This document shows, in pieces, positions 1-64,000 of a stretch of 64,000 nucleotides of DNA. Origin of the DNA: Cantharellus purpuraceus (taxonomy: Eukaryota; Basidiomycota; Agaricomycetes; Cantharellales; Hydnaceae); the NCBI GenBank assembly GCA_025174535.1, contig JALBUN010000049.1, forward strand, positions 1,302,001-1,366,000, read 5' to 3'. Position numbers and translations under genes: made by a program. The notes beneath the pieces are model-generated. The model searched no databases and had not been told where the DNA came from. It saw only the letters and a program-made list of their open reading frames with translations. Every line of letters begins with the position of its first letter. Position 1 is the first letter of the stretch.

Positions 1-466
1 AGATTGTCTGTCGATAGTCCTGCCATTAGTGCTCTTGTTTAAGTTACTAGTGTGTACTGCCTTTGCAGAGCATTAGAATCTTGAACTTGTGTGAAGCAGT
101 TGCTAGACTACTTCACACATCGCTGTTACCCGCTTCAGAGTGTCACTGGTTGGACGGTCAGATTCATCCACCTACTTCCTCTAGCCTCTAAGTGCATTCC
201 CCTCTTTTTGGAATATCTGGACCCCTAAGCGTCCGTGAACTCTAGACTCTGGAAGTCTTATTCATTCCCTACTGCTAAGAAATGTATTACCTTCCTGCGT
301 ATCGTCTGCATTGACCATTACAACGGATTGTAACCAAAGTACAAACGTTAAATCGTTTCTGGAGTTGTGCTGCAGTAGGATTTGATATTCTTCTCAGCTG
401 TTCATTCACGGAATTGTGGTGATTTAGAGTTTGCCCTAACACCATAATTTTGCGGGTTCCAAAACA
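1..466 (+). repeat. LTR-like repeat, right part, cut by window edge
   Basis: The stretch ends in TTCCAAAACA and matches a reverse-complement copy at 57837-58301 and a truncated direct copy at 59937-60138. Three copies sharing one outer edge, with TG..CA type ends in the opposite-strand copy, suggest a long terminal repeat. It lies just upstream of the gag-like frame starting near 536, so it could be the end of a 5' LTR. This copy keeps many CpG sites that read TpG or CpA in the 57.8-kb copy, so it seems the least decayed. The LTR start lies outside the window. No primer binding site was recognised after it. Confidence 0.65.
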
Positions 467-535
467 GCGACTTATATGCGACATTGAAGATGACGTCACA
501 ACACCTTATCATGAAGACTATGATAAGAGGATAAC

Positions 536-1615
536 TTGGACCTGTTTGCACAGGTCCAAGAACTCAAAGGACTTCTTGACAATGAGAAGTCCAAAGTAAC
601 TCATCTCAGAGACAAGTTAAAAACATTGAAGGAGGCTGCTAATAGAGCACCTCCTACATTCAAGACCAAGCTCACAATGGTGCACTTGGCCCCAATAGCA
701 TCACTATCACATGCTATGGCAGGCAAATCATTGTCTGCCATGATGCCGTCACAGCCCATGGCTTCATCATCACGGGAAATGATCGATCTCACCAAAGAGG
801 AGGACAATTGCCCAAGCAAATTGCCTTGGATCGATCCTCGAGGGTTTGAGGGTCAAGATTGGGATGACACTGACCCAATCTGGGAGGGATACAACCACAA
901 TCGTGGCCTCCTCCTGGCTAGCATCCCCAAGGGTGCTAAGCAATCAGGCAAACTCAAAGAGTTTTCCCTATCAGAAATTGAAGCTGAGATTGATCAGCTT
1001 TGAAAGGAATATATGGCTGGTGATGCCAGCCATACCTTAAAAGATCTAGCATTGAAGATGCTGGAGGAAGCCCAGCATACAAATTATTGCAAACAATGGG
1101 ACGATTTTGGGCATGCTCTCAAGCATGCCAATGTGGGGAAATCATTCCCCAAATGGGCACCATGGTTCATGACTGTGGCTGACCCCCCCAGAGCAGTCAC
1201 TGGCCACCTGCCATGACCTCTGGGCAAGTCCACCCCTATCAGGGCAGACTGGTTTGACATCTGTGATATGGACACTCCAGAGTTCATATCACTCCATAAA
1301 AAGGCATTGGCCATGCCGTTCATGGAATGGACTGTACCGATGCACAGAGTCATCAAGAGAATGACTCTACTGGCTCACACTGATAACACGAGTCCTATTG
1401 TCACTCTACTGACCACACCAGTAGACACACTTGCCCTCATACAAGGGTGGCAAGTAAACCCTAATGGGGTCCCCCCAGCCATCTGACAGGAGTCAGATGG
1501 TACTATGAACTTGTCCAATGTGGACATCTGGATGTGGCTACAAAAGGCCACTCCCAAGAAGGGTTCTTCTGTATTTAAGAAGAACCTCTGGACTATGTTC
1601 CAGAATCCTGGCCAT
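536..1615 (+). pseudogene. Broken gag-like retroelement frame, hairpin-tiled
   Basis: One reading frame runs about 360 codons and is interrupted only by three TGA codons (1001-1003, 1214-1216, 1484-1486); the flanking segments stay in the same phase, so this is one decayed gene rather than several small ones. No ATG opens it; the open part begins at a TTG. The N-terminal 35 residues look like a coiled coil (LKGLLDNEKSKVTHLRDKLK), followed by a Ser/Met-rich part and an acidic stretch with WDDTDPIWEGY. I recognise no Pfam-type domain. Position after an LTR end suggests a gag-like or accessory protein. The DNA is filled with short perfect inverted repeats (see findings). Each stop could be a former CGA. 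Confidence 0.5.
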
Positions 1616-2246
1616 TGGAAACTACTGGAAGGTTGTGGAAGGTGGAAGAAAGGGATAGAATATTCCAAGCCAATCACAGGTTCTGATCACTGGACTAACA
1701 CTGATCAGGAGCTGAATAATGGTTCTGGAATGTTCTATCTAATAATAGAAGGAAACAGCTAGAATGTTATGAAAAGGGGTAGAACAATCACCTGATCTGA
1801 TCCCTGAACTAGACACTGATCAGGCAAAAAGAAGGGTGTCCACCCTGTTTTCTACACTGGTTTGCACAGCCATGGATAGCCACATCTCAGGTGATGATCT
1901 CCACAGAAAATAGTGCCCTGAGAGACTGTGGTTGTCAAGTTACACAATATTTATTGATCAGAGACATCTGAGCTTGAATTCAGGCCAAATGCCTGGTCCA
2001 AAGGTGGAGAGCCGGCTGTGTGAAGGTTTGTGGGCACCTATGGGTCCACAACTGTAGCACAGCAGAAATAAATCATTCTGGGCTGAGTTCTGCATGAAAT
2101 ATTCCCAAAAAAATATGGAAAAATAGAGAATATTTGAGTAAGTCCATTCCAAGTACAAGCACCAAATATATGCTGATATTTAGGAATGGAAAAGCAAAGT
2201 ATAGCACATTGGTGCTGCATAAATAAAAAGGTGGTTCCCATACAGG
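1612..2246 (+). repeat. Dispersed repeat D, copy 1
   Basis: About 640 bp match 58594-59272 in the same orientation, with small gaps and many CpG/TpG type differences. It overlaps the end of the decayed gag-like frame and includes short open segments on the minus strand that are the same in both copies but show no known domain. Probably internal or 3' sequence of the same retroelement family. Confidence 0.75.
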
Positions 2247-2254
2247 TGTTGAGG

Positions 2255-2658
2255 TGCATCATGGGGGTCAGAATGGACTTGGCTTCAGCTTATGTGCTGC
2301 ACCCCCACTAATACCTGTGTCTGAGATTTCAGAGACAGAGTATGACTTAGATAGTTTGGATCAGACTTAGGAGCTAGATGTGATTTGATATTTGAACTGG
2401 GGGATGAAGTCCCCAGTAGTACAACTTAAATACATATTCAAAATCTAATAATAATTACTCTGGTGATGGATCTCTGAGGCCAACAGCCTTACATGAGTAT
2501 GTCCAAGTCTGATGGGGGCAGATGTCCAGTTCCTATGGTGATGCTGATGCATCAGTGGAACCAGGGATGGATGGGTGGAGTTGCAATGATAATTGGGCAG
2601 ACTATGGGAGATGTATGGTTTCCTAATGGAGTATAGATTTCATGCACACAAGGATCTG
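2255..2658 (+). repeat. Truncated copy of the TGTTACGCAC-type LTR
   Basis: Matches the middle of the LTR family seen complete at 56924-57451 and, reversed, at 50273-50811. Both ends are missing here: the first 70 bp or so and the terminal part ending in CATAACA. It is joined directly to repeat D. Confidence 0.7.
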
Positions 2659-3176
2659 GGGGACCTGAGACAATGCTGGCTGGCTAAATAGGAGAGCACC
2701 TTCATGGAGTGTGCTGAAATGGGCAACAACATTGGCTTGTCCAAGATCTGGATGATTGTCCCTAAATCTGAAAACTGTGAGCCAGTCATGGAGAGTCAAT
2801 TTTTCCCACCCCACTTTCTATACAGGTTTGGATGATGTGGCTGGGTCATTATTGTTGGCCTTGTTGTGAGGTTTACATGCATATGGCTGAGGTTTGTCAC
2901 AGCTTCTAATCCATGGCAAGGGGTTCTCATGAATCTCATACTGCATAAGTAACCCCTGACCCTATCCATTATCTGATATGCAAATTTGTGGGCACTTATC
3001 TGCTGCCCAACTTGGGCGGTGGCCAACTCCAATGCATTATTGAGTTTTATTCACCATGAGTGCATGCATTATGAGATAGTGTGCTGTACCCCCTTTCTTG
3101 TATACATCAGAATATTGTATAACAGCATCATTCCAAACAAGCATCTTGGTAGCTCCACTTCTCCCCCTTGAGCCCC
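2659..3176. other. Degenerate repeat sequence, no gene
   Basis: AT-rich, CpG-poor sequence between transposon fragments. Only short open frames without recognisable domains are present. It is most likely decayed retroelement sequence. Confidence 0.5.
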
Positions 3177-3356
3177 ATTGATGAGCAAGAGTGGCTCATC
3201 GATGAAATCATTGCTCATCGATGGATAAGTGATAAAGAACTTGAATTTCAAGTTCTATGGACATTGGGAGATGTCACCTGAGAACCTTACATGTTGTGTA
3301 AGGACCTAGAAGCTCTAGATGATTATTTAGAACTTCAAGGGGTGACTCAAGCATGA
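3177..3356 (+). pseudogene. Ty3/gypsy chromodomain remnant
   Basis: Reading the plus strand from 3177 gives a chromodomain as found at the C-terminus of integrases of fungal chromoviruses: residues DEQEWLIDEIIAHRW, then LEFQVLWTLGDVT, then EPY..CKDLEALDDYLEL. In the family these domains bind methylated histone H3 and steer integration. The Trp normally before EP is a TGA stop (3279-3281) and a second stop follows at 3354-3356. The matching integrase core-proximal part lies downstream on the other strand (3400-3825), so the two halves of one gene are in opposite orientation. Confidence 0.75.
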
Positions 3357-3399
3357 GAACTACCTCATAGATGGTAGTTCTCAGAGAGATGGAGCCCTA

Positions 3400-3825
3400 A
3401 AGATTCGTTCCCAAAGTTGTAAAATGACTTTGCTTCCTGTTTTGGGAATCTCATCTCATCATTTGGCACATACAGTTGAATGAGACTGACATGGAATGTA
3501 TGTGCCTATTAGTCAGTTCTGGTGGCAGTTCCAGTGTCACTGTCAAAGCTTTATTATGAGCTTCGATTACTTTATAGGGCCTGATATACTTGGGCACTAG
3601 TTTGCTGGTTCTACCCTTAGGTAGAGTGAAGTTTTTTGTTGAGAGGTAGACTTTGTCACCTCTCTGGAAGGTTGAACCTTCCTGATGTTCTTATTGGCAT
3701 GAAACATCTGAATGATGCAACTTTCTATAATCACATTGTGCACTGCTAGCAGGTTTGTTTGAGCCTGCTGTGCAAATTGTTTGAGCCTGCTGTGCAAATT
3801 GTTTGAGCCTGCTGTGCAAAACTCT
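3400..3825 (-). pseudogene. Ty3/gypsy integrase C-terminal remnant
   Basis: On the minus strand the translation reads NLLAVHNVIIESCIIQMFHAN, then GDKVYLSTKNFTLPKGR and KLVPKYIRPYKVIEAHNKA, the SH3-like GPF/Y-type module after the integrase core of Ty3/gypsy polyproteins. One frameshift near 3470-3500 separates it from a downstream FPKQEAKSFYNFG segment. A 22-bp unit is repeated three times at 3757-3820 at its upstream end. The chromodomain that should follow is on the plus strand at 3177-3356. The element is dead. Confidence 0.75.
3757..3820. repeat. 22-bp unit, three tandem copies
   Basis: Unit begins GTTTGAGCCTGCTGTGCAAA and is repeated perfectly at 3757-3778 and 3779-3800, with a nearly full third copy from 3801. 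It falls in the integrase remnant, where the encoded residues read QFAQQAQT-like, and looks like a slippage expansion. Confidence 0.85.
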
Positions 3826-4296
3826 AACCTGGTACGACACCAATGATTCATATGGTTTTACTTCCAAAAACCTTACTGGGAGCAGGGTATTGCTATATGC
3901 GGTTAGTTCTAGTGAAAGAGTACAAGGACTTAGGTTGGTACCCGATACTAGTGCTGGATATAAACTGATGAATGACTCTCTTATGAACAATGGATTAGAA
4001 TGCCAGTTTGTAAAGGTTTAGAATAAGCGTTTCTAGACGTTTTTAAAAATCTTATAACACATTACTCTCTTTCAAGTTCTTTTTCTATATCATCCACAAA
4101 CTTCTTAAATGCTTCAAAACATTGTAATATCTTCTTCCTATTTTCTACTGGTTTCATACTATCACTAGATCTCCTGGGGATAGTGAAGTTGCCACGGTGC
4201 ACATTAGTGGCTGCCGTGTACTGCGAATATATCTATTTGTGGTAGTATCCAAGTATGGGCTGGTCCTAATAAACTCGTATACTTCCTTATGCAACA
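3826..4296. other. Boundary zone between transposon and gene island
   Basis: The transposon similarity ends about 3825. An open frame on the plus strand covers 3803-4021 (72 codons, first ATG inside the transposon edge) and has no recognisable domain. The rest up to the P450 stop codon shows nothing else. Confidence 0.4.
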
Positions 4297-6446
4297 TTAG
4301 ACGTCGGCTCCCTTTGAAATCAGGCGCTGTGCGGATGCAGAACGGGGATAAAACGAGCATTTAAATGGGTCTGGCTCCCTGGTGTGTTGCAAAGCCAGTC
4401 AATTCCCGGGCTTAATGGCGCGCATAAAAAGGACTCACAACATCGCTCCCCTGGCTGTGAACGATCCTGCGATAGGTATCTCATTTCCTTCTGTATCTTT
4501 TGCTGGGGTAATGTTAAAAACTTTTAAAAGACAGGCTGCCAGTATAAAGAGGGTGTCTCCGGCCATATAACGACCTGGGCAAATACTGGCGTTGACAGCT
4601 TAGCTGTCCGTGTGGTACGAAGAGATTTATTCATACCGTCTACCAAATCCGAACTGAACTGTGGATAAGCTGATTCCTGGCCTAAGAAAACGCTCCGGCT
4701 CGAATTGCTCAGGCCGGGGTCCATATGTAACCTCACTGTGGAGGATTGCCCTTCAAAATAAGACGTAGTTCATAAAGGACACAGCATAAACAAGATGGAA
4801 GCATACCACACATTTCCTATAACGGTACTTCCTTTCGGGATGAAGAATTCTCCATATACATCATCTTTCGAAGTTGTGTGGGGAACGCCCAAGGGCAGGA
4901 CGGGACGCCATCGCTGAACTTCCTCACAGAGAGCGTTGACGTAAGGAAGCTGTGTACGATCCTCAAACGTCGGAAGACGGTCCTCCCCAATCACAGTATC
5001 GACCTCCATTTGAGCCTTTTGTTGCACTTCAGGGTGAAGAACTAGTGCAAGAATGAGAGCCTCGAGCCCAGTAACACTCTAAATCATGTCACATTCGGAA
5101 TATGAGAAAATATACTGCATGACAATACACACCGTTCCCGCTCCTGCAGCATATGACGCTCCACACGTATTGCGAATCGTTTCTTCTTCATCCGCTGCGT
5201 GATCGCGACCGATTAAGCTCTTCAACGAAGACGCCATAACCGAGGGTCCGGCCGTCCCATTCGCCTCAGGCCATTGTTAGTGCATGCTGTCTTCCACTTC
5301 TTTCGTTATAATGGAAGTGGAGAAATATACTCACGAGAGCATTTTTGACTGCCATGAACGGAGCCCCAACCATTTCTATTGTAGGCTCACGCCATTTCCT
5401 CGCCTTTGTTTTGAACCCTGCACCAGGCATCCATTCTGGAACGTGTTTCACTGGTGGAAGTATGAGTGGTCTTTTAAGTAGTCGCAAAATGACACTCACA
5501 GACGGGGAACATGTTAACAAGAAATGCCCCCGGAACGGCAGCCTCGCTTGCCCCTTTCATGGCTGCATGGGCGACTTCGATATAGCGATCGTTCTGGGGC
5601 TGTAACTGGATGCCATACACCACCTACCATCGGAACGCGACGTCATCATCAAAATTCATATCGAAAAGACCGTATTTGTCAATTACCTCTATGATAATCG
5701 CAGCCGCGAAATGTTTTATATGCTCTACGAAATTATCTGGAGAGTCGTGAACTTTCTGTAACAACGCACTGCTGAAGATCAATTTTCGTTCACATAAATG
5801 CAGCAGATCCTAACTTACCGAGTGTGTTTCATTTGTACTGGATTATACTCTGAAACCTTCCTAGAGTTAAAGTACTGGTGAAATGCTCTCCGATGTCGTC
5901 GCCACTGCTGTCCGTATCGCATGATGATGAACATATCGCCCCATCCAGACCTAGAATGAGCCTAAGCAAGGGACACGGAGAAAGAGATACCGAGCACGAA
6001 CAACGTCAACATTGGTAGTTCGGGGCGGTCAGCATACACCGACGATCGTCTCTCAAATAAATCGCGGGCGATATTAAAAGAGTTGACATAGACCATTGAT
6101 CTGCCTAAAACATTCACATGCACAAGATCCCCTGTGGATCTTTCAGTGATGAGTTGTTCTTGACAAGGGAAATACACACCGTACTGTTCACCCCACTTTG
6201 CAATCGTCTCCCATTCGCTACGAACAGGCATATCCGTAAGGTTTCCAATGATAGGCCTTCCCGGCGGGCCAGGAGGCAAGCGCAGGCCTATGCATGCTAG
6301 ATCAGCCTTTGAAAAACAATTGTCTAGTAACTAAAGACACCTTTGGGAATACGTCTTGACAATCGGATCATATAATACATCACGCAGCATCCAAGTACAC
6401 AGAAGCTGAGGTCGAGAGTGCGGGAGATAGTAGTTGACAGTAACAT
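4297..6446 (-). CDS. Cytochrome P450 monooxygenase, about 500 aa, 12 exons
   Basis: Reads as an intact P450 once eleven short introns are removed. Exon 1 (6446-6341) gives an N-terminal membrane anchor from an ATG at 6446 (MLLSTTISRTLDLSFCVL). Exon 2 starts at 6287 with the proline hinge PPGPPGRPIIGNL. Then come a WRRHRR C-helix motif, the I-helix motif AAGAGTSVT, the ExxR motif in EEVQRW, the PERF motif, and the haem loop FGFGRR / ICPGRYMA, which is split by an intron with the cysteine ligand after the junction. The last exon ends EPDPFKCSFYPRS and stops at 4297-4299. This is a microsomal haem-thiolate oxygenase that would work with a P450 reductase; substrate unknown. The family resembles multi-intron agaricomycete P450s of the O-methylsterigmatocystin-oxidoreductase-like type. 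Exact exon 3/4 boundary is inferred. No biosynthetic partners are adjacent. Confidence 0.88.
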
Positions 6447-7030
6447 CGTTGCTCTTTGCTGGTGTTTTGGCCCTTGACACTGGGTATATGTGCTCATTCA
6501 GCCTGCGCTCTGGTAAGCGAGACCGCTTGGATTTCTTGGCTCAACTGACTTTATGACATAACTGAGGTTAAAAGGAAAACTGCCGAACAATATTTAGGGG
6601 CTTTTTCAAATCACTTATTACCGAGTACAATATGACCCTTCCAGTGTAGTACGTCTCAACCACCATGGGAAGTTTTAGGCGCATTTGACCAAGTAATCAA
6701 TTCAAACGTTTATAACAGACGGATGGGGAATCGCTACGGTTGTATCAGGATCTGCATTCTTAAATGTCAATTATTCTCCGCATACTAGAGTGTGAACTTA
6801 CGTTTCATGGTAGTTTAGCCACAAGAATAGCATGTCACACATTTGCCGGAAGTTAGTAATGGGGCGACCGACCGACCAGCTGGCAATAAAAAGAACGGAA
6901 CTATCACCACGAGCACAAGAATTCAAGATGCGTCTTGCAAGGTAGATACATATCAGGAGCGTCTAAATACTCTTTCATCATATTCTGTGATGCTCGACGC
7001 GTGTCAAATGGCTACAGGGTCAAGGTGGTT
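6447..7030. other. Intergenic, no gene seen
   Basis: Holds the P450 promoter side and the 3' side of the F-box gene. Only short frames without domains are open, and no repeats were noticed. Confidence 0.5.
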
Positions 7031-8776
7031 TTATTCCTCGTCAATTTCAGAGTCGTCTGACTCGTCAATATCCATCTCACTGGCATCCTCATAGTCTTCA
7101 TCGTCATCGTCAGAAAACCCTCCCATTGTGAAGTAGGGTAATCCACCGATCGTGATCTCATCTTCATCCTCTTCTGTTGCCCATTCTGACCCTGAATCAT
7201 CCATGTCGTCGTCGGTGCCGATATCAGAAGGCTCGATGAGTTCCACAGTTGCATTCTCCCTTAACCACTTCATGGGTTTCCCTTCCCAACTCCCGGTCTC
7301 TTTATCAATGTGGAGTGTTGCGATTGGACACCCAGCGTCTCGACGCTTTTCGACGAGTTCCTTGAGGTCGTATAGCGATGCACAGACACACATGAGACAC
7401 TCCAGTTTTGGACATAGAACTTCATTCTCTGGACCTCTGGGCCAAAGATAATCAAGCCATGAAGAGGGTATCCGGTGAGAAAAATACAATGCTAGGTGTG
7501 TTAACTTGGAGGATGCACGTAAAAGGTCTTCAAACGTGATTTCGTCCATTTCGACATACGCGAGTTTGAGTGCAGTGAGAGCTGGAAAGAGAGCCGGGGG
7601 GCCTATTATTCGACGAAAGAACGCCGGGTCATAGTTAGTGATCATGTCCGTCAGAGACAGAGACTGCAGGTTAGGAGTTTCAAGTAAGGGGATAAGAGCT
7701 GTCGCGTAATCAGAAGGAATTTCTGATATATGTAGATCTTCCAGCCGCTCCATCTGTAGAGGAGCGTAGAGAGAAGATTCAGAGATGTCGCTGGATATTA
7801 AAGGTGCAGAGCCGCGAAGGTCTAGAGTCTGAAGCGTAGGTGATGCATCTATGATTGCCCTGAATTCTTCATATGTTGGTCTGACATCCCGCGTATGATA
7901 TCCAAGATGTAAATTCGCCAAACCCGCAAAATTGCACTTTTCCCATGCGACATGGGCTCCTTCTAAAGAAACGCCCTCGAGTTTCGGCATTATGCCGCCG
8001 AATAAAGTGAGAGGTTCCCGTAGAGAATGAGGTTCGAAGGGTCCATCCTCGTTAAAGTCATTCTCGTCGTCTACGTCGCTGAGCTCCAGCTCTTCGAGTT
8101 GCGGCGCAGGTTTATTCAAGTGCTGCATGACCAGGTACAAAGACTGAAACCCACGAAGTCGAACCGTTAAACGTTTAAAACGATCTATGTGTGGGACAAG
8201 GATTTCCATCAGGATGCGGATGGGATCAGGGTCTACTGCGAGGTAGCTATTGTCGCAGTGTATAAAAATGTCAAGCCCTGAACTACCGGAGCGTTGCACG
8301 CACGCTCGTACGAAGTCCAGTCGAGGGGGGTCAAGATCAAGGATATGAATCTGTGACCATAGAGTAGGCGTATGGATTGCCACTTCACGGAACGTTCGGC
8401 ACACATGAGAAACCAGGACGTTGAATGCAGGATGTTCTTCATGTCCGTTACCGTCATCGTCATCATCTTCGGCAGATAGCTGAGTTTCTTCACTCCTGAC
8501 TCCTAGCTCAAAGATGTATGCAAGGATTTCATTCGGTAGAGACCACACGGCCGCTATTCGCGACTCTAGAGCGGCACGCTGGTTGCGAAGCAATTCCATT
8601 CTTGTTCGAATTTCACTGAGCTCATCTGAGAGCCTAGACTCTATGGCCTCCAATTGTGATATACTCTTATCCAGATTCGCAATTTGACCAGAGACGGCAT
8701 TGCCTAGCGGGTAATAAGTTTGAAAGATTCCTCAGCGACATCTACAATCAGACTTACGGGCTTTTGGCTCTAACAT
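7031..8776 (-). CDS. F-box protein with coiled coil and acidic tail, 563 aa
   Basis: Two exons: 8776-8758 (ATG, MLEPKA) and 8703-7031, joined across a GTAAGT..CTAG intron; total 1692 nt in frame. The long frame alone lacks an ATG at its start, which is why the short first exon is needed. Residues about 8-50 form a coiled coil (LDKSISQLEAIESRL, ELLRNQRAALESRI). The F-box follows (WSLPNEILAYIFELG ... LVSHVCRTFREVAIHTPTLW). The middle has leucine-rich, LRR-like repeats (LEELELSDV, LQTLDLRGS, LQSLSLTDM, LTALKLAYV). The last 80 residues are very acidic (DDDDEDYEDASEMDIDESDDS). This architecture is expanded in Agaricomycetes and is thought to supply SCF ubiquitin ligase adaptors; the target is unknown. 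Confidence 0.9.
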
Positions 8777-9231
8777 GGTCTGCTTGTCTCCGTTTAGCGA
8801 TGAAGAAACAGATGAAAGTAAAGGATTTGCATACCTATCGATGCAGCCAGTGTCAGCTAGAGGCGCAAAGACGCCGCTTGGATGGATGAAAGCCGAACGC
8901 TTTACATAACGTGTCGGAAGTTAAAAAGGAAGCAGCTGAGTCAATTGTAAAGCGATTGAGGTTGATTACATTAGAGCATTTTTGAAGCCAGTAAATATTA
9001 GCAAAACGGAATTCTGTGCATAATTTCAATGTATTCGTTTCAAAAACGCTCCATTCAAACTAACCTGGTACCAAGTAGTCATTAGTGAGACTAACCCTAG
9101 ATGCGTTTACTGAGTCCTAATGGGCTTACCATACCGCCTCCAATACAACAGGATGCGCTCTGTTCCGTCTTGTACTCAGTTTAGCTCAAGGATTACGTGC
9201 TGTAGTGGGGCCACGGTGCTTACTGTTATAT
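8777..9231. other. Intergenic, no gene seen
   Basis: Upstream of the F-box gene start. No open frame with a domain is present; one short plus-strand frame (8656-8889) overlaps the first exon antisense and is taken as chance. Confidence 0.45.
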
Positions 9232-9535
9232 CTCAGTACGTATAGCGAATACGACTAGTCTATTGTAGATACCTATGCAGGTATATCTATATAATAGAAT
9301 ATAAGTAAGGTAGATAAAATGAGACTGTTGTCCCTTACCTCAGTACGTATAGCGAATACGACTGAGGAACTAGGTCTAGCTGCGATCGCCTTATATATGA
9401 TCGCAGTAGTGTCTAGTGGAAGAGTGTGGAACATGTGGAATATGAGTGAACTGTGGAACTACGCGGTAACGCGTCATAATTGTTGACGCATGGTGGAATG
9501 TGAATACGAACACATTCCACATTCATACTCCAATA
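9232..9535. repeat. Intergenic palindrome cluster with 25-bp direct repeats
   Basis: An exact 25-bp direct repeat starting CTCAGTACGTATAGCG lies at 9232-9256 and 9339-9363. Between and after them sit inverted repeats: TAGATACCT/AGGTATATCTA near 9267-9290, CTGCGATC/GATCGCAG near 9383-9409, and a perfect 10-bp pair GTGGAATGTG (9493-9502) with CACATTCCAC (9511-9520). No coding potential. It may be a decayed miniature transposon or a structured transcript. Confidence 0.55.
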
Positions 9536-10160
9536 TTTACTGCTATTTGTTCTGTAACATAACTTCCTCGGGATTACTGTAACGAGGCTACCATGTGCGC
9601 GTGATCTGAAAGCTTTACTGTTACAGGTAGTCAGTCACTTGAGAGTGCAATGGCCCATCAATTTCAGCGGTGTGAGCCCCCAAGCGGGCCGTGAAGGAGG
9701 TCTGTCAGTGAGGAGCACTACTATTGAGTGTCAAATCTCCGGCCGCTGGTTGGCAGTGGTACATCTACCGGAATGGAACAGCCTTTCATCATTGTTTCTT
9801 GGGTGATACTAGATTCAAGCAAAAGCGTTCAGCTCTTGCCCTGAGACGCTCAAGTTCAATGAGAGTCCCTCCGAGCTTGAGTCACCCCGGTCGAAGCTCG
9901 GGGTGTATGAGCGTGGAAGTATCGAATTGAAGGGAGATGGTATTGGTGCGAGCTCGTACACTTGTCGTGCTATATATATTCACTCTGCAACCCACAGGGT
10001 CACATATAACTACTTCCAATCCTATGTCAGGTGCAGGTGGCCTAAACCATTCCACCCTGCGCATTCTTCTCTTGCATTTCCTTTTGATGTTGGAGAATAA
10101 GAAAGCTATCAGGACATATGATCAGAGATGGAAAAAATTGGGAAGAACGAGATTGAACAA
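9536..10160. other. Intergenic, no gene seen
   Basis: Several overlapping short frames are open on both strands but none has a domain, a signal peptide or splice support. The right end is the 3' side of the Pmp3-like gene. Confidence 0.4.
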
Positions 10161-10563
10161 TCACAGTGCGTAGATGAAACCAGGGAACCAGAAAAGGAAC
10201 CATAGGATGAGGGTGATGATTGTCTCTGCACAGCAAGTCGTCAGCATGCCGCGGCATGTAAATGCTAAATAATGCAAACATGCCTCGCTCACAGCCGTTT
10301 TTTACTTGAGGGGCAATGTATTAATGTTGACAAACAATTGTCACTATGAGCATTGGACTTACACCAAAAGATGGCTAATGGCGGACAAAAGCTGAGAAAC
10401 ATACATTTCGGATGATGGTCACAATAATGGAGTACCAGAGAACTCACAAGCACACAATATACATCAACAGATCATCGTTGGAAATGTTTTTTGGTGGACC
10501 AACAGTCGACTGGTTGTTTTGGGTAGCGTATTGCTGTTGTTGTTGAGGCGCTTCCTGCGACAT
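10161..10563 (-). CDS. PMP3: Pmp3/UPF0057-family small membrane protein, 76 aa, 4 exons
   Basis: Spliced gene: 10563-10448, 10391-10363, 10304-10284, 10225-10161 (231 nt in frame, stop TGA). The product starts with a Gln-rich head (MSQEAPQQQQQYATQNNQST), then NDDLLMYIVC and CPPLAIF, a KNGCER loop, and a second hydrophobic segment TIITLILWFLFWFPGFIYAL. This two-helix layout and the NGC..PG spacing match the Pmp3 / stress-induced hydrophobic peptide family, which sits in the plasma membrane and affects membrane potential and salt tolerance in yeast. The third intron (10283-10226) begins GCATGT and ends CAG, so it is best read as GC-AG; this choice restores gap-free alignment to the family. The second intron donor may be shifted by 2 nt. 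A probable intron also lies in the 5' leader (10697-10622, GTAAGC..TTTCAG). Confidence 0.8.
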
Positions 10564-10699
10564 GGTAATGAATGGATAGAGTGGATGGTTGTGAGATCGA
10601 AGAGTCGGGTGAGACAAGTAGCTGAAAGAAAGTAGGGTGTAGTAGGGTGTAGTAGACTGTGCAACAGATTGATGAAGGAAAGCAAGCGAGAGCTTACCT

Positions 10700-11464
10700 T
10701 AAATATGTTTGAAGAGGGGCCTATTTGAGACGAAATCAGGAACTGTCTGATCCTGTGATAGATAGAATGGAGAATGCCTGCCTATCTACCGAGTCGGCTA
10801 TGGTGTCGAAGTCGGCAGGCAAGGCGAAATTTGACCCCGATTCAAGAGTTAACGGTGAGAAATGGCTTACCTCTCATAAAGGATGTTGAAACAGTTGCCT
10901 CTGAGCTGTAGAAAGATGCACGTCTGATTACAAAAGCATGACTGACTGGTTCCCACTTACAGAGTGGGACAGAAAATGTGATGCGCTCTGACAAGATTTA
11001 CACAAATTCTCACTTCTGGCTGTGTTTTGTGTTGCCATCACGATAGTGCCAAAAACTCGAAGTACTTCAGGGGGGCCATTAGTACATTTTGGGATATGAG
11101 GCACCGTGTGATCGAGGGGACCTTCGAATGATACAGCAATGCAGCTGTTCGACCGCATACTATCCAAACTGACACTTTGACGGGCCAAGCAGATTGACGC
11201 GGAAGATTTCCCTTGGCAGATTTACATAGTGAGCGGCTGATTATTGTGATTCTTCAGATCGTACATTACTAACATCTTTAAAAGATAGCGGCTCTTCCAA
11301 GGGTACGTGTATGTCACCATACGACGTAGTGTGCGAATCCAGCTGTAATTGCGTCGGAGACTCAAACCGCGTCCTGACGCGTCTCAGAATCGTGTCTTGA
11401 TACATCCATCTTTTTTGAACAACTCTCACCTGTGCAAGTTATACAAGTTGTCGGAAAACGACGG
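10700..11464. other. Intergenic between divergent Pmp3-like and SNM1-like genes
   Basis: Shared upstream region of two divergently transcribed genes. A splice-donor-like GTAAGC on the minus strand near 10870 may belong to a further leader exon of the Pmp3-like gene. No supported coding region. Confidence 0.4.
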
Positions 11465-14400
11465 ATGCCTCCTGGGACACCCCACCATTCTTTCCTTCTG
11501 CCTTACCGGATTCGCGTTGATGACTTCGCGTCGCCAAGGGATGTCAAAGAGCATTTTGATCCACCCGCCCTGTATCTTTTATCGCATACGCACTCAGACC
11601 ACATCACTGGCCTTAGTGCGAAATCTTTTGCAGCGCGTGTTGTCTGCTCAGCTGACGCGAAGCATATGCTCCTGAACTATGAGTCTGCTGGTGACAGGAT
11701 TGCGTTTGACATGGGCGACGCGACAGAAAAAAGAAGACCTTATTCCCACCTCAAGATCGATCACAAAACCTCTGTCAACAGCAAGCACAAGATGTTTGGC
11801 AGGGATTTACTGGTGACCACTTATTCATCTTCCCTCATGAGCTTCCTTGGTAATTGAGACATCAGCGAGCGTTGCCTCTTAACAGCCCTACCACGCTTGA
11901 GTTGTCTGACGATGTGACTGTGACATTGACACTCGTCGATGCAAATCACTGTCCGGGCGCTGTCATGTACGTGTCTAGCACTATATATAGTAGGAGACCT
12001 AAAGATCGTTGTATGGAAGGTTTCTGGTCGAAGGACCACTGGGAAACTTTCTACATACTGGTGACTTCCGCGCTGATCACCATTTTCTCGAATCGCTTGC
12101 ACGAAATCCTTGGCTGCAACGATACATCCTGCCTCCAATCACTTTTCATGATCTCGCTGACGAAAGTGGGGAAACACCACTTCGGACCTTGGATGCAATT
12201 CATCTTGACACTGCCTCTTTGTTATCCCATCATGCACTTCCCAGCAAGGTTTGTCATTCATCATGTGATCACACCTTGTAGAGACAATCGTATCATCACT
12301 CATTTGAGTTGCGCCACAGGAGGATGCCTGTGTGGGACTGGTAAAGCTCATAGCACTTTTTCCACCCTTGACCCGTTTCTTCATCAATTCCTGGACATGG
12401 GGATATGAAGATATTCTCAAGGCTCTTGGTCGTGCATTTAATAGCAAGGTGCAGTTGTGGCTTCTACTAGATAGAGTTGCATTAAACTCATGGCCTACTC
12501 GAAAGATTCACGTTGATAGGTACAAGTTTGGCATTTACAGCGGCATTTCGGATCCATCCCTCAGGTCTCTTCTCACTCTTGATGCTGATGCAACGCGTTT
12601 TCATGCTTGCGAGCGAATGAATCGGTGCGAACAAGTTACACACGGGATTGCACAAGTAGTCTACGTCAATCCTATGACTCTCAGTAAGGCCAAATGGGAC
12701 AAGTATTTCCAAGAGACACAGGCGAGTCTCCAGCGAGGCGAGCATGTATCCAGCTTGGTATTTCGCTTTATATACACAGCTCTTCATCCACCCGCTGAAA
12801 GATGTTCACCGTTAACATATAGCTCTGCCCACTGTCACGCCACTCCAGTCTTCCTGAGTTGCAAGCTTTCGTGAAACTCTTCAAGCCGAAACTTGTCGTC
12901 CCGAATTCTCTCAATCCTGATTGGACAAATCTTGACTGGGCGTGTATGCCTCGCATGTTTGGTGACTGTTTGGCTGACGGAGGCGAAGCCTCAATGCATG
13001 TCAATATGCGCGGTGCAAACCTCGACATTGATTACCTAGACTACGTTGCTCCTGGAGATGATGTTGGTTTAACTAAAATAAATGCGGAGATGGACAACCT
13101 AGTTGGAGATGGTGCAGAAACCCTGGCAAAGCAGTGGATCGATGGGGTAAGCGGAGATCCAGTCCATGGAGCTGCATTAGGGGAGCTGCGATTGGTGACT
13201 CAAATGGGGGAATTTTTGGGACCCCGTGGCAAACAGCTTTTGACGAAGCAACGCACCGCAATCGCTTGGCGAAGACAGAAAGGCTCTAAAGACGAAGACT
13301 CACAAAGAGACGACGAGGCGGAGGCGAGGGGTAAAGCACCTAATTTATTCTTCGCCTCGAGCTTACCAACAACTACTTCAACCCCTTCGTCCATCGACGG
13401 CATTAGGAATGCCTCGGCGACCCCATCCTCACATCCGTTATCATTTCATTTCACGGTCCATCAAGTGACTGCTAAGCGGTGTGCCACCTCGCAAGCTGAC
13501 TCCCCTCATTCAGTAAAGCATTTTTCGCCATTTCTGTTATCCGTGAATTCTTCAGCCCGTTCAAAACTCTCGCGGATGTCAATTGCCTCTCTTTCTCCTC
13601 CAGCTTTCGATTCTTCTCGTTCCTCAGACGAACGGGCTTATCACTCGCTCTTCGATGCTCTTCAATTCAACAAGCAATCGTCAACATTGCCATACAACTT
13701 ACCTTTTGGGTTGGGACAAGGGGAATCACAGTCTCACACACCCGCTTTTGCTTCACCTCTTACAAATCGCGTCCTGTGCCTTCCCTGCTCGACAGCTTTA
13801 ACATCGAAACAGAAGACTCTGTGGCGATTGCCGGCCATGCCTCTGGTATCATCTTCTGTCACGCCATCACCACCTCCACCTTTCTTCCACACACCTGCAC
13901 AGGTTCTCAACAGTCAAGCATCGTCATTTCCCTCCCCACGTTCATATGTAATGCCTCTGTCAGGCCGAAGGGACCAACTGAACCATGTAGTGGAACACCC
14001 ACCAATGCTAGATCTCAAGAAGATTCCAAAGCGTGGCGCATCCTCGGCAGGATTTGCTCCTCCTTCGGCCAAGCGAAGAATTACACAGCCTAACTCGCAT
14101 ACCCCTGTGCCTTCCCCAACTACTGTAACACAGAACATTGTCTCCAGCTGCACATCCAAAGAGCAAAATTCCCATATAGGACAGAAACCTCAATCCACAT
14201 CTCGTTCAGCCCACGTATCTTCCTGCTTAAGAACACTTAGCTCTAACCTCCGAGTCATGTCCTCCAGCCATCCTATTCTCACAGTGTCACCCTCACCAGC
14301 GCCACGGTCATCACTCAGGCTGACAGCGGAAAAGGCGCGACGTTCGAACGCAAAGGTGACACAGGTCCAAATTAGGCGACGGCTAATGCGTGCTTTACCC

Positions 14401-14760
14401 CCGGAGAACATTTCATCAACAGTGAAAACAAAGGTGGAAAGGCTGGAGCTGGAGCTGGCAGCACTTCGTGCACGCAAGAAAGCGAACTTCATTGTTAGCA
14501 AGCAGAGTATCTATGGAGATGGTGAGGCTCCGCCTGATTCGCCGCAGCGCTCGCCATCTTGTCAGCATGATTTCCCTGACCATCAAGACACTGTTGGTGG
14601 CATTCTGCGAGGACGGACGGTAGTATTTGAAGGGTCCACGATGGATTGGGAAAAGAGTAGGGAGTATCAGGAAGGGTTCAGGGCCCAAAGGAAGCAAGGA
14701 ATCCGATATCCACCGCTACCTCGCCTCGAGAAATCGTTTGCAGAAAGTCAGTCACCCTGA
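11465..14760 (+). CDS. SNM1/Artemis-family beta-CASP nuclease, 998 aa, 6 exons
   Basis: Exons 11465-11812, 11866-11966, 12020-12248, 12320-12448, 12506-12757, 12823-14760 join to 2997 nt in frame. The metallo-beta-lactamase core has the HxHxDH signature in LSHTHSDHITGL, then LVDANHCPGAVM, and the TGDFRAD motif. The beta-CASP part follows (FFINSWTWGYEDILKALGRA, then IHVDRYKFGIYSGISDPSLR and FHACERMNRC). This is the arrangement of Pso2/Snm1 and Artemis, 5' exonucleases or hairpin-opening endonucleases in interstrand crosslink repair and end joining. From about residue 420 on the chain is low-complexity, Ser/Pro-rich and probably disordered, with a short basic helix near the end (LELELAALRARKKANF). 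The long tail is typical of Artemis-like proteins in spirit, not in sequence. Whether it is the Pso2 or the Artemis orthologue cannot be decided here. Confidence 0.9.
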
Positions 14761-15704
14761 AGAGACAGGTGTTTCGCAAACTTTCAGGCGTATGTGTCCT
14801 GGCTTATTTCTAACGTCATGATATGATTGTAATCTAGATGGAATTGCTTGTGGAACATGTGCAAACATTGTAACAACCTAGAAGTGTAAACCGACACATC
14901 GTATTATGGCTATCAGAAGGCGTCTTGATGACTTCACAGGAAAGTGAGTATCCCATGAAAGGAGGGTCAAGGCTCGCAGGAGACCGCGAGCCAAGGGGCG
15001 GACTCGGCAAATCGTCCGTATCACCAGCAGGTGGGTATCCGAACTGGTATCCGTCATTAATAAACATTAACTGATTAAATTTAATCTATTAGGCACAGCA
15101 ATATTATCTCATTAGCCATGCTTCTTCTCTTCGTTTGAACAACACACTCACTGCTACGTCTGGTTATAGATATGCACCAACATTGAGGCTCTCAACCGTG
15201 TAAGCGCATAGTCTAGTCGCCATGATATGGGAATTGACACGGTTGAGATGGCCGTGCAATGGGCCCACGGAAGACTGACCAGTAGATATGATGGTGGGAA
15301 CTTGATCACAGTCAACCACTTTATCCATCAAGTATATGATGCCTTCATGTGGCTGTTGACAAGTGGTCCTAGACAATGCTAGCTTTCTAAAAAGTGTGAG
15401 CCAGTCGATGAAAGCTTAAAGGCTAATCAACGTCAACCTTCAAGAAAAGCCCTGAATATTCGGCGTGCAATATCAGGAAATCAGATGCCCTGACTAGCGT
15501 TAGGCTAAAGAGGGCTAGCCTGGCAGACGTCGGAGTTTGGACACGCGACAAGCATCGCAGCGAAGTTCGTTCCGTCCAACATCCCGTGTCCTTCCCTCGG
15601 CCCTCTTTTGCCCTTGCCTCTCATCGACTGCTAGCAGTGCACTTGTCCGTATCGCGTTCGAACGAACAGCACATCATATCGTTCTTTTTTTTCACGACGT
15701 GATA
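14761..15704. other. Intergenic, no gene seen
   Basis: 3' side of the nuclease gene and promoter side of the Kre9/Knh1-like gene. Short frames only. The last 170 nt before the next ATG contain pyrimidine tracts typical of basidiomycete leaders. Confidence 0.45.
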
Positions 15705-16632
15705 ATGTTCGGGAGCACGATCCTTGCTGGCTTTGTTGCACTGCTGTGCTCGAGTTTCAACACTGTCGAGGCTCGCATCGTGCAGAGGGATGTTGTCTCT
15801 CCTCCAATCACCTACCCTACAGCCGGTACGGTTTGGAATGTGAATGATAGGCACAATGTCACATGGTCAGCAGACAATCATGCTTCATGAAGCTGTTCAG
15901 ACGCTGAGGCCTGGCCGTGTTATATCAATGTAGGGACACGTCTGTCGTTCCTTCTGGCACCACCAGCAATGGGATGATAGTTTTGGGATTCTTGGACCCC
16001 GCTGATGGCACCAATGAACATTTGGACCTCAGTGAGTAGTCCATTCGCGACGTGACCCTGTGAATCTAACATTATCACTTATGATAGACCACCCACTCGC
16101 GACGGGATTTCCCATCACAGCCGGCCGCGCAGAGATCACTGTACCGACTGTCACGACTCGCGATAGTTATATCCTTGTTCTCTTTGGCGATAGTGGCAAC
16201 GCTTCCGGGAAGTTCACGATTAGGAACATCAGCATCAGCTCGCCGCCATCTTCCACCGCCATGGTGTCTTCCGTCTCCACGGCGGCTTCTATACTCACCC
16301 CATCGTCCGCTCCGCCGGCTACCGCTGCCGGGGGTACTTCCTCTGGACAAGACGTAAGCACGTTGTCGGAGGCTGCTTCTTCCCTGCAAAGTGGAGTAAG
16401 TTCAGGAGCGACCACGGACACATCCGCGGCAGCGAAATCGTCTGCCACCGCTCCTGCTTCGTCTGTTCTCAGTGCTGCAGCCTCTTCGAGCGCCGCGACG
16501 AGCACAGGGCAGGCAGCCGCTGCATCGGCTACCACCTCTAATGCCGGCCCCCGAACTGCATCTCATGGCCCAGCTGCCACGTGGATATCGACCATATGCT
16601 CACTTGCCATCATCCTCGGCTTCACTCTATGA
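15705..16632 (+). CDS. Secreted Kre9/Knh1-like, Ser/Thr-rich GPI-anchored protein, 267 aa
   Basis: Three exons 15705-15865, 15934-16031, 16088-16632 give 804 nt in frame. Signal peptide at residues 1-23 (MFGSTILAGFVALLCSSFNT). The folded N-terminal domain reads ITYPTAGTVWNVNDRHNVTW, DTSVVPSGT, MIVLGFLDP..NEHLDL, NHPLATGF and VLFGDSGNASGKFTI, the pattern of the fungal Ser-Thr-rich GPI-anchored membrane family related to Kre9/Knh1. A long Ser/Ala/Thr stalk and a hydrophobic C-terminus (ISTICSLAIILGFTL) fit GPI attachment. The family is linked to beta-glucan assembly or cell wall surfaces; direct function is unknown. A second, stalk-less member lies at 35797-36493. Confidence 0.88.
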
Positions 16633-19086
16633 TGTGTGTAAACAATGGACATCGTCATGTTACAGTAAGTTCATTCGCGAGGACTATGGACTATGGACAT
16701 TTGCCTGTATATTTTGGAGTGATTGATTCACCCCAATACCCACATCTTTCTTTCCATGACACATTGCTTCAAGCCATATTTCGACATGTATTTTCCATGT
16801 TGTTTTGTATACCTACTGCACTTTCCATCGAGTTATGGTACCACGTGACCCATGGTTTGTGCTCCTGCTCTCTTACGTCGGTCATCCGAGGAGGACAGGT
16901 CTAGATCGCCCATCACCAGAACGCGAAACACCACGTGACATTTGGGTAGTGATTACGTGATGTCCTCATTCCCTTTGTCTAACCTGCGCTGTCACCATCT
17001 TCTGGCTCCATCCTCTCTTAGCTTTGCCGAGCTAAGTTTGGCATTCAGTTTGTTGAGTTGATGTTCCGCCATGCGACATAATTACTATTGCCGTAATGCA
17101 GGCATGGACAATCGATGTGGAGACCGAGATACGCCACAAACTGAATACTATTGTGGTCTTCATTTTGAAACCGGGCCTAGTTCAAGTTGCCTCACAGCAC
17201 TTTTTGATGTTTGCACAACTTCTGACTTTCAAGCTTTAAGACATCGGTGCAACACTACTTCATTGGACTCATATTCACTCTACAGTTTTTGTCCTGTGAG
17301 TTAGGACGTCATTACGGCAAAATTCACCGAACAGCTCCACCATCTAACGCTCGCATCAGATTTCCAGGCCTGTTCCCAAAAGGCACTCGGCACAACCGTT
17401 TGACCCTGCTCCGTGCAAGTCGCTTGCATATGCCCGGGACAATATTGCGTCGACGGGCACCACGCTTATTGGTGAAAATGGTATCAGTGTGCTGTGGGAA
17501 CTTGTGTTGCTACGAGCCCGAGCTGATCAAAGACGCGTCTGGGTCCTTTTTTTCGGGTGCAACGCTCACGGAATGTTGCCAGCATACGGCGGCTTTTCCT
17601 GCGTGGCTTGTGGACGCTGTGGATTTCTCCAGTCAGGAGAAAGGCGATGTAAACTCACAATTTTACATGTTACTGCGTTGTTATATGAGATTAAGATGTT
17701 GACTGTTGTCTGCAGCATTCGAAGTTGGCACCTGGTGATATCCGGTGCAAGAATTACTATGCTACGAAGGCAAAAGATACAAGTAGTCTAGCTCTATCCG
17801 CTTTATAATTTAGTGTCTCGAGACCTACGCATGCGCCATTGTCGGGTAGCTTTGATTGATTAGTACTGTCACTTCGATTGACCCTTGGTTACTGGACTGA
17901 CATTACTCTACAAAAAGTTTCAAAATGACAGGCCACACAGAACAACTGAATCTGTACTCATGTCCTCCATTCACCTCTCTGCCCCACTTGCGCATTCTAT
18001 ACAAACGCACGTCATTGAGATTCAGTCATCCCCTATTAGTAGTGAGCGTATAATAACTCATTTCGGTGTCTTTAATTGGAGGGAAGAACCCATCCGGGAT
18101 ATTTGCTACAGTGTGACACATGAGTCGGATGATATCGGAGATTCCTATCCCTTCAACAGCTAGCCTGTACAGTACTGCCACAGAACATTGCATTTTGCAA
18201 AGAGACAGAGATTCTGTGCGTCTAGCTCCCGCTGTTCTAATTTCTGCCTCTTTGAAATACTCACGCGGATTAGCGCTATCCGGGACCAATCAATCAGCAG
18301 GGGATTGCTTTGGCCGGTACGGCAGTTGTATCCTTGCCCAATGGTCAACTGACCATTGAATCCTATCCGTATCGGAGCAATCTTTTATTTAAGTGATGAT
18401 TGGTTTCTCCATCTGTGACCTTCCCTGAAACGGCCAACCTCATTATTCCGTATGCAGCGGCATCGGCACTAATTTGTGCAGCGGGGCCCAGAGAAAGGCT
18501 GGGCTTAGCATCAGCTGCACCGGGGTACATCCCCGCTGCATCTCACTTGTTTTGTTACACAGTGGTGCACTGGTGTCTGTGAAGTCACGCTCTCACCCTT
18601 AATGTATGCATCAGGTTCCGAGATATACATCTGACGCTGATTGGCCGCTTGCGAAAGTGCGCAGAGCCGAGTGGAGGGTCTTTAGGAGCCGTTCCTGAGA
18701 GGCATGCCTCTGTTGGTCATGTCACGCGCTCACTCTAATTATGAAAGTATATACCCTACCATGACTGATATTCCTACTACCACAAGGTGATCTAGGCTTC
18801 TATGCTACGCTGGTTCTGCATATGGTCCCTGAGTTATGTAATTATCTGACTCCTACTATAATTTCATCGATCCCGTTCAAAACACTTAAAACAACATGCC
18901 AATCAGGCTCTTAAATACTCCGAAATACAACTCCGCATGATCCGAGCTGTCAGCTCACTACCAACTAATCACATTTCTCGCACGACTGTCGATTCAGATC
19001 CAGTGCTGCACGTGATCTGCGCCTCTATTCTATAAAGCCTAAGCGCTCGCTAGGTATGCTGTTCTCCCAGGTTGACTGTTGATTCC
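16633..19086. other. 2.4 kb without a supported gene
   Basis: Overlapping frames at 17071-17304, 17247-17702 and 17489-17791 on the plus strand are Cys-rich in places (VCCGNLCCYEPE) but lack a consistent splice model or recognisable domain; they may be a decayed gene. A GC-rich multi-hairpin segment sits at 18477-18540. Nothing else is supported. Confidence 0.4.
18477..18540. other. Possible structured RNA or terminator-like hairpin
   Basis: TGCAGCGGGG at 18477-18486 pairs perfectly with CCCCGCTGCA at 18531-18540, and an inner hairpin CCCAG/CTGGG lies at 18487-18503. The 64-nt segment could fold as a branched stem. No coding frame covers it convincingly. Type and expression are unknown. Confidence 0.3.
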
Positions 19087-21341
19087 ATGGCGCCTTATTT
19101 TCTGTACGTTTCTTCCCCTAGATTTCATATGTGCCATTGATTCTTTCCTAGCCGCAACCTTCTCCCAGCGAAGGAGTCGACAGAGGGCCAAAAGCCCCTC
19201 TTCCGCGCCCTCCTGGACATCAACTTGATGCAATGGTCTCTGGTCTTTTCAGGATGGCTGGCGTGGACCTGTGACGCCATGGACTTCTTCACAGTCTCCC
19301 TATCCATTCCAATCCTCTCCAAGCCTCCCCCTCTCGGATTTGGACGTGATACTGCCACATTGGTGAGTCAGTTTCCATAGGACCCCTATATCATTGCACT
19401 CACGTGTCTTCAGACCAATGCAATCACGTTGACTTTGCTATTCCGGTCATTCGGTGCTGTGAGACCAACTCTTGCTGAAGGCTACGTTATTGGGATGCTT
19501 AACTGCCTCGTAGATAATTTTCGGATTTATATCTGATCGGTATGGTCGTAAATGGCCCCTAGTCTGCAACTTGTTGCTCTGCTGCATCCTTCAGATTGGG
19601 GCTTCTTTCTGCAACACATATCACCAGTTTCTTGGCGTACGATCATTATTTGGCATTGCTATGGGGGGCATCTGGGGCTTGGCAGTTGCGACTGCACTTG
19701 AAAATGTACCAGTCGAAGCACGAGGTTTCATTTCGGGTGTCTTGCAGGAAGGATATGCAGTTGGGTATCTGCTCGCAGGTGCATCATTTGCCGGATGTAT
19801 GCGCAGTTCGATGCTCACGAATAACAGCCGTGGTCAACCTCACGGTTGTCCCACACTCAACCCACTCATGGCGAACGCTTTTCTGGGTTGCTGCTGGCAT
19901 TACTTTCTTCGCGGCTTGCTTAAGAGCAGTCTTACCTGAAAGTCAGGTCTTCCTACGCGCCAAGGAAGACAGGCAACGCAAAGGCAAAGCTGTCAGCGCC
20001 TCAAACAAAACAAGGGTGTTCCTTCATGAGACAAAGGTCATGCTCAAAGATCACTGGTTGCTTTGCATTTATGCCATCTTGTTGATGACCGGTATGCTCC
20101 CACCCAAACAATCAGTTCGTGTCATGAATCACTTGCACAGGTTTCAATTTTCTGTCACATGGATCACAGGATCTATACCCAACCTATATCCAGGAGGACA
20201 AGAGGCTTTCCTCGTCATTGGCCACCAAGGCAACGATCATTGGTAACTGTGTATGTAAATTCATTGCATTGACGTCTTTGGCGTCTTCATTATTCAGACG
20301 AAGGTTAACCTTGCTGACTCTCGTAGGGAGCTGTCTTGTAAGTCTTCTTCTTGGATCTGTGCAATTACATCACTCAAAGTTTACTGCACAGTGGAGGCGC
20401 TTTAGCAGGATGGATTTCACAATCTGCTGGACGACGGCTTACCATCATGCAAGTCTAGATGTGTCTCGTTTCGTATTTACTCACAGTACGCTTTCAGAAT
20501 TTTCTGCTGCATCGTCGGAGGTGAGTGAATTGGAGCTCGTAGTTGCTCATATCTGTGTCCTTGTTGGGCTCTGTCTCACCACTCCCCCTTTGTGTCATTC
20601 GTGTAGCCTTCATTCCCCTGTGGATTTTACCATCAAGTTTCTCAGGCTTAGCTGCCGGTGCCTTCTGTATCCAAATTGGGGTTCAGGGCGCTTGGGGTGT
20701 CGTGAGTTTTGATTCGTCACACCACTAAAGAAGCTACTTATGATTATCACAGATTCCCATCTTCCTCAATGAGCTTTCACCCCCTGCTTTCCGTGCCACA
20801 TTCCCTGGTGTGGCTTACCAGATCGGAAATGTGCGTGATCAATCCAGAATTCACGGTTTGCCCCTCACTGGCGAATTCACTTACGACAGATGGTCTCCGC
20901 GTCCTCTGCTCGAATTGAGGCTGGTTAGATAGTTTTTTGCCTTTTAATATGTCACTCGCTGATTTTGTGCAGTTGGTGGTCGGAACCTTCGTACTACAGT
21001 TCGCGGCAAGGACGTCCCAGATTATGCAAAGGTAGATTCTTAAATGCACTAATGTCTGGACTGTAACGATGAAACTGTTCAGGTGCAAGGTATTTTGATT
21101 GGAGTGGTCGCAGCGTTTATCGTCATCGTCGTCTTCATAGGACCTGAGTAAGTTTTGGCATGGCTAGTGGAAAGACACTTGTACTTATATCACGTGTAGG
21201 AACCATAGTTCTCACTTTGAACAGCATCGTGTTGCCTTCGAAGAGGGTGCAGGCCGTGACGATGCCGTTATCAATGAAGACGTACGTTCGCCGGCGGACT
21301 CTATCCATACCGATGAGAAGAAGGACATGGAAAAGGTTTAA
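19087..21341 (+). CDS. MFS carboxylic acid transporter (Jen1-like), 15 exons
   Basis: First exon 19087-19103 (MAPYF..) joins 19152 onward to read LLPAKESTEGQKPLFRALLD. The product then shows MFS helices and signatures: FGFISDRYGRKWPLV (the helix 2-3 loop motif), GIAMGGIWGLAVATALENVP, EARGFISGVLQEGYAVGYLL, the HSWRTLFWVAAGI and HETKVMLKDHWLLCIYAI segments, GGALAGWISQSAGRRLT, and PPAFRATFPGVAYQ. These match Jen1-type lactate/pyruvate proton symporters of the plasma membrane. Fourteen introns of about 50 nt are needed; the eighth (20449-20497) begins GCAAGT and is the only choice that keeps frame, so it is a GC-AG intron. The acidic C-terminal tail ends EKKDMEKV before TAA at 21339-21341. Expected regulation is carbon-source dependent, from family knowledge only. 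Confidence 0.9.
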
Positions 21342-21740
21342 TCACTCTCACGGTTCAGTACTTGCAACTCGATGATAAAGCAATTGTCTGCAATGCTTTT
21401 TAATTATACATCTATGCATCACGGTCTAACTCGTGTGAAGTGACACTTAGGAACACTCATTGCACGTCCGTCTAGCCTGCTTGGTTGGCCAAGAGAACTT
21501 AGTTTGCTCGCTGTCGGAACCGATATAAATCTGGGAAAACGTAAATTGAAGCCGGGATAATACTACAAGCTATAGGATATTAAACAAAGTGCTCCTGATC
21601 GCCTGGATCTCTCCTGAAATAATAAATTTTGGGATACAATCAGAGAAATTAAAACGAATGCGAATCAAACACAAATGCAATCTCCTGCTCTAGGTAGCAT
21701 TGACTCAAACACCCTTCTCCATTGATATATCGCACACTCC
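21342..21740. other. Convergent intergenic region
   Basis: Lies between the 3' ends of the transporter (plus) and the small zinc-finger gene (minus). AT-rich; no gene seen. Confidence 0.5.
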
Positions 21741-22006
21741 CTACAAACGCCCAGGCAGCTCTTCGCTGTACCTTAGCCACCATTGGCGACGAGGTTCGCA
21801 ACGGTCTTTATGTAGCTTTAAAGCAAGCTTATCGAAGAAGTGTGCATGGCAATACTGGCACTGGATGGCAGGCTTTGTGATGCTAGAGTGAGAGATTAGC
21901 AATTGCAAGGGGGGTCTATTTAGATCAAAGTGACTCACTTAGCCTTTCGTCCCTGAGTGTGAGTGGCGACCTTAGTGGTGAAGAATTTACGTGGCACGGT
22001 GTACAT
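21741..22006 (-). CDS. Small CxxC..HxxxC zinc-finger-like protein, 69 aa
   Basis: Two exons, 22006-21939 and 21882-21741, 210 nt in frame, joined by a GTGAGT..CTAG intron. ATG at 22006 gives a basic head (MYTVPRKFFTTKVATHTQGR), then PAIQCQYCHAHFFDKLALKL followed by HKDRC, a C2HC finger with CxxC and HxxxC spacing, and a Trp/Arg-rich tail ending ELPGRL. I recognise no named family. Size and basic charge suggest a nucleic-acid or zinc-binding accessory protein, but that is inference. Upstream open sequence to 22120 lacks an ATG. Confidence 0.6.
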
Positions 22007-25000
22007 GCTCGGTGATATATGACTCGATGAGGTTGGTAAGGGGTTGATGTCGTGAGTCAGAAGACGAATGCGAGGGTGTTTGAATGAAGGGAGAGTACGG
22101 TGATGAGGAAAACTGCACACGACGAGTCTGGTAGAGCTGATGAAGAGAGACGGCTGGAGACAGTCAGCCTGGCTTTATAAGATGTCCAAGACCGGGAAGG
22201 TTCCAACTAATCACAGTAATAGAACGTGTCCGCCTAGTGAGGCGTTATTGTAGTATAAGTAGAGTCGATCGTGATATGAAACGAACGCCACCAGCGACGC
22301 CAGGATTTACGTAGGAGTCAGAAGATTATTTGACTCCTTGTTGTTCTGCCAGCTGATCAAGACCGCGCATACGCGCCCGTGCCACGAGTCTAATGCTGTG
22401 AGCAGGCGCGCGCTGATCACTGGATGGCGCGCAGGTGCGATACTGCGCGATACAATCAACATCAAAGCCGGAGCTCCAATCACGAGAGGGGTTTCATCTT
22501 AATCAAAAGAAACCCCGAAAATATCGATAGAATAGTAAAGGTTGCCCGTTAGACCTGAATAAAAGCAACAATCAGAGCCAGGTTCAGATTCCTAGTAAGG
22601 TTGTCTCGGATTAATGAAGCTTTTTGTGCGGGGCTATCCATTAGAGCGCTAGTAGTCCTATCGTGCGCATGTGCAGGTTCCTATTCCGGATTGGGGTGAA
22701 TAAAAAGCGGTGTGGGCGCTTCCCATCACGTGAGAAGAAAACTCTCTTGAGCTCTATCTTTTTCATCTCCTACTTTGGTCTCTCTAGTCTTTGAGCTCGG
22801 TGCAGTGCCCATAGATTTATTCCTCACGAGGGAGATGGAGCCAGTGTTCCCCGTCCTGGCCATGGAGTTGCACTGACAGGCCACCATGAGCTCAGCTCTG
22901 TTTAACTTAGTCCCGTAAGTCGATTGGCCTCGTGTCGACTGCTGCAGCTCATTCTTACTCCTTTTAGTTCTCCAAATCAGCTCAATATTGATGGGAATAG
23001 TTGCCGATCGATAACAATCAAGGCCATGTGATCGAGTCCATGGGCTTTTCCAATGCTCTGCTTCTTAAGCTACGGGCAGTCACCGCGTCCAGGTTACACC
23101 CACTTGAACCTACTTGAACTGATGGAAGACTTTCGCCTACTAGTCTTAAATAACGAGCCGAGATGTCAGGAATTGTCGTAACTACATTTACCCAGAGCCT
23201 TCACAGATCGTCAATCGGTATCACCCACGTCATATTCTGATACTCCTTCGCTCTCCTTAGTCCAATTCAATATCAAAGGATGCTCCAGCATTGTGCCTCA
23301 TAATGGTATCATGGATGGATATGGTACACAATATAAGTATGGCGATTGATCACCGTACCCTGACATGCAACTCGCTCACTCACCAGGCTGTCCTTGTTAT
23401 GCGCGACTTCTTTCTCAAATTCCTTGTCATTTTTTTTTGTATCCCTGTGACATTGGTTCCTTTGCAAACTTCGTAAATGCGCTGCCAGAGCACCTTGACG
23501 ACAGGACCACATGCATTCAGCTAATGAAGGATCGCCTGCCGAACGTTGTCTGTAGTTCAGGATTGGCTGCCAAACTGGCTATCGCCGCAATATTGACATG
23601 TGATGCAGGTAAGTATAGCAGTCTGGTAGGGCAAGATGCTTGGAGGCATGAAGTGGATTCTCGATACGAATGCTTTGATACCTCACGGATGGAACGACAG
23701 CACTCGCCTGATCACACGAAGGATTCCCCTAATGGGCGTGCTTCTTGTTGCCATGCAGGTCGGCCTCTGAACGTTTGTTTTTGGTTTTGGGGGACACGTT
23801 GACGGTGGGACTTACGATGAAGCCCGCAAAATGCCACCTGTCTCGCTGCACCCAGGCTCATTGGCTCTCGCACCTACCGTTGACAACGCAACCAGGATAC
23901 TATCCGAGCGATAGCCCATGGTCTGCGAGGGTGGGTTCTCTTGCGAGCAGACAAGTGACAGCCAACACGATGACCCGCCTCACAGGGATGGATCATCTAG
24001 TGGGGAGTATGCACAGGCCCTTCAGCTCTTTCATCTCGCATGATCTAATCCGAAGTCCAGAGTCATGCCTGTAAGTCAGCGGTAAGCAGGAACATATTGC
24101 GCCGCAAATCAACAGCTCACAGAATAGGACTTGAAGTGTGCGGCTATTTGGATGAAATCGTCAACTGTGCTTTCGCCCCTATGGGAAATTCTAAGGCGAG
24201 ATCTACTTAAGTGAAATTCTGGCAAAGCCAAAGGGGTACCTGTTGTCTCTGCTAGTCCCTACCTACCATCAGCCGGATGGCTCACACCTCTATCAGCCTA
24301 GACAGTTACTAAATCTGCGCTGCTCCTTTCTTGATCGACCGACTGTTTATCGTACCTTATGTGAACCATACCGTCTCCCCTCCCTCTCTCCATATGTGCT
24401 GCATGCCAAGGGGATCAAACACGGGGGTAATGGTGAGCCACTTCTCGAGGCACTGTTCTACATACGATGTGGTCGGCTCTGCTATCCAGAACAATGCACT
24501 TGATATTTTCATGCAGTGCTTGTAGATGGAAGCACCACAGGGCCAGAGTCCCCATCGGGGAAGATGGCTAGTCCTATGAACCAACCAAACTGCTCCCCGT
24601 CTTCCGCTCTGACCATCTGCTGCATGTGGTGCGGGGGAAGGATGGGAGAGGATGTCGATCCCTTCTTGAGGCGCAGTTCTGCATACGGTATGCCTGACTC
24701 CGCCATCCCGAAGAATGCCCTTTGACGTCATCGTAGAACTTCCATCTGACATTATTACAATGAAGTCATCGTCAACGTCATGGAAGATGGAAATGGAAGA
24801 TAGTCAGTGCCATGGAAGATATCATAATGAGCAAGGCTTCGCGTGGTAGCACCACATGATTATTGATGGGAACCTAGGTAGACGTCGCATCAAATGCATC
24901 GAACACACCGAGTTTGTTTGCAAATCGTTGTCGATTGTATGCTGCTGCTCCTTGACAGATGGGTCAGCCAAGAAACCCTTCTCTGGCCCTTCTTATTGCC

Positions 25001-25777
25001 CACTTTTGTCCTGGTGTCATCGATTTGAAGTGTGCCTACACTCCACTGAGATGGTCATGCTTATGGTTGCATGGCACAGAAACCCACAGACCATAATTCC
25101 ATGAACCTCAATGTGCCTCACGAGGCCTGTGCCCGTGATAGAACTCGTAATTTGTATGCGTATGCCCGTATTCTTAACGGAGGTGAACATCCACCGCTTG
25201 AGAATATGTAGGTATAGATGCCAAGGGGAATTTTATCGCCCCCGTGATCATAACACTCGCAGCGTGCCGAGGGGCCCTGTGACGCGTGTATGGCGCATCT
25301 TCCCGTCTCATCTTCCCGTATCGCCTTCTGTGGCGATCCCCGAACTGGGTCGGGCCGACGGGCATCATACATATCTCGCTAACACCTACTGAAAAATTTC
25401 GACATTTAAGTTGACTTCGAACCTCCCGGAAGTCGGCGTGACATGTGACGTGTGACGCCGCGATCGAAGCGAAGCGTGTGATGTGTGACTATTCGCGTAC
25501 ACATTTGCAACGTGGACACCTAATCTTAATGAGAACCCAAACCTCGTGTCTCCTTCGTGTAGTCAATGTTTTTCAAGATTCATTCATCCTGCCTAACGAT
25601 GACAATGCATCTGGGATGATACAAAGAGCCTGGCTCTGCAAAGGACGGGAATGAACGGTAGTGGATTCGGTCATAACTCTAGAGCAGCGAACCAAAAAGA
25701 CAAATTAAAATCTATAGATATACAGACGTCATAATGGTATAGGATAGGTCATTGAAACAATCGTGATGGTCAAAGAT
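22007..25777. other. 3.8 kb without a supported gene
   Basis: CpG content is like that of the genes rather than of the transposon blocks. A possible short spliced frame starts at an ATG near 22887 (MSSALFNLVP, GTAAGT donor after it) but ends soon. Plus-strand frames at 23365-23802 and 23745-24074 and minus-strand frames at 24357-24752 have no recognisable domain. Two weakly similar segments at about 24390-24500 and 24610-24725 suggest an old internal duplication. Could be a decayed gene or long non-coding RNA territory. Confidence 0.35.
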
Positions 25778-26383
25778 CTATGGTGACCATGCTCTGTTCA
25801 TGTAGTGCCATTCGATAGGTATATCGCCTACAGAGAGGTCGGCGAGTTGCTGAAAGACATCAGGAGACATATCTGAACATGAAAGATGATATTAGACACC
25901 GCACACGAGAAATCTAAAGATAACATACCTAAGGAGCCTTGAGCACACGACGGACAACTGTCTTGCACTACTCCAAATGCAGTGTTACCGTTGGCGGTGT
26001 TGGTGATGTGGACCCACTGAAACCAATACGACTATCAGAACAAACTTGTCAGACAGACCAGGAAATGGCATGGACAGACCTGACCGCAATTGCTACCATC
26101 ACCATATATCTGTGTAGAAATGGCAATAATGGGGTCGTTGCTGTTACTTTCTGAACCACAGTTGCCAAGGCCAGGCTATGTAACCATGTGAGTCAAGAAG
26201 GTGTTGAGCAAAAGGATCACGACCTACGTAAAAGTAAGTACCCCGCCCTGAGTGATTGACTCGGGGTGATAGAGTGGTCGTATAGCCAGCGTCGTTGTCA
26301 AGAGAGACGGGAGCAGCCAATATGCTCAAGACGAGGGAGAGGAAGAATATGGGAAGGCTGAGGAACGTGATACGATAGACCAT
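25778..26383 (-). CDS. Secreted expansin-like (RlpA/DPBB) protein, 144 aa, 4 exons
   Basis: Exons 26383-26228, 26175-26080, 26016-25929 and 25872-25778 join to 435 nt in frame. Signal peptide residues 1-24 (YRITFLSLPIFFLSLVLSIL then AAP). The mature part is one double-psi beta-barrel: RGTYFYPGLGNCGSESNSND, then IAISTQIYGDGSNCG, VHITNTANGNTAFGVVQDSC, PSCAQGSLDMSPDVFQQLA and a C-terminal IEWHYM. Cysteines and the G-TYF..G-G-CG, D-SC-SC and LD-SP elements match single-domain fungal expansin-like proteins (rare lipoprotein A-like). These bind or loosen polysaccharide without known hydrolysis. No carbohydrate-binding module is attached. No single frame shows the gene because introns split it. Confidence 0.88.
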
Positions 26384-29357
26384 GATTGACGAGCAGCACG
26401 TGTAATACTGGTGTGGAGAGGTGTCCGTGTGGCTCTTTCACAACCGATGGCCATGTATTGCTGACTGTTTATATATCTGCAGACAGACGCGCATGCGGCC
26501 TACCTTGCGTTTGTAAAAAAATTTGCAGCAAGGCCAGAAGCGCTCGTTGTATTCCAGGGGCGGTGAAAATCAGGATGCGAACATACTCAGTCCGGTCCTC
26601 GACGAAATCAGCAATGGATAAAGCATCATGAGGAGGTGATAGGCCAAACGCGCGCATTGGACGCATTCGTTGCGCACAAAGCTCGCCTCGGAGATGAATT
26701 ACTTCCAATCCTCTGCATTGGCTGAAGCTGGTAGTTTGGTACGGCAAATTGGACATGCCAACAGTGCCGTCAAGGGTAGTAACCATAGGTGAACATTCAA
26801 GTTGACAACAGTCACCCTGATGAGCATGTCTTTGACTACGGCCGTTGCAATGGGTGTGTTCGTTGTATGACCGACATTGTGGCTTGGTGGCCGATGCCAC
26901 GGTTTAGTGCCCTACGGCAAATGCCGATCGGAACGCCTTTGGGTAGCGAAGTTCCTTGGCTGATGCCTCACTACTTCACTACAAACTTCGTTGCGTCATC
27001 TCGTTAAAGAACACTAGTGGCCCTCTGCATAGCCGACACTAGCTTGGAACTACTCGCTCTGCACTTGGAGGCAATTATCCAAGTTCTTACTTTGAATGCT
27101 TGATCTCTCCTTATTTTCAGCTGATATGCATGAGGTAGAGCCCATGTCAGTCTCTCAATCACTTTGGCAGGTTTTTGTCTCGTTTTCCATACTTTAGCTT
27201 GTCAGGTTATATACTTGCCCATTTGATGGACCTCTATGCAGCGCCTAATCCGCAACAGCGGCTTCGTCAAGTCAGCACAGGTGAGCTGTTTGGAGATGCA
27301 CGAGCAAATTCCATACGAGAATGATGGATGTTATGTTTCATATATTTTGTAGCTTCGGGTACTTGACGGAGCTCCATGCGCATGAGAGACATCGACGAGC
27401 GGAGCTCCCGCGCGTTAATACTATACCACCTTCCCCTTTGCGCCGAAGCTGTGACTTGAATCACGCAATCGATTTTACCCCCCTCACTGCCTTGGGGTTC
27501 ATACTTCGGTTTCGCGCACCAGCGCATCAGTATACAGAGCTCATTATACACAATTAAACACAGTTGACCGGTGTTTCAGCACACCATACTTACGCGATGC
27601 CGCACCGTGTGACTGCACTTTGACTGCAATCGCGACAGACCTAATATTGAGAAGCATGTTAATGAACTACCCTGAGAAAGTACCCCGAGTCTCACATACT
27701 ACCATAAAGGGATAGCGTAGTGCATCAGGCAATCGGCCGGTAAGCCACAATTCAAACCTTGTTGGTCAACCTCATTGAATCCATGAGTCCCTTTCATGCA
27801 GCTTCCGTCGACACCAAGCAAAGAAGGCCTTTTTCAATGACATGTCAGTATATTGATATAACTGGCCTCCTTCAGGTCATCGTCACCTGGCCTGGCCCAG
27901 ACGCTCTGGCGAATAAGTTGATGAGATTTCGACGTTAGATGCGGTTACTGAAAAGTTCCGAATCCTGCTTGATCTTGTCGAAAGAGTGCCCTATGGGCTC
28001 TCTAAGCAAAGTGGTGCTCATGCCTTTCGTTGTTAGTAAGCCTGACGCTGTCGAGCTAGGTCAGGGATTAAAGGCCGAATTCAATTGAATGATGTGGTCG
28101 AGGTATGGACTTTCATGTTGGCAATAACTGTTCATGAAGGTCAGGAACACTCCGAAACACGGACTACCCCTGCATTGTATTCAGCTGATTGTCCTCTGCG
28201 ACTCTGCCAAGTGGCGAGCTTACCTATGAGAGAGGGGGATCGAGGATTGTTTTGGCACAGGTGATTTTCATCAGTTGGGTAGTGCAAGCACAGGTAAGAC
28301 AGAGCTTAGTCCCGGATTGGTATCCAATGGCCACGTTATAATGCCTGAGTCAGTATGTATTCCCTTCAAGTTCTTGCCTTCTGCAGGTTTTAGATTTAAA
28401 ACAGTGTCTAACAGTCAACAACGACATTCCGTAGTTTTTGAGTCGACCCTTCCTATTCTTCTCTTGGGTCTGTTTATCGATGCCTCGGTACAATGCCTTC
28501 AATGAGTCAATGATCATGTGCCTTTCTGGACACGGAGACGTATTACTTTCCAGGGACAAGAAGTTCATCAGGCAGTCTCCTTCAAGATCCGGCGGTCATG
28601 TAGATCCCTTCCAAATCCAGCTTGAGGAATGCTGGATCGGGCTCTATGGAGTTGCTGGTGGCACATGGAGCCATGTGAGGATTGCTTCCTATGTTAATAT
28701 GAGAGTCATGCCTCATAAGAAGGGCTGTTGGTCTGGCCTCTCCCTCCATTCACATGCAAACAACGCGGTAAGAATGCCTGCCTTGGAAAGTGAGGTAACT
28801 TGAAGATAAAAGTCATATGCTATCAGCTCCTTCGAAGACGAGAGATGGATTTATGTATGCGTACCCCACCCAGTGCTTTCTAATTCCACTAATGATCGAC
28901 GATGGTTTTTGACGCTAGCTGTCAAAAATTATCTTCGGTCATAGTAGGTCGCCTTTCAGTACCTAAGGGCGCCAGGTCCCATGACATGACTCGAACAGTC
29001 CAGATAATCCCATCGTTAGTATTTTGAGTTAAAGGATTGTGGTCGTCCAGACTAAAGACGACGAGTCTTTCTCCAATGGGATTTATTATTTTCGATTCCT
29101 CGCATATTTGGTGAAGGTCGTTTCTCAGTTGAACGGCTTAGTTGGCACTGGAGGGATTGGATAAGAATTCCCACTGACAATTCTGCATCTATCTTGTGGG
29201 CAGCACAGTTTTCCGCAGCAAGTTGTTCCCATACAGCGATCAGTGACAAAACGATTTGGCTTACGCGCCTATGGTCAACGCCCGACGCGTAGTCACGTGT
29301 TCATCCACGTGATAGAGGGTACTGCGTGGTCTCCTCCACTCTACCACACCCAGTGCG
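26384..29357. other. 3 kb without a supported gene
   Basis: The longest frames are 26469-26900 (minus, 143 codons) and 28438-28803 (plus, 121 codons). Neither shows a domain, a plausible splice partner or a signal peptide. Sequence composition resembles the gene island. No repeats with other parts of the window were noticed. Confidence 0.35.
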
Positions 29358-32300
29358 ATGCCCGGTTCCAGCTTTGGTAGTGAACTTCCTGTGCGTAGGA
29401 AGCTTCCTTCTTGGCAGATGTTTTCACATATTCCTGTAGGACAAGGTTGACAAGATCGCGAGTATATCGGATGTCCAACTAGGCTTGGTGAGCGATGTGC
29501 GTGCCTTTGACTTGCGCTGCGCGATAGTTTCCATCTTGTAACATGACTACGTCTCCAGATACGAGAGTTATTCAGAGAACGTGTTGTCCTGGAGAAGGAG
29601 TACGCATCTAAGCTCCAAACACTCGCCAAGAAGGCTGGAGAGAAGAAGGCAAAGCGAATGTCAAAGTTAGTCTTGGGCGACGAGCCTACCCAACTTTGGA
29701 CGGAAGAGACAGTGAAGAAAAGGTGCGTGTCTTCTACGTGTTTAGATAATATGCCAGTCGCCGACATGTCCGGCATGTAAAAGCACATTTGACAACGCCT
29801 ACTCGAAGCTACTATCCTCGTTAGAGAATGGTGCTCAGGATCACTTGGTTCTGGCAGATTCATTGTCTTCTCAGGTCAATGAAGAGCTCAAGAAGCTTGA
29901 CCGGAAGCATGATGAGGCGAAGAAGAAGGTGAGCTAGCTCTACAATGGCGTGGATACAAATGGCATGAATATGATCGGGTTTAGCAACTGCAGTTCTTCG
30001 AGAAAATATTGGCGGATAATTCTAGAGCAGCAAACGATCGTTTGAAGGTGCACTATGATTCCTCTTCGATTGAACTTTGATTTGAGTTGTCTTACCGTTT
30101 CACTCAGGCGAAGCATAAGGTAACACCATAACAGAAGACTGTCATGCCATGACTTATCGTATTTTACAGTATGATGAAGAATGCATGGAAGTAGAGTCGT
30201 ATCGGCATAAACAGGTGCTTGTCCCCGTTTTGATCGTGATACAATCTTGAACTATGCATACAAATACTAAATTGACATGTTTAAGGACCGTGCTACTGAC
30301 GATAAACATGCGGAGCGTGCATCGAAACAACTTGAGCAGCAGAAGATCGACATGTTGGATGGAAAGAAGTGCGTATCATATATGATGTTCTCAGGGCCTC
30401 TTTCGTTCCTACGATTCAGTCAACTTTTGATTACTACTCGTAATGTGAAAATACTCATGGTGTTTTGCCAGTACATACCTGATTACTTTGGCGATCTTCA
30501 ATACCATCAAAAACAAATTCTACGAGCAGGACCTACCATTACTCGAAAACGTTAGTAGCCAAGTTTTGCACTTCATGAAAAGCGATTGACATCCACTTTC
30601 TCCCAGCAATTCCGTATGTTCAATCCCCCCCCTTGCTGTATCATTCATTTGTGACAGCGATATGGACCAGAATCCATACAAGCACATTTAATTACATCAC
30701 TGACTGCAATTCTCCAACACTCGCAATCCTTAATCGAGACACACCTCGTTTCCCTCCAATCGCGAACTAAGGCAGTCGAGACTGCACTTTCCCAAGTCGA
30801 CCCCGAATTAGACCAAGATCTGTTCATAGAATACAATCGTGATCAAGGAGAATTCAAGATACCAGATGACTTGAAATTTGAGCCTTGCGAAGGCTATTAT
30901 GATACGGTATTTGTTATACAGGCTCAGAGGAGATTATGCATCCACATCATACACGTTTCATAGGGTGAGCTGAACATCGAACCAGCGCCCAAGGTGTTCC
31001 TTCAGAACAAACTTAGTCGATGCCGCAATAAGTTAAAGGAGTTGGACTTGTTGCTAACCCCGAAGAGTGAGTTTATTTCTGATGACTTCCTTCGATTTGC
31101 AAGAAAGATTACATATGATACTAAAGAGCATGAGGTGGAGAAGTTGGAGGGAGTCGTGAGCGCATATACTCAAGATAGGACTCTTGGTGACCTGGATGAA
31201 GTTAGAGAAGTAAACTGATGGCGCTTTGGGGATTTATTCTATTATTATTGACATGGTATTATATAGGAATTCTTTGAGGCACAGCGACAACTCACCTATC
31301 TTTCGACATCCCACTCAATTTTAACTACTGAAATTGAGGTAATATCGACGGCGTTGGGAGGTGCGTCGAATAACCTGAGAAGGGACACAGTTTAAACGGA
31401 ATTAATTGGGTAGATGACGAAGGGGCGCAAAGGCCACATTCATTCAAAAGTTCTTCGTTCAGCATTCCTACGCAGTGTGGATATTGCAAGGTCAAACGAG
31501 TCGTATCTCTGTCCACCCTTTGTAACCGCTTTCTCATGTCATTATCCCTTGCAGTCTTCCATTTGGGGCCTCACAAAGCAAGGAAAGACTTGCAAGCTTT
31601 GTGGTCTATCGGTGCATTCTAGGTGTGAACTTAAGGTAAATCCAAGCTTGTTCTCTCCTCTTTGGAATTCGTGGCGAACTTTTACACTAGATTCCGGCGG
31701 AATGCTCCGGCAGCCATACCGGAAGTCATGTGCGCAACTCTGCTTCAATATCGCGTGTCCCATCACAGCAGTCTGCCAAGGGTGAATATTTCTGCACGTA
31801 ATAACCACGGCGATTGGGAGTTATTTACAATGTGACAGCCGATGTGAAGTCGCCCTCATCCTCTTCGTTTACTCGTCCACATGCCGCAAATGGTCATGAC
31901 GAGGGACATCCTAACGCAACTGTCTTATTTTCTTTCGAGGCTTCGTCTCCCTTCGAACTATCCGTCACCGGTACGTCCAATGTTTAATCGGCAGTGTCAC
32001 TCACTCGCTCATGACTAACGAATATTTCGACTTGCAGCTGGAGAGTCGGTAAAGTTATTAGAGGTCGATGATGGGTCTGGCTGGATCAAAATCGCAGATT
32101 CTCAAGGAGGCAAGGGGCTTGTGCCAGCATCCTATGTTGAGCTGTCCGACGTTGAGGTCGAAGGTGCCCATTCTCCATCTCCGACCTTGGAAACTCCATC
32201 ACAAGGTGATGGAACGTATGGTAAGGCAGGGAGGTGGCCCTGTGTCTAATTGCAACTGAATGGCTTTTTAGTTCGGGCACTTTACGCCTATAAGTCTCAA

Positions 32301-32462
32301 GGTGCTGATGAGTTGTCACTTCAAGAGGGGGAGACCATAGAGTTAACTTCTGGACCAACCGGCGGACGACATTATGCAGAAGGTTGGTGGGAAGGGATCC
32401 ATTCGTCTGGGCAGAAAGGCATATTCCCCAGCAATTATGTGAGTGCACGAAAGTCGACGTGA
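29358..32462 (+). CDS. BZZ1: Bzz1-like F-BAR, C1 and double SH3 protein, many exons
   Basis: ATG at 29358 (MPGSSFGSELP), exons 29358-29390, 29440-29496, 29559-29722, 29784-29928 are in frame and continue in short exons to TGA at 32460-32462. The N-terminus is an F-BAR/FCH module (LFRERVVLEKEYASKLQTLA, KKAGEKKAKRMSKLVLGDEP, then a long helical region with QQKIDMLDGK). A C1-type zinc domain follows near 31440-31640: PTQCGYCK, SSIWGLTKQGKTCKLCG, HSRCELK. Two SH3 domains close the protein: SGWIKIADSQGGKGLVPASY and FVRALYAYKSQGADELSLQE..GIFPSNYVS. This order is that of yeast Bzz1, which bends membranes at endocytic sites and promotes Las17/WASP-driven actin assembly. Exon borders in the 30.0-31.3 kb part were followed only roughly. 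Confidence 0.9.
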
Positions 32463-33623
32463 ACCCTGTGCGTACATAATTGTTGATCTGTGTTAAAGGT
32501 GACGTTGGCATGAACGCAATCACAAAGTCTCGGTCACTGCATGTTTCGTAGATATCCGGTTTGGTGCATGGACTGTTAGCGGACTCTCCTAGATTACAAA
32601 ACATGCATCATGCAATATAATTTTCAGACAAGACTCCAGCGATACCTAAGTCTTATGGAGAACTTGTAGAGGGACACACGTGATAACAAACTCGCTTACA
32701 GGGTGGCATCTACGCTTGTCCAATGATCAATGCCTTCTCCAGAGAGCGTTTTATTAGCTCGGGATCAGTATTATTACCAGCGGACTGCAAATGTGCCTCT
32801 TCCAGTGAGACGTGGAGATGCCAAGTCTGTTGTGTTCAACATATGATCTGTTGGATGAAGTGAACTTTCATCATGATACCATCTGATTCGCACAAATGTC
32901 ATGCCTTGTGCATGAAGACCAGATGAATGAAGGGATCCGCGAATGCTTTATGTTGTCAGCTATAAGACGGCATCGGAACAGAGGGCATTTAGCATGGCAC
33001 CTCCGGCCTGAAGTTCTAGTTTAGCTAGATTTTGGTTATGTCTGAAAAGGGGTGCCGACCCAGTCGCCTTACCCAGTCGGCCGCCTGCAGCGTTACTATG
33101 GCTCGCAGTAGCCGTTATGCCCGTTGTGAGCGATTTAAAGTTTCGGGCAGTGAAATATATTACATAATTAGTACTCTCGGCTTTAGCCGAGCCATGATGG
33201 CTGGGTAGGAGACTGGTCAGACGAGTGTGTGACCTCTCCATAGAATTTGCAACTGGTTTGCATCTAGGCGACCTGTCATCGGCTAGTCCTCGGCTCATTG
33301 ATTGATGCGAAACTTTTGGAACCAGATATTATGAAACTTTTGGCCAACGAACAGTCTTTAAATCGCAGACTTATCAAATATTTCAAGGGTTGAACTGTTG
33401 TCGTAAGCATATTGTGAAAGGGATCGCTTTCTGCTCGTGTGCTTATATTAATGTGTATTGTTCTAATATTGGTCTTAGAAATAATTTCTCCAGTCCCATC
33501 ATCCCAATTGGCCACACCTGAGCTGTTTGCGGTTGCAATAGATATCATGGTTTCCTCGGAGATCTAGCACAGGGTACTTAGCTTGATGTGTCGTCTTGCT
33601 TCCCAAATCCTAGCATTCACGCC
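32463..33623. other. Intergenic, no gene seen
   Basis: Between two plus-strand genes. Minus-strand frames at 32960-33298 and 33276-33548 lack domains. Nothing further. Confidence 0.45.
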
Positions 33624-35679
33624 ATGTCCAGCCAACTTCTTGACACGGCTTCGAAACATCGCTGGTCTCTCTCTGGTCTAGCAGACCAGGCGTGGAACAG
33701 TGCTTGCGAGCGAGTTATAAGCACGGGATGGAAGCCCCTTGCACGGGTTGCGGAGGCTGGCGTTGTAGCGTGAGTATCGTGTCCTAAACCTTTGAAGTCA
33801 AGAACAATTATCATGCGTTTGAGCAGGTTGATGCAAAACATCACACGTGGTCACCTTAAAGTCCTTACTTATTCTCACATCTACAATTTTCCTGCGCTAT
33901 CCAGATCCCCAGAGGACAACGAGTTTCCACACCTAAAAGCGGAGCTTCGCGTTACAAACGATGTATTTTGGATCAGACTGTTTACAATGAGTGACCTCGG
34001 CTTTGCTGAGGCGTACATGTATGGAGATGTTGAGTGTGATGACTTGGTTTCTGTTTTCGAAGTGCGTGCAGTGGTTCTATGTCTCAAGCGCGGTCAATGA
34101 AAGGCTGTCTCTCTGTATAGATGTTTGTGCATAACCGGGAAAACCTTTCCAGTCTCACCTCAAGTATATCCTACTTGTTCACGCTCCCCCAAGCCCTTAC
34201 CAGCTCTCGCTTTTTGAACACCATCTCAAATTCACGCTCCAACATTTCTGCGCACTACGATATATCCAACGATATGTTTTCAGGTGCAGTGTTTTCGAGC
34301 AGCGTGTTCCTCTCACACCCATTCGGCACCCACAGGGTTTTTGTCTGAGGATATGACCTACTCGTGCGCCATATTCGAAGACCTCGACGGAGACCTGAAA
34401 AACGGTATCCAGGACCGCGGTTCCTGGTCCGGAGGCGAGGGCCTTGAACGTATCGACACCAAACGGAACGCCTCCAGTATGCCGTCCCTTCTGCCCCCGC
34501 CTAGCTACGACGACACCTTATACCACGCCCAACTGCGCAAGCTGCACCATATCATTAGAAAGGCGGACATTCGTCCCGGGCATCGGGTGCTTGAGGTCGG
34601 CTCGGGATGGGGGAGTCTGGCGATCGAGGCGGTGCGGCTGACCGGGTGTACAGTGGATACGATTACGCTATCAGTGCATCAGCAGGCGCTGGCGCAGCAG
34701 CGCATCCGCGAGGCGGGCCTCGGGGACAAGATCACGGTGCATTTGATGGATTATCGGCATATGCCCGAGGCATGGGCGGGGGTGTTTGATAGGTTTGTGA
34801 GCGTGGAGATGATAGAGGCGGTGGGGAGGGAGTTTTTGGATACGTATTGGGGTGTGGTGGATTGGGCGTTGAAGCGGAAGGGAGGTGTGGGTGTTGTGCA
34901 GGTGATCACGATCCCCGAACCTCGTGAGTCTGAGTGGGCTATTTCATGCATATTTCTGTTGATATGGTGAGACGTGTGAAGGGTTTGACCGCTATATACG
35001 GGAGATTGACTTTATTCGCAAATGGGTACGTCCAGGAGCATTTTCATATGAAGGGCATATTTTTGATTCTTTCTACTTGGCAGAGTATGTGTTCACTACA
35101 TCTTTCACAAGTTAATAGTTGCTTAGCCTCGACTGCCAGTTTTCCCTGGTGGCTTTCTTCCAACACTAACATTACTCCTAAGCACTCTCCAAGCAGGCTC
35201 GCATGGGCGGTTGATCGTCGATAGTGTGGTAAATATTGGACCACACTATGCACGTACATTGCGGGAATGGCGTCGGAGATTCCTAGAACGCTTCAATACC
35301 GTCATTGTCCCAGCTCTGATGAGGGAGTATCCGGACGTGATGGGCGGGGAGAGGGAGAAGGAGATTGAAGTATTCAAACGCAAGTGGATTTGTGAGTGCT
35401 ACATTACTAAGCTTTTATTATACGATGCTTTAATCACGTGCCGTTGGCTACAGATTATTAGTGAGTTGTATTTGCATCCATTGATGTTGGCTGCTGATTT
35501 CGTCAATGAAGTTGCTATTGTGAGGTTGGATTTACAACACGCACACTGGGAGGTGGGTAGTCATTCTAATAAGTCTACTTTCTACGTGTGCTTGATCTCA
35601 TCCCACATTTTTTCTAGACCATATCGTTACTTTCACAAGGGAAGGAAACACGGCATACGGGTGTAATGTATACAACTAG
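33624..35679 (+). CDS. cfs1: Cyclopropane-fatty-acyl-phospholipid synthase, Cfs1-like
   Basis: ATG at 33624 (MSSQLLDTASKHRWSLSGL). The N-terminal domain contains RVTNDVFWIRLFTMSDLGFA and EAYMYGDVECDDLVSVFE. Then HYDISNDMF is joined over an intron to GFLSEDMTYSCAIF, a hallmark of cyclopropane synthases. The SAM-binding motif is VLEVGSGWGSLAIEA, followed by SVHQQALAQQRI, DRFVSVEMIEAVGREFL, VFPGGFLPTLT and LREWRRRFLERFN. The last exons read YCYCEVGFTTRTLGDHIVTF and end at TAG 35677-35679. The enzyme moves a methyl group from SAM to a double bond in membrane lipid acyl chains. In Coprinopsis a homologue (cfs1) is needed for fruiting initiation. All introns found keep frame; one acceptor near 35127 is uncertain by four residues. 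Confidence 0.92.
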
Positions 35680-35796
35680 GAGGCTCAGGGATTCGGCGCT
35701 TTGTGTGTAGGCTAAACAGACAGACAGTGTGGAAACTGGCCTTGTTCCCATATGTCACAACGTCTACTATTAGGCAATGGTATTTCAAATCATCCG

Positions 35797-36493
35797 TCAT
35801 ATAACTTTTTCAACGAGTGTAAGTTGCAGCCTTGATTGCGCTTGTATCGTGAACCGCGGGGATATGTTTCCAGAGTCTCCAAACACTTCACAGCTATGAG
35901 CTAGGAGCCACAGTAGGAGTAGAGGGGGAAAGGGATTGAACACGTACAGGCAATGATGTAGTCATTTCGCGGGGGTAGGTATGTTGGGAACGTTACGGAT
36001 TGTTTGCCGGTTTGGAGTGCGAAGCCTGATGCTAGGGGGTGATCTACGCGGTGAAGTCAGGGGGGGGGGGGTTCATAATTGTCAGCCTCTGATGCCGACG
36101 TGTATGGTTTTGACGACGGTGTGAAAGTGGAAAGAGGACATACTCATGTCAAGATGCTCGTTGGGATCATTATCCTGCATGAACCCTAGAATTATTGTGC
36201 CGTTCTCGCGAGGAAGTATAGGAAGTGCTGAGGGGTTCCTAGGAATCCATTGATCGACACAGGGTATGCATACATCACTGGTCTGGTCGGGAAGTGGGTG
36301 GGTTGGAGACGCACCATGTGATTGTGGCTATGTCGCCTGGAGCAAATGTATCTCCAGCCTTGGGAGAAGTGATTGGGGCGGGATAAACAATCCGTCTTTG
36401 GAGCTGAGCCGGCAGCCCACTTGTGGTTGTCATTGTAGAAAGGAAGAGCACTAAGAAACAAAACGAGGAGTGTGAAGCGGGGGCAAAGAGCAT
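35797..36493 (-). CDS. Short Kre9/Knh1-like secreted protein without Ser/Thr stalk
   Basis: ATG at 36493 gives a hydrophobic leader (SSFCFLVLFLSTM). The domain reads IVYPAPITSPKAGDTFAPGD, IATIT, then after an intron LPRENGTIILGFMQDND and PNEHLDM, NHPLASGFALQTGKQSVTF, PRNDYIIA, and FGDSGNISPRFTI, ending at TGA 35797-35799. It is the same fold as the protein at 15705-16632 (shared blocks: P-ITSP-AGD, NEHLDM, NHPLA-GF, FGDSGN-SP-F). It lacks the Ser/Thr stalk and GPI tail, so it is probably secreted. The first intron's acceptor is uncertain: the usual TW-DTS junction cannot be restored exactly, so an allele with a damaged exon is possible. A run of ten G (36061-36070) lies in an intron. Confidence 0.68.
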
Positions 36494-37292
36494 GATTGAA
36501 ATAAATAAATAACCAAAGATGTAAAGGAGGAGATGCAGAGTATTTGACACCAGCTCAGTATCTCCGAGACACGACAGGCCAACTTCAGACCGACACAACC
36601 CTCAGACCATTAGACCATCATGAAATGCAAAAAATGTACGGCATCATTGTGGAATTTCTTAACTGTTCCTACACTTGTTTTAGTGCGAACGAAATACAGT
36701 CGCAAAATCATAAAATACATTGCAACACCATAGACAAAATCTGAAGTCTCAAAGTTCCACGTACAATTGTTTGCGGGACGTCGTCGTAACCATACCCATT
36801 CATTAATATCACCGCCCAATAGTCTACTCTCTAAATGAAGTCCGACTGGCAATTTGAACAACGGTAACCAAAACGCCATCTTGACTGTAACCGACTCTCG
36901 TTGCGTTCCGTAGGAGTTTTCATCGGCCTGACTATACTGGATATAGATTCCAAGTCACTTTCTTGTCGCATGGTATTTGTATTCGTCCAAGAGGTGTGAG
37001 AATCCAAGGTATGGGACTGCACAAGTGAGAAAGTCAAATATATGTAGCAGCAAAAAGGAGCCTTTATCAAATAAGTATTCCAAGTGCGGCACTAGATGCC
37101 TGTAAACAAATTTGTTCCATCCGCTCAGTTATTGAAGACAACGTATCCACGTAGAGAAATGCCAAGTAACGCCAAGTGGGTTGAGAGAGGACACGGTCGG
37201 CTCCTGCAGCTGATTATATAACCCGCATCTCGGTCCGGGCTGTCCCGAATTAATTCTTAAGGCGCAACTCCATATCCTCTACTTTGACCACC
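36494..37292. other. Divergent promoter region
   Basis: Between the minus-strand Kre9/Knh1-like gene and the plus-strand Urc1-like gene. Short minus-strand frames (36610-36879, 36831-37070) have no domain. No repeats seen. Confidence 0.45.
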
Positions 37293-39234
37293 ATGCCTGT
37301 CTCTGATGCTATTCTAACTCAAATTTTAAGCCGGTTGGAAAATCTGACTGTCCAGCAGCAAACCCTGCAAGCAAAGGTGCGCCATTGGCCAGCTTTAAAA
37401 TGTTGAAAGTTAATATGTTTGCACAGGTGGATACTTTGGCGGCTTCGTCTTCGAGTCCACCATTGCAGCCTGCGACATCTTCTGCTGTTCCGATACCCAT
37501 GGGAGATGGGTCTATCACCAGTCTACCGCCGCTCCGAGCTCCAGTGAATTCCCTACCTACGCAAATGTCTCTTTCACCCCCTACACATACAGCTCTTGTT
37601 TCTTCAGTAGAAACGCCTTTGGACGACGTGGCCAAAGAAAGGGCGCGAGAAAAGGCATTATACCCATCCAGAGTCATTCTTACAAGTGCGTGGTATTGCA
37701 TTTTGACGACTACCCAAGCTAAACCACGTTTTCTAGCATATCCTGACCAGACCGGCATCAGGCCATACCCGCTCAAGTGGGGCGCTGTCGACCCACAGGA
37801 GCGTGGTCCCGTTATACCGTCGCGCCTTCCATCTTCCCTGAAGCAGCGCAACGCGATTGGCGCGCACAGCGGATCATACAGCATATACCGCGCATTAGCA
37901 ATTGCCCTCGGCACACTTTCTCCGACACATAAACCATCGTACGCAATGACAGAGCCGCCCATCCCAATCCCGCCGCAGCCTTCCTGGTCAGATCCCAGCA
38001 GGATTGTCAGTTTTGACCCCTGGGGGCATCTCGCTCCGCAAGTGTTCCGTCGTGAGATTGAGGATTATGGACTGGACATTCGTCCGAGTATCGCCGTGAC
38101 CAAGGCTCATATTAAATTAAGCGAGATTGACGTGTCAGCAAAGAAGGGTGAGATAGTGGTTGATGGCAAGATTGTGCTGAAGAGCAGGCAGGGCGTTAAT
38201 GAAGACGGGACTGAGAGTACCGAGGACCCAGGAGTGGAACTCAATGTTAGCAAGGCGGCCGTAGAGCCCGTTTGGTATCTGCCCGGCGTTGCAGAGCGGT
38301 TTGGCATGTGAGTGGTTCCATGTTCTTGTGAGGCCTCATAACTCATCGAGCAGTTCGGAGCCGTTGCTTCGCCGTGCTCTGTTTGAGGACACGGGTGGGA
38401 TGTATCCCGAGTTGATAACGCGGCCTGACGTCAAGGTTTTCCTGCCTCCCATTGGGAATTTGACCGTCTACATCTGTGCGTCTGACTTTATCTCGCTGTT
38501 TGATACTCACTGATACTCACTAAACCTTTGTAGTCGGTAACCCTGCCTACATGTCTGACGAAACAAAGGAGCTTACGCTCCGTGTGCATGATGAGTGTTC
38601 GTGCAATCTGCCGTCGTAGGCCATATATGCTTATGATTTCGCAGGCAATGGCTCGGACGTCTTCGGGTCTGACATTTGCACGTGCAAGCCATACCTTACC
38701 TTTGCGATAGAAGAGTGCGTACGGGGTGCGCAGCGCGGTGGCGTCGGTGTCGTCGTCTACTTCCGCAAAGAAGGCCGCGCGCTAGGCGAGGTGACCAAGT
38801 GCGCTATCACCTTTTGGTGTTTTTCTCCCCGCTTTCACCTTGAACTTGAGCTGCTTCTGTGTTTTAGATACCTCGTTTACAACTTGCGGAAACGAGGCGG
38901 CGACAGCGCGGACAAGTACTTCCGCTCGACGGAGGTGATCGCGGGCGTTAAAGATATGCGTTTTCAGGCGCTCATGCCGGACGTGCTGCACTGGCTAGGG
39001 ATTAGAAAGATTGACCACATGGTGAGCATGAGCGACATGAAGTACAACGCCATCGTGCAGTCTGGGATTCCGATATTGCACCGTTACGATATTCCCGCAC
39101 ATTTGATACCGCCAGATTCTCGTGTGGAGATTGATGCGAAGATTGCGGCGGGGTATTTCACGTCGGGGAAGAAAATCACTCCGGAGGATTTAGTGAAGAC
39201 AGTTGGGAGGACGTGGGAGGAGACTGAGCATTAG
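37293..39234 (+). CDS. URC1: GTP cyclohydrolase II-like protein, Urc1 of uracil catabolism
   Basis: ATG at 37293 (MPVSDAILTQILSRLENL), stop TAG 39232-39234, several short introns. A Ser/Pro-rich head is followed by the GTP cyclohydrolase N-terminal region (YPDQTGIRPYPLKWGAVDPQ, IGAHSGSYSIYRALAIALG, SFDPWGHLAPQVF). The catalytic GTP cyclohydrolase II part has the zinc site in HDECNGSDVFGSDICTC, the RKEGRALGEVTKYLVYNLRK segment corresponding to QEGRGIG of RibA, and MSDMKYNAIVQSGIPI. This combination is that of fungal Urc1 (uracil-regulated protein A), part of the Urc pathway that degrades uracil, rather than the riboflavin enzyme. A ribitol pathway role cannot be excluded without a tree. Length is about 570 aa, in range. 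Confidence 0.87.
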
Positions 39235-41212
39235 GCTGCGCGTTAGATTTTTATTTCTTCAAACTTTTGTTGTTATTTTTAACTGTTTGTTCATTGACAG
39301 AAGCATAAAGTGCGCAGCGTAGATATGTAGATTTACTGTATAATGTGATGGAAAATACCTATCGTTGGGCTATGTGCATATCGGGAACGGCGGCCTACAG
39401 TTGATCGATGCTTCCATCTTATGCACAATCATCGTAAATACATTCTGAAGTATAATCACCGGCAGCACGCGAGTAACAGGTAGCGGTGTCCGTGTAAGAC
39501 ATGAACCCTACTCATAGCGAATACGTTGAGGGATTGCGGTTCAGGTTGTAAATTTAGCGATACTGTAAAGGGGATGTGTCGAGTATTCTTAACCCTTGAT
39601 CCCAATTCCAACATGAAACAATCAAGAGGTCGGCCCCGGAAGGCGGTGGTCTTTGCTGCCCGGGCTTGAATAACTTACCTTATAGAATATTGATCCTTTG
39701 GGTGCTTGGGGAGGGAGTACTGCGCGCAGGGCTGACTGTGTATATGGCTGCGGGTGAGAAAACGTAGCGAGATAGGGCTGGTAACAGGCTCATTCTTGGG
39801 TGTTGCAAATGCTGGGGGAGGAGTGAACGCCTTGTTAGATTTGAAAGAAGTGTCGTTGTGTAGCGGGTCGTGCATGCGTGGTTTGGATGGACAGACTATA
39901 GGTGGGGGTAGATAAGATTGTTCGGAACCTCAGTGGAATGGCGTTGATAAGGGTGTTGTTAGATCGGTGGCAGAGTGTAGGCGTGCAGGCCTAGTTTGTG
40001 ACACTGAGCGGGAAATGATGATCAGCAATAGGACCAAGGGACCAGGGGAGATTTCGATGACGGGAGACACAGCTTTATACCGTTGGCAGCTGGGATGGGT
40101 CAATGGGCAATCATCTGCATATATGGAGGTGACGCGAATGAAAAGAAGGAGCGGTCGAAGCGAGGAAGAGAGAAACTTGGCTGAATGCTTGACCTTGGTC
40201 GACTCTTTAAACTCTGGACTGGCCAAGTGGCCTAGTGCAAGTCCTTAGGGACCGGAGATGTCTGTGAAACTGATAAGACAAAGTCGGAGTTATGCTTGAA
40301 GCTGTTGAGACGCACGTGGCAAAGCCGCAGGCCCGCTTCTATAACATTTCTCCGTATCAGAGACACGCGGAATGAGAACAGAGGGGATGTCTTGCATTGT
40401 AACCCAAACGTACATTTTCTTGACGACTGCGGCTATGGGAGGTATATGCATACCCTGTGAGAGCCGAATGACGAGCATAAACCGACGGCACATTCTTATC
40501 AGGTGTACACAGACGGAAACGCAGTCTCACTCGGTAGTGCTGAGTCATTATTTTAGCAAAGCGAGTTGGGCTGCCAAGGGGCCCGGGAAGATTGAAAGGA
40601 ATAATCGGGAAAGAGTCCACCGTACTGATAGGTAGCAAAGTTCCTTTGTACTGGTCCCTTGGACATTACGTGCCTGTCCTAGGGCCGCGATCAAGGGCAT
40701 ATTGACAGAGCATGATGAGCCACGGATGATGCACTGCAAAGATGCGGAAGTTGAAGACATGCGGGGGCGCCTGCAGTACTTGGAAAGTCGTCTGCATCGA
40801 CTTCGGCATCGAGCCAGTGACCAGTCACGGACCGATTACGCCGCCGCCGCCACCACCACCGCCTATTTTTTGCCTATAGACCTTATCCTCGAACCTCCAC
40901 CACCACCACCGCGAGTAACTGCATGTCCCAACCAAACCACGACAAAAGGACACCGCACAAGGTGTGGAAGAAGGCCGATGTGCTGAAAAGGCAATCCGTC
41001 AACTCGACTGTGTCTGATTGTAAGTAACAAACAAACTTTATCTCATTACATGACGCACACAGCTGCGGCGTCAACGGCAACGTGTGCAACCCACCCTGTT
41101 TCTGTTTCTAATTTATGTTTCTAATCTCTTTTATCGTTTCATTCTTCCTCCCTTTTCACATTTCGCTGGGTCGCACTACGCGCATTTGCGTGTCGTCGTC
41201 TCTTTCTTTCTC
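39235..41212. other. 2 kb without a supported gene
   Basis: Minus-strand frames at 39675-39875, 39930-40226 and 40357-40638 show no domains. A short plus-strand frame from an ATG near 40923 (MSQPNHDKRTPHKVWKKADV, with a GTAAGT donor at its end) may be a leader exon or a tiny gene. A GCC/ACC trinucleotide run lies near 40840-40910. Confidence 0.35.
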
Positions 41213-42366
41213 ATGTCGTCCACGTCGTCGCCCACGCCTCCCCATACTGACTCTCCTACCCCCACAACTCCCACCACCTCCCCGTCGACTACCCACGACA
41301 CGACACCAGCTTCGACATCCACGCCGCCATCATCCACCACACCCCCCGCCTCATCAACAACTCCCCCCACCTCTTCCCCGCCTACAAGCACCATCAGCAC
41401 CTCCCAGTCGTCCTCCTCCCTACAGAGTAGTGCCAGCGCGACCACTACCTCGTCATTCCTTTCGTCCTCAACTCCACAGCAACAAAACACCACCTCCTTC
41501 TCAACACCCACCACTAGCACCGCTTTTCAAACAACCCTCATGTATGTGTCTTGTGTATGTTTGGCCATCGCAACTCAGTCTTATCTCGACCCAGTACCAC
41601 CAATGCGCAAGGTTCTACCGTGACCATCCAGACCACCGCCTTTGGAGCCACGAACACACCCAGCACGACTCATAACAATAGCAGTGGCTCACATACCGGT
41701 GCCATCGTTGGCGGCACAGTGGGAGGTGTAACAGGTCTTGCCATCCTCGGCCTCCTCCTCTTCTATTGTCTGCGCCGCCAGCGCCACAAAGACGACTTTG
41801 ACGGCAACTTTGACCCCGATCGTGTGGCTCACAACCAGGGTCCGCTCGACCTCACGGCCGGGGAGGTTGAGCCGTACATATATCCGCAGGAGGGCGGCGA
41901 GCCCGGACAAGTCGGCGGCATGCGAGAGGGTCCCGGCGGCATGGGGTCGCTGCATCATCAGTATTACGATGCCTCTCGGGATGCACAGCCTGATTATGGA
42001 GACTCGCGCTCGCCCACGGAGACGCATACGACGACGTCATTCTTGTCGCCCAATGCGGGGCCCATGGCGGGTGCCGGTGCGGGCGTTGCGTACGCGCCTA
42101 GCTCATCGACAAGCCGTACGCCGCCGCACTCTGCCAAGGAACGGGAGGCGTTTTCGCAATTCAACTCGTTGGGCTCGTCTGCCGGTATGAGTGGACAGGC
42201 GAGCGGCAGCGTGGAACCTGGACTGCAGGTTATGAATCAGCCGGACGATAGAGTCGTCGTTCATCAAGATGGCGGGAGGGTGAGGATTCCCGCGGAAGAC
42301 GAGCCGGTGGAGCGCGAGATACCGCCTACATACGACAGTATACCGCCTGACGACTCGAGACGTTGA
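41213..42366 (+). CDS. Mucin-like single-pass membrane protein, 366 aa
   Basis: Exons 41213-41541 and 41595-42366, 1101 nt in frame. Residues 1-150 are almost only Ser, Thr and Pro, fit for heavy O-mannosylation. A Gly-rich membrane helix follows (GAIVGGTVGGVTGLAILGLL, then LFYCLRRQRHKDD), with a basic stop-transfer stretch placing the C-terminus in the cytosol. The 190-residue tail is Gly/Pro/Tyr-rich with acidic end (EDEPVEREIPPTYDSIPPDD). This layout is shared with wall-stress sensor-like proteins (Mid2/Wsc type) and with many agaricomycete proteins of unknown role. No WSC domain is present. The start lacks an obvious signal peptide; hydrophobic sequence just upstream is in frame but without ATG, so an earlier exon may be missing. 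Confidence 0.72.
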
Positions 42367-45005
42367 GACCATGGGGACTCTAAAATTCTTTTTTTCATTT
42401 GGTGCTCCTATGATCTTATGATTCGCTTTGTAGAGTATTTGCCGGGACACCGCGTACGTTGTGATTATTTCGCGATCGCGTGGATTCTATTCCCGTATGC
42501 GTTGTACTCTAATATCTTGCTTATGACCAGCTCGCGTTGAGCGCAATATGTATTGTCGCATGCAGCTATTTTGCGTATATACGATATGGGACACTCCAGC
42601 TATATCACAGAACTCAACGTGACGCTCAACTGAGCTAATACACCGAGCATCACGACTGTGGCATGTATGCCACACTACATGAGCGAAATTTCGATATCGA
42701 TGGCACTTTTCACACACGCGTGCAAGTCGCATGACCCGTATACTACTTATAGTCGACGCCGCCCTGCACGCATGTTGATTGCGTTCGAGAAGTGCCGGTG
42801 GAGCTCATGGAAATTCCGTCACAACTGGACGTACATTATCATCATCTGGTTGATCTGAGTCATTCACGCACATACGGAGTATTTGCACGTTTGTGTGTTT
42901 CTGTGTTCTTTCACATCTGGTGCTGCTGCGCAGAGTGCGCGCCAGTCAGTGACCGTTGCGCAGTGTTGTGCCCCGAGACTTCTTTTGGTGCTTCCACAGG
43001 CGCGCAGGGGGTTGCTATGTTTATCTGCGAGTGGCATAGGCTTTTGAGAGTGCTTCTGGAGCATCAAGGTCGGTGTTGTAGTTAGAACGCAAGACATGGT
43101 GGATAGCACATTGTTTCTTACAGATATGCTGCCTCCAGTAAGCCTCAGCTGCATTTGTGCAACTCACTAGAAATATATCGAAGGCAGAGACGCTTTAGAA
43201 ATGCCTGCTGATCGATATCGCTAATGCACTGCGAAAACGGTCTTGCGTGCGAGGTTCCCGGATTCGATGATGTAATCGTATTATCGCATTATCGCATTTC
43301 ACCTTCCACAGCGAAAAGATTCTCACGATGTTCAAGAAGCACGTGCAACGTAGATCAGGCCTACCGCTGAACCCGTGAAAAACGTTCCGTGTTAGTTGAA
43401 GCTGTCCACGTTCGTCAGCATATTTCCGAACCATACGGCCTTTTTTTATTTCATTTTTATTTCGGGCCCTTCAATTGCACGCGGTTTGTACAGTACTTGT
43501 TTGCCCAAAATATGGTCGTGCGACGATTTGAGGGGGTTTAGGGTATACTCTTTTCCGCAGCGGATCCCCTCATTATGTGGCAGTGAGCTTGCTGATTTTT
43601 GATGTTTCCGTTCATGTTGTTTTGAGAAGAGGCCCTTGCAGCGACGTGGACAAAACCTATTCGCTGCGAACGGGACCCGAGCAAGATGTTTCACGTAGCA
43701 GTAAAAAGACTGATTCGTTCATCCGGCCGTCCACCCCAACGTACAATTCACGGGTGCCTCGGGACTGGTAGCGTGTCGCCGATTCGGTTTCACACGTCAT
43801 GTGGAGGTTCCGCTCCGCCAAACAGCGTTAGCTTAGGTGTGAGCCTAGAGTTGCCTTTAACTCTCTATGATCCGCTCATCGATGTCTGCATCAGGTCTTG
43901 CTCTGGATGACTGAGGACAAGTCCCTGATCCCGGCAATCCATCCGAAGGGGATGTATATCACACGCGAAGTCTCCTACGATAGCGTCAACTAGTCCACAC
44001 TTTGCTTCGACTCCGAACACTCCATGATGTTGATTTTGTCCGAATGGCCGACTTGGGCGGGTTTCCGTAGTGGCGTCCCTGACGGCTTTGTACCAGTCGT
44101 CGGTCCCCGTCGACGGGCATTGCAGCACGAGGGCGAGCGACAATTCCTGGACACCACTAAAACCGTGCTTGCCGACTATAATTTATGGCCTTTGTCATAG
44201 TTATTACTATATGTGGACACATGGGGAATTGGCTTCCCTTCAAGTACTGTAAGCGTTTGAACTGGCCTATCTCCCTTTTTTGGACCAGATGAGCGTGCGT
44301 ACATCGCAACAGAGAATGTTCATGCACATGCTATTATGTACAATCCGATCATGGTGGGGCAGGGGATGTCATCTCAGACTTGTACCCAATGCATAACGCT
44401 TGAGACCAAAGTCTCGAGCTAATGCACTGTGACTCGTCCATTAGCTGAAAGTGTTCTTTGAACGCTTTACCTGAAATACAAACCGGCGTAACTGGAAGGG
44501 GCGTATAGAGTTGCCTGGGGTTCATTCATGTATGGTGATGGCACTAGCTATCATACGAGGAGCTAGCCAGCGAGCGCTGCCACATGGAGTTAGTAAAGGC
44601 AAGAAGGGGAACATGTCGGTTCAATTCCATGCTCAGAAAAATTGTGCATGTGCTGGTGATGCCTGACTTATTCGCGAACCCTTACCTAGAGCATGAATCT
44701 TAGGACCAGAGTCCCGAACTTATTTCAAACGGTGCAAAAGGTGGCTGTCAAGCCACTCATTTAATGACGCAGACAGCACTGTAGGTATGATACAAACGGG
44801 CAAGAGACGGCACTAGACGGCATGTGGTTAGATATGGACACACGTTTGGACATTCAAAGAACCCATTCGTCGCGTTCGAGCCTTCCGCCTTTCTATTTCA
44901 TTTTTCACTCACAAAGAGACATATACACTGAAGACAATGAGATATTTGATATAATTTGAGAAATGACACCACGTTTCATTTATGTAAAAGCATCAAGAGC
45001 AAAAA
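42367..45005. other. 2.6 kb without a supported gene
   Basis: Short frames on both strands, none with domains or splice support. Local palindromes near 42465-42480 (TCGCGATCGCG) and 44400-44425 are isolated. Nothing else is supported. Confidence 0.35.
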
Positions 45006-46168
45006 CTAGATGGTCGTGGGATTGACTGCAAGATATCCACCATCGACCATAATCTCATGACCATATGCATAACAACCACTTCTCGACGCCAGATACAATG
45101 CAGTTGCGGCCATTTCTTCCTCTCTGCTCGAAGGGAAACTTTTCAGTGCTCAAGGGATTTTCAGATGATCATCTTGGCACTCACGTTCCTCCTCGATCGG
45201 CAGGTATGACCCCGGCAAGCTTCTTAGCCACCTCACCAGTGATCACCCTTCCTTGATAACCATTCAATTCTGACGGCCAAGGACCAGGAGCAATTCCATT
45301 CACACGAATCGGAATCTTATGCAACGCAAGCTCAGTGGAGAGCAGTTTTGTAAGATGGGAAGCAGCGGCTTTGCTAGTAGAGTATGCGAACTAAAACAAA
45401 TCAGCAGCTATAATCGTCAGATAACAGAAACACTTACGTGGCTTTGACACTCCTTCATCACCGCACTTATGGACGTGATGTTAATGATTACCGAGACATA
45501 GCCAGGAGTCTCCTTGGTGCCTTTCTCAAGCAATCCCAAGAAAGCTGTCGAAACAAAGAAGATCGACAGCAAGTTGACTGAGTATATACTGGCCCAGTCC
45601 TCGGCACTCTCATTGTCGAACAGTGCACGTCCGAGTGTGGCGGTGTCTTTCCATTGTGGAGCAGAAGGGTCGTTGAAGAATGGAGAAAATGGTCCAGCCC
45701 TGCCCGCACTAAATATGTTATAAGTGAAAATGCATATGGAAGAGGAGGGACAAAGGGAATCACTTATTGACAAGAATATGTAATTTCCCCTCCCTCCTTT
45801 CGATTTCTTCTGCCAGGGCCAGAACGCTTTGCTTATCCGTGACATCGGAAACAATGCTGGGGATACATATGACGTGATGCACACCAACATAGGTGTAATG
45901 GGACAAGCTCACGGGATTAATGTGCCCTTGATGTCAGATATGCCTTGTACTGCTTGCTCTAACACATCTTTCCTACGCCCCGTGATGTATACTCGCGCCC
46001 CATTGCTAGCTAGGCCGCGTGCAATCTATTTTCGAGGCATGAATTCCAGTGCGAATTTCGTTGTCATGAAAAACGGCTTACCATCAAACCTATTCCACTG
46101 CCACCACCAGTGACGAGAGCAATAAACCCAGAGACGTCGAACAGCTTCGAGGCTTGAAGAGTCGCCAT
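45006..46168 (-). CDS. Short-chain dehydrogenase/reductase, classical SDR
   Basis: ATG at 46168 (MATLQASKLFDVSGFIALVT), stop TAG at 45006-45008, five introns. The cofactor site is TGGGSGIG, followed by GLASNGARVYITGRR, the NNAG motif (VNNAGRAG), the catalytic Ser in INITSISAVM and the YxxxK pair in FAYSTSKAAASHL, then VNGIAPGPWPSEL and a C-terminal YGHEIMVDGGYLAV. This is a complete NAD(P)-dependent oxidoreductase of about 300 aa. The insertion between NNAG and the catalytic Ser (FNDPSAPQWKDTATL) resembles that of fungal SDRs annotated after RhlG-type 3-oxoacyl reductases. The substrate is unknown. It is cytosolic by lack of any leader. Confidence 0.9.
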
Positions 46169-46978
46169 TGTACACTGCTCTGCCGTTCAACTGACAGTAC
46201 TGATATCGATATCAAAGGGGGGAGCTTACTTTATATTGTAGTTTTTGGTTTGCTTATAAAGGGATTTGGAACAATCAGCCATACCTAACTGCGTCGGTTC
46301 GGTGGTAAATTTTGGTGCTGATCACCGAACATGGTCTCGGTCGACGATGGCGGTCGGGACCGAATTGTGAGATACTGAGTGCATACGGAAGCGTAGGCAC
46401 GAAACAGAAGTGTATCTCCATGAGCTGAGGGCTCGTGAACAGCACGAACGGCACGAACGGCATAAACAGAAAGCATAAGCATAGTCCGGACCCTCCGAGG
46501 AGTTGCAAAAAATCTCGCGTGGATGCTAGTGGAAGTCATGATGATGAAGACTTAGGAACACCATCGATGATGTCAGCAGATGATGAAGACTTAGGAACAC
46601 CATCGATGATGTCAGCAGATGATGAAGACTTAGGAACACCATCGATGATGTCAGCGGAGATGGTAGACTCTCCAGGGGCGAGAAGCAGAACCTACGTCAA
46701 ATCTACGCTGGTATTCAAGTCGACTCAGCCTTAGGGTTAGCTCCAAACAACACCGCGCTACACTTTTATTCACCTCATTGGCATCATTTTATAGAACGAC
46801 CACACAAGCACTGATCCGGGAGTGGAACTGGTGTTGTCTCTTAATATCGTGCCGGAGAGAATCACTGCTTGGATTACATAGGGTATTAGTCCTAAGCTCT
46901 CTCGTGGCCTCCTCGTATAGTGCCATCATCACCATACCCTATGAATGCACCCAAAGCAACTCCAGACGTCTCTTCCAA
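46169..46978. other. Intergenic with a repeat-bearing open frame
   Basis: A plus-strand frame open from about 46435 to 46734 encodes a Ser/Lys-rich stretch and three copies of DDEDLGTPSMMSA. No ATG opens it upstream of the repeats, and no clean splice model was found, so it may be an unrecognised exon or non-coding. Confidence 0.4.
46540..46656 (+). repeat. 39-bp tandem repeat, three copies
   Basis: Units at 46540-46578, 46579-46617 and 46618-46656 are identical apart from the last base triplet. The unit is 13 codons long (DDEDLGTPSMMSA), so copy-number change keeps the frame. Confidence 0.9.
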
Positions 46979-48704
46979 TTACGCCGATTTGTAACAAAAA
47001 TCAATCCATTTAGGGCGTCCAAGGAACACTTTTTCAAGCGTGAAGTTCTGTGCCTCTGCGTCGCTCAGGAAGTGCTCGACAGGCACACGTTGACCGTTAT
47101 TGGCTCCGGGACCTGTTGTCGTTGTGTTAATCAAGGATGTGAAGGAGATAGACACAACCAACCAGTCGAATCATACTCTGCATAGAGTGTTGTGTTCCTG
47201 ATGACCGGATGAGAAGAATCGAAAGGCTTGAACCCCGCGGACGCGATGCTCTGATCCATGGCCGTTGTCAGGTACACAGTCGTGGCAAGGTCGTTCCAAG
47301 GTCTTCCCAGGAAGCACTGACCATCAGTCACCGTTGATGCATTCGCGTCCGGTGACTAATGTATAGGTGAGTTGGGTTAAACTATCTCTGAGATGACTTA
47401 CTCGTATGATCCTTGAGTTACTGATGTATGCACCGTATCGGTTACCAGGCGCATCAGTCAAATTCGTGCCTTTCCAAGCAACTAATCCTCCCCCGCAAGC
47501 GCGGTTTGCAAGGGTCACATTTTCGAACCAGCTGAAAGTATTCTTACGTAGTCAATATAGAATATTCCTCGTAGGGCCAGAATTGCATACGCCGTGCCAA
47601 ATCCGAAAACGTCTGAGAAGTATTCCTTTTTACTAAGCATCCACCAGACATTGAATGAGGAACATACAGTCTGTCTGGCCAAATATAATACTGTCAACGA
47701 CGTATGTAGAGGCGTTGCGGCCTGTGTACCACGTGTCTTGATAGCTCGCAAAAGTACAGCCATAGAATGAAGCATTTGCGTAGGAGATATCAGTGACCAG
47801 GGCTTGAGAGATCGAGAAATTGGCCTATCGGCAAAGGGGCATGGATTTGCGGGAACAGAATGAAAGGTGTTAGTATAACGAACTTGGGAGACATCAGGAT
47901 GTGGACTGACGGCTCGGTTTGCGAAGTCAATGTTGTACGCTTTGAAGTCGTTCGATCCGAACAAAGGTTGCAGAGGCGCGCCAGTGGGTCCTGCACCGAT
48001 CAGAGAAGCATTGAACGAAGGTGCAACGATGAGGACAGCCGACTGTGCGTCGTCCATATCTTTGCGGTGCGTGCATTAGACGCATTAATAAAAACAGATA
48101 GGGAACCGCAAACCCTTGGTTACAAATGCATTGTTCCATATCTGAACGAGGTTTCGTGTAGGCGTGATGGTATTGTTGAAGGCTGAGTTGAGGTGCGCAA
48201 TGTCCAACTGGCCCTGGATATTATGAGACGTGGTAGTTTCTGTCACTGGTGGAAGAAGAAATGATTGACATACAAGAAGTGTTAGCGGCCCAGTGCGGGT
48301 GATATTAACTATTTCGTGATAATCACCCGCGCCAACTAGAATCGTTGCTTCTCCAGTCTCTGGCCTTATACAGTTACATCAGTACTTTGTTCTCTCCGTG
48401 GCGCAACGAAAGCAAAGCGAGAAAGAAGTCGAGATATTGAATGGGCCAGATAGAGAAACTGGTGTATCAAGGATAAAGGGTCAAATACACACAACGACAG
48501 CACGGCAGCCTGAACGGACTTGAAATGCGCTCTAGGGTCATCTTTCGAGACGAATAAAGTCCCACGAGGGCATCCTGATAACGGCGAGACTGATGGAGGT
48601 TTTTGCAGCTGGCACGCGAGGTGCTGAGGTGAACATGAGGCTCTCACTTGCAATGCCGAGGCACACAGCACGCCAAAGAGTATTTGGACCCACGATGCCA
48701 TCAT
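46979..48704 (-). CDS. Secreted pectin methylesterase (pectinesterase, CE8)
   Basis: ATG at 48704 (MMASWVQILFGVLCASALQV), a signal peptide to about residue 22, stop TAA at 46979-46981, several introns. The start of the beta-helix reads FKSVQAAVLSL, then FKAYNIDFANRA, the catalytic region YQDTWYTGRN, a VFGFGTA segment in place of the usual D-x-x-FG, then ENVTLANRACGGGLVAWKGT, FLGRPWNDLATTVYL, and VEHFLSDAEAQNFTLEKVFL. Together these are diagnostic of pectinesterases, which remove methyl esters from homogalacturonan outside the cell. Conserved Gln, Asp and Arg/Trp (GRPW) are visible; the second Asp should be checked after exact splicing near 47640-47680, where the exon border is uncertain. Confidence 0.88.
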
Positions 48705-49132
48705 GACTCAGTCCAGTGTCCGAATGCTAAGTGAGGTGTTTTGTCCGTCCCGCTTGCATAGGTATATAAATCATGGGGTAACCTTGGAGGAACACCTAAT
48801 TAGAGCAACGATTTCGAACTAGCTGGTAGCAAGCGTTCCGCGCAAGTAGCACATGGACATGGTCAAGTTCACCGCACCGCCGCTCCCAGCCTGAGTGCAT
48901 ATCATGAATATATCAAGCTTAAGCCAAAGTACACTGTCTTCCGTGGCTTCCGTGCTACAACCGGGGCGATTAAGAATGATTGGACTGACGTAATTAAGTG
49001 TTCGAAGGAACGAAATGAGTGTATATAATGATGATGCTGCAAGCGTTGAGGTTGGCTGTTTCGGTTATTGATTAAATGGAAAAAAAAAAAAAAAAAGATT
49101 AGCCTATCAGACCGTCGAGAGTAAGGATGGAT
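48705..49132. other. Intergenic upstream of pectinesterase
   Basis: Contains the promoter side of the pectinesterase gene with a TATATAA-like stretch near 48764 and an A-run at about 49080-49096. No gene. Confidence 0.45.
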
Positions 49133-49255
49133 TAATTGGCCACCTGGGGTTCCCACCCTGACTAATCTACTTAGACGCGACTGTCGGGCCGCCGGTTTCA
49201 ACTAAGTAGATATGTATCAGCGGGACCTTCATACCGTAAATAATACCACAGGTAC

Positions 49256-50052
49256 TAGAGTGTATTTGTTTACCAATAATTATTGGTTCGGCATATGCCA
49301 GGTTCACTGATAATTACTCACCACGACCGTGAGAATATTAAGCTTGACGCGTCTGACATGTCTAATTACCACTACATGCAGTGCCCTGTCGCATACTCCA
49401 TGCCTATTCTGTAATATACGCTCACCACCTTGATCGGGACTCGGCTTGAGATCATAAGACACGATACTAGCTACCGTGTTGACCATGTTTATTACCAGAT
49501 CATCATCCTCAATACTTGAAGTGTTGGAATATAGAATATATGTGCAGTATTAGCACATGTGCTGAGTATGTCCGCATTAATGACACACCGCGGAATCGGA
49601 TACCCGTCGGAACTCCGTTCCCTATTTTCTTTTACAGACGTATATAATACTTCTGTAATGGTTTCCTCACCCTCAGCCGTATCCATAATATACGGACTGA
49701 GGTGAGAAACATTGACACTTATTATCTTTACCCATTGCTTATATCCATCTTGTATAGCTTTATTATTCAGGTAGATTAAACTGAGCCATATCCATAATAT
49801 ACGGACTGAGCTTTATTATTCAGAATCCAATATGAAGAGGTGGTAGGTGGGACGGTTTCATCAACATTGAATTTATAATTAAATTAGTATGGCAAGCAGA
49901 GTCCGTCTCTGCCTCTCTGAAAGTCCAGAGGACACCATGGCGAATATGCAGGAAACCACGTGTTCAGGCGCTATTGATGGCTCCAGCACTTATATCATCT
50001 TCCCAACAATGACTATTATTTACTTGATAATTATTGGCAAACAAATACACTC
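49256..50052. mobile_element. MITE-like insertion in the left foldback arm
   Basis: Ends read GAGTGTATTTGTTT at 49258 and the complement at the right, with about 26 bp of terminal inverted repeat and one mismatch. The right foldback arm has the uninterrupted site (near 51800), so the insertion is defined by comparison. Flanking duplication is TA or TAC. The 797-bp body has no coding frame; a 19-bp segment CCATAATATACGGACTGAG occurs twice (about 49684 and 49790). Confidence 0.75.
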
Positions 50053-50272
50053 TACTGTTCAACTTAGAGAAATAAAATATGATGGTGAACCTTTGCAACA
50101 GATGGAGCCAGACATCCATTTGTCACTGTTACTGCATCACCAGCATGGTCCACCCCTGACACATTTCACCAATGACCATCGCTGTCATGTGTGCATGTGT
50201 GCTGCTGTTGTCACCATCGTTGACATCCACATAAAAATTCATGAAAATCCTTGCAGTTTCATGTGATCCCTT

Positions 50273-50811
50273 TGTTATGACTATATTCATTAACGTCCAG
50301 ATCCCTGTCCAATCCACTCAGATCCCCGTGCATATGAAATCTATACTCCATTTGGAAACCGCCGTCTCCATCTACCTGTCCAATTGTCACCGCTGATTCC
50401 GCCCATCCATCTCCGGTTCCGATTGATGCATCAGCATCACCATAGGAACCCAGACATCCGTCCCCATCGGACTCGGACATGCTCATGTAAGGCTGTCGGC
50501 CTTGGAGACCCATCACTGGAGTAATTATTATTAGATTTCAAATATGTATTTAAGTTGCCCGACTGGGGACTTCATTCCCCAGTTCAAATATCGAATCACA
50601 CCTAGTTCCTAAGTCTGATCCTAACTCCCCAAGTCGTACTCCATCTCCGAAATCTTGGACACTGGTATCAGTGAGGGCGCAGCACATAAGCTGAAGCCAA
50701 GTCCATTCCGACCCCCATGACGTACTCCAACTCCGACCCAACCTCTGACCTCGATCTCCGACCCAATCTCCAACCCAATCTCCGACCACCAATTGGACCT
50801 AGTGCGTAACA
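50273..50811 (-). mobile_element. Solo LTR with CCCTT target duplication
   Basis: On the minus strand the element begins TGTTACGCACTAGGTCC and ends GTCATAACA (539 bp). CCCTT flanks it on both sides (50268-50272 and 50812-50816). The right foldback arm near 51578-51590 has the empty site with one copy of the pentamer. No internal retroelement sequence is present, so it is a solo LTR left by recombination. Confidence 0.9.
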
Positions 50812-51020
50812 CCCTTTGTGACTAGTTGTGCAATATATTCCACAATCTCTTCCAACAATACAATGACCCTGCGCTTGACAATAGGTAAAAGACCTTTGCT
50901 CTCCTCACACAGTGCGTAACACCCTTTGTGACTAGTTGTGCAATATATTCCACAATCTCTTCCAACAATACAATGACCCTGCGCTTGACAATAGGTAAAA
51001 GACCTTTGCTCTCCTCACAC
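50801..51020. repeat. Exact 110-bp tandem duplication
   Basis: 50801-50910 and 50911-51020 are identical. The unit includes the last 11 bp of the solo LTR plus foldback arm sequence, so it arose after the LTR insertion, or is an assembly artefact. Confidence 0.92.
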
Positions 51021-51982
51021 AGGAGCTACCTCAACCATTTGTCATTGACAACGACCTATTACACGTTATGAGTGGCTTTGTACTTGGTTCAATCTCACTG
51101 GGGTTATTCACAAAGTAGTGTATCTTTACTCTGAGTCTTTGTTGGAATCAATGATGGATGAACTCCATGTCTGATGGATGAACTCCATGTTATTTTGCCA
51201 TTCCTCTGCACACCTTCATTCTCCTTGTCACTATCATTGCATCCTAGATAGTGAGAATGAGTTATGTGGATGTTGTTGTCTACATCTTTTTAAGGAAAGT
51301 CTTCGGTCTGTGAAATGACGGAGAGTTCAAATGTGTGTTTCAGCATGTGTCCTACTTATTCTCATTATCTAGGATGCACCTCATTCAGGGACACTACTTT
51401 AAATAATCCCAGTGAGATTGAACCAAGTACAAAGCCACTCATAATGTGTAATAGGTCGTTGTCAATGACAAATGGTTGAGGTAGCTCCTGTGTGAGGAGA
51501 GCAAAGGTCTTTTACCTATTGTCAAGCACGGGGTCATTGTATTGTTGGAAGAGATTGTGGAATATATTGTACAACTAGCCACAAAGGGATCACGTGAAAC
51601 TGCAAGGATTTTCATGAATTTTTATGCGGATGTCGATGATGGTGACAACAGCAGCACACGTGCATGCACACGATGGTGATGGTCATTGGTGAAATGTGTC
51701 AGGGGTGGACCATGCTGGTGATGCAGTAACAGTGACAAATGGATGTCTGGCTCCATCCATTGCAAAGGTTCACCGTCATATTTTATTTCGCTAAGTTGAA
51801 CAGTACCTGTGGTATTATTTACAGTATGAAGGTCCCACTGTGATACATATCTACTTAGTTGAAACCAGTGGCCTGACAGTCACGTCTAAGTAGATTAGTC
51901 AGGGTGGGAACCCCAGGTGTAATCGGCACTCAGCTAGCTGTCCTGCTCAAACATTTTCCTGGTCAGGTGTTATAGTCTTCTT

Positions 51983-52915
51983 ATGGATGATAAACTTGTC
52001 ACTCTAATCCTCAGATCACTCCCCAAGTCGTACTGTGCACTCATTAATGCAATATCACTGTCAGCAAGACATGCTAAGATCAAAATGAAACCTGAGGCCA
52101 TTGTTGGAAGCTTACTTGAGGAGTTCAATAGGCTGAAAATAGAAGAATGTCAATTGAAGGCAACTGAAAGTGCCCTTGCAGCTGCAAAGGGCCATGGGAA
52201 AGGCCATTGCACTGGAGGCAACTCAAAGACCAAGAAGATGGACATTGAATGCTGGAAGTGCAGGAAGACAGGGGATATGAAGGTAGACTGCAACAAGAAG
52301 GGGAAGAAGAAGGAAGATGATGACAAAAAGAAGAACTCTGCCAGCATTGCTACTGAGGGTGATGAATGGGCATTCACAACAATGCTCATCTCCCAGGCAT
52401 TCCCTCAGGAGGAAAATTCATGCAAAGGCTCAGAGGTCAATGTCTATGACTCTGGCACATCTTCCCACATGTCCCCTGACTGACATCACTTCACAAACTT
52501 CAAGGAAACACCACCCTACCCCATAGCTGCTGCAGACAAGGCTATGTTCAATGCAACTGGCATCAGTGATATGCACATTGCCATCCTGAATGATAAAACA
52601 ATGAATTACATAACAGTCAAAGATGTACTCTACTGCAAAGACTTGGCATTCATACTAATATCACTCACCTGATGTGACAAGGCCGGTTTTACAGTGCTGC
52701 TACATGACAAGCACTGCACAATTCATTGCCAAAAAGGGACAACTGTTGGCCAGATACCACTCACAGGAGGCCTATACAAAGTTGAGAACAAACAACCTAC
52801 CAGTTATGTTGCTTATGGAATAGATCCTATAAGCCTGCACGCAACGGTCCTAGCAAACAGACAGTGTGTAACACAGTTGTTCAGCACTCCAAAGATCAAT
52901 CAGGTCAAGGGGTAG
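51983..52915 (+). pseudogene. Ty1/copia gag-protease remnant
   Basis: The first 166 codons contain gag sequence (LVTLILRSLPKSYCALINAI), a zinc knuckle CWKCRKTGDMKVDC whose histidine is replaced by Asp, and a protease-like site VYDSGTSSHMSPD. A TGA follows (after SPD) and the frame continues as FTNFKETPPYPIAAADKAMF, KDVLYCKDLAFILIS, then another TGA before CDKAGFTVLLHDKHCTIHC. Both stops sit where copia proteins usually have Arg, consistent with CGA to TGA. Integrase and reverse transcriptase are missing. The sequence then passes straight into repeat E, a junction also present at 59.8 kb. Confidence 0.85.
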
Positions 52916-53480
52916 AGGTAGCACTGAGTAACAGGAAAGTGAAATAGTGCTCTGTGGTTGGATGAGGATGGGAGCAAAAAGGACGGTCCAGATGGCTGAT
53001 CATGCTCTGTGACTGGATGACAATGGGGAGCCCAGTTGGGAGGTACACGAAAGCTGGTTTCAGGAGATGCGACCCCTTGGTGGTGGAGGGAAATCTGATT
53101 GTTGAACCAAGGTGCTTTACCTCAGTGTAGAGCTGATGGATTGTGATGTAGAGCGTAGACTTAGAGCGTGGACTTTGACTTTAGAGCATTGGCTGAAAAC
53201 TTGTTGATTGATCCAAAAGGCAAAAACTAGCGCCCTTTTATAACAAATCCCCAGGGCACAATGACACAATATGAGGAGCAAATGATGCGATATGATGCAA
53301 GAAATGCTGATCAAGCCAGCTGACAAAGCATGTGAAGTTGAACTACTAATGGGGAAATCATGGAGAAATGAAGCAACAGATAGGGGTAATCTTTGTAAGA
53401 ATAGGAGGTGATGAGTAATAAAAGAACCAAAAATAGAACAAGGATGAGTAAGTCATGTATGAAATGAATTAAAAGATGAA
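52790..53480. repeat. Repeat E, copy 1 (inverted relative to 59.3 kb)
   Basis: Matches the reverse complement of 59273-59930, including the junction between the copia protein remnant and non-coding sequence. A shared internal deletion junction implies that a deleted copia derivative was itself copied. Confidence 0.75.
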
Positions 53481-53581
53481 ACAGGGGTGAGTCATATAAA
53501 AGAACAATAGAAACATCCACCAATACCATCTTTCCTACAACTCCGAAGGTAAATCAACCCTGAGTCACATGAGGACTTCAG

Positions 53582-54193
53582 TCAGCATCCACAACAAATA
53601 CTCCTTATTGTATTAGTGATACGTCTCCATATGGTATCCCGTTCCAAGGGTATTTGGTCCCTTTGCCTGACACAATGTAATCTGAGTTGGATTGAAGTGG
53701 GAGGATAGGTCGGCGATGGTGACTGAAATTCTACCTCACATTCGACTCTTCTATCTGTGTTATGATATAGAGGTGAAATGCCGAGGAATGTATATGGTTC
53801 AATGGAATTGTGAAAGAATATGGGATTGCCAATGGCATAAGAGAGGCATGGTGGGGATCTTGGATGTTGAAAGAGTTTTGGAAGTATTTTGATACATGGA
53901 GGTGGCTTAACATGCCCATGGAGCTCAGTGTATTTTTGATAATCCTCTGTGTCCAGAGACCAGTGTGACATATTATTAGAAGAGATGTTGGAGAGGGGAA
54001 TAGAATTGGAAGCCATGTGAATGATGATGAAAGGATTGGTGTGAATAGAAGGCTGATAATGATCGATGGCGATGAAACATGAGTGACGATCGATGGCTAG
54101 AATTAGAGACTGAGGTAGAGAGGGAGTTGCGGCGCTATTTAAAAGTTTGATATGAAAAGGCACTGGCGGAGTTGGACTGTCAGAGTGGTTCAA
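53582..54193 (-). CDS. Unknown open frame inside repeat block, 203 codons
   Basis: Open on the minus strand with no recognisable domain; the product is Pro/Ser/His-rich (CVRQRDQIPL, HSDSPTPPVPFH). It sits between transposon remnants and could be a transposon-carried or chance frame. Weak support. Confidence 0.25.
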   Translation of the reverse strand: MNHSDSPTPPVPFHIKLLNSAATPSLPQSLILAIDRHSCFIAIDHYQPSIHTNPFIIIHMASNSIPLSNISSNNMSHWSLDTEDYQKYTELHGHVKPPPCIKILPKLFQHPRSPPCLSYAIGNPIFFHNSIEPYTFLGISPLYHNTDRRVECEVEFQSPSPTYPPTSIQLRLHCVRQRDQIPLERDTIWRRITNTIRSICCGC

Positions 54194-54564
54194 TATACAT
54201 CCTCGATGCGTCCTGGCTCGTCACTGACAGCGCCTCCTCAGATTGTCGGTCCAATATTTCAGAGTTTGGAGTATGGAGTTGGATCAGGGATCTGGAGTTC
54301 AACTTGTCAAGAAGCTAGCAACCAAGAAGTTAATGGGGCAAATCTTAGTTGATATACAAACTACTGTAATAGACAGAGAGTAGCCCATATAAGTATGTGG
54401 AGAATTGAATGCTGAAACTAAAACAATAAGGCAATAAGATGGATATGGAGTACAACATGGAAAGGAGTTCAGAGTTTGGACCCAAGTCCGAACTGAAACT
54501 AAACAATATAGAAGGAGGTTTGTTGTAACCCATAAGAAGAAACTACTTATAAAGAGAACAATAA

Positions 54565-54740
54565 TGGAGTTTGGGGTTGATGGAGTTTGGGGTTGATGGA
54601 GTTTGGGGTTGATGGAGTTTGGGGTTGATGGAGTTTGGGGTTGATGGAGTTTGGGGTTGATGGAGTTTGGGGTTGATGGAGTTTGGGGTTGATGGAGTTT
54701 GGGGTTGATGGAGTTTGGGGTTGATGGAGTTTGGGGTTGA
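54565..54740. repeat. Minisatellite, 11 perfect 16-bp units
   Basis: Unit TGGAGTTTGGGGTTGA repeated eleven times without change. Degenerate units follow to about 54800 (TGGAGGTGGAGTTGAT and similar). Since 16 is not a multiple of 3, all three minus-strand frames cycle the same peptide (HQPQTPSTPNSINPKL), giving two long artificial frames. Confidence 0.95.
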
Positions 54741-54899
54741 TGGAGGTGGAGTTGATAGAGATGGAGTTGTTGGGGATGGAGATGAAGGAGATGGAGGTCT
54801 GGAGTTTGGACTTGGTGTTACAGGATGTAACACACATAGCACAACCAATATAACTTGGTTGAGTTCTGTGTTGGTGTGAACTAAGTCCAACCTTACACA

Positions 54900-56815
54900 T
54901 TTTTGAACTTCCATAGAAAGAATCAGTTGATTCTTCCTCTTTATTGAAGTTTTCTAGCCAGTGCTAGAAAACTGGCTGTTGCTGGTGTACAGACATATAC
55001 CAATCCCCCCAGTTGCTCATACAAGTGAGCAACTAGTAGACTAACTTAGTTAGTCTACAGTTAGTCTACTAGAAGCAGAAGAAAAGGAGTCATCATAATG
55101 ATGACTTGAAGCAGAGCAAGTCATGCTGGCAGTGCCCAGGACATCATAAATGATGAACAGCAGTGCATAGCCAGCAGTAGAAGCTCCCATGAAGGGGAGC
55201 TAGACCCTAGAGAAGTTGTAGTGACTTCTTGTAAGGAAGACTCTAGGAGAGAGTCATTGCAGTCACAAGACCACATAGACGATCATACAATAGATTGCCT
55301 GTCAAACAAGAACCCCTCATTGAGTGGTGCTTTGATAAGAAAAGAAAAGAGGGGACAGTTATTAACTGCCTCCAATGTTCCTAAAGGAAAGGAATGTGAT
55401 CATAAGATGAGCACAAGTAGAAGTAGCAATACTTCTACTAGGGCATCACGCAGCATGGAGTGGTGTGAAACCCACTGGTCAATCGCAAGATTGACTGAGC
55501 AACTCATGTGCAATCAGCATGATATGAAGAGCATTAACAAAGCTAGTGCTTAGGCAGCCAAGATGGCAGCCATAGCAGAACATGCTGCCACCAATATAGG
55601 GCAGCAAATCACAGAGCTGGGAATGATTAAAACTGCTCCAAGAGAGCTCTGAGTGATGCAAGTTGCACCGCCAAAGATCAGATTCTTAATGAGAATCTGA
55701 ATCTGGAGAGTCTAGATCTCCCCAGGGTGAGAGGATCCAACCAAATGATTGGTTGGATAGAAGAAATGAGATTCCCCCAATGGAAGGAATCAGAGATACA
55801 GTAATCCCTGTAAGGCAAGGATTACCAATACGGGTTGAGGAGGAAACTCCCCAATCTAGGTCAAAGGAGCTCAATCAAGAGATTGAGCCTGAGGCCTCTC
55901 ACAAACACAGATTAGCCCTCAAACAGAAGGCTAAATATGCAGAACAAGAGCTTGTCAGCTCTTTAGAGAGAAATGGCCCCAACAAGAGCTCAATGTCGCT
56001 GTTGATTTAAACTGACAGTCACCAAATGTGCTGAATAGTTATCAGTGCATATGAGCAGCGGGCCTCTCAGGAGACACCTGCCATGAACAGCAAGGTACCC
56101 AATGGGTACCTCAAGAGGATGCTCCCCATCACAAGGAGCAATCAGCACCATTGACCCTAGAAGGTCAGGGTACCCCCCAGATCAATTGGATACAATTGAT
56201 CCTATCGATGGCATTACTTGCATGGTATGAGTAGCCATAGTTGATAACAAAGATACAGACCCAGAGAAGTCTGTACTTGCCAAAGCTGGCATAAAAGTAT
56301 CACCCCCTGAGCAATACTCAGGAGGTGCAGATCTTGAAGAATTCAAGATCTTTGTAGCAGGGATGCTATGATGGCTGAAGATGAACAATCTTCTCAGGCC
56401 ATCAAGTACAAAGTTTCAACTGTTGTACTTAGGCACTCGCCTTAAAGGTGAGGCCTAGGAATGGTTCTACAGAAATGTAGAACACTACAACAGGGCAGTC
56501 CAAGACTGGACCCTGGAAACTGCAATCCAATGGTTGCAGTGTAGATTCCTACATATGCTGATGCATCATCATGTGTCAAATAAGTTTGACTCTGTAATGC
56601 AGAGTCAAAGGACCATTCATGAATTAATGAATGATCTAGAAAGGTATGCAGACCACATGATAATGCCACTAGACATGTACACATTCAGAAAGAGGTTCAT
56701 GACTGCAATGTGCAAACCTTTGAGACAAGAAGTCCTCAAGAAGGGCTTCAATGCCAAGTTTAGCAGCATTGAGCAGTTATATGAGACTGATCAAATGATA
56801 GAGGAAGTAATGTGA
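54900..56815 (+). pseudogene. Broken Ty3/gypsy gag region, hairpin-tiled
   Basis: The right part (about 56330-56815) is a retrotransposon gag domain: EEFKIFVAGML, stop, WLKMNNLLRPSSTKFQLLYL, GTRLKGEA, stop, EWFYRNVEHYNRAVQDWTLE, then YADHMIMPLDMYTFRKRFM and RQEVLKKGFNAKFSS. Stops are TGA at about 56369 and TAG at about 56457. The left part (54900-56010) holds open segments without known domains (55221-55553, 55753-56010), presumably the gag N-terminus. No zinc knuckle, protease or RT follows; LTR-like sequence begins at 56924. Like the 536-1615 frame, this DNA is packed with short perfect stem-loops (see findings). Confidence 0.65.
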
Positions 56816-56923
56816 TACTATCATGGTATGTGATGTCTGGAGAATGTTCCTAACACATCCCCCATGACTCATAGACCAGTAGTCAATAGAACTAGTATGA
56901 CAAATGCAGGAAGCTGACCCATG

Positions 56924-57451
56924 TGTTACGCACTAGGTCCAATTGAGGGTTGGAGCTTGGGTCGGAGTCAATGGTTGGAGTTGGAGCGGGGATCAGGGTG
57001 CATCATGGGGTCAGAATGGACTTGGCTTCAGCTTATACGCTGTGCCCTCACTAATACCTGTGTCCAAGATTTCAGAGACAGAGTATGACTTAGACAGTTT
57101 GGATCAGACTTAGAAGCTAGGTGTGATTCAATATTCAAACTGGGGAATGAAGTCCCCAGCTGGGCAACTTAAATACATATTTGAAATCTAATAATAATTA
57201 CTCTGGTGATGGGTCTCTGAGGCCAATGGCCTTATGTGAATATGTCCGAGTCCAATGGGGACAGATGTCCAGGTTCCTATGGTGATGCTGATGCATCAAT
57301 TGGAACTGGAGGTGGATGAGTGAGATCAACAGTGACAATTGGACAGACTAAATGGAGATGTGATGGTTTCCAAATGAAGTATAGATTTCATGTGTGTGGG
57401 GATCTGAGTGGATTGGATGGGGATCTAGGTGTTAAGAATATAGTCATAACA
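56924..57451 (+). repeat. Complete LTR of the TGTTACGCAC family
   Basis: Begins TGTTACGCACTAGGTCC and ends GTCATAACA, 528 bp, and matches the solo LTR at 50273-50811. Flanking pentamers (CCATG and GTATC) do not match, so it is part of a rearranged element rather than a clean solo LTR. Confidence 0.8.
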
Positions 57452-57588
57452 GTATCTCTCCATTAAGGCTGAGCCCTTGAGGCCTCATGTCCATGGATTG
57501 AATAGGTGAGATGGTTGGGTGCAGTCAGAGTTATACTGGGTTTGGAGACATATAAAAGGAGGGGCATGTTGAGGTCTTATCCTCAACA

Positions 57589-57836
57589 ATGTTGAACCCT
57601 TTTGCAATTATGAGTGTGGCTGAGCTCAAGCAGTTGCTCCTGGCCCGATGGATGGAAGGAAGAAGAAGAGGAGTGGAGACAGAAGGAGGAGGAGGAGGTG
57701 GAATGGAGATGGAAGGAGGAGGAGGAGGAGGAGGAGGAGTATGTGCCCATAGGGTGTATATGTATAGTTATTATGTAAGCCAGTGGACCCAGTACACATG
57801 TGGGTCCACTTATAGTAGACAGAACTTAGACACTAC
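57589..57836 (+). other. GGA microsatellite and short frame
   Basis: A frame from ATG 57589 encodes ELKQLLLARWMEGRRRGVET followed by Glu/Gly runs from a GGA-rich microsatellite (57662-57740). A 9-bp stem AGTGGACCC/GGGTCCACT lies near 57782-57809. It may be the start of another retroelement gag. Not a supported gene. Confidence 0.35.
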
Positions 57837-58323
57837 TGTTTTGGAACCTGCAAAATTATGGTGTTAGGGCAAACTCTAAATCACCACAATTCCATGAATA
57901 AACAGCTGAGAAGAATATCAAACCCTACTGCAGCACAACTCCAGAAATGATTTAATGTTTGTACTTTGGTTACAATCTGTTGTATTGGTCAATGCAGACT
58001 ATATGCAGAAAAGTAATACATTTCTTAGCAGCAAGAAATGAATAAGACTTCCAGAGTCTAGAGTTCACAGATGCTTAGGGATCCAGATATTCCAAAATGA
58101 AGGGAATGCACTTAGAGGCTAAAGGAAGTAGGTGGATGAATCCGACCGTCCAACCAGTGACACTCTGAAGCAGGTAACAGCAATGTGTGAAGTAGTCTAG
58201 CAACTGCTTCACACAAGTTCAGTTTTTCTAATGCTCTGCAAAGGCAGTACACTAGTAACTTAAACAAGAGCACTAATGGCAGGACTATCAACAGACAATC
58301 TACCCTGTAGATTTGTAGTCACA
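57837..58323 (-). repeat. LTR-like repeat, reverse copy of 1-466
   Basis: Reads TGTTTTGGAACC at the left and TAGTCACA at the right (TG..CA ends). Matches 466-1 reversed. At eight or more sites where 1-466 has CpG this copy has TpG or CpA, so it is an older or more heavily mutated copy. No matching target duplication. Confidence 0.7.
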
Positions 58324-58593
58324 TGAGGCAGATACTACACTCATGCCCAAAGCAGGAATATCACTACTTTGAGTGCAATCAAGTACAGTTACACAATTGT
58401 AAAAGATCCTTGAACTGGTAATCAACAGTTACTGAGATATAGAGGATGACACTGTATGTCACTCTAGTCACACTGGTGTGCAGAAGATGGGTAGAAGTGG
58501 TAGAATATGTTGTTATTTCAGAGGCAGAATGACCTTCTTATATATTGTATTTACAGGGGCTGACTAATGCTTCTGGAATATTCTACCTATTAA

Positions 58594-59272
58594 TAGATGG
58601 AAACTACTGGAAGGTTGTGGAAGGTGGAAGAAAGGGGTAGAATATTCCGGGCCAATCACAGGTTCTGATCACTGGACTAACACTGATCAGGAGCTGAATA
58701 ATGGTTCTGGAATGTTCTATCTAATAATAGAAGGAAACAGCTAGAATGTTATGGAAAGGGGTAGAATATTCCAAGCCAATCACCTGATCTGATCATCAAT
58801 CACCTGCTCTGATCCCTGAATTAGGCACTGATCAGGTAAAAAGGAGGGTATCCACCCTGTTTTCTGTACTGGTTTGCATAGCCATGGATAGCCACATCTC
58901 AGGTCATGATGTCCATGGAAAATTGCACCCTGAGAGGCTGTGGTTGTCAAGTTAGAGAATATTTATTGATCAGAGACATCTGAGCTTGAATTCAGGCCAA
59001 ATGCCTGGTCCAGAGGTGGAGAGCCGACTGTGGGAAGGTTTGTGGGCACCTATGGGTCCACAACTGTAGCACAGCAGAAGTGAATCATTCTGGGCCAAGT
59101 TCTGCATGGAATATTCCCAAAAAAAATATGGAAAAATAGAGAATATTTGAATAAGTCCATTCCAGGTACAAGCACCAAATATATGCTGATATTTAGGAAT
59201 GGAAAAGCAAAGTATAGCATATTGGTGCTGCATAAATAGGATTTGATAGGGAAAAGGTGGTTCCCATACAGT
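58594..59272 (+). repeat. Dispersed repeat D, copy 2
   Basis: Direct copy of 1612-2246, including short insertions and a GGTGGTTCCCATACAG right edge. It is followed here by repeat E rather than by the TGTTACGCAC LTR. Confidence 0.75.
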
Positions 59273-59930
59273 TACTCATCCTTCTATTTTTGGTTCTTTT
59301 ATTACTCATCATCTTCTATTCTTACAAAGCTTACCCCTATCTGACATTTCATTTCTCCATGATTTCCCCATTAGTAGTTCAACTTCACATGCTTTGTCAG
59401 CAGTCCTGATTGGCATTTCTTGCATCATATCACACCATGTGCTCCTCATATTGTGTCATTGTGCCCTGGGGATTTGTATATAAAAGGGTGCTAGTTTTTG
59501 CCTTTGGAATCAATCAACAAGTTTTCAGTCAACATTCTAAAGTTAAAGACCATGCTCTAAGTCTACACTCTATGCTCTACATTCTAAAGCCATCAGCTCT
59601 ACACCAAAGTAAACACCTTGGTTCAATGATCAGATTCTCTCCCCCACCAAGAGGTCACTGTTCTTGAAACCACTCTTCACACACTTCCAATCCACATCCA
59701 CCCATCATCCTCCAGTCACAGAGCACCATTAATTGTCTCAACAGTGCCCTTTTCACTTACCATCACCCTCACCAGACACAGTGTATGACTACCCTCACCC
59801 ATCACCTATCACCACCACTCAGCCTGGTAGTTCTTGGGTGTGCTGAACAACTGCATTAAACACCATCTACTTAAAAGGACTGTTGTGCACAGGCTTATAG
59901 GACCTATTCCATAAGTGAACCAACACTGTG
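59273..59930. repeat. Repeat E, copy 2
   Basis: Reverse-complement homologue of 52790-53480. Its right end carries the copia remnant segment (minus strand). CCTTTT-rich and CpG-poor. Confidence 0.75.
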
Positions 59931-59936
59931 AAGTCT

Positions 59937-60138
59937 AGACTCTGGAAGTCATATTCATTCCCTGATGCTAAGAAATGTATTACCTTCCTATGTATAGTCT
60001 GCATTGACCATTACAAGGGATTGTAACCAAAGTACATGTTCATTTCTGGAGTTGTGCTACAGTAGGATTTGATATTCTTCTCAGCTGTTCATTTCATTAG
60101 AGTTTGCCCTTACACCATAATTTGCAGGTTCCAAAACA
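59937..60138 (+). repeat. Truncated LTR-like copy of 237-466
   Basis: Matches the right half of the 1-466 repeat in the same orientation and ends at the same TTCCAAAACA edge. Small deletions are present. Confidence 0.75.
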
Positions 60139-60657
60139 ATCACATACATGTATGGTCACTGTGGCAGATACACAAGCTGTGTTAAAACTCAGGCCATGCA
60201 GCCTTGATTGGCCCTTAAACATGCTTCAAGCTCCACTTGATTCACATGTATCAGGCTGGTGTTATGCTCATGTCACATGAAGCATGCTATGAATATTTCT
60301 CCCCCTGCATGTGGGAGGAGCTCAGAGAAATTTGCTACTGCTTTTATACATGTGATATATTACTTCTATACAAAAAAAAAGCAGTTGAACAGGTGTCTGG
60401 ATTACTAAAGTGCATTTAACCTCCTCAGTTGCCTTGTGACTATCATGCAGCTGTTGGTAGAGGGGCTGGGCACTTATACCAGTGCACACATATTTATGAC
60501 ATGCTTTATGAGTGTTCTGCTCATAATTTACAGGGGGCTACAGCATCAGTGCCAGCGAGTTTTCACTTATCTGGGGTGATCACCTACCTGATGCCTGATA
60601 GTACTCTCTATTATTTCCAGTACATGATAGATTAAGCACATGCTAGCGGTAAATAAA
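60139..60657. other. Repeat-like sequence before TAM41
   Basis: CpG-poor, AT-rich sequence with short frames only. The composition changes sharply at about 60660, where the TAM41 gene begins. Confidence 0.45.
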
Positions 60658-62111
60658 TTAGGCTTTCGTAGTCGCACTACCACCACCGCCTCCCCTCCAC
60701 CACTTTGCAATCTTCCCGCCACCATAACGAATGCTCTTCCCAAAACCGGCGCTGACGACACCTTTGATCGTCTGCACAGTGGCCGGGTATCGTACAATAC
60801 TCTTCATCTCTGATCAAACCAATCAATCGGAAGATTTCTAAAAATAAAATAAAATAAAAAAATAAAAGTTACTCACCCTCAGTCAAAATCTCTCCAAGCC
60901 TTTCGTGTCCTGCTACGGCCCTCCAATATGCGCCCTCATCCGCCTCCTTCCCGGGCATACTCAACTGTGTCGTCCGCACCTCATAATACCGATCAACCCG
61001 CTTCGCCAGTTCCTCTGGCAACTTCCGCAAATGCAATACTCGCGTCTTTGCCTCCGGATCTTGCTCTATCTCTCCCCCGGCAGTCTGCCAGTGCACCCCT
61101 GGCAGGCCCAGCGCTAACTTCCGATACAACTCCCGGAACTGGTCTAATTGTTTCCCCACGATGTTGGCGACCTTGTCTCGATTTTCAGCGGGGAGGGACA
61201 TCCTGGGATCGCCACCGTAACTGATGCCGGCGACGCGTTCAAAAAGCGCACGTTCGGAAAATCGTTCGGGGAGAGTAAGGAGGGCGGTGCGTAAGGCCGA
61301 GGTGAGGTTCACTTGTTGAGTAAGGCGAACGCGAGCGTCATCCTTGATGATGCGAAGTGGCTTGTGCATTCGACCCGCCAGGTATAATGTGCGCCAGGTA
61401 AGGAGGTCGGTACACAGTGTATCCAGGGAGGTTACACCATACTTGATGGTCTGAAAAAGAAATGAGCCAGCAAACATAAAATGTAGGTAAGGTGGCACGT
61501 ACCACGCCATTGACTGTGACATATGGATTGAACCACACACCGGGACCAAGGTCTTGCATGTGTGAGATAAAGTCACTTCCAAAAAGGCGTGCATGGAGTG
61601 CGTAGTGCGAGGGGTTTCGCGCAAGATTTATAGAGTGCCAGTGGCTGGGGTGGCTGACGGCGAACATGAAGTCAAGCATGGGCCGATTGGGGGTCCTCGT
61701 CAGGTATCCATCCTGCTCAAAGACGCCTGAGCCATATGCAAAGGCATACCGAACGGGCGCATCAAATTGAGAGACAATGCTCTCTAACAAATGTCTAGTG
61801 GTGGTAGGCACCGAAAGGAACTGATTTGCGCCAAAATTGTGGGGAAGTTGGGGAAGAGCTTGAAAGCGGGTTGATATGCGGGAATGAGCCTGGTTGCTAG
61901 AGGAATTTGAGGGACGAGGACCAGGTATGAGACGAGAGCGGGATGCACGTGACGACGGTGGAGGGTTCGGCGGCGGCGGCGATGTCGAGGAGTTGCTGGG
62001 AATTGACTCAGTGGAGAGTCTTCTCATGAAGGAAGATGACCATCGAGGATATGATTGTAAAGAGCGACGAGAAAGCGGCATGGACGTCTTCTGCAAGGAG
62101 GCGGCATGCAT
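60658..62111 (-). CDS. TAM41: Mitochondrial CDP-diacylglycerol synthase Tam41
   Basis: ATG at 62111 (MHAASLQKTSMPLSRRSLQS), stop TAA at 60658-60660, two introns. The N-terminus is Arg/Ser-rich as for a mitochondrial presequence, followed by a Pro/Ser linker. The nucleotidyltransferase core reads FAYGSGVFEQDGY, then MLDFMFAVSHPSHWHSINLA, LHARLFGSDFI, VWFNPYVTVNGV, TIKYGVTSLDTLCTDLL and LYLAGRMHKPLRI. These match the Mmp37/Tam41 family, which makes CDP-diacylglycerol from phosphatidic acid in the matrix side of the inner membrane for cardiolipin synthesis. The first Asp of the GSG..D pair is present. The protein ends with a Gly-rich tail (WWRGGGGGSATTKA). An ordinary single-copy gene, isolated between transposon blocks. 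Confidence 0.93.
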
Positions 62112-62640
62112 GAGTACGTAAGCGCTACGGCAATGTCTCGGTGGCGGACTGGTGCCTGCTCGTTGGAAGCTATTCTCCCAGAGGCAAGTGGGCCTCTGCC
62201 CCGTGGATCGTTATACATGTTACAGTGGGCCTTTAAATTCCATACTGAGCATCATACATGACTCTTAACTCGTCTAGACGTCTCACAGAGAGTGGCTCGT
62301 CAGGCTTGCTCTTTTGATTTTCCGCTGGCAGTCTTATCGCGCAAGGCTTGGTTATTTATCACATACAGCGTTGAACGATTCACGCAATCCAATTTATATC
62401 GGTGTAGATTAGATGTGCTCCTATGTGTCAGTCAGCCGATAGGTCCTCCTACTATCGATCTTATCGACTCCTTGACCCCGTCGTTGATGATCCCGCCTTT
62501 ACGATGGCTTCTATCCGTCGGAGGATCAGATATTAGTCTGATAACTGCGGAATACTGTTCATAGTTGTATTTGTTACCAATATTTATTAGGACCGCTAAT
62601 AAAATTTTATAACCAAAGCTTTAGCTTTGGTTTCATATTT
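62112..62640. other. TAM41 upstream region
   Basis: CpG-bearing sequence to about 62570 resembles the gene island and holds the TAM41 promoter; a short plus frame (62292-62564) has no domain. Beyond 62580 it turns AT-rich. Confidence 0.4.
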
Positions 62641-62850
62641 GAGGCCATTTCTTTCCATATATGGCAATTTTTATCAGCAGTTTATGAAATATGAATAGCT
62701 CCTGAGATTGCATGCCTCTATGAGCACATTTTATCAGCAGTTTGATGAATAGCTCCTGAGGTTGTGTGACCCTATGAGCCCATTTTTTTTGGCAGTTTGC
62801 AAAATCTGAATAGCTCCTGAGATTGCATGCCTCAATGATCAATGGAGGTA
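62641..62850. repeat. Degenerate 65-bp tandem repeat, three copies
   Basis: Three units share TGAATAGCTCCTGAG followed by ATTGCATGCCTC or a variant, and an AGCAGTTT or GGCAGTTT motif. They lie at about 62670-62730, 62731-62795 and 62796-62845. Confidence 0.7.
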
Positions 62851-62938
62851 CATGAAAGTACATAGTTGCCTACATTAGTAATATTTACTATCATCTCCTA
62901 TCTGCTGATAACTACTTTCTCCTCATTGCATTTCTCAC

Positions 62939-63860
62939 ATGGAGTCTCATGAGTTCCTTACCAATGCTTTGGATATTTCTACTCCTTCCACTGACTGTGC
63001 ATGCTTCCCTGCTAATGCAGGCTCTTTTTCCAATGCTGGCAATAGTTCTCTGGCTCATAATGGGGCCACTACTGGCAACGATACTCACAATGGTCCTCAC
63101 TCTAGCAATGGTGCTGACACTGGCAATGGAGCCATTGTCAGAAATGCAGCTGCTGAAAACCAGCATATCTTTACCTGTCCCACTGAAATATCCTTACCTT
63201 CTTCTCTTATGAACTCACACTTTGCTTGTTTACTTCCTGTGGCTATTGAACAGGCCCTTCATCACTTTTTAAATCATAATCCCTCTGTTTCTCATCTTTG
63301 TAGCTTACTCAAATGCCATACAGGTATACATTGCAACACCCCATTGACTTGTATGTCAAAAAATGAGTTACTGCTTCTGTTTCAAGACCATTTCTGTATG
63401 CCAACATGTCTTATTACAGTTGCTGATTGTTTTGCAGCTGGTATTTATTTCAACAATCATATAATACTTCTGATGTTTATACTGCTCATTTATATGTTCT
63501 CACACATTTGTACACAATGATATCCCAGTGCCTTCTTCATCTTCTGATTCTACCCATGATGTGGGTAATGAGTTCCAGTCCCCACAGCAAGAATCCCATT
63601 GTGTGCAATCAAAGCGGCCTCTGGCCAACACTCTTCAACCTGGGGATTTCATACATGATAGTGAACATTCACCTAAGAGAAGGTATATTGAAACATCTAC
63701 AGGTAATTATAAATGGCCACATCAAATACCTGCTTCCCTTAAAAAGCAAATAATTCATGAGTTCTGACAATCTACTTCTGCTTCTGCTTTTGCATGAGCC
63801 ATGTGTTCTTTCTGTGGCATTAAGGAACTTTGTTCATGTATAAAGCAGTATGAGGTTGGT
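62939..63860 (+). pseudogene. Transposon gene fragment, possibly Helitron N-terminal part
   Basis: A 193-codon frame (62939-63520) is Asn/Ser/Gly-rich and then CFAAGIYFNN. A second frame (63528-63767) reads SEHSPKRRYIETSTGNYKWP and, beyond a TGA, CSFCGIKELCSCIKQYEVGV and SLLNDLSCTICQTSHRYKC. A CxxC-CxC pattern followed by a short hydrophobic element resembles zinc-binding N-termini of basidiomycete Helitron replicase proteins, but no Rep or helicase motif is in the window, so this is tentative. An LTR insertion at 63958 interrupts it. Confidence 0.35.
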
Positions 63861-63957
63861 GTATTAGACATTTCATTGCTAAATGATCTCAGCTGCACAA
63901 TCTGTCAAACCAGCCACAGATACAAGTGTTTAATGTTACTACTGTACATGATGGTTA

Positions 63958-64000
63958 TGTTATGCACTAGGTCCAATGGAAGGTCAGAGGTTGAGGTCAG
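63958..64000 (+). repeat. Start of TGTTACGCAC-type LTR at window edge
   Basis: TGTTATGCACTAGGTCCAAT begins at 63958 and matches the start of the LTR at 56924, with one C to T change at a CpG. The rest is outside the window. Confidence 0.8.

Follow-up and report, generated by a model that had tools for sequence, protein, structure and literature searches.

A Ty3/gypsy-type LTR retrotransposon family tiled with short perfect hairpins, and their possible origin in template switching

We found that a family of LTR retrotransposons carries one perfect hairpin per approximately 75-80 letters along the whole element, coding parts included, and that in eight of these hairpins the loops differ between copies by reverse complementation. 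Fragments of the family lie in the window, the stretch of 64,000 nucleotides analysed here (C49:1302001-1366000), which belongs to a genome of 40.15 Mb in 50 contigs, the single genome studied. The reading that we favour, and to which we would give not quite an even chance, is that the stems owe both their origin and their perfection to template switching, which also flips the loops, most likely in the course of the family's own reverse transcription.

The hairpin signal of the window peaks at 1-4000 and at approximately 54000-57000, and both peaks hold fragments of this one family (Table 1). The piece at 535-1590 matches at least 40 places in the genome at 86-100% identity (40 of the 189 candidates were scored), and the sample comprised 30 matching places (L001-L030), taken with 1.5 kb on each side, together with eleven 10-kb stretches surrounding some of these places. 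The order in the C9 copy (L034) is RT-RNase H, integrase, spacer, 3' ORF and LTR, and 535-1590 belongs to the 3' ORF. To judge from its domains and ends, the family is a Ty3/gypsy LTR retrotransposon: the RT-RNase H region (L034 5028-5687) matches the Ty3 entries PDB 4ol8 and 7q5b (E 1.8e-25 and 1.2e-24) and the Pfam families RT_RNaseH_2, RT_RNaseH and RVT_1 above cut-off, the integrase was placed downstream of RNase H in L034 by tblastn with other gypsy proteins, and Integrase_H2C2 was found in L038 (E 4.8e-16), with rve below cut-off (E 0.016). The LTR, of approximately 266-277 bp, starts with TG and ends with CA; L032 4429-4694, at the gag end, and C9 9817-10093, at the 3' end, which come from two different copies, are 88% identical and read TG...CA. 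A gag side, called by position and by eye, is present in L032 and at window 54846-56812. The 3' ORF matched no Pfam family above cut-off, and weak matches suggest that it may encode a coiled coil; a stop-free piece of 51 aa (L034 7447-7599), a candidate chromodomain by its likeness to the eye, had no Pfam match. Two scans of viral contigs gave no match. In its genes, and in a Tf2-type SH3 domain found in gypsy elements, the genome looks eukaryotic and fungus-like.

Stops break many of the copies, while L006 retains an open frame of 577 codons. All 30 copies are depleted of CpG in the matched region (observed/expected 0.03-0.34), and the same sites read as mixtures of CG, TG and CA among L001-L030; CpG-targeted decay acts on resident copies, and it erases part of the record. 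In and around the family fragments of the window lie pieces of other repeats (1-472, 2263-2643, 57007-57522 and 57836-58574); two of these pieces share a short hairpin (actgggg...ccccagt), which is at 2396 in one and at 57140 in the other. Directly upstream of the gag-side hairpin region, at 54560-54740, is a tandem repeat with a unit like ggagtttggggttgat, in some ten or more copies by eye.

Table 1. Features of the window, with coordinates in the window.
Feature	Position	Strand	Remarks
3' ORF fragment (after pol), hairpin-tiled Ty3/gypsy	467-1618	+	88% to L034 8112-9267, 91% to L032 8487-9639
Longest stop-free stretch of the 3' ORF (window copy), 155 aa	536-1003	+	no Pfam match above cut-off
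Perfect hairpin, arm 11, loop 4	535-560	+	
Perfect hairpin, arm 8, loop 8	569-592	+	
Perfect hairpin, arm 8, loop 10	856-881	+	
Hairpin, arm 6 in window copy, 3-nt loop AAA (TTT in other copies)	950-964	+	alignment columns 417-439
Perfect hairpin, arm 9, loop 5	1012-1034	+	
Perfect hairpin, arm 8, loop CTCA (TGAG in copy L017 alone)	1110-1129	+	
Perfect hairpin, arm 8, loop 7	1346-1368	+	
Perfect hairpin, arm 9, loop 4	1479-1500	+	
Perfect hairpin, arm 9, loop 7	1562-1586	+	
Family pol end, hairpin-rich	3181-3404	+	90% to L034 7406-7629
Family pol end, inverted	3405-3784	-	84% to L034 7403-7033
F-box/LRR-like protein gene	7034-8653		weak match
Cyclopropane-synthase-like methyltransferase gene	34284-34967		E 3.6e-37
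GTP cyclohydrolase N-terminal domain gene	37385-38308		E 8.6e-77
Copia-type gag piece	51983-52480		below cut-off
LTR edge and gag side, another family copy, ~14 stems/kb	54846-56129	+	80-86% to L032 4641-5703, 7000-7071 (three pieces)
Open 118-aa piece, continued hairpin-tiled gag side	56459-56812	+	no Pfam above cut-off; gag by position and eye only
Family LTR piece	57740-57836	+	92% to L032 4529-4626 and L034 9915-9997
Hairpin in LTR piece, arm 10, loop 9	57782-57810	+	
Tam41 gene	61341-62111		E 6e-35

In order to compare stem density with chance, we counted perfect stems with a loop of 3-12 nt in 535-1590 and in 200 dinucleotide-preserving shuffles of it. All nine arm pairs that the original prediction had quoted from this region are exact. 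At an arm of at least 5 there are 31 stems, against 10.6 in the shuffles (maximum 20), and the corresponding figures are 17 against 2.8 (maximum 9) at 6, 14 against 0.86 (maximum 3) at 7, eight against 0.22 (maximum 2) at 8 and four against 0.06 (maximum 1) at 9. Shuffles that preserve both the protein and the codon usage gave the same result for arms of at least 7 in all three family frames tried, with six stems against 0.73 (maximum 3) at window 536-1000, 18 against 1.5 (maximum 5) in the 577-codon frame of L006 and 10 against 0.71 (maximum 3) in the RT-RNase H of L034. Many copies have stem sites in common, and the 30 copies carry 4.8-14.4 stems/kb (median 10.5), compared with a shuffled mean of 0.68 and maximum of 3.07.

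The earlier view of a retroelement coding frame with hairpins is correct as far as it goes, although it understates their extent, as the tiling spans the whole element rather than one frame. Across the window and the eleven 10-kb stretches, we counted 376 stems in the 29.7 kb of family DNA (12.7/kb) and 152 in the 144.3 kb outside it (1.05/kb), in which unmasked family pieces are still included. The density in the C9 copy is 15.8 stems/kb in RT-RNase H, 10.3 on the integrase side, 13.0 in the spacer and 12.8 in the 3' ORF; the gag side at window 54800-56830 has 14.2-14.3, and the LTR five stems in 277 bp, so that the tiling is similar in coding and non-coding sequence, at 10-18 stems/kb. In a 5.07-kb zone of L034, we counted 66 stems where shuffles gave 3.1 (maximum 7), an excess of approximately twentyfold; when CpG decay is allowed for, 93 non-overlapping stems take up 1582 of its 5071 bases, compared with 5-16 stems in ten shuffles. 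Most stems are of 7-12 bp and most loops of 3-10 nt, few exceeding 14, with medians of 8 bp for the arm, 6 for the loop, 23 nt for the total length and 34 nt for the gap between stems. Dense leftovers in L031 and L036, considered as a second hairpin family, proved to be more of the same one. The spacer between pol and the 3' ORF (L036 3980-4180, L034 7650-7850) has similar hairpins, gagctacc...ggtagctc, in a row.

Control sequences behaved differently. The window between positions 4001 and 54500 is near chance, with 33 stems against 25.7 in 30 shuffles (maximum 38). Ten other gypsy loci (L042-L051), pooled, have 33 stems (1.04/kb) against 14.9 in 60 shuffles (maximum 26), a mild excess of approximately twofold. 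Codon shuffles of six control frames, taken from other gypsy families, gave 0.3-0.9 stems where the frames themselves have 0-3; one of the six, in L043, has 12 against 2.9 (maximum 7) at an arm of at least 6. Because the other gypsy loci are also in mild excess, the hairpin family may not be alone in undergoing the process; what is seen in the other loci could be that process in a weaker form, or one that is general to the host.

Loop inversion was seen in the 3' ORF, in the zone aligned on the C9 copy and in the LTR. Within the 3' ORF, one loop, on a stem of up to 10 bp, reads AAA in 19 copies and TTT in 10 (of 30), and anchored places across the genome give 42 AAA and 21 TTT; a second reads GGGT in 23 and ACCC in two of the 30, and a third CTCA in 28 and TGAG in one. 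On the C9 copy, a loop readable in 17 of the 30 is CTT in 15, AAG in one and something else in one, a GAA loop is inverted to TTC in one copy, and in a 5-nt loop the central three letters alone are inverted (ACA/TGT), again in one copy. The first LTR hairpin reads CAA at 68 and TTG at four exact places, and the second ATA at 118 and TAT at 23. Flips occur at arms of 7-9 bp as well. Each of the two LTR hairpins is, in the C9 copy, the exact or near-exact reverse complement of its counterpart in the C10 copy (21 nt at 100% and 23 nt at 96%). The states of the first and second LTR loop, which lie approximately 100 bp apart, occur in all four combinations (for example, C1:100168, C9:565817, C10:2041429 and, with one mismatch, C47:236007). 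Two LTR matches on the same strand, 6.4 kb apart at C45:854862 and C45:861308, both have the rarer TAT; they may be the ends of a single element, with the loop state in common.

Scanning the aligned copies for exact inversions with at least two transversions, we found them centred on a stem in five of five cases in the C9 zone and in one of two in the 3' ORF. An inverted segment at alignment column 293, in one pair of copies, was left uncounted because it lies at a near-palindromic site away from any loop, and an apparent new loop at the RT end of L031 and L038 was rejected as an insertion boundary. L011 and L017 carry, in the spacer between pol and the 3' ORF, a loop like that of the neighbouring hairpin, possibly the product of a switch between the two.

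The AAA/TTT loop was followed on a tree built without the CpG and loop columns, in which 16 of the 27 inner branches are open. The best tree requires eight changes, compared with 8.5 for shuffled labels; at least four are forced by well-supported branches, and the data reject a single clade (p 1.6e-8). Fifteen control non-CpG variants require 1-7 changes (median 2), and two of the top three control sites (5, 6 and 7 changes) lie at or next to the base of the AAA/TTT hairpin; recombination between copies could add homoplasy to the tree. Mirror-image mutations at one pair of the AAA/TTT stem recur, with five and four changes, a pattern to be expected if the hairpin flips as a whole. No copy has both mutations, which indicates that the mismatch is not being corrected, and the mismatched pair at columns 420/436 stands uncorrected in 10 of the 30 copies. 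In the second LTR hairpin, an arm reading GTG occurs in none of the 23 TAT-type hairpins and in 22 of the 52 ATA-type hairpins read letter by letter (of 118), with a p of 7e-5 that is too small in so far as the TAT copies may share one ancestor; its absence from the TAT type is suggestive, and fits a joint flip of the loop and perfection of the arm.

The stems themselves are mostly all-or-none perfect. Among the C9 stems with 9 or more pairs, 25 are perfect, two have one internal mismatch, G-U in both and A-C in neither, and three have a one-nucleotide bulge. A census of 29 stem sites (226 pairs) in the 30 copies, the sites being defined from those copies themselves and the copies not being independent of one another, gave 4900 Watson-Crick, 58 G-U, 118 A-C and 32 other pairs away from CpG, and 860, 336, 307 and 7, respectively, for pairs touching CpG sites; over six zones, which are related copies, one-mismatch stems number 25 G-U and 22 A-C. 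On these counts, sense-strand wobble has no clear advantage over its mirror image, and there is no clear preference for G-U. Perfect arms with few mismatches or bulges, and recurrent inversion of the loop or spacer, are features of quasi-palindrome template switching, and both were found here; the compensatory changes and G-U tolerance of a selected RNA structure were not clearly seen in the stems. The codon phases of 43 stems (13/13/17) show no preference for a frame, an earlier hint from 12 of 23 stems in one class having disappeared in the larger set. Arm residues score 1.96 and 1.79 (BLOSUM) against other gypsy families, compared with 1.72 outside the arms, and, being as well conserved as the residues outside, indicate that the proteins have been kept.

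In resident copies, 135 of 244 CpG-decayed pairs are matched, against 122 expected (97 of 2000 permutations were as high), and CpG decay is nearly independent between the two arms. The double changes look, by eye and in the four commonest arm pairs per stem, to be of CpG type, so that arm conversion was not seen. Nor did clusters of at least three transversions in the aligned copies of the C9 zone reveal a new stem site besides the loop flips, and no event creating a stem was seen among the copies.

The cited portions of PMC8604942 (yeast genes) and PMC8794818 (RNA genes) attribute recurrent spacer inversion at perfect inverted repeats to template switching, and that this process acts on the hairpins of the family is therefore well supported. 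The same portions of PMC8604942 describe flips in ordinary yeast genes too, so the flips speak for switching at work rather than for the creation of stems or for a reverse transcription step. That switching also created the stems is suggested by their perfection, their blindness to frame and the strength of the effect in the family. The contrast of an approximately twentyfold with a twofold excess, together with CpG pairs that are hardly re-matched, points to reverse transcription, and, because the effect is far stronger here than in other gypsy families, to that of the family itself as the most likely step. At a quasi-palindrome, the growing strand would copy the opposite arm or the opposite strand and then return; short-range switching of this kind would create stems, keep them perfect and flip their loops. 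The step would be the family's own reverse transcription, with selection on the proteins removing events that break them, and resident copies would then decay, for the most part through CpG mutation and with almost no dependence of one arm on the other. Of the three causes put forward in the original prediction, the templated quasi-palindrome process is the one that gains, from the perfect Watson-Crick stems, the reverse-complement loops and the recurrent flips, while selection on RNA structure is retained as a rival.

According to that rival, the genome has been selected to fold on itself, the hairpins aiding packaging or protecting the RNA or the single-stranded cDNA against nucleases, RNAi or long-range pairing, and the flips are a side effect of the perfect inverted repeats. 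A 901-nt family stretch has a predicted fold of -392.9 kcal/mol (z -17.6), and its reverse complement one of -394.7 (z -10.6), compared with z -2.6 for one control gypsy stretch (20 shuffles in each case). Stems hardly ever overlap, with one overlapping neighbour pair against 16.5 at random placement (minimum 5 of 500), although the same is expected if later switches overwrite earlier stems. Shared non-CpG variants occur in 13 of 372 stem columns and 38 of 523 others (p 0.019), approximately half as frequently, which hints at purifying selection on pairing; rare variants number 99 in stem columns and 147 in the others. The conservation of arm residues and the like tiling of coding and non-coding parts also agree with selection for folding. 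In contrast, G-U is not clearly above A-C and mismatched or bulged stems are rare, unlike in ordinary selected RNA structure; selection would need to work on both strands, and the lack of a clear G-U preference argues against selection of the ordinary kind acting solely on the sense RNA. In view of the extreme fold and of the shared variants being rarer in stems, we consider selection on RNA structure a serious but rather doubtful candidate; switching and selection for folding may also act together.

That host DNA replication makes and flips the hairpins at resident copies, with no part for reverse transcription, seems to us improbable. In the cited part of PMC8604942, the homogenisation of arms and the recurrent spacer flips of yeast genes are put down to chromosomal replication, and the mild excess at other gypsy loci would fit such a process. 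However, twofold is small beside the approximately twentyfold of the family, the window between 4001 and 54500 is close to its shuffles, and resident copies show hardly any re-matching of their arms after CpG decay.

We regard it as very unlikely that the hairpins are small-RNA precursors cut by Dicer-like enzymes, the third of the causes originally suggested. Compared with the substrates known for Dicer, stems of 7-12 bp are short, and so are the median arm and total length found here, and the finding that L034 and L031 matched no Rfam family is neutral on this point. Chance, composition or coding bias has next to no probability left, being refuted by the dinucleotide shuffles, the codon shuffles and the 30 copies.

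The family raises the old question of whether a mutation process alone can build genome-wide RNA structure or whether such structure is always selected; it looks like an extreme case of that question. A further reading, attractive but speculative and in our judgement less probable than its negation, is that a reverse transcription prone to strand switching wrote the hairpins genome-wide and so gave rise to a self-folding RNA and cDNA that still code for protein and are maybe shielded from RNAi or other host surveillance; a mutation bias would thereby have become genome-wide structure. If selection is the cause, the family has a strikingly structured protein-coding retroelement genome and offers a lead on escape from silencing. 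The material at hand comprises at least 40 places that match one piece, LTR matches that number well over a hundred and the other gypsy elements as controls, and with so many copies, such controls and loops that record strand switches, the rates, the strand and the host or reverse-transcriptase origin of the switches are measurable.

Among the matches listed from the open-licence PMC literature there was no description of a hairpin-tiled retrotransposon. The family resembles Ty3/gypsy elements in its RT-RNase H of Ty3 type, the zinc-binding domain of its integrase and its TG...CA LTR, and differs from them in having an extra 3' ORF of no known family and in the hairpin tiling. Some RNA viruses have ordered RNA structure on a genome scale, with folding energies far below those of shuffled sequence, consisting mostly of imperfect helices with G-U pairs. 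The predicted folding of the family is likewise far below shuffled, but its stems are short, perfect and Watson-Crick, with loops that flip.

For yeast genes, the cited portions of Abraham and Hazkani-Covo 2021 (PMC8604942) describe template switching between inverted repeats with inversion of the spacer. As in our family, spacers of 2-5 bp invert, and do so recurrently, for example AA/TT in SPO75; however, the yeast cases are scattered single genes, with spacer inversions only where arms exceed 9 bp, whereas the family is saturated and flips at 7-9 bp too. In RNA genes, a template switch makes or perfects a stem in one event, and loop inversion is its fingerprint (PNAS 2022, PMC8794818); that system consists of rRNA and microRNA genes rather than a retroelement, and its text has no word starting with 'reverse transcri'. 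A further likeness, in coding sequence, is to the palindromes of nematomorph mitochondrial genes, which, in the cited parts of Mikhailov et al. 2019 (PMC6649704), are many perfect inverted repeats in coding frames with conserved proteins; their all-or-none perfection led the authors to suggest conversion, and template switching is proposed as one possible maker or maintainer. The nematomorph repeats, as described there, show a favoured codon phase, which those of the family do not, and they reach 284 bp in animal mitochondrial DNA, whereas the family has short stems, at 10-18 per kb, throughout a nuclear LTR retrotransposon, its non-coding parts included.
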